A DNA stretch of 49,482 nucleotides from Planotetraspora phitsanulokensis (GTDB taxonomy: Bacteria > Actinomycetota > Actinomycetes > Streptosporangiales > Streptosporangiaceae): the NCBI RefSeq assembly GCF_016863295.1, contig NZ_BOOP01000010.1, forward strand, positions 1 to 49,482. Reading direction: 5' to 3'. Made by a program: the position numbers and the translations under genes. The stretch's first letter is position 1, and every line of letters starts with the position of its first letter. Of this stretch, positions 1 through 49,482 are shown piece by piece. The notes beneath the pieces were generated by a model. That model was given only the letters and a program-made list of their open reading frames with translations. It was not told where the DNA came from and did not search any database.

Positions 1-317
1 AGCGTCGGGACAACTAATACCAGCGAGTAATCGGCGAGTAATTTCGATATGCTCGAATCTAGCAAGCACAGGAATAGGCGAGATATCAATAATTGTCCGG
101 CTGTCGCGAGCCACCTCAGATCATCCCGACCTGCAGCAACTCACTTGAACGCGACACAACACCAAAGGTCGCGAAAATAACAAATCCGGCCAACTGAAAT
201 ACCGGACGCCAAATCGCGCCCGAATTAAATCAACATATTTCCGAAATGCGCCGCACGGCCGAGACCACCCGCCATGCCGGCACGCCCCACCCGAGCAGCG
301 TGCCGAAATACGACGAC
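1..317. other. AT-rich gene-free stretch at window edge
   Basis: The first 245 bases are clearly richer in A+T than the rest of the window and contain no credible reading frame on either strand. No tRNA, repeat or terminator was recognised. It may be a promoter region or the decayed flank of a gene outside the window. Confidence 0.5.
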
Positions 318-764
318 CTAAGCGCGCTTGGACCGCATCGCCTTGAGGACGGTCACGCCCGGCACCTCACCGGCGATGATCTGCTCGTACTCCGCCGAAC
401 CCTTCGGGCACAGCGTCACCCGGCCGGCGGCGTCGAAGCGCAGGCCCCAGCCGTACTTCTTGGGCAGGGGCGAGGCCCGCAGACAGGCCTGGGACCTGGA
501 GAAGAAGCGCGCACGCAACTCCGCGCGCTCGGACTCCGAGGGCGCATCCGATTCCTGCCGCCGCAGCCACGTCTCGAACAGGACGTCTTCCTGCGTCAGG
601 CCGCCGGGATCAGCGGAGATCATGTCGAACTGGATCACGGCGGCCGTCTGCTTGCCGCCCCGCAGAGCGGGCACCACGGCGCCGTCGACAGGGCAGTCGT
701 CGGCGACCGTTATGAGCGTGTCGTAGTAATTCAGATCCACGGACCCATGATGCACAGCGACCAC
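318..764 (-). CDS. DUF6157 family protein
   Basis: The 148-residue product matches what I remember of the DUF6157 family: a NYYDTLITVADDCP start, the central LTQEDVLFETWLRRQ motif, a run KKYGWGLRFDAAGRV, and the terminal KAMRSKRA. No function is established. It is a single soluble domain without signal peptide or membrane segment. The reading frame opens with GTG at 764, but another GTG eight codons later (VDLNYYDT) starts at the point where family members usually begin, so the start is uncertain. It lies downstream of lipB on the same strand with a 25-base gap and may be read from the same transcript. Confidence 0.8.
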   Translation of the reverse strand: MVAVHHGSVDLNYYDTLITVADDCPVDGAVVPALRGGKQTAAVIQFDMISADPGGLTQEDVLFETWLRRQESDAPSESERAELRARFFSRSQACLRASPLPKKYGWGLRFDAAGRVTLCPKGSAEYEQIIAGEVPGVTVLKAMRSKRA

Positions 765-789
765 AGGTCCGAAAACCCCCGCTGACGGC

Positions 790-1425
790 TCAGGAGGCTT
801 CGAACGCCCGGGCGACGGCGAGACGCGCCTCGTCCATGGACGTCTCCCCGACCTCTCGGGCGACGGACGTCATGTCCACGTCGGGCATCCCGCAGGGGAT
901 CGCGAGCTCCCATGGGCTCAGATCGCCGTCGACGTTGAGGGCGAAGCCGTGGCTGGTCACCGAACGGCTCGCCCGCATCCCCACTGAAACGATCTTGCGT
1001 ACGGTGTCCTTGGTCCAGACGCCGGTGAGCAGTTCCGAACCGGGCGGGGTGTCCCGGCGCTCCGCCGGGACGCCGAGCGTCCCAAGCGCCTCGACCAGCC
1101 GCAACTCCACCTCACGGATGTAGTCGACGACGCCCTCGCCCGTGCGCAGCTTGACGATCAGGTATCCGACGAGCTGGCCGGGACCGTGATAGGTGAGCTG
1201 GCCACCCCTGCCTGTCTGGACGACGGGGATGCCGAACGACGGATCCGGGAGGTGCGACTGGAGGGTCCGTTTCGTGACCGTGAAGACCGCAGGATGGCTG
1301 AGCAGCCAGATTGTGTCCGGCCGCTCGTCGTTCTGCCGCTCCTCGACCAGGGCGTCCATGCGTTCCATGGCCTTCTCGTAGTCGACGAGGTCGTCCTTGA
1401 TCAGTGCCAGAGGTCGTTCGCGCAT
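790..1425 (-). CDS. lipB: octanoyl-[ACP]:protein N-octanoyltransferase
   Basis: LipB moves the octanoyl group from acyl carrier protein to lipoyl domains of E2 and GcvH proteins; LipA then inserts sulfur. The 211-residue length is normal. Diagnostic parts are RGGQLTYHGPGQLVGY (about 73-88), the catalytic Lys144 in KIVSVGMR, and the acyl-thioester Cys178 in AIPCGMPD. The frame is open further upstream, but the ATG at 1425 is preceded by AAAGGTGA at good spacing and starts just where LipB should, so that start was chosen. LipA is not in the window. The PspC gene lies upstream on the same strand across an 88-base gap. Confidence 0.95.
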   Translation of the reverse strand: MRERPLALIKDDLVDYEKAMERMDALVEERQNDERPDTIWLLSHPAVFTVTKRTLQSHLPDPSFGIPVVQTGRGGQLTYHGPGQLVGYLIVKLRTGEGVVDYIREVELRLVEALGTLGVPAERRDTPPGSELLTGVWTKDTVRKIVSVGMRASRSVTSHGFALNVDGDLSPWELAIPCGMPDVDMTSVAREVGETSMDEARLAVARAFEAS

Positions 1426-1513
1426 CGTCACGTCACCTTTCCACCTGCGAGCATAAGCGCCGGTACGGCATGCCGCGGCGGGGCCCCGCGCCCCTGGGGA
1501 ACCGGCGCTCCGC

Positions 1514-1705
1514 TCAGTACTGATAGTGCCTTTCGGGAGCCTTCGGGACGGCGACCCACATGATGAGGTAGATGACGAACTGCGGACCCGGCAGCACACA
1601 GGAGAGCAGGAAGAGCAGCCTGACCAAGGTGGGCGGCATCCCGAAACGCTCCGCGATGCCACCGCACACGCCCGCGATGATCTTGTGTTCTCTGGACCGG
1701 TACAT
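1514..1705 (-). CDS. PspC domain membrane protein
   Basis: This 63-residue protein is essentially one PspC domain: MYRSREHKIIAGVCGGIAE, then a hydrophobic segment of about 20 residues (LVRLLFLLSCVLPG) and a second one (FVIYLIMWVAVP). PspC proteins sit in the membrane and are linked to envelope-stress signalling in other bacteria; the role here is unknown. The ATG at 1705 follows AAAGGGG at suitable spacing, and the family usually starts at this point, so the 18-codon upstream extension was rejected. Confidence 0.88.
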   Translation of the reverse strand: MYRSREHKIIAGVCGGIAERFGMPPTLVRLLFLLSCVLPGPQFVIYLIMWVAVPKAPERHYQY

Positions 1706-1824
1706 CGGTGACCCCTTTCGTCGCCGGTTCAACGAACCGGCGTCGGACACCTGTTCCACCGAGAACCCTGATAAAACCCTGACCCACCCTCACCCACGGG
1801 TCCCCAGACGCTCGACACGCGACA

Positions 1825-2856
1825 TCAACGCGTGAGGTCCCGGGAGGCGTACGGCATGCACGGGCTCAGCGAGACCGACCAGCGGACGAACGCGTCCCAG
1901 AACCAGTGCCCACCGGCCTTGAGCCGGGCACGCAGACCGTCGAGAAGCAGCAGCCACGCGGCCCAGCCGGCCACGAGGACGCCCCAGTAGGAGATGAGCC
2001 GGTACAGCAGCACCACGGCCGCCGCCGTGCCGGCCGTGACACCACCGCTGATCAGCGTGGCGGCCAGCCCGATCTCCGCGATTCCCAGGCCGCCGGGGAT
2101 CAGGAGGAGCACCGCGGCCGCCTTGGCGGCGACGTATCCGAGCAACACCGTGTGCGGGCCGATGTGCACGCCGGCCGCCTCGCACACAGCGGCCAGGCAT
2201 GCCACGTCGAGCAGCCAGTTGGCCAGCGCGAGCCCGGCCAGCATCAGCCGGTCGCGGCCCGCCACCGTGACCGCGCGCCGTGCGGCGCGCAACTGGTCCG
2301 TCGCCTTGGGGAAACGGCGCCTCAGCCACTCGCCGAACGCGCGGGGCCGAAACAGCGAGAGCGTCCCGACGAGCACGAGCACGAGTGCCACCGCGGTCAG
2401 GCCCGCCGGGCGGATGGACGGCTCACCCAGCACGGCCACCGCCCCGAGCACGACGAAGGCCGCGGTCGAGTACACGCCGCTGAGCACCAACGTGGCGGCG
2501 ATGAGCGGCTTGGCCGCGCCCAGCCGCGCGAACTGTCGGGTGGCGTAGGCGATGCCGACGACCTGGCCCGCCGGGAGCGAGTTGGACACGGCGTTGCGCG
2601 CGTAGGTCAGCGCGACGGCCCGTGAGACCGTCAGGTGCGCTCCGCCGAGTATGAGCAGACGGCGGATCAGCCGGGCGAAGGTTCCCATCGACAGGATCTG
2701 CGCCAGCACGGCCACGCTCAGCCAGCCGGCGTTGAGTCCCGACATCGAATGCCAGACCTCATCGGGGTCGGGTAACCCGCTCTTGACGACGGACACCACC
2801 AGACCGGCTGCGACGCCGCCCAGTGCCCATCTCACCCAACGAGGCATGTCCACCAC
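1825..2856 (-). CDS. flippase-like (UPF0104/LPG synthase TM domain) protein
   Basis: A 343-residue polytopic membrane protein with about eight hydrophobic segments. It resembles the lysylphosphatidylglycerol-synthase transmembrane domain family: an early aromatic/Gly segment, NAVSNSLPAGQVVGIAYATR near 110-130, and IPGGLGIAEIGL near 250. The soluble transferase domain of MprF is absent, so it should be a stand-alone flippase-like protein for an unknown lipid or glycolipid. The frame opens with GTG at 2856; an ATG three codons later (2847) is an alternative, with purine-rich AGGAAAGAAG upstream serving either. A strong hairpin lies directly upstream at 2877-2930. Confidence 0.85.
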   Translation of the reverse strand: MVDMPRWVRWALGGVAAGLVVSVVKSGLPDPDEVWHSMSGLNAGWLSVAVLAQILSMGTFARLIRRLLILGGAHLTVSRAVALTYARNAVSNSLPAGQVVGIAYATRQFARLGAAKPLIAATLVLSGVYSTAAFVVLGAVAVLGEPSIRPAGLTAVALVLVLVGTLSLFRPRAFGEWLRRRFPKATDQLRAARRAVTVAGRDRLMLAGLALANWLLDVACLAAVCEAAGVHIGPHTVLLGYVAAKAAAVLLLIPGGLGIAEIGLAATLISGGVTAGTAAAVVLLYRLISYWGVLVAGWAAWLLLLDGLRARLKAGGHWFWDAFVRWSVSLSPCMPYASRDLTR

Positions 2857-2876
2857 TTCTTCTTTCCTATACGGCC

Positions 2877-2930
2877 CGCGTGAGCGACGGCCGCATCGTG
2901 TGCGTACCGATGCATCGTCGCTCTCACGCG
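2877..2930 (-). terminator. long nested hairpin between tandem genes
   Basis: Outer arms CGCGTGAG and CTCACGCG, middle arms CGACG/CGTCG (separated from the outer arm by a 2-base bulge) and inner arms GCATCG/CGATGC form one extended hairpin. It lies after the stop of the membrane protein ending at 3100 and before the gene starting at 2856. There is no T tract, so it may be a factor-dependent or structural terminator. The other 150 bases of this gap (2931-3099) show no feature. Confidence 0.55.
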
Positions 2931-3099
2931 ACGGCGGGGCGATGCCGGATCAGCGGCAGTTGCCCCGCCCGAGATTTCCGAGTTCCGGCAAGCCGGAACG
3001 GACCCCTCACCAGCGAAGAGCCATCGGGATCGCGGCTGTATTCCTGGCGAGACCACAAGGTGACGCAACTCTCCCAACGGCCGGGCCCGGGGAAGAGTG

Positions 3100-4056
3100 T
3101 CACCCCACCAGCACCGGCCGCGCGGCGGTCTCCGTGCGCCGGCGCGGCACGACCAGCAGCACGAGACCGAGCAGGGCCCAGCCCCCGAGCACGAACAGCG
3201 GCGTCGCGAGCGCCGCGCCGTCGAAGTGCACGACGTTCTTGACGGCTTCCGCGGCCTGGCCCACCGGCAGGACCTGGCCCACTGCGGCGTACCACTCCGG
3301 GATGAAGCGGGCACCGAGCGGGCCGCCGCTCGCGGGCAGGCCGATCGGGATGAACAGCAGCGCCGCCAGCCCGACTCCGGGAGCGCCGGCGATCCGCATG
3401 AGTCCTGAGGACACCAGGCCGATGGCCAGCGTGACCCCGGCCGACACCGCCACCAGGCCCGCGAACCGGCCCGGCAGAGCACCGAACACCACGTCGGACA
3501 ACCAGGCGTTCGCCGTACCGACGACAAGAGCGGCCACGGCGAGCAGACCGAGGCGGCCGGCGAGGCCGAGCCCGGGGGCGACCCGGAACGTCAGCACGGC
3601 GACGGCGATGCCCGGAATCACCAGGGCGAGCACGTAGAACATCCCCGAGATGCCGCCCGCGTCGCCAGGCGGGAGGGGGATGGCGTCCTCCACGGCGAGC
3701 GGACGGCCCTGGGCCTGCGCGGCGGCCTGGAATACCTGCGTGATGACGGTCGAGCCGGTCCGGCCGCCGGCACTGGCGACCACGAGCCTGCCCGCGTCCG
3801 GGATCAGGACGGCGTCGACCTCCCGGTCCGCGAGGGCGTTCCTCGCGGAGCCTTCGTCGGCGTACGGCGTGAGGGTGAAGGCTCCGGGTGCCTTGGCGTC
3901 GAGGACGGCGTCGATCCCTGCCGCCGCCTGGGACGGCCCGACGACCGCTATGGGCACGTCATGGGGTTCGGGCTGGTGGAGCGCGCCCAGGAACGAGGCC
4001 GCGAAGACCATCCCCAGGACCGTGACCGCTCCGACGATCGCGATCAGCTTGCGCAT
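3100..4056 (-). CDS. YhgE/ABC-2-like membrane protein
   Basis: The 318-residue product has one N-terminal membrane anchor (about 5-25), an extracytoplasmic domain of about 110 residues starting near PIAVVGPSQAAAG, and five or six C-terminal membrane segments (from about 140) ending in an Arg-rich tail. This order matches the YhgE/Pip and ABC-2 permease-like proteins, whose substrates are mostly unknown. No ATPase gene is next to it. It starts at ATG 4056 with GGAG upstream. It is divergent from a TetR gene, and the 74-base gap contains a repeat array, so repression by that TetR is likely (inference). Confidence 0.78.
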   Translation of the reverse strand: MRKLIAIVGAVTVLGMVFAASFLGALHQPEPHDVPIAVVGPSQAAAGIDAVLDAKAPGAFTLTPYADEGSARNALADREVDAVLIPDAGRLVVASAGGRTGSTVITQVFQAAAQAQGRPLAVEDAIPLPPGDAGGISGMFYVLALVIPGIAVAVLTFRVAPGLGLAGRLGLLAVAALVVGTANAWLSDVVFGALPGRFAGLVAVSAGVTLAIGLVSSGLMRIAGAPGVGLAALLFIPIGLPASGGPLGARFIPEWYAAVGQVLPVGQAAEAVKNVVHFDGAALATPLFVLGGWALLGLVLLVVPRRRTETAARPVLVG

Positions 4057-4071
4057 CGTAATTCTCCATGT

Positions 4072-4123
4072 GTTGACTTCAACAGCGTTGACTTCAACAT
4101 AGATGAATTCAACGTGGTTGAAT
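4072..4123. promoter_or_regulatory. 15-bp-phased operator array for the TetR/YhgE pair
   Basis: GTTGACTTCAAC occurs at 4072-4083 and again at 4087-4098, followed by GATGAATTCAAC at 4102-4113 and the half site GTTGAAT at 4117-4123. The four steps begin exactly 15 bases apart, and each full copy is an imperfect palindrome (GTTGA-CT-TCAAC). The array fills the gap between the two divergent starts (4056 and 4131), which fits a multi-dimer TetR operator. Binding itself is inferred. Confidence 0.75.
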
Positions 4124-4130
4124 AGCCCCC

Positions 4131-4727
4131 ATGGAAAGCAAGAGCGGACGGCGTCCCGGATCGCCCCAGACGCGGGAGGCGATCCTCGACGCGGCGGTCG
4201 AGGCCTTCACCGAAGGCGGTTACGCCGCGACGACGATCCGGGCGGTCGCGCGTACGGCCGGCGTCGACCCGGCGCTGGTCATGCACTTCTTCGGCAACAA
4301 GGACGGGCTGTTCGACGCCGCCATCAGGGCGAGCGGCCTGCCCCTGCGCGAGCTGGGCGAGGTCATGGAGGGCGACATCGAGGGGGTCGGCGAGCGGCTG
4401 GTGCGCCGTTATCTCTCACTCTGGGAGAGCCCGGAGCACGGCCCCAAGTTGCGGGCCGTCGTGGGCTCGGCGGCGTCCTCCCCGGCGGCGGCCGTGATGC
4501 TCAAGGAGTTCATCACCAGCGAGGTGCTTCAGCCGCTCGCCAAACAACTCGGGGTCGACCGGGCGGAGACCCGGGGAATCCTCGCCGGATCCCATCTGAT
4601 CGGAATCGCCTTCACCCGCTATGTACTGAACATCGGACCGGTCGCCTCGCTCGACAGCGAGCAACTCGTGGCCTGCGTCGCCCCGGCCGTCCAGCGTTAT
4701 CTCACCGGCGATCTACCTTTTGCTTAG
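4131..4727 (+). CDS. TetR family transcriptional regulator
   Basis: A 198-residue TetR regulator. Residues about 14-58 form the DNA-binding domain: TREAILDAAVEAFTEGGY, TIRAVARTAGVDPALV (helix-turn-helix) and MHFFGNKDGLFDAAI. The C-terminal helical part is the ligand and dimer domain; its ligand is unknown. The start ATG (4131) has no clear ribosome binding site and lies eight bases after the last operator half site, so a leaderless message is possible. Divergent orientation suggests that it represses itself and the YhgE-like gene. Confidence 0.92.
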   Translation: MESKSGRRPGSPQTREAILDAAVEAFTEGGYAATTIRAVARTAGVDPALVMHFFGNKDGLFDAAIRASGLPLRELGEVMEGDIEGVGERLVRRYLSLWESPEHGPKLRAVVGSAASSPAAAVMLKEFITSEVLQPLAKQLGVDRAETRGILAGSHLIGIAFTRYVLNIGPVASLDSEQLVACVAPAVQRYLTGDLPFA

Positions 4728-4765
4728 CGCGTATAGGGTGTGGTCACACCGTCTTTGGAGATCAC

Positions 4766-5344
4766 ATGGATATTTCACAACTCCAGGCGCAGAGTCGGCT
4801 CATCCTGCGTCAGAAGATCACCATGATGGTGAACAGGTACGTCGTCCACGTCGCCGAGCCCGACGGGTCCGAAGGTCCGATCGTGGCGTTCGCCGAGCAG
4901 AAGCGGATGGCGCTCAAGGAGCAGGTCACCCTGTTCACGGACGAGTCGCGGCAGCAGGCGCTCGCCGGATTCAAGGCCCGCAAGGTCATGGACCTCGCCG
5001 GTGAGTACGACGTCACCGACGGCACCGGAGCGGAGATCGGCTCGTTCCGGAAGGACTTCGCCAAGTCGCTGCTGCGCTCGACGTGGCACGTCCAGCAGCA
5101 CGGCCTGCCGACGATGACCGGCCAGGAGCGTCGCCTCGTCGTGGCTCTGCTGCGCCGGTTCGCCGACTCCCTGTCATGGTTGCCGTACCACTTCGACTTC
5201 AGCGTCGGCGCCTCGATCGTCTTCTCGGTGAACCGCCAGTGGGGGCTGCGCGACCGGTACCTCATCGAGATCCACGACCCGCGCATCGACCGGCGTCTGA
5301 TCATCGCGATGGCCGTCGCCCTGGACGCCCTCCAGGCCCGCTGA
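4766..5344 (+). CDS. tubby-like (LURP-one/scramblase-like) domain protein
   Basis: A 192-residue soluble protein. The alternation of short beta-like stretches and the segment MDLAGEYDVTDGTGAEIGSF followed by RKDFAKSLLRSTWHV resemble bacterial LURP-one/phospholipid-scramblase-like proteins of the tubby fold. No signal peptide, membrane anchor or catalytic motif is visible. The start ATG (4766) has GGAG seven bases upstream; the frame is open much further 5', but that part overlaps the TetR gene in another frame. It lies 38 bases after the TetR gene and may be cotranscribed. The function is not known. Confidence 0.75.
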   Translation: MDISQLQAQSRLILRQKITMMVNRYVVHVAEPDGSEGPIVAFAEQKRMALKEQVTLFTDESRQQALAGFKARKVMDLAGEYDVTDGTGAEIGSFRKDFAKSLLRSTWHVQQHGLPTMTGQERRLVVALLRRFADSLSWLPYHFDFSVGASIVFSVNRQWGLRDRYLIEIHDPRIDRRLIIAMAVALDALQAR

Positions 5345-5476
5345 CCCGAATTCGACGGCGCGGCCCGGGAATCCCCGGACCGAATGCCGTGTTATCTTGA
5401 CCATAGGTCGCATGGTTCTGGCCTGATCTCAGGCACATGCACCTGGTTTTTCTCTTCACCACCCCGCCCCTCGGGC

Positions 5477-5592
5477 GTGATCATGCAGAAGTTCGCGATC
5501 ATACGGGTCGACCTGCGCTTTCCCACATCGTGATCATGCGCAAGTTCTTCTGTTCCTCGTGTGACCTGCCGTTTCTCCTTGCGTGATCATGC
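5477..5592 (+). repeat. 53-bp-phased repeats with core GTGATCATGC
   Basis: The core GTGATCATGC begins at 5477, 5530 and 5583, exactly 53 bases apart. The first two units also share AAGTTC just after the core and GACCTGC-TTT-CC toward the end; the third keeps mainly the core and runs into unrelated sequence. The array lies in the 425-base leader region (5345-5769) before the Rho-like gene. Nothing else was recognised in that gap except a weaker ACCTG/TTTTT block near 5440. Confidence 0.8.
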
Positions 5593-5769
5593 ACGAGAGG
5601 GCGGGCGCGGCATGCCGCCGGCGTCCTCCGCCGTACGGCGACGCCGACCACGTCCCAGAGCCGCGGATGCCATCGCCCGCTACGGGTGAGCGCCCACCGA
5701 CGGACGGACTCAAGCTCCGGACCGATTCGAGCGCCATCCGCACGAACCCCCCGAGACAAGGAATCCACC

Positions 5770-6957
5770 ATGACGACTACAGACACCATCCCGCGGACCG
5801 CGCACAGAACCAGATCCAGGAACGGATCCAGGACCGCGGCCAAGACCTCCGGCGTGAACGGGGCGGCCCGTGCGCCGCGACCCGCCGCCGAACCCACGAC
5901 CGTCAGCGGCCTGTTCGACGGCGCCGCCAAGAACGCCGTCATCCGCGGCGGCGGCTACCTCCCCGGGCCGAAGGACGTCTCCGTACCGCCCGCGCTGGTC
6001 CGCGACCACGGGCTCCGCACCGGAGACGTCGTCGACGGCACCGCCCAGAACGGCAGGCTGATCAGCGTCGAGACGGTGAACGGCCTGCCGCCCGGCGCAC
6101 CGCGGCCGGACTTCGCCGACCTGGTCCCCATTCACCCCACCGAGCGGCTCCGTCTCGAAACCGGCCCCGCCGTCCTCGCCACCCGCGTCATCGACCTGCT
6201 GGCACCGATCGGCAAGGGACAACGCGGCCTGATCGTCGCCCCGCCGAAGGCCGGCAAGACCATGCTCCTCCAGGCGGTCGCGAACGCGATCACCACCAAC
6301 CACCCCGAGTGCCACCTCATGATCGTCCTCGTCGACGAGCGGCCCGAGGAGGTCACGGACATGCGGGAGTCCGTCCAGGCGGAGGTCATCGCCTCCACCT
6401 TCGACCGTCCCGCGACAGACCACATCGCCGTCACCGAGCTCGCGGTCGAGCGGGCCAAGCGGCTCGTCGAGCTGGGGCACGACGTCGTCATGCTCATCGA
6501 CTCGATCACCCGGCTCGGCCGGGCGTACAACATGACGGCGCCCAGCGGCGGGCGCATCCTGACCGGCGGCATCGACGTCCGGGCCGTCCACCCGCCCAAG
6601 CGCGTACTGGGGGCCGCGCGCAACCTTCAGGGCGCGGGCTCGCTCACCATCCTGGCGGCCGCCCTGGTCGAGACCGGCTCGAAGATGGACGACAACCTCT
6701 TCGAGGAGTTCAAGAGCACCGGCAACATGGAGCTGCGGCTCAGCCGGAGCCTGTCCGAGAAGCGGGTCTTCCCCGCCGTCGACGTCACCGGGTCGGGCAC
6801 CCGCCGGGAGGAACTCCTGGTCGACCCGGCCGAGCTGCCCCTCCTGTGGAAGTTGCGGAGGGCGCTGCACGACCAGGGCACGGTCGAGCCGTTCCTCGCG
6901 ACGCTGAAGGGCACCGGCTCGAACGCGGAGCTGCTCCTCTCACTCCGGAACGCGTGA
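5770..6957 (+). CDS. short Rho-like transcription termination ATPase
   Basis: The 395-residue protein has the Rho hexamer ATPase core: APPKAGKTM (Walker A, 157-165), DERPEEVTDM, MLIDSITRLGRAYN (Walker B), LTGGID (Q-loop, about 264), and GTGNMELRLSR-EKRVFPA with the arginine finger region. The N-terminus is only a 40-residue Ser/Thr/Arg-rich tail and a reduced OB-type domain (VSGLFDG to GLRTGDVVDG). The usual N-terminal helical Rho domain and the actinobacterial insertion are missing, and the aromatic RNA-contact motif GFGFLR is replaced by KNAVIR. It is thus probably a second, divergent Rho rather than the housekeeping one; its RNA targets are unknown. ATG 5770 was chosen because homology begins soon after and no closer start exists. 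Confidence 0.88.
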   Translation: MTTTDTIPRTAHRTRSRNGSRTAAKTSGVNGAARAPRPAAEPTTVSGLFDGAAKNAVIRGGGYLPGPKDVSVPPALVRDHGLRTGDVVDGTAQNGRLISVETVNGLPPGAPRPDFADLVPIHPTERLRLETGPAVLATRVIDLLAPIGKGQRGLIVAPPKAGKTMLLQAVANAITTNHPECHLMIVLVDERPEEVTDMRESVQAEVIASTFDRPATDHIAVTELAVERAKRLVELGHDVVMLIDSITRLGRAYNMTAPSGGRILTGGIDVRAVHPPKRVLGAARNLQGAGSLTILAAALVETGSKMDDNLFEEFKSTGNMELRLSRSLSEKRVFPAVDVTGSGTRREELLVDPAELPLLWKLRRALHDQGTVEPFLATLKGTGSNAELLLSLRNA

Positions 6958-6996
6958 CGCCCGGGCGTCCGCGTGTGAGAACCGTACGAACCAGGC

Positions 6997-7284
6997 ATGA
7001 TCACACGCATGAGCCAGTGGCGTGTCCTCATCGAGGAGAACATCGGCGGCGCCGACCACAAGGAGTGGCGGATCTCCGACATCTACGAGGTCGAGGGTGA
7101 GCGCGAAGAGGCCCGGGCGATCGCCCACGAGCTCGCGATGGCGCACTCGCCCAAACACCCTGCGCTTCCGCAGGAGAGGGCCGTCTACCGGATCAATGAG
7201 GACATGTGGCTGACGATGGTCATGGGCGTCAGAACCCGGTACCACTACCGCGTCACCGTAGCCGAGCTGATCTTCCGCGGCTGA
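6997..7284 (+). CDS. small hypothetical protein downstream of the Rho-like gene
   Basis: A 95-residue acidic, soluble protein with the conserved-looking core MSQWRVLIEEN, GEREEARAIAHELAMAHSP and YRVTVAEL. It resembles a family of short actinomycete hypothetical proteins; no function is known. It starts at ATG 6997, or at the second ATG (7009, MSQWRVL) which looks more like the family start. The first ATG lies inside a copy of the decamer GCATGATCAC (6995-7004), the inverted form of the repeat core seen upstream of the Rho-like gene. The 39-base gap suggests cotranscription with that gene. Confidence 0.75.
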   Translation: MITRMSQWRVLIEENIGGADHKEWRISDIYEVEGEREEARAIAHELAMAHSPKHPALPQERAVYRINEDMWLTMVMGVRTRYHYRVTVAELIFRG

Positions 7285-7301
7285 CTCCCACCCCCAGGTG
7301 C

Positions 7302-7364
7302 CGTGATCATGCACAGGGGTGGGGCCGGTCGACACACCGACCCCCGAACCTGTGCATGATCACG
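7302..7364. terminator. perfect 16-bp inverted repeat, bidirectional terminator candidate
   Basis: CGTGATCATGCACAGG (7302-7317) and its exact reverse complement (7349-7364) enclose a second small hairpin GGTCG/CGACC. It sits between the convergent ends of the 95-aa gene (7284) and the ALDH-like gene (7377), the classical place for a bidirectional terminator. Each arm contains the GTGATCATGC core of the local repeat family. Confidence 0.75.
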
Positions 7365-7376
7365 CCACAAGCGTCA

Positions 7377-8243
7377 TCAGGTGCCGATCGGGTGCCAGAC
7401 GGTCTTCGTCTCAAGGAAGGCCGTCATTCGCTCGGTACCGGGGTCGGCCAGCCAGTCGACCTTGGCGGACGGCGGGCGCAGGACGCGCTTGAGGTTCTCC
7501 GCCGCCGCCTCCTCACACGTGACCGCCAACTCCGCGTCGGCGCCGGTCAGGTCGATGGCGTTGACGTCCATGTGTCCCGCCAGCCAGGGCGCGATCTCGG
7601 CTGCCGAGCCCGTGAGGATGTTGACCACCCCTCCAGGCAGGTCCGACGTGGCCAGCACCTCGGCCAGCGTGATCGACGGCAGCGGCGCCCGCTCCGACGC
7701 GACCACCACACAGGTGTTGCCCGTGACGATCACCGGTGCGATCACGCTGACCAGCCCGAGCAGCGGCCCGGCCTCGGGGGCCACGACGGCGACCACACCG
7801 GTCGGCTCGGTGCTGGACAGGTTGAAGTACGGCCCGGCGACCGGGTTGGCCGATCCGCGGATCGCGCCGATCTTGTCCGACCAGCCCGCGTACCACACGA
7901 GCCTGTCCACGGCGGCGTCCACCAGCTCGCCTGCCTTGCGCACGCCCACGCCGTCGGCGTCGACGAGCTCGGCCACGAACTGGCTGCGACGTCCCTCCAG
8001 CATCTCCGCGACGCGATAGAGGATCTGGCCGCGGTTGTACGCGGTCGCGGCCGACCAGCCGGGGAAGGCCTTCCGCGCGGCGGCCACCGCCTCCCTGGCG
8101 TCCTTACGAGATGCCTTGGACGCGTTCGCCAGGAACTCGCCCTTCGAGGAGTTCACGACATACGACCTTCCGCTTTCCGACCGGGGGAAAGCGCCACCGA
8201 TGAACAGCTTGTACGTCTTGCGCACGGCCAGGCGCTCACTCAT
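7377..8243 (-). CDS. half-length aldehyde dehydrogenase-like protein
   Basis: A 288-residue ALDH-superfamily protein: YKLFIGGAFPRSESGRSYVV start, coenzyme-domain segments TGVVAVVAPEAGPLLGL and NTCVVVASERAPLPS, and GGVVNILTG. Full enzymes are about 480 residues; here the protein stops shortly after TCEEAAAENLKRVL, and the region with the catalytic Cys and the second half of the catalytic domain is absent. It should therefore not be an active dehydrogenase alone. ATG 8243 was chosen at the usual ALDH start; 191 non-coding bases separate it from the upstream full ALDH. The close pairing suggests that it is a partner subunit, like the inactive second ALDH domain of ALDH16 proteins (inference). 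Confidence 0.85.
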   Translation of the reverse strand: MSERLAVRKTYKLFIGGAFPRSESGRSYVVNSSKGEFLANASKASRKDAREAVAAARKAFPGWSAATAYNRGQILYRVAEMLEGRRSQFVAELVDADGVGVRKAGELVDAAVDRLVWYAGWSDKIGAIRGSANPVAGPYFNLSSTEPTGVVAVVAPEAGPLLGLVSVIAPVIVTGNTCVVVASERAPLPSITLAEVLATSDLPGGVVNILTGSAAEIAPWLAGHMDVNAIDLTGADAELAVTCEEAAAENLKRVLRPPSAKVDWLADPGTERMTAFLETKTVWHPIGT

Positions 8244-8434
8244 CGAAGGATCCAATCTGGAGTGGACGGGCCGGCTGGTAGGTCTGGCCGCATCGGCATA
8301 CGCCGCCCCGGTGAGCGAACCAGCCATGCCGTACGGCGAAGCGGGAGGAACGGAGCGCACGGGAGTAGCCCTCACCCGCGCCCGCGTTCATGCGGCGCAC
8401 GAGACGGCGGCGCCGGCGGTCGTCACACAAGTCG

Positions 8435-9862
8435 TCACACCGCAAGGTAGGCCTCCAGACCGTGACGCCCGCCCTCGCGGCCGTAGCCGGACTCCTTGTA
8501 GCCGCCGAACGGCGACGTGGGGTCGAACTTGTTGAACGTGTTGGACCAGACGACGCCGGCCCGGAGCCGGGACGCCATCCACAACATCAGCGATCCCTTC
8601 TCGGTCCAGACGCCGGCCGACAGGCCGTACGGCGTGTTGTTGGCCTTCTCGACCGCCTCGGCCGGGGTACGGAACGTCAGCACGGACAGCACCGGGCCGA
8701 AGATCTCCTCCCGGGCGATGCGGTGCGACTGGGCGACCCCGGTGAAGACGGTCGGCGGGAACCAGAAGCCCTTGTCGGGGATCGGGCACGCCGGCGACCA
8801 CCGCTCGGCCCCCTCGGCCTCGCCGGCGTCCGACAGCTCCCGGATCTTGGCGAGCTGGGCGGCCGAGTTGATCGCGCCGATGTCGGTGTTCTTGTCCAGC
8901 GGGTCGCCGAGCCTGAGCGTGGACAGCCGCCGCTTGAGCGCGTCGAGCAACTCCTCGGCGACCGACTCCTGAACCAGCAGGCGCGAGCCCGCGCAGCAGA
9001 CGTGACCCTGGTTGAAGAAGATCCCGTTGACGATGCCCTCGACCGCCTGGTCCAGCGCCGCGTCCTCGAAGACGATGTTCGCGGCCTTGCCGCCGAGCTC
9101 CAGTGTGACCTTCTTGCGCGACCCGGCGACCGATCGCGCGATCAGGCGGCCGACCTCCGTCGAGCCGGTGAAGGCCACCTTGTCGACGTCGGGGTGGGCG
9201 ACAACCGCCGCGCCCGTCGAACCCGCGCCCGTCACGATGTTCACCACGCCGGGAGGCAGGTCGGCCTGCCGGCAGATCTCCGCGAAGGCCAGCGCCGTGA
9301 GGGGCGTGGTCTCGGCGGGCTTGAGGACGACCGTGTTGCCGCACGCGAGCGCGGGCGCGACCTTCCACGCCAGCATGAGCAGCGGGAAGTTCCACGGGAT
9401 GACCTGCCCCGCCACGCCGAGCGGCTGAGGCGAGGGGCCGAACCCGGCGTAGGACAGCTTGTCCGCCCACCCGGCGTAGTAGAAGAAGTGGGCCGCGACC
9501 AGCGGCAGGTCCACGTCACGCGACTCGCGGATCGGCTTGCCGTTGTCGAGGGACTCCAGGACGGCGAGCTCGCGGGCCCGCTCCTGGATGATCCTGGCGA
9601 TGCGGAAGATGTACTTGGCCCGCTCGGAGCCCGGCATGGCCGACCACACGGTGAAGGCCTTGCGTGCGGCCTGGACCGCGCGGTCGACGTCGGCCTCCCC
9701 CGCCACGGCGACCTCCGCGAGCACCTCCTCGCTGGCCGGGTTGACCGTCTTGTCCCGCCCCTCGCCGAGGGGCTCGACCCACTCGCCGTTGATGAACAGG
9801 CCGTACGACGGCTTGATGTCGACGATGTCCCGCGACTCTGGCGCGGGTGCGTACTCGAACAT
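8435..9862 (-). CDS. aldehyde dehydrogenase (NAD(P)+)
   Basis: A full-length 475-residue ALDH. Visible hallmarks are IPWNFPLLMLAWK and LKPAETTPLTALAF (cofactor binding), FTGSTEVGR, the general base Glu in LELGGKAANIVF, the catalytic Cys in GHVCCAGSR, and EIFGPVLSV plus PFGGYKESGYGREGG at the end. It follows deoC after 12 bases on the same strand, so the operon probably degrades deoxyribose 5-phosphate: DeoC releases acetaldehyde, and this enzyme may oxidise it to acetate. The substrate is an inference from context. The direct repeat GTCGTCACAC (8419 and 8431) overlaps the stop region. Confidence 0.93.
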   Translation of the reverse strand: MFEYAPAPESRDIVDIKPSYGLFINGEWVEPLGEGRDKTVNPASEEVLAEVAVAGEADVDRAVQAARKAFTVWSAMPGSERAKYIFRIARIIQERARELAVLESLDNGKPIRESRDVDLPLVAAHFFYYAGWADKLSYAGFGPSPQPLGVAGQVIPWNFPLLMLAWKVAPALACGNTVVLKPAETTPLTALAFAEICRQADLPPGVVNIVTGAGSTGAAVVAHPDVDKVAFTGSTEVGRLIARSVAGSRKKVTLELGGKAANIVFEDAALDQAVEGIVNGIFFNQGHVCCAGSRLLVQESVAEELLDALKRRLSTLRLGDPLDKNTDIGAINSAAQLAKIRELSDAGEAEGAERWSPACPIPDKGFWFPPTVFTGVAQSHRIAREEIFGPVLSVLTFRTPAEAVEKANNTPYGLSAGVWTEKGSLMLWMASRLRAGVVWSNTFNKFDPTSPFGGYKESGYGREGGRHGLEAYLAV

Positions 9863-9874
9863 GGGACGGCCGCC

Positions 9875-10867
9875 TTAGTCCAGGGTGAAGTAGTCGGGCC
9901 CGGCGTACCGGCCGGTGGCCATCTTCTGGCGCTGCATGAGCAGGTCGTTGAGGAGCGACGAGGCGCCGAGCCTGAACCAGTCGGGATCGAGCCAGTCCGG
10001 GCCGGCGGTCTCGTTGACCAGCACCAGATACTTGATCGCGTCCTTGGTGGTCCGGATGCCGCCCGCGGGCTTCACGCCGACCTTCCTGCCCGCCGTACGG
10101 AGGAAGTCGCGGACGGCCTCCAGCATGACGAGCGTGACCGGCAGGGTCGCGGCCGGCGACACCTTGCCCGTCGAGGTCTTGATGAAGTCGGCCCCCGCGA
10201 TCATCGCGAGCCAGGACGCCCTGCGCACGTTGTCGTACGTCGACAGCTCGCCGGTCTCCAGGATGACCTTCAGGTGCGCGCTGCCGCAGGCGGCCTTGAC
10301 GGCCGCGATCTGCTCGAAGACCGTGAGGTAGTCGCCCGCGAGGAACGCGCCGCGGTCGATCACCATGTCGATCTCGGACGCGCCGGCCGCGACCGCGAGC
10401 GCGGTGTCGGCGACCTTGACGTCCAGCGACGACCGGCCGCTCGGGAACGCCGTGGCGACCGAGGCGACCTTCACCCCCGAACCGCCGAGAGCCTGTACGG
10501 CCGTCGCGACCAGGTCGGGATACACGCAGACCGCCGCCACCGAGGGGACGGAGGAGTCGGTCGGGTCGGGGTGAACCGCCTTGGCGCACATCGCCTTCAC
10601 CTTGCCCGGGGTGTCCGCACCCTCGAGCGTCGTGAGGTCTACCATCCTGATGGCGAGGTCGATGGCCTGCTTCTTGGCCGTGGTCTTGATGGATCGCGTG
10701 CTCAGCATCGCGGCCCGGGCGTCCGCGCCCACCCGGTCCACACCGGGTAGGCCGTGCAGGAACGCCCGCAGCGTCGAGTTGGAAGCGGCGACCTCCGCGA
10801 GCGGAGCAGTCGTAGTTGACACCGCACCAGCATCGCCGACCAGTCCGAATGATTCCAAACTGACCAC
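9875..10867 (-). CDS. deoC: deoxyribose-phosphate aldolase
   Basis: DeoC cleaves 2-deoxyribose 5-phosphate to glyceraldehyde 3-phosphate and acetaldehyde through a Schiff base. The 330-residue protein is long for the family because of a 60-residue N-terminal extension, as in other actinobacterial forms. Key parts: VDLTTLEG, AAVCVYPDLV, VASVATAFPSG, the Schiff-base Lys in ADFIKTSTGK, and GVKPAGGIRT with the second catalytic Lys. The GTG start at 10867 has GGGGAGG at good spacing. First gene of the deoC-ALDH-ALDH-like set. Confidence 0.95.
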   Translation of the reverse strand: MVSLESFGLVGDAGAVSTTTAPLAEVAASNSTLRAFLHGLPGVDRVGADARAAMLSTRSIKTTAKKQAIDLAIRMVDLTTLEGADTPGKVKAMCAKAVHPDPTDSSVPSVAAVCVYPDLVATAVQALGGSGVKVASVATAFPSGRSSLDVKVADTALAVAAGASEIDMVIDRGAFLAGDYLTVFEQIAAVKAACGSAHLKVILETGELSTYDNVRRASWLAMIAGADFIKTSTGKVSPAATLPVTLVMLEAVRDFLRTAGRKVGVKPAGGIRTTKDAIKYLVLVNETAGPDWLDPDWFRLGASSLLNDLLMQRQKMATGRYAGPDYFTLD

Positions 10868-10924
10868 AGCCGAGCCTCCCCTGGGTTTTTTGGCAAATCT
10901 GGCCCGAAGTGATCTCTACTGCCC

Positions 10925-10954
10925 GTCTAAGGCGGCCGTACGCCCGCCTTAGAC
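10925..10954. promoter_or_regulatory. 11-bp inverted repeat in the deoC divergent promoter region
   Basis: GTCTAAGGCGG (10925-10935) and CCGCCTTAGAC (10944-10954) are exact reverse complements around an 8-base loop. A further partial copy, GGCCTTAGACC, lies near 11020, and CCGCC-GGCGG forms another small hairpin near 10990. The region (10868-11065) separates divergent genes, so this may be an operator or an attenuating hairpin rather than a terminator. No promoter could be assigned with confidence. Confidence 0.5.
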
Positions 10955-11065
10955 GTCCTACGCCTCAGGTAGTGCCCGAGATAGGGCATCCGCCCGATGT
11001 GGCGGTGGGGGCCTTAGACCGAACCTTGAGTTGTCAGAGAAGAGGCAACACAAGGAGACACCGAA

Positions 11066-11227
11066 ATGGGTCCCGAGCTTCAGTACCAGCTCATCATCAA
11101 CCGGGTAGCCGACCTCCAGGAGGAGGCCGCCAACCACCGCCGCGCCCGCCAGGCGAAGTCGGCCAGGAAGGCGCACGAGCGCGGCGAGCGCCGGCGCGGC
11201 GTGTTCGGCAAGACCACCACCTCATGA
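11066..11227 (+). CDS. 53-aa basic hypothetical protein
   Basis: A 53-residue protein starting MGPELQYQLIINRVADLQEE and ending in an Arg/Lys-rich stretch (RRARQAKSARKAHERGERR) and GVFGKTTTS. The first part should form an amphipathic helix. The ATG follows AAGGAG with seven bases spacing, and a perfect 12-bp terminator begins 11 bases after the stop, so this is very probably a real monocistronic gene. Similar short proteins of unknown function occur in other actinomycetes (memory, not checked). Confidence 0.75.
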   Translation: MGPELQYQLIINRVADLQEEAANHRRARQAKSARKAHERGERRRGVFGKTTTS

Positions 11228-11238
11228 GAACCGTCCCG

Positions 11239-11274
11239 AAGCCCGGCCGGCACCTCCCTCCCGGCCGGGCTTTC
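11239..11274 (+). terminator. intrinsic terminator after the 53-aa gene
   Basis: AAGCCCGGCCGG (11239-11250) pairs perfectly with CCGGCCGGGCTT (11261-11272) around a 10-base loop and is followed by TTC. It lies 11 bases after the stop codon. Confidence 0.85.
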
Positions 11275-11363
11275 GTACCCCCGTGAACACACCTACGGGG
11301 ACATCCGCGAGCGAACCATTCACCTCCAGATAAATCAGGGGAAGCCAACGCAGAGGGCATGAA

Positions 11364-14240
11364 ATGCTGAACGACATGACGCGCCGTGCGGTGAGCCCTG
11401 TCTTCGTCGGGCGGGGTGCGGAACTGGGGACCCTGAACGAGGCATTCGAGCAGGCCCGTAAGCAGGCGACGTCAGCCGTGCTGGTCGGCGGCGAGGCCGG
11501 TGTGGGGAAGACCCGCCTGACCGTCCGGTTCGCCGAGCAGGCCGCTCAGGACGGCGCCCACGTGCTCGTCGGGGGCTGCGTGGAGCTGTCCACGGAGGGT
11601 CTGGCCTACGCCCCCTTCACCGCGGTCCTGCGGCAGCTCGTCCGTGAGTCCAGCGCGGGCGAGGTGGCCGCTCTCCTGCCCGAGGGGGCGGCCCGCGAAC
11701 TGGCCAGGCTGCTTCCCGAGTTCGGCGAGCCCAGCGGCGACGAGGAGAGCGACTCCGCGAGGGCCCGGCTCTTCGAGCTGATCCTCACCCTGCTGGAACG
11801 GCTGGCCGAACGGCGGCCGCTGGTCCTCCTCATCGAGGACATCCACTGGGCCGACCGGTCGAGCCGTGACCTCATCGCGTTCCTCAGCCGCAACCTCAGG
11901 ACCTCTCCCGTCCTCATGGTCATGACCTACCGGTCCGACGAGCTGCACCGGACCCATCCGCTCCGTCCCGTGCTGGCGGAGCTCGCCCGCGTGGAGGGCG
12001 TCATCCGCGTCGACCTGCCCCGCTTCACCCAGGACGAGGTCGCCGCGCAGATGGCCGGCATCCTCGGCGTCGCGCCCGAGTTCGCCAGAGTCGACAACGT
12101 CTACGACCGCAGCGGCGGCGTCCCGCTCTTCGTCGAGGCGCTCCTGGAGCATGACGACTGCTCGTTCCCCGAGTCGCTCCACGACCTGATCATCGGTTCG
12201 GTCGAGCGGCTTCCCGAGGAGACGCAACGGGTCCTGCGGACGGCCGCCGCCGGAGGCATGCGCGTGGGCCACACGCTGCTCGCGCTGGTCAGCGACCTGT
12301 CGGACATCGACCTCGAGAACGCGCTGCGCCCCGCCATCGCGGCCAACGTGCTCCAGGTGGCGGACGGCGAGACCTACGCCTTCCGGCACGCCCTGATCCG
12401 CGAGGCGGTCCACGACGAGCTGCTGCCCGGGGAGCACGCGCGGATGCACGCGCGGTACGCCGAGGAGATCGACAGGGACCGCAGGCTGGTGCCCCACGGC
12501 CGGGCCGCGATCGAGATCGCCCACCACTGGTATTCCGCCCGCGACGACCTGTGGGCTCTGATCTCCGCGTGGGAGGCGGCCAAGAAGGCGGCCAAGTCGT
12601 TCGCCTACACCGAGCAGATCCAGCTCCTCGAACGTGTGCTGACCCTGTGGAACAAGGTCCCCGACGCCGCGGAGCGGATCGGCGCCGACCACGTCACGGT
12701 GCTGGAGCGCGCCTCCGAGGCGGCGTACGTCTCGGGGGAGATGGATCGCAGCATGAAGTTCGTCAAGGGCGCGCTGAGCGAGCTCGACGAGCAGGAGACA
12801 CCGGAGCGGGTGGCCGAGCTCCTGGTGCGGATGGCCAACATCAAGCAGCAGAGGGGCAAGCCGGGCGCCCTGGACGAGCTCCGGCACGCCGAGCGCCTCG
12901 TCCCCCGTCCAAGCGACATGCGCACCTTCGTGCTCGCCCGGCTGGGCGCCGAGCTGATGTTGATGAACGAGGTCGCCGAGGGGACCGCGCTCACCGAGGA
13001 GGCGCTGCAGGTCGCGCGTCAGAGGGGGCACGAGGTCCAGGAGGCCGACCTGCTGATGAACCTGGCCCTCGGGCACTCGATCTCGGGAGATCTCGAGACG
13101 ACGTTCGCGACCAACGAACGCGCGCTGGCCATCGGCACGCGGCTGAAGTCGGCCCGTGTCATACTCCGCGCGCTCGGCAACAACGTCGACGCGCTCGACA
13201 ACCTGGGCCGCTCGGAGGACGCCGTCGCGCTGGCCATCGAGGGCGAGAAGCTCGCACGGCAGTACGGCAGGTACCGGCAGCAGGGAGTGTTCATCGCCAA
13301 CAATCGGGCGGAGGCACTGGAGTCCCTCGGCCGCTGGGACGAGGCGATCGAGATCGTCGACCACGCCATGAAGATGGGCCCGTCCCTGAGGAACCGCTGG
13401 CATCTGCTGCGGATCAGGGCGGATATCGCGATCGGGCGGGGCGAGGAAGACGTCGCCCAGAACATCCTGGCCGAGGTGGGTGCGCTGGCTCCCCTGCCCG
13501 CCCAGTGGACGCAGGAATGGATCTACAACACCCGCCTGCGCCTGGCCTGGCACCTGCTCCAGGGCGAGCCTCTGAAGGCCCTCGAGATGGCGGAGATGGC
13601 GCTGACGAACCCGCCTCTGGCGCAGAAGGCCATGCTGGGCTGGCGGTTGCTCGCCTCCATCCGGCTCGTCTGTGACGTGGCCGCGCCCATCGACCAGACG
13701 CGGACGGCCGCCGTACGTGCGGGGGGCGACGCGCTGGCGGACCGCATGAAGAGCAGCGGGCCCGTCGTCGACGCCTTCCGGCTGATCTACGCGGGTGACT
13801 TCGACGCCGCGGCCGAGGTGTGGAAGCAGCTCAAACGTCCCTACGCCCAGAGCAAGGCGCTCCTCCATGCCGCGGGCGACGCCGCCGCCGGCGGCGACCG
13901 GGACGGCGCCTGTGAGCGGCTCCGCGTCGCCCACCCGCTCGCCGTCTCCCTCCGCGCCGCTCCCCTGGTGACCCAGATCGAGTCCCTGGCCCGCCGCGTC
14001 GGGGGTCTGCTCTCCGAGCCGGTACGGCAGGCCGCCGACGAGCAGATCCTTCTGACGCCACGTGAGCTGGAGGTCCTGCGGCTCGTGGCCGCGGGGCGGA
14101 GCAACCGGGAGATCGCCGCCGAGCTGTTCATCTCGGCCAAGACCGCCAGCGTGCACGTATCGAACATCCTGCCCAAGCTCGGCGTCTCCAGCCGGGGCGA
14201 GGCGGCGGCGGCCGCGCACCGCCTCTCCCTGCTGGGCTGA
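11364..14240 (+). CDS. large LuxR-family regulator with AAA ATPase domain (LAL)
   Basis: A 958-residue LAL-type regulator. Order: N-terminal FVGRGAELGTL, Walker A GGEAGVGKT (42-50), Walker B LVLLIEDIHWADRSS (about 154-168), a long helical TPR-like middle (about 390-850), and a C-terminal LuxR helix-turn-helix: LTPRELEVLRLVAAGRSNRE and AKTASVHVSNILPKLG. Such proteins act as ATP-dependent transcription activators, often of secondary-metabolism or sugar genes; no obvious target cluster is adjacent. The start ATG 11364 (MLNDMTRRA) has AGAGGG upstream; ATG 11376 is an alternative. Confidence 0.93.
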   Translation: MLNDMTRRAVSPVFVGRGAELGTLNEAFEQARKQATSAVLVGGEAGVGKTRLTVRFAEQAAQDGAHVLVGGCVELSTEGLAYAPFTAVLRQLVRESSAGEVAALLPEGAARELARLLPEFGEPSGDEESDSARARLFELILTLLERLAERRPLVLLIEDIHWADRSSRDLIAFLSRNLRTSPVLMVMTYRSDELHRTHPLRPVLAELARVEGVIRVDLPRFTQDEVAAQMAGILGVAPEFARVDNVYDRSGGVPLFVEALLEHDDCSFPESLHDLIIGSVERLPEETQRVLRTAAAGGMRVGHTLLALVSDLSDIDLENALRPAIAANVLQVADGETYAFRHALIREAVHDELLPGEHARMHARYAEEIDRDRRLVPHGRAAIEIAHHWYSARDDLWALISAWEAAKKAAKSFAYTEQIQLLERVLTLWNKVPDAAERIGADHVTVLERASEAAYVSGEMDRSMKFVKGALSELDEQETPERVAELLVRMANIKQQRGKPGALDELRHAERLVPRPSDMRTFVLARLGAELMLMNEVAEGTALTEEALQVARQRGHEVQEADLLMNLALGHSISGDLETTFATNERALAIGTRLKSARVILRALGNNVDALDNLGRSEDAVALAIEGEKLARQYGRYRQQGVFIANNRAEALESLGRWDEAIEIVDHAMKMGPSLRNRWHLLRIRADIAIGRGEEDVAQNILAEVGALAPLPAQWTQEWIYNTRLRLAWHLLQGEPLKALEMAEMALTNPPLAQKAMLGWRLLASIRLVCDVAAPIDQTRTAAVRAGGDALADRMKSSGPVVDAFRLIYAGDFDAAAEVWKQLKRPYAQSKALLHAAGDAAAGGDRDGACERLRVAHPLAVSLRAAPLVTQIESLARRVGGLLSEPVRQAADEQILLTPRELEVLRLVAAGRSNREIAAELFISAKTASVHVSNILPKLGVSSRGEAAAAAHRLSLLG

Positions 14241-14256
14241 CCCCCGATTCGAGCAG

Positions 14257-14295
14257 ACAGCTCAGGCGAACAGCTCAGGCGAACAACTCAGGCGA
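14257..14295. repeat. three tandem 13-bp repeats
   Basis: ACAGCTCAGGCGA occurs at 14257-14269 and 14270-14282, and ACAACTCAGGCGA at 14283-14295. The third copy supplies the stop codon (14288-14290, minus strand) of the GDT1 gene. The other side is the end of the LuxR-type gene, so the array lies between convergent genes. Confidence 0.85.
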
Positions 14296-14857
14296 GCAGC
14301 GGCTCGGCCACCAGGATCACGCCGAAGACGGCGAACGCGGCGGCCGCGCCGTACCGGATCCACTTCTCCGGCAGATGCTTGCCCAGCACGCGGCCCACGC
14401 CGATCGCGAGGGCGTCCGCGGCGACCATCCCGACCGTGGAGCCGATCCAGGTGCCGAACCAGCCGTGCTGCGTCGCCAGCGTGATGGTCGCCAGCATGGT
14501 CTTGTCGCCGAGCTCGCTGAGGAAGAACGCGATCCCGACGGCGATGATGGCGGTGCGCCGCGCCCTGGCGGCCTTGCTCCGCTCCTCTTCGGTGAGCTCG
14601 TCGCCGCGCAACGTCCACGCGGCGAAGCCCAGGAACGCGATGCCCGCCGCGATGGAGATCGCGGTGGTGGGGAGGTTGTCGCCGATCAGACCGCCGAGGC
14701 CGACGCTCACGAGGTGGACCAGCGCCGTGGCGATCGTGATGCCCGTCAGCACCGGTAAGAGCTTGAACCGGGTCGCAAAGGTCATGGCCATGAGCTGGCT
14801 CTTGTCGCCGAGCTCCGCCACGAAGATCACAAGTAGAGAGATCCAGAACGCCTGCAC
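14288..14857 (-). CDS. TMEM165/GDT1 family cation transporter
   Basis: A 189-residue membrane protein with six or so hydrophobic segments and the two signature motifs ELGDK (15-19, followed by SQ) and ELGDK (115-119, followed by TM). GDT1/UPF0016 proteins transport Mn2+ and Ca2+; bacterial members export Mn2+. The GTG start (14857) follows AAAGG and begins directly before the first membrane helix, whereas the upstream 40 residues of the open frame are the leader RNA. A Mn-sensing riboswitch in the leader supports a Mn2+ role. Confidence 0.93.
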   Translation of the reverse strand: MQAFWISLLVIFVAELGDKSQLMAMTFATRFKLLPVLTGITIATALVHLVSVGLGGLIGDNLPTTAISIAAGIAFLGFAAWTLRGDELTEEERSKAARARRTAIIAVGIAFFLSELGDKTMLATITLATQHGWFGTWIGSTVGMVAADALAIGVGRVLGKHLPEKWIRYGAAAAFAVFGVILVAEPLLA

Positions 14858-14920
14858 AGGTCGCCTTTCTTCACGCGCGACCGGGCCGGCGATCCTCACC
14901 CGGGGGAGTCCGGGCATGGC

Positions 14921-14952
14921 TTCGGCCCGGCAGCATGGCTGTCGGGCCGAAA
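14921..14952 (-). terminator. expression-platform hairpin of the Mn riboswitch
   Basis: On the minus strand TTCGGCCCG (14951-14943) pairs with CGGGCCGAA (14929-14921); an inner CAGC/GCTG stem follows after one mismatch, with a 3-base loop. The 5' arm re-uses the TTCGG that closes P1 of the aptamer, so both cannot form at once. No T tract follows. Confidence 0.7.
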
Positions 14953-15049
14953 GTCTCGTCCGCCGCATGGGCTCCACGACCGGGCCGTTCGAGCCGGGGA
15001 GGCTCGGGCCAGTGTGTCGATCAGTGGATTGTGGACTACTCCCCTTCGG
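14947..15049 (-). promoter_or_regulatory. yybP-ykoY (Mn2+) riboswitch aptamer
   Basis: Read on the minus strand, CCGAA (15049-15045) opens P1 and is followed by GGGGAGTAG; the distal arm ends with GGACGAGACTTTCGG, whose TTCGG closes P1. GGGGAGTA and ACGAGAC are the two conserved loop elements of yybP-ykoY RNAs. Two further stems (for example CCGAGCC-TCCCC-GGCTCG) lie between. The aptamer is in the leader of a GDT1 family gene, one of the usual targets. Identification is by eye from motif memory. Confidence 0.87.
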
Positions 15050-15103
15050 ATGGTTCTGTCAGAGTTTAGCGGCAGGAGTCAAATGCCCTGCCGCGGGTGG
15101 CGG

Positions 15104-16153
15104 TCAGATGCTGATTCCGACCAGGACGGGCTCGTTCACCAGCGTCACGCCGAACTTCTCCGCGACGCCGTCGCGTACCTCGCGTGCCAGGGCGAGCAGG
15201 TCCTGGGCGTTCGCCTCGCCTGACGGGTTGGTCAGAGCCAGCGTGTGCTTGGTGGAGATCCGCACGGCGCCGCGCTCGTAGCCCTTGGGGAAGCCGGCGT
15301 GCTCGATCAGCCAGGCCGCGGGCACCTTGACCGATCCGCCGGGCATGTCCCACCGGGGATGTCCCGGCGCTCGCAGCTCCAGCTCGGCCGCCTGCGCGGC
15401 GTTCAGGATCGGGTTGGTGAAGAACGACCCCGCGCTGCGGGTGTCAGGGTCTGCCGGGTCGAGGACCATGCCCTTGCCGCGGCGCAGGCCGAGGACGACC
15501 CCCCGCACGTCGGCCAGCGGCATCCGGGCCCCGGCCTCCACACCCAGCCGGTCGGCGAGCTCCTTGTACGCGACGGGCCCGGACAGCTCCGACCGCTCCA
15601 GCTCGTACGTCACCGCGAGCACGACGTGACGGCCCGGATCGTCCTTGAACGCGCTGTGCCGGTAGGCGAACCCGCACTCCGCCGCGGTGAGATCGTTGAT
15701 CTCGCCGGTCATCCGGTCGTAGACCCGCACCCCGGTGATCGTCTGCGAGACGTCCTGCCCGTAGGCCCCGACGTTCTGGATCGGCGTCGAGCCCACCAGC
15801 CCGGGCACGCCGGACAGGCACTCGAGCCCTGACCAGCCCTCGGCGACGCATCGGGCGACGAAGGCGTCCCAGTCCTCACCCGCCTGGACGGTGGCCACGA
15901 TCCGGTCACCGGTGTCCGCGACGTCCACTCCCTTGCTGGACACGTGGACCACCAGGCCGTCGAACCCCTCGTCGGACACGACCAGGTTGCTGCCCCCGCC
16001 GAGGATCAGAACCGGCTCGCCTTCCCTGTCGGCCTCGGAGACGATCGCGACCAGCTCGTCCTGCGTGCTGGCCTCGATGAAGGCGCGCGCGGGACCGCCC
16101 ATCCGCAATGTGGTGTACGGCCCGAGCCGTACCTCTGCCAGCCGGTCAGCCAT
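15104..16153 (-). CDS. murB: UDP-N-acetylmuramate dehydrogenase
   Basis: MurB reduces UDP-GlcNAc-enolpyruvate to UDP-MurNAc with FAD and NADPH, an essential cytoplasmic peptidoglycan step. The 349 residues show TLRMGGPARAF, the FAD-binding ILGGGSNLVVSDEGF, ECLSGVPGLVGSTPIQNVGA, YRHSAFKDD (the YR..S.FK pattern of type I MurB), the catalytic Ser in AGSFFTNPI, and a C-terminal NEPVLVG with the catalytic Glu. ATG 16153 was chosen; the 23-codon extension upstream is not family-like. It lies downstream of hadB across a 140-base gap with a hairpin. Confidence 0.96.
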   Translation of the reverse strand: MADRLAEVRLGPYTTLRMGGPARAFIEASTQDELVAIVSEADREGEPVLILGGGSNLVVSDEGFDGLVVHVSSKGVDVADTGDRIVATVQAGEDWDAFVARCVAEGWSGLECLSGVPGLVGSTPIQNVGAYGQDVSQTITGVRVYDRMTGEINDLTAAECGFAYRHSAFKDDPGRHVVLAVTYELERSELSGPVAYKELADRLGVEAGARMPLADVRGVVLGLRRGKGMVLDPADPDTRSAGSFFTNPILNAAQAAELELRAPGHPRWDMPGGSVKVPAAWLIEHAGFPKGYERGAVRISTKHTLALTNPSGEANAQDLLALAREVRDGVAEKFGVTLVNEPVLVGISI

Positions 16154-16177
16154 GGGATTCCTCAGGAATATCGGAAA

Positions 16178-16202
16178 CCGCCCGGCCGTGATGACCGGGC
16201 GG
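16178..16202 (-). terminator. hairpin between hadB and murB
   Basis: CCGCCCGG (16178-16185) and CCGGGCGG (16195-16202) form an 8-bp stem with a 9-base loop 25 bases before the murB start. No T tract follows on the minus strand; it may be an attenuating or factor-dependent terminator. Confidence 0.5.
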
Positions 16203-16293
16203 AGACGCCGAGGCGATCCCACGGCTCTGCCAGCTTACGATCTCGCGGGGGCGCGTCGTCCCGGGAACGCCGGCGGCGGCCGAAAGATCGACT

Positions 16294-16722
16294 TCAGGAC
16301 AGCTGAACGACGGCCCGCGCCTTGGACAGCACCCGGGCGTCGCCCGATCGCGCGTTGAGCGCGACCACGACGCGCTTGTCCTCGAGCTTGTCCTCGATGA
16401 CCCCGCTGATCGTGATGGTGGCCCCCTGGTCGTCGTCGGGCACGACCACCATCGACGAGAAGCGCACGCCGTAGTCGACGACGGCCCCGGGGTCGCCGGC
16501 CCAGTCCGTGACGAAGCGGCCGCCCTCGGCCATGGTGAACATGCCGTGCGCGATGACGTCGGGCAGGCCGACCGACTTCGCGTGCCGCTCGTTCCAGTGG
16601 ATGGGGTTGAAGTCGCCCGAGGCGCCCGCGTACATGACGAGGTTGACCCGCCGGACCTGGTACTCGACGGCCGGGATCTCCTGGCCCACCTGGACCTCGT
16701 CGTACTTGATCGTCGCAGCCAT
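16294..16722 (-). CDS. hadB: MaoC family (3R)-hydroxyacyl dehydratase, HadB type
   Basis: A 142-residue hot-dog fold protein with the hydratase-2 motif YAGASGDFNPIHWNERHAKS, which holds the catalytic Asp and His, followed by VIAHGMFTMAEGGRFV. In mycobacteria HadB is the catalytic partner of HadA in type II fatty acid elongation. Here it directly follows hadA (TAA, two bases, ATG), so a HadAB heterodimer is expected. No hadC follows; murB is next. The actinomycete substrate is probably an acyl-ACP or acyl-CoA, not proven. ATG 16722 starts at the family position. Confidence 0.92.
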   Translation of the reverse strand: MAATIKYDEVQVGQEIPAVEYQVRRVNLVMYAGASGDFNPIHWNERHAKSVGLPDVIAHGMFTMAEGGRFVTDWAGDPGAVVDYGVRFSSMVVVPDDDQGATITISGVIEDKLEDKRVVVALNARSGDARVLSKARAVVQLS

Positions 16723-16724
16723 GG

Positions 16725-17174
16725 TTACGCCGCCCCTCCCCGCTCCACGATGGTGTTGTAGGTCTGGCACACGAGCTCGCCCGAGGTGCTGGTGACATCG
16801 CTGCGGATGGTCAGGAACTCGTTGCGGCCGACGCTGCGGATCTCCGTGATGGTCGAGGTGCAGACCAGCTCGTCGCCGGCGTAGATCGGGCGGCGGTACT
16901 CGAAGCGCTGCTCACCGTGGACGACCATCGCGTAGTTGAGCCCCAGGCCGGGGTCGGAGATCCCCTGGCCGGCGCCGGAGAGGCTGAACACGATGGGAAA
17001 GGTCGGCGGAGCGATCACGTCGGGGTGACCGGCCGCGACGGCGGCGTCCTTGTCCCGGTAGATCGGGTTGTCGTCGCCGATGGCGGCGGCGAACTCCCTG
17101 ATCTTCGTACGGCTGACCTCGTAGGGAGCGGACGCCTCGAATGTCCGCCCGACGAAATCGCGGTTCAAAGCCAT
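16725..17174 (-). CDS. hadA: FAS1-like dehydratase partner, HadA type
   Basis: A 149-residue MaoC-related protein: FVGRTFEASAPYEVSRTKIREFAAA, IGDDNPIYRDKDAAVAAGH, APPTFPIVFSL and a C-terminal CQTYNTIVERG. It keeps the DNP-Y element but lacks the complete catalytic His pattern of HadB, as known for HadA, which binds the acyl chain. GGAG lies upstream of ATG 17174. The gene order tRNA-Thr, tRNA-Met, rpmG, hadA, hadB matches that of the mycobacterial hadABC locus (established knowledge). Confidence 0.9.
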   Translation of the reverse strand: MALNRDFVGRTFEASAPYEVSRTKIREFAAAIGDDNPIYRDKDAAVAAGHPDVIAPPTFPIVFSLSGAGQGISDPGLGLNYAMVVHGEQRFEYRRPIYAGDELVCTSTITEIRSVGRNEFLTIRSDVTSTSGELVCQTYNTIVERGGAA

Positions 17175-17580
17175 GAGGTGGGGCTCCTTCGCGGCTGAAG
17201 AGCTGTCGGGGCCGACGCTAACAGAACAAGGTTCCGCTGTCGTGGGACGGCTGACCGCCCCCGTCGGCCGAGTCAACCCTAGCGAGGAGGGAGGGCGGGA
17301 GATCCGTCGGCCGACACAAGGACCGGCGTACGCGTGTGCGGACATGACGAACCGGCGATCCCGCAAGGAGACCGCCGGTCGTATGTATGGAGATGTCCTG
17401 AAGTGTCGCTGAAGATCCCGTCAACTCGATCGGCTGTACGCCTCAACGAGTCTCGGTGCGGCCGGTGGCGTCCGCCCTGCCCCAAGGGCACGGTGACGCC
17501 TCAACCCCGTCCAGCCGACCGCCGCGGGTGCCCGGCGGACTCGCAGTACCAGCAGGTCTCGCGGTACATCGCGAGAACGA
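17175..17580. other. rpmG-hadA spacer with hairpins
   Basis: About 400 bases without a credible gene. Just after rpmG, TCTCGCG and CGCGAGA (17557-17576) form a small hairpin that could end the rpmG transcript on the minus strand. ACCGGCG/CGCCGGT near 17350-17378 is a second inverted repeat. A hadA promoter is expected but was not assigned. Confidence 0.5.
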
Positions 17581-17745
17581 CTAGCGGGTCTCGCGGTGCG
17601 CCTGGTGGCACTTGCAGTTGGGGCAGTACTTCTTCAGCTCAAGCCGATCCGGGTCGTTACGCCGGTTCTTCCGCGTGATGTAGTTGCGGTGCTTGCACTC
17701 CTGGCAGGCCAGCGTGATCTTAGGCCTAACGTCGGTGGCAGCCAC
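17581..17745 (-). CDS. rpmG: 50S ribosomal protein L33 (zinc-binding form)
   Basis: A 54-residue L33 starting [20 protein letters not shown] and continuing [20 protein letters not shown], then [14 protein letters not shown]. The two CxxC pairs (CQEC, CPNC) show the zinc-ribbon C+ form. Start GTG 17745 has AAAGG upstream. It lies between tRNA-Met and hadA, the order also found in mycobacteria. Confidence 0.97.
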
Positions 17746-17820
17746 GTGGGAGTGCCTTTCTGCGTTCGGGACTACTGGACAACCCCGGCCTGATCACCTT
17801 TGAGGGGGACCCGGCTGGGG

Positions 17821-17897
17821 TGGTAGCGGAGGCCGGACTTGAACCGGCGACACAGCGATTATGAGCCGCTTGCTCTGCCTGACTGAGCTACTCCGCC
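17821..17897 (-). tRNA. tRNA-Met (CAT), elongator
   Basis: Reverse-strand cloverleaf: acceptor GGCGGAG/CTCCGCT, D arm GCTCAGTCAGGCAGAGC, anticodon loop CTCATAA between AGCGG and TCGCT, T arm GCCGGTTCAAGTCCGGC. The 3' CCA is encoded (17821-17823). The closed G-U first pair and normal D arm indicate elongator rather than initiator tRNA. Confidence 0.95.
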
Positions 17898-18055
17898 TTG
17901 ACCGGAAAAACAGGGACCGGCCACGCAAGGATACCCGACCTGTACGGCACCTGCGCACGCGCGCGAGCAGACCATGATCGGGTACCGCAGGGGAGGCTAC
18001 CCCTACCAAGCCAAAAGCCCCACCCGAAAGCGATCGGATAGGACTTTTGTGCCAG

Positions 18056-18128
18056 AGCCCCCAAACGGAATCGAACCGTTGACCTTCTCCTTACCATGGA
18101 GACGCTCTGCCGACTGAGCTATAGGGGC
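18056..18128 (-). tRNA. tRNA-Thr (GGT)
   Basis: Reverse-strand cloverleaf: acceptor GCCCCTA/TGGGGGC, D arm GCTCAGTCGGCAGAGC, anticodon stem TCTCC/GGAGA with loop ATGGTAA (anticodon GGT), T arm AACGGTTCGATTCCGTT. CCA is not encoded. The 158 bases between the two tRNAs hold no third tRNA. Confidence 0.95.
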
Positions 18129-18236
18129 GCGCCCGCAGGGGCTTTCGCGCTGCGGACAGGTGCAACCTTACACGTCCGCGACGACCGATGCGAAATCAAT
18201 CTCCGAGTCCTTTCCGGGCGGGTCCGGGAGGCTGTT

Positions 18237-18713
18237 TCAGGGGGTGGGCAGCGCGCCGGTCAGGTCGGCCTTCTCCCGCAGCTCCTCCGGCACAGGTGCC
18301 GTGATCTCGTACTTCGTGAAGTAGCCCTTGCCCTTGACCGGCGACACGTTGCTCAGCGTCACCGTGGCCTCGTAGGGCCTGTCCATGCATCCGGGCAGGC
18401 ACCACGTCCCGGTCAGCTTCCCCGAGCCGGCGGCCTTGGTGGGCCCCCAGCTCTGCCAGACCACCTGGTTGAGCGTGCTGAACTCCGACAGCGTCAGGTC
18501 GCCGGGCCGCTGGTCGCTCCGGCCCTCCTCCGCGCCGTGGAAGTTCAGGACGTACACCGGGATCTCCGTGCCGTCGTCCGCACCCGTCGCCGAGCCGGGC
18601 GAGCCGCAGGACGTCGCAGCCGGCGCGACCAGGCCGACGGTCAGCAGACACAGCGCCGCGAAACGGCGCGTCTTGGAGATCGACACCGTCGTGGGTGCGG
18701 CGGTCAGGCGCAT
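18237..18713 (-). CDS. secreted lipoprotein candidate, unknown function
   Basis: A 158-residue protein with an N-terminal signal: charged start MRLTAAPTTVSISKTRR, hydrophobic FAALCLLTVGLVAP and AATSC, a plausible lipobox whose Cys would be lipidated. The mature part has two Cys in GTWCLPGCMD, probably a disulfide, and no recognised domain. Start ATG 18713. Not coupled to neighbours. Confidence 0.65.
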   Translation of the reverse strand: MRLTAAPTTVSISKTRRFAALCLLTVGLVAPAATSCGSPGSATGADDGTEIPVYVLNFHGAEEGRSDQRPGDLTLSEFSTLNQVVWQSWGPTKAAGSGKLTGTWCLPGCMDRPYEATVTLSNVSPVKGKGYFTKYEITAPVPEELREKADLTGALPTP

Positions 18714-18773
18714 TGGTTCCCCCTCGCGTCTCTGTTTCCCCGACGCTAGAGGGGTTACGCCTCGCGCACCGGC

Positions 18774-18983
18774 CTAACGGACGGCCGTCCGCAGGTAGTC
18801 TCCCGCACGCGGATGAGGGATCACTTCGCAGAGGTCGGCCAGATCGACGAATCGGGCCACCTCCTCGACGGACAGGCAGTCGGCGACGATCCAGCCCCTG
18901 CGCCGGATGCGGAGGACCTGGCGACCGCAGCGATCCGCGGGCACGATCTCGTAACCGTCAGGTCCCACCCATCGCCTGCCCAT
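18774..18983 (-). CDS. 69-aa hypothetical protein
   Basis: A short protein (MGRRWVGPDGYEIVPADRCG, then RQVLRIRRRGWIVADCLSVE and EVARFVDLADLCEVIP). The composition and the regular hydrophobic pattern suggest a small folded domain. It resembles short actinomycete proteins often annotated only as hypothetical. No ribosome binding site is convincing, so the start is uncertain. Confidence 0.55.
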   Translation of the reverse strand: MGRRWVGPDGYEIVPADRCGRQVLRIRRRGWIVADCLSVEEVARFVDLADLCEVIPHPRAGDYLRTAVR

Positions 18984-19116
18984 AGGTGCACAAGCTAGCT
19001 GCTTTTCCCACCCATTTCTCGAAATGACACGCGCATCCGGAGACCACGTGCGTTCATCGTGGGATCTTCGGCGATGCGATCCGGCGACTCTGTTCGGCAG
19101 GCCGGAGGAAGGCGGT

Positions 19117-20238
19117 TCACTCCTCCGCCGTGAGCGGACGCGTGAACGCCCAGCCTCCGTCCAGCAGCGCGTCGACCGCCTGTACGGCCCTCGCCAACCG
19201 CTCGTCCGGGGAACCCGTGACGACCACGTGCGGCAGGCGCCCTTCCCGCAGGACGTGCCGGATGCGCCGGTCCATGTCGGCGCGGATGAGCTCGCCGTCC
19301 CGCCAGCCGTCCTGCTCGAACGGCACGCCCTCGACGGACGTGTGGATCCACAGATCGTGTCGCGCCCGTTCGTGGATCCGGACGACGTCGGGCGACGGCG
19401 AGCCGAGATAACGCTCGTGCCAGATGGAGGTGGCCAGGGCGTCGGTGTCGCACACGAGCAGCGGCGAGCCCACCCGGGCCGCGGCGTCCTCCCAGACGAG
19501 CTGGCGCTCGGCGATCAGGGTGAACTCCGCCGACTCCCAGGTCAGGTCGTCCAGCCACGGCTCGGGTTCGCCGTCGTCCTTCGCCGTACGGCGTGCCGTC
19601 GCGAGCTTCTCCTCGCAGTAGGTCCTGCCGTACTCGGGGACCCAGCGCGTGCCGGCCCAGGCTCCGCCGCGTGCGGCGTAGCTCGCCGCCAGAGCCCTGG
19701 CGAGGGTCGTGGTACCGCTCGACTCGGCCCCCACGACCACGACACGGCGGGCGAGGGAGGCGCGCACGGCGGGGTGGAGGAGGTGCCACGTCGAAACCGG
19801 GTCGGCCCGGACCGCCGTGCCGCTGACCGGATACCGCTCACGTGCCGGATCGACGCCGACGTGGTCGGCGTCGAACCTGCGCGCCAGTTCGGCGCCGTAG
19901 GGCTCGGAGGAGAAGACCGCGTCGATCTCCGGGACCGTGCCGTGGGCCCCCGCCAGCGCGTGCCTGAACACGGCGACATGGGCCGCCCAGATCTCCGGGT
20001 CGTCGTAGTCGATGTCGACGTCGTCGACGACGGGGGCGATCACGACGTTCGGTTGCGGGTGCGCCTCTCTGAGCCATGCCGTACGGCAGGCCAGGGGGAT
20101 GCTCTCCACGCTCGACGCCGCGACGACGACGGTGACCGTGGCGCAGCGTGCGGCGGCGGTGTCGATCAGATGGTGATGACCGGCGTGGGGAGGATAGAAC
20201 TTGCCGATCACGAGGCCGTGGGCGAAGCGCCGGCTCAC
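19117..20238 (-). CDS. nadR: NadR-type NMN adenylyltransferase / ribosylnicotinamide kinase
   Basis: A two-domain NAD salvage enzyme of 373 residues. The N-terminal nucleotidyltransferase has IGKFYPPHAGHHHLI (11-25), the HxGH motif that makes NAD from NMN and ATP. The C-terminal kinase part phosphorylates ribosylnicotinamide; its P-loop reads GAESSGTTT (170-178), with Thr where Walker A normally has Lys. No N-terminal HTH repressor domain is present, so it is not a regulator like the enterobacterial NadR. GTG 20238 overlaps the pnuC stop by four bases (GTGA), so the two are translationally coupled. Confidence 0.93.
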   Translation of the reverse strand: MSRRFAHGLVIGKFYPPHAGHHHLIDTAAARCATVTVVVAASSVESIPLACRTAWLREAHPQPNVVIAPVVDDVDIDYDDPEIWAAHVAVFRHALAGAHGTVPEIDAVFSSEPYGAELARRFDADHVGVDPARERYPVSGTAVRADPVSTWHLLHPAVRASLARRVVVVGAESSGTTTLARALAASYAARGGAWAGTRWVPEYGRTYCEEKLATARRTAKDDGEPEPWLDDLTWESAEFTLIAERQLVWEDAAARVGSPLLVCDTDALATSIWHERYLGSPSPDVVRIHERARHDLWIHTSVEGVPFEQDGWRDGELIRADMDRRIRHVLREGRLPHVVVTGSPDERLARAVQAVDALLDGGWAFTRPLTAEE

Positions 20239-20876
20239 GCGGTCACCTGCGCCGGACGGACGGCCATCTCCCTGCGCCACGACAGCAGCCCCGCGACACA
20301 GAGGGCGAGGAAGATCACGTAGAGGGCGCCCGTCAGGTAGAGGTCCTTGTAGGCGTAGAGCGGGATGTAGATCACGTCGACTGTGATCCACAACCACCAC
20401 GACTCCACCAGCTTCCGGCACTGGCCGTAGGTCGCCATGAGAGACAGCGCGGTGGTCAGGGCGTCCCAGAACGGCACCGCGGAGTCCGTCCACGCGGTCA
20501 GGACGGCCGTGAGCACGGCGGTCGCCGCGGCACCCGCCAGCACGAGGCCGGTCCATTCGGCCCGGCCGGTGCGGGTGACCGAGAGCCTGCTCCGTCCGGC
20601 TCCGCCGTACAACCACTGCCACCAGCCGTACAGCCCGAGCAGGACGTAGACGATCTGCAGGGCCGCGTCGGCGTACAGACCGGCGGACAGGAACACCAGG
20701 CCCAGCAGAACGACGTTGGCGATGCCGATCGGCCAGTTCGAGATGTGCTGGCGGACCACGAGCCAGACGGTGAGGACGCCCGACGCGAAGCCGAGCACCT
20801 CCGCCCAACTCGTGGACACGCCCCGAAAGGTGAACGCGGGCTCCAGTAAGGGCCCCAGCAGATCGGCGAGCGCCAC
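20235..20876 (-). CDS. pnuC: PnuC family nicotinamide riboside transporter
   Basis: A membrane protein of about 213 residues with seven hydrophobic segments, including the PnuC-typical NWPIGIANVVLLGLVFL, LGLYGWWQWLYGG and ESWWLWITVDVIYIPLYAYK. PnuC takes up ribosylnicotinamide, which NadR traps by phosphorylation. AAGGAG directly abuts an ATG (20882) but is ideally spaced six bases from the GTG at 20876 (MALADLLG), which I therefore favour. Transcription starts from an operator-covered promoter just upstream. Confidence 0.92.
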   Translation of the reverse strand: MALADLLGPLLEPAFTFRGVSTSWAEVLGFASGVLTVWLVVRQHISNWPIGIANVVLLGLVFLSAGLYADAALQIVYVLLGLYGWWQWLYGGAGRSRLSVTRTGRAEWTGLVLAGAAATAVLTAVLTAWTDSAVPFWDALTTALSLMATYGQCRKLVESWWLWITVDVIYIPLYAYKDLYLTGALYVIFLALCVAGLLSWRREMAVRPAQVTA

Positions 20877-20889
20877 GACCATCTCCTTA

Positions 20890-20940
20890 ATCGTCAAACT
20901 GACGATAACAGAGGATCTTCGATCACGAAATATCGTGATC
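20890..20940 (-). promoter_or_regulatory. nadR-pnuC promoter with two palindromes
   Basis: ATCGTCA-AAC-TGACGAT (20890-20906) is a perfect 17-bp palindrome. A possible minus-strand promoter is -35 TTTCGT (20930-20925), 17 bases, -10 TATCGT (20907-20902), so the palindrome covers the -10 and the start site. A second perfect palindrome, GATCACGA-AATA-TCGTGATC, lies at 20921-20940 over the -35. These would suit an NAD-sensing repressor such as NrtR; that assignment is inferred. Confidence 0.65.
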
Positions 20941-21271
20941 CGCCCCCGCCGCGATCCGCCCCACCGCGGACCGTCACTCGCGGCCGGACGCGACAGCACA
21001 GGACGATCGCGCTGTCCAGGGATCCGAACCCGGAATTCCGTTCGGCCTTTTCGAAGTGAGAACTCGAGAAATAGTCCGAAACGGTCAGCAGCGTCGCCAA
21101 TGTCTTTGATGAGTCACAAAGAGATCTCACGATCTACCTTGCCTTGATACGTCCGGCTAGCATCTCCATCGTCGGATGTGCGCTAACACGCGTTCCTCAG
21201 GCGTGTGAGGCCCTCTGACATCAAGCGTCAGGCGCACTCGGGGAGTGTGCCTTCTTCTCACAGGGGACCCC
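20941..21271 (+). other. upstream region of the secreted protease
   Basis: About 330 bases without a gene. The leader contains two hairpins: ACACGC/GCGTGT near 21186-21207 and GGCGCACTC-GGG-GAGTGTGCC near 21231-21252, the latter just before the ribosome binding site. They may stabilise or control the message. A promoter was not assigned with confidence. Confidence 0.45.
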
Positions 21272-23065
21272 TTGAATCCTGCTCAGCCCGGCGGGAGAAG
21301 GACTGGCATCAGCCGTGCCCTCTCCGCTGCCATCCTCGCGCTAGGGCTGGTCGGCACCGGCGTGGCCACCACCGTCTCTGCTACCTCCGCCAACGCTTCG
21401 GCACCCGTGACCGACACCCCCCGGGAAGCCGTGGCCCGTACCCAGCAGCTCCGCGCCGTCGCCGAGAAGCGCGGCATCATCAGGAAGTCGGTCAGGCAAG
21501 GGTCGCAGACGAGTTCCACCCCGAACTCGTCCGCGCTCTCGACATCCGCTCCCAGGCCGCAGATCGTCGGCGGCTCCACGACCACCATCAGTTCGGCGCC
21601 CTACGTCGTCCAGCTGTGGTACCAGGACGCGAACCGTCCGGACTACGTGCTCTTCTACTGCGCCGGAACGCTGATCGCACCGAACAAGGTGCTCACGGCC
21701 GCTCACTGTGTCTCCGGTTTCGACTGGGTGCACAAGGGCGAGGTCGACGGCGGCGTCAGCACCCTGAGCGCCACGAACTACAAGTGGGCGCTCGTCAAGC
21801 GTCAGTGGGTCAACCCGTCCTACAACAAGAACGCGCTCGACAACGACATCGCCATCCTCACGCTCGACCGGCCGATGCCGCTGAGCGTCGCCCCGATCGC
21901 GATGGGCTCGGACACCGCGCTGTACAAGACGGGCACCAAGGCCACGGTCTTCGGCTGGGGCACCACCACCTCCGCCCCCGCCGGTCCGTCGAATGTGCTG
22001 AAGAAGGCCACGCTGCCGATCCAGGCGGACTCCACCTGCGACGCGGCACTGCGCGATCCTTCGGCGGGCGACATGTTCGTCAACGGACACATGGTCTGCG
22101 CCGGCCCGCCCGGAACCGGCAACGACTCCACCACCGTTTCCACCTGCCCCGGTGACTCCGGCGGCCCCCTGCTGGTCAGCGGCAAGGTCGTGGGCATCGT
22201 CTCCTGGGGCATCGGCATCCAGGACAGCTCGGGCGAGTGGATCAAGAACTGCGGCGTGGAGGGCACCTACCCGGTCTTCACCAAGGTGAGCACGTACGCC
22301 GGTGTCGCCAAGGCACGGACCTACGACACCGACTACACGGGTGACGGCAACGCGGACGTGTTCGCCCGTACCAAGGGCGGCACCGCGAGGGTCTACAAGG
22401 GCAAGACGCTCAGCACGTACTCGTCGGCCGGCAGCGGCTTCAGCAGCTGGAACAAGGTCCTGCAGTCGGACCTCAACCGGGACGGCGTCAACGACTACAT
22501 CGTGCGGACGACCGCGGGCAACCTCTACTGGCGGCACAAGTCCGGGTCCAAGATGGTCAACACCAAGATCTCGTCCGCCTTCAAGACCGTCAAGCAGCTC
22601 ATCACTCCGGGCGACGTGACCGGCGACCTCAAGCCGGACCTGCTGTCGGTGACCTCCAAGGGCTCCCTGTACCTCTACGGCGGCAAGGGGAACGGCACCT
22701 TCGTCGGCGCCCGAGGGCTCAGCACCGGCTGGCTCGCCTACGCCCAGGTGATCGGGCACGGCGACTACACCGGCGACGGGCGGCCCGACCTCATCGGCCG
22801 CACCAGCAAGGGTGCCGTCTACCTGCACGCGGGCAACACGAAGGGGACCTTCTCCATGGGCTCCCGCAAGCTGCTGAGCACCACCAAGTTCAAGTCCGCG
22901 AAGTACTTCTTCAGCCCGGGCGACGTGGACGGTGACGGCAAGTCCGACATCGTGACGGTCATCAGCTCCGGCTACATGTACCTCTACAAGGGCGACGGCA
23001 AGGGCAACTTCGCCGGCGCCAAGCGGGTCAAGACCGGACTCACGTCCTTCAACCTCTTCGGCTGA
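21272..23065 (+). CDS. secreted trypsin-like serine protease with VCBS/FG-GAP repeats
   Basis: About 597 residues. A signal peptide (RALSAAILALGLVGTGVATT with an ANASA cleavage site) and a pro-region lead to the S1 domain, which starts at PQIVGGSTTTISSAPYV. The catalytic triad is clear: His145 in TAAHC, Asp192 in NDIAILTL, Ser296 in CPGDSGGPLL. The C-terminal 240 residues contain five repeats of the type DxTGDGxxDxxxRT (TGDGNADVF, NRDGVNDYI, TGDLKPDLL, TGDGRPDLI, DGDGKSDIV), a beta-propeller-like, metal-binding substrate or cell-surface module. TTG 21272 follows AGGGGA and begins a good signal peptide, so it is preferred over the ATG nine codons upstream. Confidence 0.9.
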   Translation: MNPAQPGGRRTGISRALSAAILALGLVGTGVATTVSATSANASAPVTDTPREAVARTQQLRAVAEKRGIIRKSVRQGSQTSSTPNSSALSTSAPRPQIVGGSTTTISSAPYVVQLWYQDANRPDYVLFYCAGTLIAPNKVLTAAHCVSGFDWVHKGEVDGGVSTLSATNYKWALVKRQWVNPSYNKNALDNDIAILTLDRPMPLSVAPIAMGSDTALYKTGTKATVFGWGTTTSAPAGPSNVLKKATLPIQADSTCDAALRDPSAGDMFVNGHMVCAGPPGTGNDSTTVSTCPGDSGGPLLVSGKVVGIVSWGIGIQDSSGEWIKNCGVEGTYPVFTKVSTYAGVAKARTYDTDYTGDGNADVFARTKGGTARVYKGKTLSTYSSAGSGFSSWNKVLQSDLNRDGVNDYIVRTTAGNLYWRHKSGSKMVNTKISSAFKTVKQLITPGDVTGDLKPDLLSVTSKGSLYLYGGKGNGTFVGARGLSTGWLAYAQVIGHGDYTGDGRPDLIGRTSKGAVYLHAGNTKGTFSMGSRKLLSTTKFKSAKYFFSPGDVDGDGKSDIVTVISSGYMYLYKGDGKGNFAGAKRVKTGLTSFNLFG

Positions 23066-23080
23066 TCCTCAGCCAGGCGG

Positions 23081-23116
23081 CGCGCCCGTCGCGGGATCTC
23101 TCCCGCGGCGGGCGCG
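23081..23116 (+). terminator. strong terminator after the protease gene
   Basis: CGCGCCCGTCGCGGGA (23081-23096) pairs with TCCCGCGGCGGGCGCG (23101-23116), a 16-base stem with one mismatch and a 4-base loop, 15 bases after the stop, followed by TTCTCGTTC. Confidence 0.85.
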
Positions 23117-23288
23117 TTCTCGTTCCGGGGGTCGAATACCACACGCTGTGGCCCGCACGGCGGACCGCATCCGATCACACGATCTCTGACTACCCTGATC
23201 ACGCCTGACCGCGTCCCGGAAGTCGCGGCCGGAGAGATCGTACGAGCATCGCGCCCGACCCGGGTTCGCTGCTGGACAGGGAGATCCG

Positions 23289-23906
23289 ATGACGTTGCCC
23301 TTCGCCGCGGTGTTATGCGACTTCGACGGAGTGATCCGTTTCTACGACACCGCCGAGGTGGCCCGCCTGGAGCGGGCCGCGGGGCTGCCGGAAGGCACCA
23401 CGAGCAGGATCGCCTTCTCTCAGGAGCGAGACCTGCCGGCGCTGCTGGGAAAGATCACGACCGAGCAGTGGGTGCAGTCGATCGCGACCGGGCTGTCCGA
23501 GCTGGTCCCGGAGGAACAGGCGCGAGGACTGGCCGAGGCGTTCGCCTCCGCCGAGTTCCGGGTCGACGAAGACGTGCTCGAGTTGCTTCGCCGCGTACAG
23601 GCTCACGTGCCCGTCGTGCTCGTGACCAACGCGACGCTGTCCCTGGAAGCCGACCTCCTCTCGCTCGGGCTGAGCCATTTCGCGGACGACGTCGTCAGCA
23701 GCGCCCGCGTCGGCGTCGTCAAGCCGGAGAGACGGATCTATGAGATCGCCGCCGAACGCGCGAGCGTCTCTCCGCAACAGTGCCTGTTCGTCGACGACCG
23801 CAGGGAGAACGTCGAGGCCGCCGAGGCACTCGGGATGACCGGCGTCCTGTACGGAGGCATCGCCGATCTGGAGAAGGCACTGAGCGGGCATGATCTTGTG
23901 CCGTGA
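23289..23906 (+). CDS. HAD family phosphatase
   Basis: A 205-residue HAD-superfamily hydrolase with all four motifs: nucleophile CDFDGVI, VTNAT (motif II), the Lys in VVKPERRIY (motif III), and FVDDRRENV (motif IV). The cap is a small helical type I cap. The substrate is unknown; such enzymes act on sugar phosphates or similar metabolites. ATG 23289 has GGGAG upstream. Confidence 0.9.
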   Translation: MTLPFAAVLCDFDGVIRFYDTAEVARLERAAGLPEGTTSRIAFSQERDLPALLGKITTEQWVQSIATGLSELVPEEQARGLAEAFASAEFRVDEDVLELLRRVQAHVPVVLVTNATLSLEADLLSLGLSHFADDVVSSARVGVVKPERRIYEIAAERASVSPQQCLFVDDRRENVEAAEALGMTGVLYGGIADLEKALSGHDLVP

Positions 23907-24023
23907 CCCGGGAGTTTCCTAGGGAACCCTGGCGAATGGGTCGCCGGCCACGAGCGACCTGTTCGCTCGGAGCGTGTGTGCTCGTCCGTCCATAAGAGTG
24001 GGACCGATGACACCATTGGGCGG

Positions 24024-25307
24024 ATGCCCGCCCCTAATGGACAACACCCCTCGATCTGGCGTCATCGCGAGTTCCTGTTGTTATGGGGCGGCCAGACGGT
24101 CAGCGAGATGGGGACGCAGGTCTCCGTACTCGCCCTGCCGTTGGTCGCCGTCGTGGTGTTGCACGCCTCCCCGTTCCAGGTCGGTCTGCTGGCGGCGGCG
24201 GAGACGAGCGCGTATCTGCTGGTGGCGCTGCCCGCCGGGGCCATAGTGGACCGGGTAGCCAAGCGCCGCCTGATGATCTGGTGCGACCTCGCGCTCTGCC
24301 TGGTGATCGGCTCGGTGCCGCTGGCCCACGCCTTCGGTGCGCTGACGCTCGCCCAGCTCTACGCCGTGGCGCTGGTCTCCGGCGTGTTCGCCGTGTTCTT
24401 CTCGGTGGCCTACCAGAGTTATCTGCCCGTGCTGCTCGACCGCGACCAGCTCATGGACGGCAACGGCAAGCTCGCCGCCTCACGGTCGGTCGCGCAGATC
24501 GCTGGGCCCAGTCTGGGCGCGGGACTGGTGACGCTCGTCGGCGCCGCGACGACGATGGCCGCCGACGCGTTCTCCTTCGCGGTGTCGGCGGCTTCGCTGA
24601 CGGCGATCCGCACTCGCGAGCCGCGTCCCTCCCGGGCCGAAGCCGGACCGCGGCCCACACTGCGGTCGCAGATCGGCGAGGGGCTCGCCTATGTGGCGCG
24701 CGATCCCATCCTGCGGAACTCGGTGGCGTTCAACGGCACCGCCAACTTCTTCGTCATCATGGTGGAGACCCTCGGCCCGGTGTTCCTGATCCGCACGCTG
24801 CATCTGTCTCCGGGACTGGTCGGGCTCCTGCTGGCGCTGGGAGCCGTCGGCGGAGTGGCCGGCGGAGTGGCGGCGCGGTTCCTCGCCCGGAAGGTCGGCT
24901 CGGCCCGGATCAGCTGGATCGCGATGACCGTCCTGTCGCTGCCCGGCCTGCTGATCCCACTGGCCGGGCACGGCTGGTGGGTGCTGCTGTTCGGCTTCGG
25001 CTGGATCTCGTGGACCTTCGCCTCCACCGTCGCAGGCATCTCGCTGACCACTTACCGCCAGGCCGCCTGCCCTCCGGACATGCTCGGCCGGGTCAGCGCC
25101 GCCGCACGCTGGATCAACTGGGGCACGTTGCCATTGGGTGGCCTGGCCGGCGGCGCGCTCGCCACCGCCCTCGGCGTACAGACCACCTTGTGGATCGCCG
25201 TCGTCGGCGGCTGCTGCGCGGGACTGTGGTTGTTCTTCTCACCGTTGCGTGGAATGCGCGACATCCCTCTCGGAATGCCCGAGCCCGAACCCGTCGGCAG
25301 GTCCTGA
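24024..25307 (+). CDS. MFS exporter, EntS-like
   Basis: A 427-residue transporter with about twelve membrane segments. The motif RHREFLLLWGGQTVSEMGTQ at the start, PAGAIVDRVAKRRLMIWCDL in the first loop and GGVAARFLARKVG in the middle resemble the MFS_3/EntS group of drug and siderophore exporters. The substrate is unknown. ATG 24024 (MPAPNGQHPSIWRHREF) was taken because homology begins there, although the ribosome binding site is weak. A TetR remnant follows on the same strand. Confidence 0.9.
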   Translation: MPAPNGQHPSIWRHREFLLLWGGQTVSEMGTQVSVLALPLVAVVVLHASPFQVGLLAAAETSAYLLVALPAGAIVDRVAKRRLMIWCDLALCLVIGSVPLAHAFGALTLAQLYAVALVSGVFAVFFSVAYQSYLPVLLDRDQLMDGNGKLAASRSVAQIAGPSLGAGLVTLVGAATTMAADAFSFAVSAASLTAIRTREPRPSRAEAGPRPTLRSQIGEGLAYVARDPILRNSVAFNGTANFFVIMVETLGPVFLIRTLHLSPGLVGLLLALGAVGGVAGGVAARFLARKVGSARISWIAMTVLSLPGLLIPLAGHGWWVLLFGFGWISWTFASTVAGISLTTYRQAACPPDMLGRVSAAARWINWGTLPLGGLAGGALATALGVQTTLWIAVVGGCCAGLWLFFSPLRGMRDIPLGMPEPEPVGRS

Positions 25308-25361
25308 CGTTCGGCGTGAGGACGGCCGTCCGTACGGGGACCGGACGACGTCGCGACCACC

Positions 25362-25529
25362 CTTCGGACGGTCGCGCACAAGTTCGTCCACATGCTCACG
25401 CAGCCCTCCCAACTGCGTGTGCGCCGCCTGGTCATCGCCGAGGCCAGCCGCTTTCCGAAACTCGGCCACGCCTACTTCGAGACGGGTCCCGAGCGTGTGC
25501 ACCGCGCACCCGGACCGAACCCCGAATGA
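25362..25529 (+). pseudogene. remnant of a TetR regulator C-terminal domain
   Basis: This frame reads LRTVAHKFVHMLTQPSQLRV, then RRLVIAEASRFPKLGHAYFE and TGPERV. That is the ligand-domain signature of AcrR-like TetR proteins (a stretch RRLVIAEA.RFP.L...). The N-terminal HTH is absent and the frame ends soon after, so only about 50 of some 200 codons survive. The rest of the 500-base gap up to 25830 holds no gene that I recognise. Confidence 0.7.
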
Positions 25530-25830
25530 GGGGCCCGCGACGAGACGGTGTCGGCCGGCTGCCGCGGAGGATCGCCGGCCGCCTCGAAGATCGCGGGCCC
25601 GCAGGGTCTTTTGGAGCCCGCATGGCGCACGCCTACGGCCCATTCGACCGCGACCATGTGATCCTTTACGGGTGAAACACGGGTGCGCCGCCGAGTCGGA
25701 CCGCCCATCACAAAGAGCCGGCAACGTTCTGCACCGAGCATCATTCGGAGAAGGACCTGCTCCGGATCGCGGGGTACATATCCGACCGATCCGAAGTGCC
25801 AGCACTAGTCACCCTGAAGGTGCGCTGAAA

Positions 25831-26232
25831 ATGAGTCGACATCGTACGGTGAATCCGCTTGCCAGGGCAGGGCTCACCCGGCGCCGAATGGCGTTGCTGC
25901 CGGCTGTCATCGCGCTGGGCACAATCGTCATGGCGTCGCCGGCGGTCGCGACGTCGGCTGGAGAGGGCCCCAGCGGAACCGGCGGGCGAAACACCGGAGC
26001 CGGCTCGCAGAAGGACAAGAACAAACTCGGAGCACAGGGCAACGAAAGCCAGAACAAGACTCATCACAACCAGAGAAGCATGTCGTTTGTGCGGTTGAAG
26101 CACAGCCCCGTCTTCCAACGTGGGACACAACTGCTGAACAGCAACAGCGGCGTCACCGCCGTTCAGTCCGCGTCCTGCAAGTGGAAGAACAATTGCCACA
26201 TCACGCAGAACTACTGGGTGGGCCACTGGTAA
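25831..26232 (+). CDS. small secreted protein of unknown function
   Basis: A 133-residue preprotein: basic start MSRHRTVNPLARAGLTRRR, a hydrophobic segment MALLPAVIALGTIVMASPAV ending in ATS-A (signal cleavage), a Gly/Asn/Lys-rich low-complexity stretch, and a C-terminal part with one Cys pair (CKWKNNC) and an aromatic end (NYWVGHW). No known family is recognised. Start ATG 25831; GAAGG lies upstream at long spacing. An inverted repeat follows the stop. It is flanked by remnants, so it may belong to a mobile or fast-evolving set. Confidence 0.65.
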   Translation: MSRHRTVNPLARAGLTRRRMALLPAVIALGTIVMASPAVATSAGEGPSGTGGRNTGAGSQKDKNKLGAQGNESQNKTHHNQRSMSFVRLKHSPVFQRGTQLLNSNSGVTAVQSASCKWKNNCHITQNYWVGHW

Positions 26233-26253
26233 CCGGCACGTGCCCGCTGCCGG
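26233..26253 (+). terminator. hairpin after the small secreted protein
   Basis: CCGGCA (26233-26238) pairs with TGCCGG (26248-26253) directly after the stop codon; GGGCCGTTT follows. A weak intrinsic terminator. The remaining bases to 26424 show no other feature. Confidence 0.5.
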
Positions 26254-26424
26254 GCCGTTTCCGGCTCTTCTCCAGGCCCTGATTTCGGCCAGCGGACTCG
26301 GCCCGAGCAACGAAGGCGACGACCCTCGGTTCCCTCGATGGCGACGCTGCCCCTGAGCTGTGAGGGATGCTCTCGAATCGGCTCCGGCTTCCGCCGACGC
26401 CGGATCATTCACGGGGGTGGGGCG

Positions 26425-27444
26425 ATGAGAGCGTTCGTCCTGTGGGGCGCGGGAAGCCTCGGCGCCGCCCAGGTGGGGATGTTGCGGGCGCTGACCGAAC
26501 AGGGGATCCGGGCCGATCTCGTCGTGGGGGCGTCCGTGGGTGCGCTCAACGCGGCGCATCACGCGACCCACCCCAGCGCAGAAGGCGTCGAGGACCTCGC
26601 GAAACTGTGGTTGTCGGTGGGCCGTCACGATGTCTATCCGCTCAGCGCGGCCGAGATGGCCCACGTCCTGGCCCAGTACCTCCCGTGGCATCCGTTGCGC
26701 GGGGGCTTGCGCGCGCTTGGTCTGCGGAATTACGCGTTTCCGGTGAATCCGCTCACCATCGAGGCGGTGGCCACAGGCAGGCGGAACCATCTCTTCGACA
26801 ACAAGGCACTGGCCCGGTTCCTGGAACGGGCCCTGCCCATCGACCGCCTGGAGAACACCGAGATCCGGCTGGCCGTACTGGCGGCCGACGCGCGCAACGG
26901 GGATCCGGTACTGCTCTCGCGCGGGCCGGCACTGCCCGCCCTGCTGGCCAGCACGGCGATCCCGGGCCTCTACCCCACCGTGGAGGTCGACGGCCGGATG
27001 CTCATGGACGGTGGCCTCGCGCGGCACACCACGCTCGACGCGGCCGTCACGTGTGGAGCCGACGAGGTGTACGTGCTCAGCCCGGGGTTCTCCTGCCGGC
27101 TGCCGAGCCTGCCGTCCAGCGTGATCGGCATGATGCTCCACGCGTACAACCTGCTCGCCGAGCAGCGCATGGCGGCCTCCATCGCCCGAGTCGAACAGCC
27201 CACGAGACTGCACCTGCTCCCGCCGCTGTGCCCGGTCGACGTGTTGCCCATCGACTTCCGGCGAACCGCCGATCTGATCACCATGGCCTCCGACGTCACG
27301 AGGCGCTGGCTGGAAGGCGATCAGGACACGCGCTCCGTCCGCACCAGGCTGCTCGAGGGCTTCCACCCCGCCCACGACGACCGGCCGACCGGCCCGGCAC
27401 ACCGCCGGGACAGCCGGCCGGCTCCCGAGCCTCCACGTCGTTGA
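26425..27444 (+). CDS. patatin-like phospholipase
   Basis: A 339-residue patatin-fold hydrolase. It shows the oxyanion loop GAGSLGAAQVGML near residue 8, the nucleophile elbow GASVGALNA near 37-45, and the catalytic Asp in LMDGGLARHT. Such enzymes hydrolyse acyl chains of phospholipids or other lipids. No signal peptide is seen, so it is probably cytoplasmic. The ATG at 26425 follows GGGGTGGGG. The last 30 residues are Pro/Arg-rich. The stop overlaps the start of a possible 61-codon gene (TTGA). Confidence 0.9.
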   Translation: MRAFVLWGAGSLGAAQVGMLRALTEQGIRADLVVGASVGALNAAHHATHPSAEGVEDLAKLWLSVGRHDVYPLSAAEMAHVLAQYLPWHPLRGGLRALGLRNYAFPVNPLTIEAVATGRRNHLFDNKALARFLERALPIDRLENTEIRLAVLAADARNGDPVLLSRGPALPALLASTAIPGLYPTVEVDGRMLMDGGLARHTTLDAAVTCGADEVYVLSPGFSCRLPSLPSSVIGMMLHAYNLLAEQRMAASIARVEQPTRLHLLPPLCPVDVLPIDFRRTADLITMASDVTRRWLEGDQDTRSVRTRLLEGFHPAHDDRPTGPAHRRDSRPAPEPPRR

Positions 27445-27626
27445 ACGGCCGCCTCCACCTGACGGCTACGACCACTGATCGGCCCGAGGCGCGTGGGCTG
27501 GGAGAGACCCTCCACAGGACCGGACGCATCGACCGCCTCGCCGTACGCGAATGGCTGCGGGCGACCGGGGTGCCGCCGCACGCGCTGCCGAAGGACCTGA
27601 CGGGCGCGCAATGGGTGTCGTTGTGA
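27441..27626 (+). CDS. possible small gene coupled to the patatin gene
   Basis: A 61-codon frame starting with TTG in a TTGA overlap with the patatin stop. It would encode a basic peptide ending RLAVREWLRATGVPPHALPK and DLTGAQWVSL. The overlap suggests translational coupling, but no homologue is recognised and the frame extends upstream within the patatin gene, so it may be chance. Confidence 0.3.
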   Translation: MNGRLHLTATTTDRPEARGLGETLHRTGRIDRLAVREWLRATGVPPHALPKDLTGAQWVSL

Positions 27627-27702
27627 CATCAGGCCGGGCCTTTCCGGCGCTCTTATGCGAGTTCATGGTGTAAGACGCGAACACGAGCCCTCGCCGGAGT
27701 GG

Positions 27703-28266
27703 GTGATCGACGTGACCCTTTTCGAATCGGACCGCAAGATCAAGGCACTCGTCGAACTGATCGACGCGGAGGAGCGGCGGGAGCACGCGATCCGATCCGA
27801 TCTCGCCCGCGAGGCGCTTGACGGCGGAGAGCCCCTGGTGGTGACCGATCAGCTGGCGGCGGCCTACCTGTTCGCCGCCCGGCATGACAACGCGCTGAAT
27901 CTTCACGAACAGAACGTGGCGGAGTGCCGGGAACTGCTCGGACCCGACCATCCGCTCACCCTGCACTGCCAGGACAACCTCGCGACCGCGTTGTCGCTGG
28001 TCGAGCGGCACGACGAGGCGATCACCCTGCAGGAGGAGACCCTCGCCGCCTATCGCCGGCCCCTCGGAGAGGATCATCCGGACACGCTGACCTGCCAGTC
28101 CAACCTGGCGTGGTTCCTCTTCAACGCCGGGCGGGAGGAGTGCATCGCCCTGTACGAGCAGACGCTCGCCGCCTGCACCGAGGCCCTGGGCCCCGACGAC
28201 ATGCTGACCGAGACGGTCGCCGAGTTCCTCGAGACGGCACGGGAGTATGTCGACGACGAGGACTGA
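27703..28266 (+). CDS. tetratricopeptide repeat protein
   Basis: A protein of about 187 residues with three TPR-type units: LAAAYLFAARHDNALNLHEQ, NLATALSLVERHDEAITLQE, and NLAWFLFNAGREECIALYEQ, spaced by LGPDHPLTLHC and LGEDHPDTLTC, the pattern of Tpr_12 repeats in NB-ARC regulators. Here the repeats stand alone, so it is probably a small scaffold or a remnant of a larger regulator. Start GTG 27703 with GGAG is preferred over ATG-like starts further upstream; the choice is uncertain. Confidence 0.7.
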   Translation: MIDVTLFESDRKIKALVELIDAEERREHAIRSDLAREALDGGEPLVVTDQLAAAYLFAARHDNALNLHEQNVAECRELLGPDHPLTLHCQDNLATALSLVERHDEAITLQEETLAAYRRPLGEDHPDTLTCQSNLAWFLFNAGREECIALYEQTLAACTEALGPDDMLTETVAEFLETAREYVDDED

Positions 28267-28433
28267 CATGGGGTTTTTGGAGTCGTTTTCCGCAGCTCCT
28301 CGCGGTCCGCCGCTCGATGATGGTCGTTGTCCGTCATCGTTGGTCGCCTTCGGACGGCCCACAGACGGCCCCTGGATAGTCACTCAGTCCGCAGCGAGTT
28401 GCGGGGCTGTGGCAAGCCGCACGTCCGCTCGAA

Positions 28434-29258
28434 TCACCGCCGGCTAGCGGTGAGCACGCGTAGCTTGGCCAAGCAATCGTCAGCGGGGCCGCGTGGCACA
28501 GCCTCAGCGACGAGGATGCGCAGGCCGGGAGCGCTCTCGATACGCAACGTCTCAAGGGAAAAGGTCATCTCGCCAACTTCGCTGTGGTGCAAGCGGATGA
28601 GACCCTGATTCCTGCCACGTACATCGTGGCGAGCCCAGAGCCGGCGAAAGTCCTCACTTTCACGTGACAGCTCGTCAACCAACTCGAGCAAGTATGGGTC
28701 GTCGGGATCTGTTCCCGCCGCGGCACGCAGGTGAGCGACATTCTCAGCCGCTTCCTCTTCCCAGTTCAACCACCACTCTCGTGCCGCAGGGTTGAGAAAG
28801 GCCAACCTGATCAGGTTGTCGGTGTAATCCACCCCCTCGAAGAGCGCGGCGGCCACCCGATTTTTGGCCAGAATGTCTAGCCGACGATTCACCACAAAAA
28901 CTGACGCGTCATCCCATTTCTCGATGAACCTCAACACACACAGACTGACCTGATCCACGCAGGGAACGACCCCTTCGACACACGCTCGCGGGCGTGCCAG
29001 CTTGTACAGGTACTCGGTTGCATCAGGACAGAGTTGGAAAACCCGCGCCAAGGCGGCGAGCACTTGATCCGACGGGTTGACATCCCGCCCCTGCTCCAGC
29101 CGCGCATAGTAGTCGGCGCTCAGGCCGGCCAGCATCGCGATCTCTTCGCGGCGCAACCCCGGAGTCCGGCGACGCCCGCCTACACGCGTCAGCCCCACCT
29201 GATCAACGGTCATGAGCTGGCGCCGAGCGCGCAGGAACTCCCCAAGAGGAGTGCTCAT
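28434..29258 (-). CDS. XRE/MmyB-like helix-turn-helix regulator
   Basis: A 274-residue regulator of the MmyB family, common in actinomycetes. The N-terminal HTH has TPGLRREEIAMLAGLSADYY and ARLEQGRDVNPSDQVLAALA; the rest is the MmyB ligand domain (VVNRRLDILAKNRVAAALF, FLNPAAREWW). MmyB-type domains can bind fatty acids. The start is ATG 29258; TATCGT (29271-29266) ends seven bases upstream, which would make the message leaderless, but no good -35 is seen. Its G+C is somewhat lower than that of its neighbours. Confidence 0.88.
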   Translation of the reverse strand: MSTPLGEFLRARRQLMTVDQVGLTRVGGRRRTPGLRREEIAMLAGLSADYYARLEQGRDVNPSDQVLAALARVFQLCPDATEYLYKLARPRACVEGVVPCVDQVSLCVLRFIEKWDDASVFVVNRRLDILAKNRVAAALFEGVDYTDNLIRLAFLNPAAREWWLNWEEEAAENVAHLRAAAGTDPDDPYLLELVDELSRESEDFRRLWARHDVRGRNQGLIRLHHSEVGEMTFSLETLRIESAPGLRILVAEAVPRGPADDCLAKLRVLTASRR

Positions 29259-29706
29259 GCCAGGCACGATAAAAAATCACAGGTCAACAACATGCAAAGT
29301 GACCAACTGGATCACACTTAACGATGGCCATCCAGGGCCCCTAGGATGCCCCGACAAGTTCACCATCGAGGTCAGTGAGCGCGTGCGCACGCCCGGTGCC
29401 AACTTCGCGTGGTTGGCGGGAGACTGCTCGCGGTCCCGGCGAGGTATGCCTGCCGCGCAGGGAAGCCAGGTCACGGGCTGATCGCCATGCAATTAGCGTG
29501 CGACTAGACAGGCTAACAAGGGGGCAACCACGGTCACTCACGACACACCGCCGTCGTCTGCAGGCTCTTGCGTCGCACGCGAACCGAGTAGGTGGTCCCC
29601 CCTGGCCGCCACTACTACCCCAGCCTTGACTTGTCGCGACAGCCCATCCGCGCTGCTCTCGCATGTGCGCGGCGAAGACACGTAGATCACGCTGTATTAG
29701 TAATGC
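29259..29706. other. gene-poor stretch before the propeller remnant
   Basis: About 450 bases with lower G+C than average. A frame near 29360-29480 reads FTIEVSERVRTPGANFAWLA but has no start or family that I recognise; it may be a gene remnant. No repeat, tRNA or terminator was found. Confidence 0.4.
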
Positions 29707-29850
29707 GTGGAGCGGGCGTGTCCGTGTCGGATGCACGAAGTGCTGGCCTACGTCACCAACTTCAACTCGAACACGGTGTCGGTGATCAACACCGCGGCCG
29801 ACACCGTGATCGCCACCATCCCCGTCGGCGGCGCCCCGATTCGCGTGGCT
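29707..29850 (+). pseudogene. YVTN beta-propeller fragment
   Basis: One repeat of a YVTN-type beta-propeller is preserved: LAYVTNFNSNTVSVINTAAD followed by TVIATIPVGGAP. Complete proteins have many such repeats. The frame then changes to unrelated Pro/Arg-rich sequence. It is the start or an inner piece of a surface-protein gene. Confidence 0.75.
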
Positions 29851-30011
29851 GCCGGACTTGTCGGCGCCCTCCCACGCCCCCCACAGTCAAGATCCGTAAA
29901 CGGGCCGAGAGTTCGGCCTCCAGCACCCAGCAGACCGGCGGCACCGCCCAAAGCAAGAACGCAGTCGGTGAGCAGGTGAGGGTCCCGTACACGCCCTACG
30001 CGGCATCGACA

Positions 30012-30078
30012 TTGGCCGCCCACCGAGGCAAGATCCCTCGGCTTCCTCGGCCCTAACGGCGCCGCGGGCAAAGCGCCC
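30012..30078 (+). pseudogene. broken ABC transporter ATPase fragment
   Basis: AHRGKI, a one-base frameshift near 30036, then LGFLGPNGAAGKAP. This matches the start of an ABC ATPase (RGEIFGFLGPNGAGKST), with the frameshift and an extra Ala codon that breaks the P-loop. The fragment ends at the stop of the DUF998 gene on the other strand. Confidence 0.65.
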
Positions 30079-30080
30079 TC

Positions 30081-30788
30081 CTAGACCCGGATGGCCGGGC
30101 TGGCCAGGCTCCGGCGTCGAGAGGTGAGCCATCCGAGGCCGGTTGCGATGGCCCACGCGACGAGGGGGTACGCGGCGAGGCGTTCCATGGTGCCCAGGCC
30201 GAGCCCGAGGTACTGGTTGGTGAAGTACAGGATCGTGGCGGCGGTGCCGATCGCGCCGGTCACCAGTGTCCATGTGCCGTGTACGCGCCATCCGGCACGG
30301 CTGCGGGACACCAGTCCGAGAATGAGTACTCCGGCGTTGCCGCCTACTACGAGCAGCATCGCGCCCATGCTGTGGACGAAGATGTTCTCGTTCTCGGGGC
30401 TGAGCCCGGCTATGGCCCAGCCGAGTCCGGCGAACACGATCATGGTTTTGCCGGTCGTGATCGCGGGATGCCGGGGCCAGTGGCTCCAGGCCAGCAGCAG
30501 GCCGGTGATCAGAAGCAGGCCGGAGACGATGAACGACGTGTTGACCAGGGCGTGCTGCGCTGAGCACACCTCGACAAGTTCGTCGGTGGTGTAGTACCTG
30601 TACGGCGCGCAGGCCGTGTTGCCGAGATCGCTGATGAACTGTCGTGTCACGTGGTAGGGGGCTGTGCTCGCCCATTGCGCCACGACTTGTACGACGAAGA
30701 ACTGGATCAACGTGACCCAGGCTGTGGCAGCGACGGCAATGCGGGTGGGCGCGACTGGTGTGCCGATGGGCGGTGGGGGCGATGACAT
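30081..30788 (-). CDS. DUF998 family membrane protein
   Basis: A 235-residue protein with six hydrophobic segments and the family pattern TRQFISDLGNTACAPY near 50-65, followed by membrane helices with GNAGVLILGL and GAIGTAATILYF. DUF998 proteins are integral membrane proteins of unknown function. It lies 72 bases downstream of the TetR gene on the same strand and probably shares its promoter. Start ATG 30788. Confidence 0.85.
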   Translation of the reverse strand: MSSPPPPIGTPVAPTRIAVAATAWVTLIQFFVVQVVAQWASTAPYHVTRQFISDLGNTACAPYRYYTTDELVEVCSAQHALVNTSFIVSGLLLITGLLLAWSHWPRHPAITTGKTMIVFAGLGWAIAGLSPENENIFVHSMGAMLLVVGGNAGVLILGLVSRSRAGWRVHGTWTLVTGAIGTAATILYFTNQYLGLGLGTMERLAAYPLVAWAIATGLGWLTSRRRSLASPAIRV

Positions 30789-30860
30789 GGTGGCTCCTCA
30801 CGCGCAGCGTTGTTCGCCGGCCGAGCCGACGGCTCGGCCGCGGTGCAGAGATCAGTTGCC

Positions 30861-31445
30861 TTACAGGCCGCGTTCGAGCAAGTCGAAAGCGGCATCGAGG
30901 AGTTCGTCGACGGTCTTGCCGATCTCGGGGACCCAGGACGCGCGCACAGCCCACTGGATGGTTGCGAACGTGGTGGTGACCAGCACGCTCGGATAGACGT
31001 CGGCAGTGAGGTCGCGGTGCTCCCTGTCGGCGACGGCCGTCATGACGGCCAGGAACAGCTCATCCTTCTGGCCCGACTGGGCGCGGGCCAGAAGCTGCGG
31101 GTACCGCCTCCACAGCGCGATCTGGTCCTGGCTGGGTACGAAGGAGTCGGCCACGTGCTTGGCCAGCGCCCGCATCGTACGTGCGGCCGGCTCCTCTGGC
31201 GGCCGGGCCGCAACGAATGCGACCAACTCATCCACCGCCACCGACGGGCCCATGGCAAGGGCGTCTTCCTTGGTGGAGAAGTAGTTGAAGAACGTCCGCG
31301 GCGAGATGTCCGCGCTCTCACTGATCGCCTCAATGGTCGCCGCGTCGAGCCCCTCCTTCAAGGCCAGCTGCACGGCGGCGTCCGCGATGGCTCGACGCTT
31401 GAGCTGCCTTGCTCGTTCGCGTCGACGTTGAACTACAGACTCCAT
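30861..31445 (-). CDS. TetR family regulator with self-overlapping operator
   Basis: A 194-residue TetR protein: RRAIADAAVQLALKEGLDAA, TIEAISESADISPRTFFNYF (HTH), STKEDALAM, then a helical C-terminal domain. It is divergent from an alpha/beta hydrolase gene. The start ATG 31445 is preceded by a promoter whose -10 ends six bases upstream, so the message should be leaderless. A 17-bp palindrome lies in the promoter spacer, which points to autorepression (inference). Confidence 0.92.
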   Translation of the reverse strand: MESVVQRRRERARQLKRRAIADAAVQLALKEGLDAATIEAISESADISPRTFFNYFSTKEDALAMGPSVAVDELVAFVAARPPEEPAARTMRALAKHVADSFVPSQDQIALWRRYPQLLARAQSGQKDELFLAVMTAVADREHRDLTADVYPSVLVTTTFATIQWAVRASWVPEIGKTVDELLDAAFDLLERGL

Positions 31446-31451
31446 GCGTGC

Positions 31452-31480
31452 ATACTATGCAAAGTTTGCATAATCTGCAA
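31452..31480 (-). promoter_or_regulatory. leaderless TetR promoter with operator in the spacer
   Basis: Minus strand: -35 TTGCAG (31480-31475), 17-base spacer, -10 TAGTAT (31457-31452), six bases, then ATG 31445. The perfect palindrome TATGCAAAGTTTGCATA (31456-31472) fills the spacer. On the plus strand the same site lies 57 bases before the hydrolase start. Confidence 0.75.
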
Positions 31481-31528
31481 ACAGTGCACCTGCTGCAGCA
31501 TGACCCTCCACCGGAAGGCAGGCAGTAC

Positions 31529-32398
31529 ATGAGCGGCAAGAAACCCGCCGAATGGCAGAGCGGGACGGTCACCTCGCAGGACGGGACGAGGATCTCCTTT
31601 TTCGGCGCAGGGAGAGGACCCGGGCTGGTGGTAATACCCGGCAACAACCGATGCGCTCACCACTACCAAGCTCTGACACAAGCGCTGTCCGACACCTACA
31701 GCGTGCACGTGATCGACCGCCGCGGACGCGGCCTCAGCGGCCCGCAGGGGCCGGACTACAGCATCGAGACCGAGGCCGACGACGCACTGGCCGTCATGGA
31801 CCGCACAGGCGCGCAGATGCTCTTCGGACACAGCTATGGCGGCCTGGTCACCCTGCACGTCGGACTGCGGCGGAAGGTCTCCGCGCTGATGGCCTACGAA
31901 CCGGCTGTCAGCATCGGCGGGGGCTTTCCCTCCTCGTGGCTCCCCTCGTTCACCCGTCTGTTGAACGAGGGCAAGCACACGGCGGCCATGGCGACATTCC
32001 TCAAGGCCACCCGCCTGGCCCCCATCGGAGACGCGCCGACGCCGGTGTTCCGTGCGCTGGCGTTCCTGCTGCTACTCGGGACCGACGGCCGGGAGACGCG
32101 GGCGATGATGCCGACCACCCCACCCGAGATGAACGAGATCTTCCGCCTGGACTCCGACGGCTCCAGGTATGCGGGCGTCGACTCCCCGACGCTGCTGCTC
32201 GGTGGCGAGAAGACCCCTGCCTACGTCACCGACGTACTGCCTCGCCTGGCCCGTGTCGTGCCCGACGCCAGGCATGTGATCCTGCCTGGACTGGATCACA
32301 ACGCGCCCGACCTGAACGCGCCCGACGTGGTCGCCGAACAGATCCGTACCTTCGCCCAAGAACGGCTCCCTGGGGAGCGAACCCACCACACAGGCTGA
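31529..32398 (+). CDS. alpha/beta hydrolase
   Basis: A 289-residue alpha/beta hydrolase. It has GLVVIPGNNRCAHHY (oxyanion region), VHVIDRRGRGLSGPQ, the nucleophile elbow GHSYGG (Ser), a probable acid in SPTLLLGGEKTP, and the catalytic His in LPGLDHNAPD. The substrate is unknown. ATG 31529 follows GGAAGG. Its divergence from the TetR gene suggests that it is induced when TetR leaves the shared operator. Confidence 0.9.
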   Translation: MSGKKPAEWQSGTVTSQDGTRISFFGAGRGPGLVVIPGNNRCAHHYQALTQALSDTYSVHVIDRRGRGLSGPQGPDYSIETEADDALAVMDRTGAQMLFGHSYGGLVTLHVGLRRKVSALMAYEPAVSIGGGFPSSWLPSFTRLLNEGKHTAAMATFLKATRLAPIGDAPTPVFRALAFLLLLGTDGRETRAMMPTTPPEMNEIFRLDSDGSRYAGVDSPTLLLGGEKTPAYVTDVLPRLARVVPDARHVILPGLDHNAPDLNAPDVVAEQIRTFAQERLPGERTHHTG

Positions 32399-32489
32399 AT
32401 ACGTAGAGTCTTCGGCTCGTGACGGATAGCGCTCGGTGCGGTACGACCGGGGTATGCGGTACGGACAAAGGGGATGCTCCTATGTCCTG

Positions 32490-32804
32490 TCAAGAGGCAG
32501 TAGTGGGTTTGGTTGCGGGTACGTCGCCGCAGTTGAGGATGCGGTAGACGTCGCGGGCGATGTAGCGCTCGAGGCAGCGCAGGATGTCTTTCTTCGACAG
32601 GCCTTCGCTGGTGCGGCGGGCGGCGTAAGCGCGGGTGCGTTCGTCGTGGGCCAGGCAGTTGACAGCGATCACGTGCAGGGCACGGTTGGCGTCGCGGTCA
32701 CCGGCTCGGTTCGGCCGGTAGCGGCGGGACTGCCCGCTGGAGGCAGGTATCGGAGCAAAGCTCTGCGTGACCGGTGAAGATGCACTCAAGATCATTGCGT
32801 GCAT
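32490..32804 (-). pseudogene. IS110 family transposase C-terminal remnant
   Basis: The frame holds APIPASSGQSRRYRPNRAGD, RDANRALHVIAVNCLAHDER, TRAYAARRTSEGLSKKDILR and CLERYIARDVYRIL, the typical C-terminus of IS110 transposases (Transposase_20 domain). The DEDD catalytic N-terminal half is missing, and no intact ends are visible. It lies close to tRNA-Tyr. Confidence 0.85.
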
Positions 32805-32865
32805 ATTGCGCGACCCGCGACAACTGGCGGCTCAGGGCAACCTACGGCTGCATGGCCCTGGAAAG

Positions 32866-32889
32866 CAAAAGAGGCCCCGTAGGGCCTCT
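32866..32889 (-). terminator. terminator of tRNA-Tyr
   Basis: Minus strand: AGAGGCCC-TACG-GGGCCTCTTTT. An 8-bp stem with a 4-base loop and a T run, 18 bases after the tRNA 3' end. Confidence 0.85.
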
Positions 32890-32907
32890 GAGCTGGGAAA
32901 ATCCCTG

Positions 32908-32989
32908 TGGCAGGTGCAAGGTTCGAACTTGCGTAGGCTGAGCCGACGGTTTTACAGACCGCTCCCTTTGGCCACTCGGGCAACCTGCC
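32908..32989 (-). tRNA. tRNA-Tyr (GTA)
   Basis: Class II cloverleaf on the minus strand: acceptor GGCAGGT/ACCTGCC, anticodon loop CTGTAAA (GTA) between GCGGT and ACCGT, a long variable arm, and T arm TGCAAGTTCGAACCTTGCA. CCA is not encoded. Confidence 0.94.
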
Positions 32990-33127
32990 GTGTCAGCTGC
33001 TGACCGCAGCGACAGCAAGAAGGATAGCGGACTTCCAGGGTGCACGTGACGCCCGTTTTTCCGGGGAAGGACTCGGGCGAACAGTAGATTTCGCCACCCA
33101 GCCGCCGGATCGCGCCATAGTAGAACC

Positions 33128-33607
33128 GTGATCAGATGGGCCGAGACCGCTGACCTCCCGGCGCTGGTGGAGGTGGAACTGGCGGCCGACGGCATGTTCG
33201 CCCCTCTCGGCATCCACTTCCCTCCCGGGACCACGATGATCGAGGAGTGTGACGACCCGGAGACCGTGATCGTCGCAGGCCGGCCGCCGGTGGGGTTCGC
33301 CATGCTCGGGACCGTCGACGGGCTCGCGCACCTCGAGCAGCTCGCCGTACACCCTGATCATGGAAGACGCGGCATCGGCACGAGACTGCTCGACGCCGCC
33401 TGTGACGCGGCCGCGGCGAGCGGTGCCACGGCGATGACGTTGACGACGTTTCGCGATGTCCCGTGGAACGCCCCTTGGTACGCGGGCCACGGCTTCGCCG
33501 TGCTTCCCCCCGAGGAGTGGGGGCCCGGGCTGACCGCACTCGTACGGCAGGAGCACGCGCTGGGCATCGACATGGAACCCCGTGTTGTGATGCGCAAAGA
33601 CCTCTGA
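33128..33607 (+). CDS. GNAT family N-acetyltransferase
   Basis: A 159-residue GNAT protein: [20 protein letters not shown], the acetyl-CoA loop [20 protein letters not shown] (V-x-x-x-x-R/Q-G-x-G), and [21 protein letters not shown] with the motif B element. The substrate is unknown. The GTG start has no Shine-Dalgarno sequence; CATAGT ends six bases upstream, so it may be leaderless, although the -35 is poor. Confidence 0.9.
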
Positions 33608-33660
33608 TCACGCCTGGGCCACTAATCTCAGAAGGCAACGAGGAGAGGACACGGACACCG

Positions 33661-34149
33661 ATGGCCGACAGCAGTTTCGACGTGGTCAGCAAGATCGACC
33701 GGCAGGAGGTCGACAACGCCCTGAATCAGACGGCCAAGGAGGTCGGGCACCGATTCGACTTCAAGGGCACCGGGGCCGAGATCTCCTGGTCGGGCGAGAG
33801 CATCGAGATCAAGGCGAACAGCGAGGAGCGCGCCAACGCGGTCCTCGACGTGTTCAAGGAGAAGATCGTCAAGCGAGGCCTTTCGCTGAAGGTCCTCGAC
33901 TCGGGCGAACCGAGGCTGTCCGGCAAGGAGTACCGGCTGACGATCGCCCTCAAGGAGGGCATCGACCAGGAGAACGCGAAGAAGATCTCGAAGCTCATCC
34001 GCGACGAGGGCCCCAAGGGCATCAAGGCACAGATCCAGGGCGACGAGCTCCGCGTCAGCAGCAAGAAGAAGGACGATCTCCAGGAGGTCATCGCCCTGCT
34101 CAAGGGCAAGGACCTCGACATCGCCCTGCAGTTCACGAACTACCGCTGA
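33661..34149 (+). CDS. YajQ family nucleotide-binding protein
   Basis: A 162-residue protein of the YajQ family: [40 protein letters not shown], then the second repeat with [20 protein letters not shown] and a C-terminal [12 protein letters not shown]. Two ferredoxin-like halves are typical. Members bind cyclic di-GMP in Xanthomonas or RNA. The length is normal. AGGAGAGG lies 10-14 bases upstream. Confidence 0.95.
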
Positions 34150-34476
34150 CACAGGGGCGCCGACCTGGCGTTTCATCGACAGCGGCCGAGACCAGGGCAC
34201 TTGCCGGACACATCGTCGACGTCACGACGGGGCTGATCGCGAGGCTCAGGCCACTCCCCCCACTCAGGTGTTCCGGGAGTGGCATGGCCCGCCGTCATGC
34301 TTGCGCCGTTGTGAATCAGATGGAGCGCAGGCCCCGGCAGGCAGGTGGCCTCAGCCAGGCGGAGCCCGGCCCCTCCGAGGAGGCCCTGGCCAGGTTGAGC
34401 GCCCGCAAGGCCCCGGGTGAACCAGTAAGCCGCTCCTGCCGGCTCCCCCTGACCACGGCGACGGCGTGAAGGCCAA
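34150..34476. other. spacer between yajQ and the toxin-antitoxin pair
   Basis: About 330 bases without a credible gene. CCACTCCC...GGGAGTGG near 34251-34284 forms a hairpin that may end the yajQ transcript. The rest is G+C-rich and unremarkable. Confidence 0.45.
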
Positions 34477-34513
34477 TTGGTCAGCCCGGTGCTACCCGAG
34501 TAGCATCGCGGCG
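34477..34513 (+). promoter_or_regulatory. leaderless promoter and operator of the vapBC-like pair
   Basis: -35 TTGGTC (34477-34482), 18 bases, -10 TAGCAT (34501-34506), six bases, then GTG 34513. The palindrome TGCTAC-CCGA-GTAGCA (34490-34505) overlaps the spacer and -10, the expected place for autorepression by antitoxin and toxin-antitoxin complex. No Shine-Dalgarno sequence is present. Confidence 0.72.
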
Positions 34514-34803
34514 TGGGAACGACAGAGAAGCTCTCCGTCAGCCTCCCCAGCGACCTCGTGGCGAAGATCCGCGAGCGGCTGAAGGCGGGTGAGGCGTCGT
34601 CCATCTCGGCGTTCCTCGCCGAGGCGGCCGAATACAAGCTCAGCAGAGCCGCACAGGTGAGCGCGCTGCTGCAGGCGCGGGTCGAGGCGCTCCAGGTCAC
34701 CGACCCCGACGAGTACCGTCGCATCTACGACAACGGCGCCGGTTTCCGTACCGCCCTCGCCGCCGGGAAGGCGGCCCGCGAACGCGGCGCGGAGGGCGAG
34801 TGA
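34513..34803 (+). CDS. VapB-like antitoxin, ribbon-helix-helix type
   Basis: A 96-residue protein. Residues 5-45 look like a ribbon-helix-helix: EKLSVSLPSDLVAKIRERLK, then ASSISAFLAEAAEYKLSR. The C-terminal part is flexible and basic (GKAARERGAEGE), the usual toxin-binding region. The stop overlaps the toxin start (GTGA), which couples translation. Leaderless start at GTG 34513. Confidence 0.83.
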   Translation: MGTTEKLSVSLPSDLVAKIRERLKAGEASSISAFLAEAAEYKLSRAAQVSALLQARVEALQVTDPDEYRRIYDNGAGFRTALAAGKAARERGAEGE

Positions 34804-35213
34804 ACACCGTCTCCGGACTGATCATGGATACCAGTGCCCTGGAGGCATGGGCGCGCCAGGAACCGGCAGCCTTCATGCGACTCGGGGAGATCAAGGAGAT
34901 GTCGGCCTCCCTGCTGATCCCCTCCGTCTGCGTGGCGGAGGCGTTCTCCCGGGCCGGAACCGACGAGGAACGCTGGCTGATCACACAGATACTCGGAGCG
35001 GACTTCACCCTGGGAGGGGTGGAGTCGGCGCTCACCTCCCAGCAGGCGCTCCTCGTCAGTTACCGGCTGCTGAAGGGCACCACCGTCAGCGACCTGTCCC
35101 TGGCCCATGCGGCCGCCTTCTACGACCTGCGCGGCTGGCCCATCCTGACCGCTCGCCCCGAAGTCCTCCAGGCGCGCTACCCCGACATCCCCGTCATCGA
35201 CATCCTCAACTAG
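34800..35213 (+). CDS. PIN-domain toxin, VapC-like
   Basis: A 137-residue PIN-like protein: LIMDTSALEAW (first acidic residue), IPSVCVAEAFSRAG (Glu), and SDLSLAHAAAFYDLRGWPIL (Asp). PIN toxins are Mg2+-dependent ribonucleases, often against tRNA. The last acidic residue usually seen as TAD/TRD is TARP here, so the active site may be altered; toxicity is not certain. It overlaps the convergent gene by the shared CTAG. Confidence 0.82.
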   Translation: MNTVSGLIMDTSALEAWARQEPAAFMRLGEIKEMSASLLIPSVCVAEAFSRAGTDEERWLITQILGADFTLGGVESALTSQQALLVSYRLLKGTTVSDLSLAHAAAFYDLRGWPILTARPEVLQARYPDIPVIDILN

Positions 35214-36412
35214 CGCGGCACCGCGTCGCTCCACTCCGCCTTCGCGTACACCTCGTAATCGGACACTTCGCCACGCTTGTGGAACCGGTCAGGCTGGGTG
35301 TCGACCGTCAGGCGACGAGGCTTTCCGTCGTCGCCCGGGGGGAGCTCCCGTGAGCCGTGCGGTGGCGTCGCCACGAGATCCCGTACGGCCAGCAGCGTCC
35401 CGTTATCCGGGTCGATGATCCACTGCCGCCGGTAGGTGCCGAGTTGCTTGGGCGCGGTGTAGATGCCGAGAGGAACGGTCGTCTCGACTGGCAGAGAGAT
35501 CACCGTCCCCGGGCGGCCCAGGGGGTCGGTCGTCTCGCCCTCGGCCTTGACGCCTGGGAGGGTGGCGAGCATGCGGAACGCCGCCGCCCGTACCTCAGGA
35601 GGGGCGGGCGCGACGCCCAGCAGGGTGCCGGCCGCATCGCTCAGCGCCCGAACCCGCTTGTCGCCCTTCAGTGCCCGAATCGGCCGCTCTCCGGGCTTCG
35701 AGCTGACCGCCTCCCAGTTGCCCTTGATGTTCAACAGGGCCTTCTCCAACTGCTCAGGCTGGGTGGGCAACCCGGCGAGCTGCTTCACCGTCATACCGAG
35801 GAATCGCCGCTCACCGACCTCGCGGCAGGGCCCCCCCGTTCTCGTGGGCTTCAGGAACAGACCGCCGGTCCCCTCCGGGATGGGGAACTCCACCGTCGTG
35901 GGAGCCCCCGCCTTCTCCCACTTCTGTTTGTCGAGGGCGGTCCACGGGCGGGCGGGCAGGTCGCCGAAGGCGACGCACTGCTTGCCGCGTGAGTCGGTCC
36001 ACTCGTCGTACTGCATCCTCGATTCGAGCTTGTAGTGGTCCGCCGCACTCTTGCCGATCGCGTAGATCTCCCCGGTGATGCGGGTGGTGTGCCAGTACTT
36101 GCCCGTCGCCCCCTTCTCCACGTTCGTGGCGGCCACCAGCAGCGCGTTGCCCGGCTCGAGAGGGCCCTTGCTCTCCCCCATGCGAACCGGCCGGCCTTCG
36201 TCAGGTGCCGGAGAGGACGTCACAGAGATGACGACGACGGCCCCGGCGACCAGAGCGGCCGTCGAGATCACGCTCAGGACCGGAACCTTGAAGCTGCGGC
36301 GGGGACGCGGTGCCACGCCGGACCGCCAGTCGGTGCGCGGGGCGAGCCGGTCCGGGCTCTCCTCATGGGCCAGGGCCGTCCGCATCCGCCGCAGCGCGTC
36401 GATTTCATCCAT
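35210..36412 (-). CDS. CU044_5270 family protein
   Basis: A 400-residue membrane-anchored protein: MDEIDALRRMRTALAHEESP, one membrane segment near 44-66 (VPVLSVISTAALVAGAVVVI), and an extracytoplasmic domain with YAIGKSAADHYKLESR and a terminal beta-rich part. The CU044_5270 family has unknown function and is almost always next to an ECF sigma factor gene, as here. It begins eight bases before the sigma factor stop. It probably acts as an anti-sigma or sensor-like partner (inference). The stop TAG shares CTAG with the convergent toxin gene. Confidence 0.88.
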   Translation of the reverse strand: MDEIDALRRMRTALAHEESPDRLAPRTDWRSGVAPRPRRSFKVPVLSVISTAALVAGAVVVISVTSSPAPDEGRPVRMGESKGPLEPGNALLVAATNVEKGATGKYWHTTRITGEIYAIGKSAADHYKLESRMQYDEWTDSRGKQCVAFGDLPARPWTALDKQKWEKAGAPTTVEFPIPEGTGGLFLKPTRTGGPCREVGERRFLGMTVKQLAGLPTQPEQLEKALLNIKGNWEAVSSKPGERPIRALKGDKRVRALSDAAGTLLGVAPAPPEVRAAAFRMLATLPGVKAEGETTDPLGRPGTVISLPVETTVPLGIYTAPKQLGTYRRQWIIDPDNGTLLAVRDLVATPPHGSRELPPGDDGKPRRLTVDTQPDRFHKRGEVSDYEVYAKAEWSDAVPR

Positions 36413-36989
36413 CGTTCTTCTCCTCGGGGAGGGCCTTGCGGAGCTTCGTCCGAGCCCGGTGGATCTTGGCCTTGACGGTGCCGAGCGGCAGGTCCAACGT
36501 CGCCGCGATCTCGGCGTACGACAGTTCGCCCCAGGCGAGCAACAACACGGCGCTGCGGTCCTGAGCGCTCAGTGAGGCGAGGGCCTTCGCCAGACGAGGG
36601 CCGCATGCCTGGGCGTCGACGCGGTCGCCGGCCAGTTCGGCGACGCCGTCCTCGGCGGGGTCGACCCCCGTCCGGGCGAACGCCCGGTACATGCGGGTCT
36701 CCTGCCGATGGTGCCGGGCGATCACGTTGCTCGCGATGCCCCACAGCCACGCGGCGAACTCCGCTCGCCCGTCGAATCTGCCCCGTTGCCGGAACGCGGT
36801 GGCGAACGTCTCCGCCACGACGTCATCGGCGAGAGAAGGCCCTAGACGCCGCTTGATGTAGGCGTGCAGTCGTGGCGCGTGGCGGCGGAACAACTCGCCG
36901 AACGCCTCGGGATCCTCCAGGGAGGCGGCGACGATTCCCGAATCGTCGAGCTTCTCCGCGGGCGGACTCACCACTCTCGCCGTAACCAT
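36405..36989 (-). CDS. ECF RNA polymerase sigma factor
   Basis: A 194-residue group 4 sigma factor: region 2 with FGELFRRHAPRLHAYIKRRL, DVVAETFATAFRQRGRFDG and FAAWLWGIASNVIARHH; region 4 with LSAQDRSAVLLLAWGELSYA, EIAATLDLPLGTVKAKIHRA and RTKLRKAL. No anti-sigma gene of the ZAS type follows, but the CU044_5270 gene overlaps it. AAGGGA precedes ATG 36989. Confidence 0.92.
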   Translation of the reverse strand: MVTARVVSPPAEKLDDSGIVAASLEDPEAFGELFRRHAPRLHAYIKRRLGPSLADDVVAETFATAFRQRGRFDGRAEFAAWLWGIASNVIARHHRQETRMYRAFARTGVDPAEDGVAELAGDRVDAQACGPRLAKALASLSAQDRSAVLLLAWGELSYAEIAATLDLPLGTVKAKIHRARTKLRKALPEEKNDG

Positions 36990-37327
36990 GGGCCGGTGTG
37001 TCCCTTCATGGGTGCTGCCTCCCTGTCCAAGGTGCTGACACCGTCCTCTATCCCGATGGACGCTCCCCGGTTGCAGCCCGGCGAGCGGAGAGTCGGCGAG
37101 GCCGCATTTCCGGGCACGACAACGTGCGCGCGTGCGAAATGACGAGAAGCGCCGGGATGAGCGGACCGCAGGCCAGAGGCATGATCGACGCTAGGGTCGC
37201 TGGTCGGCGACAGCGCCGGGACAGGGGCGGGACAGCGGTCGCCGCCCCCGCGTCGCGGAGGTCTCCAGCGCGTTCTCGGCCCTGTAACGCGATGGTCTCT
37301 AAACAACTGTCGTTTTGGATGGGTCTG
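36990..37327. other. divergent spacer between sigma factor and ABC operon
   Basis: No gene is supported. CGCGTT...AACGCG at 37269-37291 is a small hairpin. The ECF promoter of the sigma gene was not found with confidence. Confidence 0.4.
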
Positions 37328-37357
37328 TTGTTCTATATGGGGATTCGACCCTAAAGT
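37328..37357 (+). promoter_or_regulatory. possible promoter of the amino-acid ABC operon
   Basis: -35 TTGTTC (37328-37333), 18 bases, -10 TAAAGT (37352-37357), which leaves a leader of about 75 bases. The leader contains the palindrome CTGC-GCAT-GCAG (37395-37406). The region is relatively A+T-rich, as expected for a promoter. Confidence 0.5.
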
Positions 37358-37440
37358 TCAGCCCGAAGATGACCTGCTGCAATGTGCCCCTAAACTGCGC
37401 ATGCAGGAAGTTCGGTTTGTTTCACAATGAGGAGGCCTGC

Positions 37441-38295
37441 GTGGCTCTCTGGTCCACCATCCCACGAGCGGCCGCGATCGGCACGACGGCACTGGCGATC
37501 ACGCTGGCCGCTTCGGCCTGTGGCGGCGACTCCGGCGGCACTTCCACCGCCGCCCCGGCCCCCGGGGGCGTCAAGCTCGTCAACGCAGGCAAGATCACAA
37601 CCTGCACCAATATCCCCTACGAGCCCTTCGAGTTCAACCAGGGCAGCGACGTCGTCGGCTTCGACGTGGACATCGTCAACCTGGCGGCCAAGAAGCTCGG
37701 CGTGACGCAGGACATCGTCGACATCGACTTCGCCGCCATCAAGAGCGGCGCGGCCATGAACTCCGGCAAGTGCGACGTCGCCGCAGCCGGCATGACGATC
37801 ACCGACGAGCGCAAGCAGAACATCCTCTTCTCGGTGCCGTACTTCGACGCCACCCAGTCGCTCATGGCGAAGAAGGACAGCGGGATCACCTCGCTCGACG
37901 ACGTCAAGGCCAAGAACCTCAAGCTGGGCGCCCAGGCGTCCACGACGGGTCTCGACTACGTCAAGGGCAAGGGCTTCAACCCGGTCGAGTACGCCGACTC
38001 GCCCAAGGAACTCCTCGCCCTCCAGACCGGCCAGGTCGACGTGATCGTCCAGGACCTCCCGGTCGTGCAGACCTGGCTGAAGAAGCCGGAGATCGGCGCC
38101 AAGTTCGCGCAGGTGGCCAGCCTCAACACCGGCGAGCAGTACGGCATCGGCATGAAGAAGAGCAACACCGCCCTGGCCAAGGTCATCGACGAGGCCATCA
38201 CGGCCGCCAAGGCCGACGGCACCTACAACGCCATCTACAAGAAGTGGTTCGGCACCGAGCCCGGCGCCGCCCCGTCCGCGACCCCGACTCCGTGA
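37441..38295 (+). CDS. polar amino-acid ABC transporter, substrate-binding lipoprotein
   Basis: A 284-residue lipoprotein: signal TTALAITLAASAC with lipobox ASAC, a Gly/Ser/Thr-Ala linker, then the periplasmic-binding fold type II (SBP_bac_3): TNIPYEPFEFNQ, VGFDVDIVNLAAKKLG, AAAGMTITDERKQNILFSVP and GIGMKKSNTALAK. It probably binds a polar amino acid such as glutamine, glutamate or cystine. GTG 37441 is preceded by GAGGAG at 6-base spacing. First gene of a three-gene operon. Confidence 0.93.
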   Translation: MALWSTIPRAAAIGTTALAITLAASACGGDSGGTSTAAPAPGGVKLVNAGKITTCTNIPYEPFEFNQGSDVVGFDVDIVNLAAKKLGVTQDIVDIDFAAIKSGAAMNSGKCDVAAAGMTITDERKQNILFSVPYFDATQSLMAKKDSGITSLDDVKAKNLKLGAQASTTGLDYVKGKGFNPVEYADSPKELLALQTGQVDVIVQDLPVVQTWLKKPEIGAKFAQVASLNTGEQYGIGMKKSNTALAKVIDEAITAAKADGTYNAIYKKWFGTEPGAAPSATPTP

Positions 38296-38296
38296 C

Positions 38297-39124
38297 ATGA
38301 TGGCCGACCAACAGGCAGCCGCCTCTCCCCAGAGGCGGCTCAGCCCTCGCCAGAGGCAGCGGATCAGCCGGGGCATCCAGTACGGCGTGTTGCTCGTCAT
38401 CGTCGTCGTGCTCGCCCTGCTGGCCGACTGGCCGGCCATCAAGGAGTCGTTCCTCAGCTCCAAGGTCGCGGGCGAGGGCCTGCCCCAGCTGTTCACGGTG
38501 GCGCTGAAGAACACGGTGATCTACACGATCAGCGGATTCATCGGCGGTTTCGCCGTCGGGTTGTTGCTGGCGCTCATGCGGCAGTCCTCCGTGGCGCCGT
38601 ACCGATGGATCGCGGCGGGCTACGTGGAGATCTTCCGCGGACTGCCCGCCCTGCTGATCTTCCTCATGATCGGCAGCCTCCCGCTGGCCTTCCCCGGCTT
38701 CCAGATCCCCGGAGAGGTGTACGGCCAGGCGGCACTGGGCCTCGGCGTCGTCTCGGCGGCCTACATGGCCGAGACGTTCCGGGCCGGCCTGCAGGCCGTG
38801 CCCAAGGGGCAGATGGAGGCGGCCCGCTCGCTCGGCATGCCGCACATGCGGGCGATGGTCTCGATCGTGATCCCGCAGGCGATCCGCATCGTGATCCCCC
38901 CGCTCACCAACGAACTGGTCCTGCTGTTCAAGGACTCCTCGCTGGTGCTGTTCCTCGGGGTGACGGCGACCCAGGTCGAGCTGGCCAAGTTCGGCAACGA
39001 CCAGGCCTCGACGTACGCCAACCCGACGCCGATCCTGGTGTCCGGTCTGACCTATCTGCTGATCACGATCCCTCTGGGATACGCGGCACGCCGCCTGGAG
39101 GCACGCCAGGGAGCGAGCCGATGA
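38297..39124 (+). CDS. amino-acid ABC transporter permease
   Basis: A 275-residue HisM/GlnP-type permease with an N-terminal cytoplasmic tail, the first helix near 27-45 ([16 protein letters not shown]), and [17 protein letters not shown]. It has the EAA loop [20 protein letters not shown] which docks the ATPase. It follows the binding protein by one base and overlaps the ATPase gene by ATGA. A single permease suggests a homodimer. Confidence 0.93.
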
Positions 39125-39861
39125 GCACCGTCGAGATCAGGAATCTGCACAAGTCCTTCGGCAAGCTCGAAGTCCTCAAGGGCATCGACTTCAGCGTCGA
39201 GACCGGCCAGGTCGTCTGCGTCATCGGACCGTCGGGCTCGGGCAAGTCGACGCTGCTGCGCTGCGTCAACCTGCTGGAGCAGCCCACCTCCGGCCAGGTG
39301 TTCGTCGACGGCATCGAACTCACCCACCCCGATGTGGACATCGACGCCGCCAGGCGGCGGCTCGGCATGGTCTTCCAGCAGTTCAACCTCTTCGCGCACC
39401 TCACCGTGCTGCGCAACGTCACCATCGCCCAGGAGCGGGTGCTCAAGCGCCCGCGGGCGGAGGCCGTACGGATCGCGCGGGAGAACCTGGAGAAGGTCGG
39501 GCTCAGCGAGAAGGCGGACTCCTACCCCGCTCAGCTGTCCGGCGGACAGCAGCAGCGGGTGGCCATCGCCCGGGCCCTGGCGATGAACCCGTCGCTGATG
39601 TTGTTCGACGAGCCGACCTCTGCGCTCGACCCCGAACTCGTCGGCGACGTCCTCCAGGTCATGCGGCGTCTCGCCGAGGACGGCATGACCATGCTGGTGG
39701 TCACCCACGAGATGGGCTTCGCCCGCGAGGTGGCCGACCGGGTGGTCTTCATGGACCAGGGCGTGATCGTCGAGGACGGGCCGCCGGCGCAGGTCATCGC
39801 CGCACCTCAGCACAACAGGACACGCGAGTTCCTCCACCGCGTCCTACATCCGGGCGACTAG
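39121..39861 (+). CDS. amino-acid ABC transporter ATPase
   Basis: A 246-residue GlnQ-type ATPase: Walker [11 protein letters not shown]-loop [13 protein letters not shown], signature [15 protein letters not shown], Walker [15 protein letters not shown], and the H-loop [16 protein letters not shown]. It drives import of the amino acid bound by the lipoprotein. Its TAG stop overlaps the stop of the convergent FUSC gene in one CTAG. Confidence 0.95.
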
Positions 39862-41297
39862 CCGGACGCCGTCCCGGCGCCGGGTGCGGGCGAGCCCTGC
39901 AGGCTCGGCGCCGGGACGAGCGCTGCTGAGACGGTCGTGTGAACCTGCCGGAGCGTCCGGTCGAGCGCCGCGAGCGGCGATTCCGGATCGGGCGCGGTCA
40001 CCGGCACCAACTCGGGGACGGGCTTGCGGGCGAGGGCCAGCCGGGTGGCCCCGATGTTGCGCCGCAACGCGCCGTGGGCGGCCCGTCGCGCCCGCTCGGC
40101 CGCCGGGTCTCCCGGCCCCGGTTCCCGTCCCGGGTCGAGGGCGTCGGACAGGGGTCCGCAGGACGCCAGCGGCTCGACGCAGTCGGCCAGGCCTGGACGC
40201 CGGACGACGCGGCGCCAGGCCAGAGCGGGTTCCGCGGCCACGCGGAGCGCCGCCACGCTCCTGTCGAACTCGCGCCGGCCGTCCTCGCCGGGCTTCTCGA
40301 GCAGCGCCCCCAGTGCGGCCAGCGTCCGCGCCAGGTTCTTCCGCATGACCGCCTCCGTCCTCACCGGCACGAGGACCCAGGCCGGAAGGACCCCGCACAG
40401 GCAGCCGACGACGACCGCGGCCAGCCTTTCCCCAAGGACCTCGATCCCGGAGACCCCCGCCGGAGCGGCGAGGCCGTACAGCAGGGCGAGGATGCTGGTG
40501 ACGCAGAAGGACCAGTACGCGTAGTTCCGGTCACGCAGGATCAGCCCGGCCAGGAGGTACGCGAAGATCATTACGGCCACGAGCCACCCGTGACCGAGGA
40601 CGAGGACCCCGACGAGGGTGGAGGTCGCCGTTCCGAGAAGGGCGCCACCGGTGCGCTGGATGCTCCGGTGCACGACGTGACCCCGGGAGCGTGCCCCAAC
40701 CGACACGGTGAACGCGCTGATCACCACCCAGGGCCAGTGGCCGGGGAAGATCAGATGGCCGAGGGAGAACGCCAGGGCGAGCGCGGCGGCCGACTGCGCG
40801 GCGAACCTCGTGTGGACCGACCCGGCGGTTCCCTCCGGTGCCGGTTCCCCGGCGGGGGCGCGGATCGAGGTGAGGGCGGTCCATCCGACCGCGACGACGC
40901 TCGCCACGACCGCCCACACCAGAGCGCTCCACGGGTCGTGCCCCACGGGCACCGGCGCGATGAAGAGCCCGATCAGCGGAAGCAACATCATCCGCCCGAT
41001 CGCGGCGGCCCGGGGACCGTACCTGCGCAGATGGACCGACACGAAGACCGCGGCCACGAAGACGGCCTCTCCCAGCAGCGGCGACCAGTGCATCAGGGCG
41101 CCGATCAGGCCGGTGACGACGACCACGGGCACGACCAGCAGCGAGCGGCGGCCCGCCTTCGCGCGCTCCAGCGAGATCGCCAGGACGACGCCCAGGATGA
41201 CGACGCCCAGCGACTGCCGCTCGCCCGAGGCCAGTACGCCCAGCGTCACGGCGGTGCCTACCGCGGCGACGAAGGAGCGGGGAATTTTAATACGCAT
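39858..41297 (-). CDS. FUSC family membrane protein
   Basis: A 479-residue protein. It has two bundles of short membrane helices (about 6-150 and 185-310) including [20 protein letters not shown] and [20 protein letters not shown], followed by a long cytoplasmic C-terminal part of 160 residues. FUSC/aromatic acid exporter proteins include aaeB-type efflux pumps. The ATG 41297 opens the family start (MRIKIPRSF). It is divergent from a MarR gene and likely to be repressed by it. Confidence 0.85.
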
Positions 41298-41300
41298 AGT

Positions 41301-41359
41301 CTTACGATTTTTGCCTGAAATATTGGGTGTTAGCAAGCAAGAGCGTAGGATCTCGTAAG
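41301..41359. promoter_or_regulatory. FUSC/marR divergent promoter region
   Basis: For marR: -35 TTGGGT (41323-41328), 17 bases, -10 TAGGAT (41346-41351), seven bases, then GTG 41359, with no Shine-Dalgarno sequence, so leaderless. An inverted repeat CTTACGA (41301-41307) and TCGTAAG (41353-41359) brackets the 61-base gap, next to the two start codons, and is a candidate MarR operator. Confidence 0.68.
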
Positions 41360-41790
41360 TGGAAGAGCACGAGGGGACGGCCGCCGTACGGCGGGGCGCG
41401 ATGCGGCTCGCCAGACGGCTGCGCGCGGAGAGACCGGCGGAGAGCCTCAGCGGCGCCAAGCTGAGCGTGCTCGCTCACCTCTACCGGAACGGGGGGATGA
41501 CGCCGAAGGAGATCGCCGCGGCGGACCACGTGCAGGCCCAGTCGATGACCCGCGTGCTGGCCGACCTGGAAGGGCACGGGCTCGTGAGGCGTGACCGCGA
41601 CCCCTCCGACGGGCGGCGGTCGCTGCTGACCCTCACGCCCTCCGGGCAGGCGGCGCTGATCGAGGACATGTCGTACCGGGACGAGTGGCTCGCGGCCGCG
41701 ATCGCCCGGCACCTGTCGCCCGCCGAGCGCCACCTGCTGTACCTCGCCGGCGAGCTCATGGACCGGCTGGCGGCGGCGGCGGACGTCTGA
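41359..41790 (+). CDS. MarR family regulator
   Basis: A 143-residue MarR protein: a winged helix in LSGAKLSVLAHLYRNGGMTP, KEIAAADHVQAQSMTRVLAD, LEGHGLVRRDRDPSDGRRSL, then a helical C-terminus. Divergent from FUSC. It probably represses both genes until a phenolic or other ligand binds (inference). Leaderless GTG start at 41359. Confidence 0.9.
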   Translation: MEEHEGTAAVRRGAMRLARRLRAERPAESLSGAKLSVLAHLYRNGGMTPKEIAAADHVQAQSMTRVLADLEGHGLVRRDRDPSDGRRSLLTLTPSGQAALIEDMSYRDEWLAAAIARHLSPAERHLLYLAGELMDRLAAAADV

Positions 41791-41823
41791 CCCGCCTGTG
41801 ACCGAAGCCACCCGGACCGGGGA

Positions 41824-41852
41824 TTAACGACTGGCGACCGCCGGGTTATCGT
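41824..41852 (+). promoter_or_regulatory. leaderless promoter of the PPOX-fold gene
   Basis: -35 TTAACG (41824-41829), 17 bases, -10 TATCGT (41847-41852), six bases, then ATG 41859. No Shine-Dalgarno sequence lies before the ATG. Confidence 0.7.
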
Positions 41853-41858
41853 CGCGAC

Positions 41859-42434
41859 ATGGGGAAGATCTACGAGCGGCTCACCGACCGGTTGCGCGGC
41901 TTCATCACCACCCAGCCCGTCTACTTCGTCGCGACGGCCCCGCAGGGCGGCGGACACGTGAACGTGTCCCCCAAGGGGTACGCGGACACCTTCGCCGTGA
42001 TCGACGACACCACGGTCGCCTATCTGGACCTGGACGGAAGCGGCGTCGAGACGATCGCCCACCTGCGCGACGACGGCCGCGTCACCGTGATGTTCTGCGC
42101 CTTCACCGGTCCCCCGAAAATCGTCCGCCTGTACGGCACGGGCCGCGTCGTCACGCCGCACGACGCGGACTTCGGCGACCTGCTCACGCTGTTCGGCCCG
42201 CATCCGGGGGTCAGGTCGATCATCGTGGTCGCCTGCGACCGGATCTCCGACTCGTGCGGGTACTCCGTGCCGTTCATGACCTACGACCAGGACAGGACGC
42301 TGCTCGACGAGTGGGCGGACCGCAAGGACGTCCAGCAGAAGCGGGACTACCGGGCCAGGCACAACCGGGAGAGCATCGACGGCCTGCCCGCGCTGCGGGC
42401 CGAGGAGACCGACCCGGTGACCCTGCGTTCCTGA
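41859..42434 (+). CDS. pyridoxamine 5'-phosphate oxidase-fold protein
   Basis: A 191-residue FMN-binding split-barrel protein: VYFVATAPQGGGHVNVSPKG, VAYLDLDGSGVETIAHLRDD, RVTVMFCAFTGPPKIVRLYG. Such proteins may bind FMN, heme or F420; the reaction is unknown. The C-terminal 60 residues contain YSVPFMTYDQDRTLLDEWAD. Leaderless start at 41859. Convergent with htpX, five bases between the stops. Confidence 0.88.
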   Translation: MGKIYERLTDRLRGFITTQPVYFVATAPQGGGHVNVSPKGYADTFAVIDDTTVAYLDLDGSGVETIAHLRDDGRVTVMFCAFTGPPKIVRLYGTGRVVTPHDADFGDLLTLFGPHPGVRSIIVVACDRISDSCGYSVPFMTYDQDRTLLDEWADRKDVQQKRDYRARHNRESIDGLPALRAEETDPVTLRS

Positions 42435-42439
42435 CCTCG

Positions 42440-43288
42440 TCAGCGCCGGTAGCCGGCCATCCGCTCCAAGCGGGAGATCCGCTCGGCGATCGGCGGGTGG
42501 GTGGAGAACAGCCTGCCGATCCCTGCCTGGCGGAACGGGTTCGCGATCATCATGTGGCTCGCCGACGCCAGCCGTCCGTTCTCGGGGAGCGGCAGCTGGC
42601 GGATGCCCATCTCGATCTTCCGCAGAGCGGAGGCCAGCGCGAGCGGGTCGCCCGTCAGCCGGGCCCCGGACTCGTCGGCGGCGAACTCGCGCGACCGGGA
42701 GATCGCCATCTGGATCATCGACGCGGCCACCGGACCGAGGATCATGACGAGCAGGGCGCCCAGGATTCCCGGGCCCTCGTCGTCGTCCGAGCCGAAGAAC
42801 AGGCCGATGTAGCCGAAATAGGTGATCATCGTGGCGAGCGCGCCGGCGACCGAGGAGATGAGGATGTCGCGGTTGTAGACGTGCGACAGCTCGTGCCCGA
42901 TGACTCCCTTGAGCTCGCGCTCGTTGAGCATGCCGAGGATGCCGTGGGTGACGCAGACGGCCGCGTTGCGCGGGTTGCGGCCCGTCGCGAACGCGTTGGG
43001 CTGCATGGTCGGGGACACGTAGAGCCGGGGCATCGGCTGGCGGGCGTCGTAGGACAGCTCCCGCACGATCCGGTACAGCACCGGCTGCTCGACCTCGGCG
43101 ACCGGCCGGGCCCGCATGGCGGACAGCGCGATCTTGTCGGAGAAGAAGTACGCGAGACCGTTCGCGACGAGCGCGAGCACCAGCGCGAGCCGCAGCCCCG
43201 CGCCACCTCCGATCCAGGCCCCCACCACCAGGATCAACGCGGACAGCGCTCCAAGAAGGATCGCGGTCCGCAGGCCGTTGTGGTGCAC
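42440..43288 (-). CDS. htpX: HtpX-type membrane zinc metalloprotease (M48)
   Basis: A 282-residue M48 protease: two N-terminal membrane segments (about 8-29 and 32-50), NAFATGRNP, the zinc motif HELSH (132-136), two further hydrophobic segments, and [13 protein letters not shown] with the third ligand Glu. HtpX degrades damaged membrane proteins. GTG 43288 has GGAGGA upstream at proper spacing. It follows the nuo operon but is separated from nuoN by 85 bases and has its own ribosome binding site. Confidence 0.94.
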
Positions 43289-43373
43289 GCCTCCTCCTCA
43301 CGGTCAGGTGCGTTCAGCCTTACTAACGCCTACGGCCTGGCTGAACGTTCCCCGTTGAACAGGCGCTGTGATC

Positions 43374-44858
43374 TCAGCCGACCGCCGACAGCACCACCTG
43401 CGGGGCGACGGAGAAGGCCAGCGTGACGGCCACCGCCAGTCCCACGGCCACCGCGACGGGCCCGGACCTGGGCCGGCTCGCCCCCGTGGAGAGCGGGGTG
43501 AAGAGCCGGGCCGTCCAGGCGATGTAGTAGTAGAGCCCGATGACAGTGTTGGCCGCCATCACGACGGCGAGCCAGCCGAGTCCTCCGTCGACGATCGCGC
43601 GGAAGACGACGACCTTGGCGAACAGGCCCGCGAGGCCGGGGGGAAGCCCCGCCAGGCAGATGAGCGAGAAGGCGAGGGACAACGCCGCGACCGGGCTGTG
43701 GAAGGCCAGCCCCTGGTAGTCGTCCAGGTCGTTGCGTTCCCGCGCCCGCGCGACCAGCATGACCACGCCGAACGCCACCAGGTTCATCGCCGCGTAGAAC
43801 GCCAGGTAGGCCACCGACGCGCCGGCCGCGTCCCGGGGGACGCCGGCGAAGGCGGCCAGCGGGGCGAGGATGTACCCGGACTGGGCGACCGACGACCAGG
43901 CCAGCAGCCGTACGGCCTGGCGTTGCCGCATCGCCAGCACGTTGCCGGCGGTCATGGTCAGCGCGGCGATGACGGCGACGACGGGCGCCCACACGGCGGC
44001 CTGGCTCGCCAGCGCGGTCGTCAGGATCAGGATCAGTCCGGCGAATCCCGCGGCCTTGGAGATGACCGACAGCAGCGCCGCCACCGGGATCGGCGCGCCC
44101 TGGTAGACGTCGGCCGCCCAGAAGTGGAACGGCACGGCGGCGACCTTGAACGCGAATCCGGCCAGCACGAGCACGATCGCGACGGTCGTGACGCCCGGGG
44201 CGACCCCGGCCGGCGCGGCGCTCTGCCCGGACGCGTAGAAGGCGGCGATGCGATCCAGGTACACCGAGCCGGTCACGCCGTACATCAACGAGACGCCGAA
44301 CAACATGATCGCGGTGGAGACCACCGAAACGAGGAACAGCTTGAGCGCCGCCTCGGAGGCCCGGCCGTCATAGCGCCGCATCGCCGTCAGCGCGAAGACG
44401 GGCAGGGAGACGAGCTCCAGGGACACGACCAACATGATCAGGTCACGCGAGGCCGCCAGCAGCACCGCCCCGGTCAGCGTGCCGAGCAGCAGGAAGTACC
44501 ACTCGCCGACCGGAACCCGCCCACTCGTCAGCTCCGCCATGGACAGCAGGACGACCACGACCCCGGCCGCGAGCACGAGGCCCGTGAACACGAGCGTGAA
44601 CCGGTCGAGGACGAACGAGCACGACTCGCCGCCCCCGAGCGAGGCGGGCACGCAGAAGGTGCGCCGCACCCCTCCCTGTACGGCCTGTGCCACGAGGACG
44701 GCCAGGGCCGCGGCGACGCCGCCGAGCGCGACGACGCCCAGCAGCCGCCCGCCGCCGGGGCGCGCGGGGAGGAAGGCGTCGAGCACCAGGACCAGCCCCG
44801 CCGTCAGGGCGAGGATCAGCGGAACGGCGATGGCGGTGTAGTCGATCGACTGGATCAT
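43374..44858 (-). CDS. nuoN: NADH-quinone oxidoreductase subunit N
   Basis: A 494-residue antiporter-like subunit of complex I with about fourteen membrane helices. It has the proton-channel motif VSLELVSLPVFALTAMRRYD (Glu in helix 5), FKVAAVPFHFWAADVYQGAP with the Lys of helix 7, and ISKAAGFAGLILI. Its ATG overlaps the nuoM stop by four bases. It is the last nuo gene here. Confidence 0.96.
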   Translation of the reverse strand: MIQSIDYTAIAVPLILALTAGLVLVLDAFLPARPGGGRLLGVVALGGVAAALAVLVAQAVQGGVRRTFCVPASLGGGESCSFVLDRFTLVFTGLVLAAGVVVVLLSMAELTSGRVPVGEWYFLLLGTLTGAVLLAASRDLIMLVVSLELVSLPVFALTAMRRYDGRASEAALKLFLVSVVSTAIMLFGVSLMYGVTGSVYLDRIAAFYASGQSAAPAGVAPGVTTVAIVLVLAGFAFKVAAVPFHFWAADVYQGAPIPVAALLSVISKAAGFAGLILILTTALASQAAVWAPVVAVIAALTMTAGNVLAMRQRQAVRLLAWSSVAQSGYILAPLAAFAGVPRDAAGASVAYLAFYAAMNLVAFGVVMLVARARERNDLDDYQGLAFHSPVAALSLAFSLICLAGLPPGLAGLFAKVVVFRAIVDGGLGWLAVVMAANTVIGLYYYIAWTARLFTPLSTGASRPRSGPVAVAVGLAVAVTLAFSVAPQVVLSAVG

Positions 44859-46474
44859 CCGGCGCCACCCCCGAGACCGAAGATCGCCTGCACGGCGGGA
44901 CCCGTGAGGTCGAGCAGCGCCTTGGGCCAGACGCCGAACAGGATGGTCAGCGCCACGAGCGGCACCCAGGCGACCAGTTCACCGGCCGTCACGTCGGCCA
45001 GGCGGCCGGCCGGCGGATGGGATTCCTCGACCTCGGCGACGGCCGTCCCGGTGGCGACGGGCTCGCCGGGTCCGAGCACGACGCGAACCTCCTCAGCCGA
45101 GGCCAGTGCCGGCCCGACGGGGACCGTCTCCCGCGGCCGGCCGTGGGTCACCCTCGACAACATCACCAGGAAGTAGGCCGCCGTGAGCACCGTGCCGATG
45201 CCGCCCACGGTCATGAACACGAGGAAGAGCGGCCGGGACAGACCGGCGGCGGGCCGGAACGCCCCCAGCAGGGCGAGCATCTCGCCCCAGAACCCGGCCA
45301 GCCCCGGCAGGCCGAGCGAGGCGACGCAGGCGAAGGTGAGCAGCGAGCCGATGTACGGCAGTCGGCGCAGCATGCCGCCGCCGAGCCTGACCATGTCGGC
45401 CGTGCCGTACCGCTCCTTGATCCCTCCGGCGACGAAGAACAGCAGCCCGGTGATCAGGCCGTGCGCGATGTTGCCGAACAGCGCGGCGTTCATGCCCACG
45501 GGCGTGAGCGTGGCGAAGCCGAGCAGCACGAAGCCCATGTGGCCGACGGACGAGTAGGCGATCATGCGCTTGAGATCGCGCTGGGCGAGACAGGCCAGTG
45601 ATCCGTAGATGATCCCGACCACCGCCAGCGCCCCGAGCCAGGGGGCGAGGGCCGCGGCGCCCTCGGGCAGGATCGGGATCGCGATCCTGGCGAAGCCGTA
45701 CGAGCCCATCTTGAGCAGCACGCCCGCCAGCAGGACCGAGCCGACCGTCGGCGCCTCGGTGTGCGCGTCGGGCAGCCAGGTGTGGAGCGGCCACATCGGC
45801 GTCTTGACCGCGAGGCCGATCCCGACGGCCAGGAACGCCACGATCTGCATGGATCTCGCGATGCCCGCCCCGTGCCCGGCGGCCAGTTCGACCATGTCGA
45901 GGGTGCCCGCCTGCGCCCAGATCACCAGCAGGCCGAGCAGGAGGACGGCCGAGCCGAGCAGCGTGTAGAGGATGAACTTCACCGCCGCCGCACGCCGGTC
46001 GCGGCCGCCCCAAATGGCGATGACGAAGTACATCGGGACGAGCACGACCTCGAAGAACACGAAGAAGAGCAGCAGATCGAGGGCGAGGAAGGTGCCGATC
46101 ATCCCGACTTCGAGCACGAGCAGCGTGAACACCAGCGCCCTGACGCGCCCGCCGTCCGGCGGACGCCAGGCGAGGTGGACGAAGCAGAGCAGGCTCAGCA
46201 GCGCGGTCAGCACGACCAGCGGCAGCGAGATGCCGTCCACGCCGAGGTGGAACCGCAGATCGAGGCCGGGGATCCACGACCAGTCGGTTTGGAGCTGCAT
46301 GCGGCCCGCGTCGCCGTAGTCGAAGACCACCGCGACGACGACCGCGAGCAGGAAGGTCAGCGCCGAGACGGCGATCCCGAACCGGCCGGCCGCCCGTCCG
46401 GCGAACGCGGGCGCGGTCAGGCTCGCGGCGCCGGCAAGAGGCACCGCGAGCAGCGCGAGCAGAAGCCAGCTCAT
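44855..46474 (-). CDS. nuoM: NADH-quinone oxidoreductase subunit M
   Basis: A 539-residue membrane subunit: LRFHLGVDGISLPLVVLTAL, FFEVVLVPMYFVIAIWGGRD (proton-channel Glu), KTPMWPLHTWLPDAHTEAPT (channel Lys), SSVGHMGFVLLG. The C-terminal end has an acidic, variable loop (SAEEVRVVLGPG) before the last helix. ATGA overlap with nuoL upstream and with nuoN downstream. Confidence 0.96.
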   Translation of the reverse strand: MSWLLLALLAVPLAGAASLTAPAFAGRAAGRFGIAVSALTFLLAVVVAVVFDYGDAGRMQLQTDWSWIPGLDLRFHLGVDGISLPLVVLTALLSLLCFVHLAWRPPDGGRVRALVFTLLVLEVGMIGTFLALDLLLFFVFFEVVLVPMYFVIAIWGGRDRRAAAVKFILYTLLGSAVLLLGLLVIWAQAGTLDMVELAAGHGAGIARSMQIVAFLAVGIGLAVKTPMWPLHTWLPDAHTEAPTVGSVLLAGVLLKMGSYGFARIAIPILPEGAAALAPWLGALAVVGIIYGSLACLAQRDLKRMIAYSSVGHMGFVLLGFATLTPVGMNAALFGNIAHGLITGLLFFVAGGIKERYGTADMVRLGGGMLRRLPYIGSLLTFACVASLGLPGLAGFWGEMLALLGAFRPAAGLSRPLFLVFMTVGGIGTVLTAAYFLVMLSRVTHGRPRETVPVGPALASAEEVRVVLGPGEPVATGTAVAEVEESHPPAGRLADVTAGELVAWVPLVALTILFGVWPKALLDLTGPAVQAIFGLGGGAG

Positions 46475-48381
46475 CCCAGCACCACCGCCGCCACCGTGAT
46501 CAGCAAGAGTCCGGCCAGCAGGCCCGTCACGTAGAGCTGGGCGTTGCCGTTCTGGGCGAGGCGCACGACCCCGGACAGGCCCATCGTCAGCCGGCCCGAC
46601 CCTCGGACGGCGCCGTCGACCACCTGCCGGTCGGCCCTGACGACCCCGTGAGCCAGCCGGAGGATCGGCCGCGCGAACACCGCCCGGTACGCCTCGTCCA
46701 CGTAGAAGGCCCGCTCACACGCCGTTCGGAACGGGCCGAGCATCCGGGCCGGGTCCTGGTGCGGCGCTCCGCGCCAGAAGGTGTAGACGACGCCGGCGCC
46801 CAGCAGGGCGACGATCAGGCTCACCAGCGCGGACCCCCAGTCGACCTCGGAGACCCCGGCGAATCCCAGCAGCAGGGCGGGCACGGCGAGCACGCCGATC
46901 GGCCAGAGCATCGACCTCGGCGCCTCCCGGCCGTCGAACACGTGGGCCGTGCCGGGTGGGGGCTCGGGCAGCGCCTCGACCCTCGACGGCCCGAAGAACG
47001 TGCGCAGCCAGGCCCGCATCGCGTACGCGCCGGTCACTCCGACGGTCAGCAACGCCGCGCCGTACAGGAAGGGCTGGGCCGGGGAGTGCGAGTGCTCGAT
47101 GGCGGCGATCACCGCGTCCTTGCTGAAGAAGCCGCTCGCCGGAGGCAGCCCCATCAGGGCGGCGAAGCCGATCGTCATCCCCGCGAACGTGAACGGGATG
47201 GAGGTGCGCAGCCCGCCCATGTGGCTCATCAGGTTGGACCCGACATGGTGGATCACGGCGCCGGCCCCGAGGAACAGCAGCGCCTTGAACGCGCCGTGCG
47301 TCAGCAGATGGAAGATCGCCGCCTTGTCCGATCCCGCCGCGAGTCCTCCCGCCATGTACGCCAGCTGGCTGATCGTCGAATAGGCGAGGACCCGTTTGAG
47401 GTCGTTCTGCGCGAGGGCGGCCAGCGCGGCGCCCAGCATGCCGACGGCCGCGACCACGCCCAGGACGTCGAGGGTCGGCTGGGCGCCGAGAAACGCGGGG
47501 TAGAGGCGCGCGACGATGAAGATGCCCGCCGCGACCATCGTGGCCGCGTGGATGAGCGCGCTGATCGGGGTGGGACCGGCCATGGCGTCCGGCAGCCAGG
47601 TCTGCAACGGCACCTGCGCGCTCTTGCCCGCGACGCCGGCGAGCAGCAACATCGTCGCGGTGATCAGGGTGCCCCGGGGGATGTCGGCGCTCAGCACGGC
47701 GTCGATCCGGAAGCTGCCCGCGGCCATCCCCAGCGAGAAGATCCCGAACAGGAAGCCGACGTCGCCGAGCCGGGTGACGAGGAACGCCTTGACCGCGGCC
47801 CTGGAGTTCGCGCGGTCCTCCCACCAGTGCCCGATCAGGAGGTAGGAGCACAGGCCCATGATCTCCCAGCCGGCGTAGAGGACGATCAGGTCCCCCGCGT
47901 AGACCACCAGGAGCATCGCACTGGTGAACAGGCTGATGAAGGCGCTGTAGGAGGCGTAGCGCGGATCGTCGCGCATGTACCCGACCGAGTACACCTGGAC
48001 GGCGAGCGCCACGACGACCACGAGGACGCCGATCAGGATCGACAGCCCGTCGGCCCGCAACGTGACCGAGATGGGCACCGACCCCGTGTCGACCACGGTG
48101 AGCGTGCCCTCGGTGCTGCCCGGGAGGAGCCCGGCCCAGAATTCCGAACCCGTATAGGACGCCGAGCCGCGTGGCAGCGCGCGGGCCGACCACACCGCCA
48201 GCCAGAGCGTCAGGAGGGACGACGCCGTGACGGGCGCGATCGCGAACCACGCCGCCCGGCGTGCGGCGGCGCGGTCGTTCTCCTCTGTACGGCTCCCGCC
48301 GCGCGGCCACCGCGAACCGAGCAGCCCCGCCACGGCGGCCGCGAACGGTAAAAGGACGATCAGAGCGACCACAGAGATCAC
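46471..48381 (-). CDS. nuoL: NADH-quinone oxidoreductase subunit L
   Basis: A 636-residue subunit with about sixteen helices and the long lateral helix at the C-terminus. It has [40 protein letters not shown] (channel Glu), [20 protein letters not shown] (channel Lys) and [18 protein letters not shown] 48381 overlaps the nuoK stop (GTGA), and this start is preferred over the longer open frame. Confidence 0.96.
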
Positions 48382-48770
48382 GACCTGGCCTCCCTGTCGG
48401 CGTCCTCGCCCACGGCCGCCCGGTCGGGGGAGGCCTCGGACTGCTGGGAGACCTCCGGCGAGCCGCCCTCCGCGAGGTCGCGGAGGCGGTCGACGTCGAT
48501 GCTCCGCCGGTTGCGGTAGACGGCCAGGACGATGGCCAGTCCCAGGCCGATCTCGGCGGCCGCGATCACGATGACGAACAGCGTGAGCACCTGGCCGCCG
48601 TGCAGCCGGTCCCTCAGCCACACGTCGAAGGCGACGAGGTTGAGGTTGACGGCGTTCAGCATGAGCTCGACCGACATCAGCACGAGGATCGCGTTGCGGC
48701 GGGCCAGCACGCCGTACACGCCGATTGAGAAGAGCAGGGCGGAGACGACGACGGGGTAGACGATGTGCAC
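48378..48770 (-). CDS. nuoK: NADH-quinone oxidoreductase subunit K
   Basis: A 130-residue subunit with three helices: [40 protein letters not shown] with the conserved Glu, and [20 protein letters not shown] with the second Glu. The usual NuoK is about 100 residues; here a 30-residue acidic tail (about 100-130) is added. GTG 48770 lies 33 bases after nuoJ. Confidence 0.95.
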
Positions 48771-48803
48771 CTCAGGCCACCGTCCCGTCGCACGCGGCAG
48801 GAG

Positions 48804-49343
48804 TCATTCCCGCCCCCTGATGTCGGTGCGGGAAAGGACGATGGCCCCGATCAGCGCGGCCAGCAGCAGCACGGACAGGGCCTCGAAGGGCAGCACCCAG
48901 GTCTTGAAGATGCTCGACCCGAGCGGCTTGGCCGCCCCCTGGCCGGGATCGAGCGGGGCGTAGGCCGTGCCGAACCCCGCGACGACGACGCTCACCAGCA
49001 CTCCGGCCGTGGCGAGGGCGACGAGGACCGCGGCCCACCGGTTGCCGGAGTCGAGGTCGGCCGAGCGCCCGATGGGCGCCCGCGTCAGCATGATCCCGAA
49101 CAGCAGCAGCACGACGACCGCGCCCACGTAGATGAGCACCTGGACCCAGGCGACGAACTCCGCCGTCAGCACGAGGTAACTCCCGGCCAGCGCGCCGAAG
49201 CAGACGACGAGCCACAGCGCCGCGTGGACGAGTTGCCTCGTCGTGACCACCAGCAGCGCGGATCCGAGCACGACGACGCCGAGCAGCAGGAACACCACCT
49301 CCGGGCCGCTGGGCGGCCAGAACCCCGGCGTCTCGGCTGTCAC
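48804..49343 (-). CDS. nuoJ: NADH-quinone oxidoreductase subunit J
   Basis: A 179-residue membrane subunit with five helices: EVVFLLLGVVVLGSALLVVT, LVHAALWLVVCFGALAGSYL, EFVAWVQVLIYVGAVVVLLL with the conserved VQVLIYVGA, and two C-terminal ones. GTG 49343 overlaps the stop of the previous gene by four bases (GTGA). Confidence 0.95.
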   Translation of the reverse strand: MTAETPGFWPPSGPEVVFLLLGVVVLGSALLVVTTRQLVHAALWLVVCFGALAGSYLVLTAEFVAWVQVLIYVGAVVVLLLFGIMLTRAPIGRSADLDSGNRWAAVLVALATAGVLVSVVVAGFGTAYAPLDPGQGAAKPLGSSIFKTWVLPFEALSVLLLAALIGAIVLSRTDIRGRE

Positions 49344-49482
49344 GCGTCCTCCCCCGGCCCGTCCTTCGCGGGGTCACCAGGGCTCCCCGGGGCGTCCGGG
49401 GCGTCCGGGGTGGTCGGGGTGGTCGGGGTGGTCGGGGTGGTCGGGGTGGTCGGGGTGGTCGGGGTGGTCGGGGTGGTCGGGG
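49340..49482 (-). CDS. nuoI: C-terminal tail of NuoI (partial)
   Basis: The frame that ends with TGA at 49340-49342 continues to the window end. It reads (TTP) repeats followed by DAPDAPGSPGDPAKDGPGED-A. The gene is named from operon order (nuoI precedes nuoJ) and the GTGA overlap; no iron-sulfur motif lies within the window. The tail would be a disordered Pro/Thr-rich extension after the ferredoxin domain. Confidence 0.7.
   Translation of the reverse strand, partial: PTTPTTPTTPTTPTTPTTPTTPTTPDAPDAPGSPGDPAKDGPGEDA
49409..49482. repeat. 9-bp tandem repeat inside nuoI
   Basis: GGGGTGGTC repeats about eight times up to the end of the window and may go on. It is 9 bases long, so each copy adds Thr-Thr-Pro in frame. 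Two shorter GGGGCGTCC units precede it (Asp-Ala-Pro). Confidence 0.93.

Follow-up and report, generated by a model that had tools for sequence, protein, structure and literature searches.

A second Rho of the short form in Planotetraspora phitsanulokensis: intact motor residues, eroded primary RNA site

The window, a stretch of 49,482 nucleotides (contig C10, NZ_BOOP01000010.1) from the 9.17-Mb genome of the soil bacterium Planotetraspora phitsanulokensis, encodes a Rho protein that begins almost directly with its RNA-binding domain. The locus raises the question of whether this gene, here called rho2, is the Rho of the organism or an additional one, whether its product can still be a motor, and how such a motor would hold RNA.

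The rho2 gene and its full-length counterpart

A first-pass annotation took rho2 to be a second Rho, and a search of the genome bears this out. A full-length rho (rho1) with an open frame of 669 codons is also present (match G000:C15:81569-83452, 667 bits, above the TIGR00767 cut-off), so rho2 is not the only rho in the genome. There is a third, weak rho match (38.9 bits) on C15, approximately 15 kb away from the full-length gene. The rho2 protein itself reaches 470 bits on TIGR00767, under the curated cut-off of 509.45, and 458 bits on NF006886, over the cut-off of 315. The features of the gene are as follows (E. coli Rho numbering is used for all residue positions in the Rho alignment).

5758–5762, + strand: Shine-Dalgarno sequence AAGGA of rho2, read in the sequence, ending 7 bases before the ATG
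5770–6957, + strand: rho2, short-form Rho, 395 aa, start ATG (open reading frame, Pfam, NCBIfam)
5770–5901, + strand: N-terminal tail, 44 aa, net +6, residues 1–35 predicted disordered
5902–6120, + strand: OB-fold (primary RNA site) domain, right end placed by eye
5929–5946, + strand: KNAVIR at the place of E. coli GFGFLR (alignment; 62 is N, 64 is V, Arg66 kept)
6238–6261, + strand: Walker A, APPKAGKT (alignment)
6337–6339, + strand: catalytic Glu, E. coli 211 (alignment)
6499–6501, + strand: Walker B Asp, E. coli 265 (alignment)
6715–6717, + strand: Ser at E. coli Gly337 (sequence and alignment)
6802–6804, + strand: arginine finger, E. coli 366 (alignment)

An AAGGA-type site and a similar protein length recur at the rho2 starts of relatives. 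In the rho2 protein Pfam identifies two domains, the Rho RNA-binding OB domain at 36.8 bits and the ATP-synthase-type motor at 86.5 bits, and no N-terminal Rho domain. The 44-aa tail occupies the place of the N-terminal domain and insertion of full-length Rho; in the long Rho of the same genome approximately 296 residues precede the core, and these are absent from rho2 or replaced by the 44. Past residue 60, this pre-core stretch is 19% Arg and 2% Asn and is thus Arg-rich but not Asn-rich. The earlier description of a missing N-terminal domain and a missing Arg/Asn-rich insertion is therefore right about both absences and about arginine, but not about asparagine: the predicted protein keeps a short basic tail and has neither the N-terminal domain nor the Arg-rich insertion.

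The motor of rho2 is 70% identical to that of its own long Rho, the OB domain 41% (68 positions). In an AlphaFold2 model (37 sequences, mean pLDDT 86.3) the OB domain and the motor are confident and tail residues 1–35 have low confidence. The model superimposes on solved Rho chains with an r.m.s.d. of about 1.5–2.4 (50 matches listed); the best chain among the matches listed is M. tuberculosis Rho (TM 0.86, r.m.s.d. 1.5). Rho2 thus shares the motor residues, the fold and the OB domain with canonical Rho (TIGR00767; E. coli, M. tuberculosis) but differs from it in lacking the N-terminal domain, the insertion and the aromatic primary site, and in scoring below the TIGR00767 cut-off.

A short second Rho is not new as a class, as there is an NCBIfam name for it and rho duplicates are mentioned in the literature. 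The best NCBIfam match of rho2 is NF041509 [paralog_Rho2, ‘transcription termination factor Rho, short form’; residues 45–391 on model positions 1–359 of 360], a family that resembles rho2 in its short N-terminus and in having a full Rho alongside. However, the score of rho2 (492.4 bits) falls short of the curated family cut-off of 628, which only a Kutzneria short Rho (643) passed among ten proteins scanned (nine short Rhos and the own long Rho). Statements in PMC8269248 say that Actinobacteria frequently have rho duplicates and that one duplicate of Streptomyces lividans is altered in its bicyclomycin-binding and RNA-binding regions. Set beside rho2 by this description (an actinomycete protein with the same two regions altered), the S. 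lividans duplicate likely belongs to the same group. Our literature searches found no functional study of any short Rho.

Motor residues and primary RNA site across short Rhos

The first-pass annotation had stated that the ATPase core retains all Rho motifs, and the alignment agrees, with Walker A, the catalytic Glu, Walker B and the arginine finger all present. K184, T185, E211, D265, R366, G287, G288 and K326, the core of the Walker motifs, the catalytic Glu, the finger and the Q- and R-loops, are found in the window's protein. Across 115 distinct short Rhos K184, T185, E211, R212, D265, R269, K336, R366, G287 and G288 are invariant and R353 is kept in 114; of 157 motor positions at which long Rhos and E. 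coli Rho are conserved, 48 are also invariant in all 115. The R-loop residue Lys326 is kept in rho2; 86 of the 115 short Rhos have another residue there (Arg in 64), and the position varies among long Rhos too. By alignment, rho2 keeps the catalytic and intersubunit residues examined.

E334, K336, R366 and R353, which face the neighbouring subunit, are relevant to the idea that rho2 acts as a modulator whose subunits enter Rho1 hexamers and alter their grip on RNA. The first three are identical in 115/115 short and 27/27 long Rhos and R353 is the same in 114/115 and 27/27, which agrees with mixed rings. The catalytic residues of the motor are retained as well, however, and a mere modulator would not need them; we regard mixed rings as unlikely.

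The primary RNA site is altered in rho2, as the first-pass annotation had noticed: G61-F62-G63-F64-L65-R66 of E. coli is aligned with K-N-A-V-I-R. All 27 long Rhos have aromatic residues at each of positions 62, 64, 80 and 110, where rho2 has N, V, S and a gap, so that the predicted protein is without the stacking residues of the primary site and of the 5′-base pocket. At position 62, all 27 long Rhos have Tyr and none of the 115 short ones has an aromatic residue; at position 64, the long Rhos again agree (Phe in 27/27), and 53/115 short ones are aromatic (Phe in 44 of these). Among the 115 short Rhos, 62 have a gap at position 108, 60 at 109 and 50 at 110. Two further residues of the site, R66 (113/115) and D78 (115/115), are retained, and some base contact may therefore remain, or both may be structural.

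The loss is most complete around the window's own protein. In its subclade (33 short Rhos taken from the 143-row tree described below, the others numbering 82), 31/33 proteins have no aromatic at 62, 64, 80 or 110, vs 23/82 of the other short Rhos, nine of which (9/82) have at least three of the four. Given these nine and the aromatic 64 in 53/115, loss of the pocket is a tendency among the short Rhos, not a rule for their whole clade. The tail is net positive in 33/33 members of the subclade vs 26/78 other short Rhos; Ser at 337 is found in 33/33, and in 27 of the other 82. In the short Rhos of Acrocarpospora and Herbidospora (L146, L147, L153, L155, L156, L158) the RNP1 segment of the primary site is partly deleted and shortened.

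Distribution, descent and surroundings of rho2

Both a short and a full-length Rho are found in 5/5 genomes of the genus, and the closest named relatives of the rho2 protein are from Planotetraspora species (Streptosporangiaceae). In a sample of 246 genomes of the class, two rho matches occur in 9/22 genomes of the own family, in 12/21 Streptomycetaceae and in 3/203 others; the second match is short in the three Streptomycetaceae genomes for which the sequence was retrieved. At least two rho matches (E 1e-60 or better) are present in 182/297 genomes of the family, although some second matches may be fragments. Of the best 80 of 262 named loci, called short or long from the scored start or the open frame, 78 encode short Rhos of about 350–443 aa and two are full-length Arsenicicoccus Rhos; the short Rhos among these 80 come from Streptosporangiaceae, Thermomonosporaceae, Streptomycetaceae, Catenulispora, Actinospica, Pseudonocardiaceae, Micromonosporaceae and Nocardiaceae.

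Over 350 core codons, dN/dS is 0.04–0.27 for rho2 and 0–0.09 for rho1 (15 pairs each, drawn from the five genus genomes and G062). The rho2 gene is under purifying selection, looser than that on rho1, and evolves faster; these values reject pseudogene status. The eroded primary site and the faster evolution might also be read as those of a decaying duplicate with no remaining role, but dN/dS far below 1, the 48 invariant motor positions in 115 sequences and the presence of rho2 in all five genus genomes and in many genera largely refute this reading, to which we attach very little probability. The analysis confirms that rho2 is real and conserved, a second Rho of the short form whose motor residues are intact and whose primary RNA site is eroded.

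In a 90-row tree built on the motor (65 short Rhos, 25 long Rhos), 64/65 short Rhos lie on one side of a branch with support 96/96, and a single clade of all 65 is not rejected (p-AU 0.268). In this tree the short Rho L110 (G350, f6 g74) sits on a long branch beside the long Rho of its own genome and may stem from a duplication of its own; a broader, quickly built tree (143 rows: 115 short Rhos, 27 long Rhos and E. coli) puts it among other short Rhos. In that broader tree the short Rhos are not all held separate: a long Rho from f6 is nested among them, and the deepest branching order and many deep forks are left open, which leaves a single origin across all actinomycetes unsettled. A separate Rho clade with a constant neighbour, which the first-pass annotation suggested looking for, finds support in the smaller tree for the clade, tempered by the mixing in the larger one, and fails on the neighbour, which is irregular. 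The surroundings of rho2 contain the following features.

4131–4727: TetR regulator, upstream of rho2 (Pfam)
4766–5344: 192-aa protein, upstream of rho2, no Pfam match
5477–5592, + strand: GTGATCATGC repeat array upstream of rho2, three copies spaced 53 bp apart
6995–7004, − strand: one GTGATCATGC copy where the 95-aa gene begins
6997–7284, + strand: 95-aa protein of no named family, a loosely linked neighbour of rho2
7303–7363, no strand assigned: inverted repeat pair (7303/7354) between convergent genes, forming a strong hairpin

The 95-aa protein had been suggested as a partner that recruits rho2. Its gene adjoins rho2 in the genomes of the genus and in a few relatives, lies kilobases from it in Acrocarpospora and Herbidospora loci, and is found in only 5/41 short-rho neighbourhoods by the cluster call (six with tblastn). 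Homologues, present in 53/297 family genomes, occur also in genomes with one Rho match, for example in genus g46. These counts reject the protein as a regular or obligate partner. It has a predicted order of strand-strand-helix-strand-strand-strand and no match in Pfam, NCBIfam, PHROGs or PADLOC, and a fold search returned nothing at E 0.001 or better. On the opposite strand 3′ of its gene are aldehyde dehydrogenases and a DeoC-like aldolase. Every other gene cluster appears in at most 12 of the 41 neighbourhoods; the gene call behind this count was crude and overlooked the window's 192-aa gene. The neighbours of rho2 vary between lineages and give no functional hint. No known RNA family is found at 4500–8500 of the window. 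A phage or defence origin of rho2 was considered and rejected, PHROGs and PADLOC giving only weak P-loop matches.

All six exact copies of GTGATCATGC in the window lie within 5477–7363. The stretch 7298–7368, which includes the inverted pair, folds at −49.9 kcal/mol (z −5.95), and its hairpin is possibly a two-way terminator; two stretches of the upstream array fold no better than chance. The 11-mer core GTGATCATGCA has 290 copies in the genome vs none for the reversed control. In the other four genus genomes the core 11-mer of this intergenic repeat, which has a 53-bp period and begins GTGATCATGCACaggTTCG, has 739–1083 copies. More than 20 copies are also found in g59, g51, g25, two g48, two of three g50 and four g65 genomes, and at most 14 in the rest of the 297 family genomes. 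Twenty arrays, from the first places listed, have mostly 53-bp spacing and none is inside a predicted gene (crude gene call).

All 16 repeat-rich family genomes (more than 20 copies) have at least two rho matches, vs 182/297 overall, and all seven repeat-rich genera are among the 30/68 with two matches when genus representatives are compared (chance 0.002, ignoring phylogeny and genome size). Among genomes with two rho matches, repeat-rich ones are a minority. The link between repeat and rho2 is an association only, and we give hardly any credence to a rut-independent rho2 whose loading sites would include the 53-bp GTGATCATGC intergenic repeats flanking its own gene.

Possible roles of rho2 and the bicyclomycin question

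The reading that we favour, with some confidence, is that rho2 is a working RNA motor of the short form, able to load although its aromatic pocket is missing, and that it serves as an auxiliary terminator or R-loop remover. Rho2 would form a hexameric, ATP-driven RNA translocase. Its ring would no longer choose C-rich, rut-like sites through a crown of aromatic pockets and would instead load via the basic tail and the inner (secondary) site, perhaps helped by another factor. It would then terminate transcription or remove RNA:DNA hybrids alongside the housekeeping Rho, possibly under conditions that impair the latter.

A rival reading concerns an inhibitor. In E. coli, changes at Gly337, Met219, Ser266 and Asp210 of Rho confer resistance to bicyclomycin, and the serine of rho2 at 337 falls on one of these resistance sites. 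At least one of positions 208, 210, 219, 266, 320 and 337 is non-wild-type in 96/115 short Rhos, mainly through G337S (60), D210G (27) and M219L/I/V (28), whereas none of the six is changed in 26/27 long Rhos, the remaining one having Met at 320. On the 143-row tree, 11 changes are needed at position 337, three at 210 and 19 at 219. In M. tuberculosis Rho, Leu320-to-Met is given as the cause of resistance in a statement in PMC8828861. According to statements in PMC6934819, Streptomyces and most other actinobacteria are not affected by bicyclomycin even though the drug inhibits S. lividans Rho in vitro; export or non-essentiality is offered as the reason, and Micrococcus luteus is named as the exception that is affected.

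These residues make bicyclomycin tolerance of rho2 plausible and suggest a backup that would sustain termination when bicyclomycin-like inhibitors from soil neighbours block the housekeeping Rho. The insensitivity of actinobacteria despite a sensitive S. lividans Rho, and the altered bicyclomycin region of the S. lividans duplicate, would fit such a backup, and the idea of a tolerant duplicate is partly in print in those statements of PMC8269248 and PMC6934819.

Several observations weigh against the backup. Positions 208, 266 and 320 are each wild type in 114/115 short Rhos, and 19/115 are wild type at all six sites. The short Rhos also vary at 109 of the 157 motor positions that are conserved among the long Rhos and E. 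coli Rho, so that changes at the bicyclomycin sites do not stand out, and these changes may instead tune the motor. The resistance effect of the substitutions comes from E. coli work, and a literature search found no paper naming bicyclomycin together with G337S. Since a second match is absent in many actinobacteria, including 9/21 sampled Streptomycetaceae, the backup cannot be a general answer to their insensitivity. On balance, a bicyclomycin-tolerant backup seems to us a possible but rather doubtful role.

Self-resistance of a producer was considered separately and rejected: no cyclodipeptide synthase is found in 5/5 genus genomes, and producer self-protection is thus probably not the case here. 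In the 49 of 449 genomes searched, this enzyme is present in seven (2/26 with two rho matches, 5/23 with one).

If rho2 works as an auxiliary motor, evolution has kept the Rho motor and discarded the RNA-recognition pocket that is regarded as defining rut choice, and the protein could reveal how a Rho ring loads without rut recognition. If rho2 does resist bicyclomycin, it would help to explain why some actinomycetes tolerate the drug though it inhibits, in vitro, the only Streptomyces Rho on which it has been tried.
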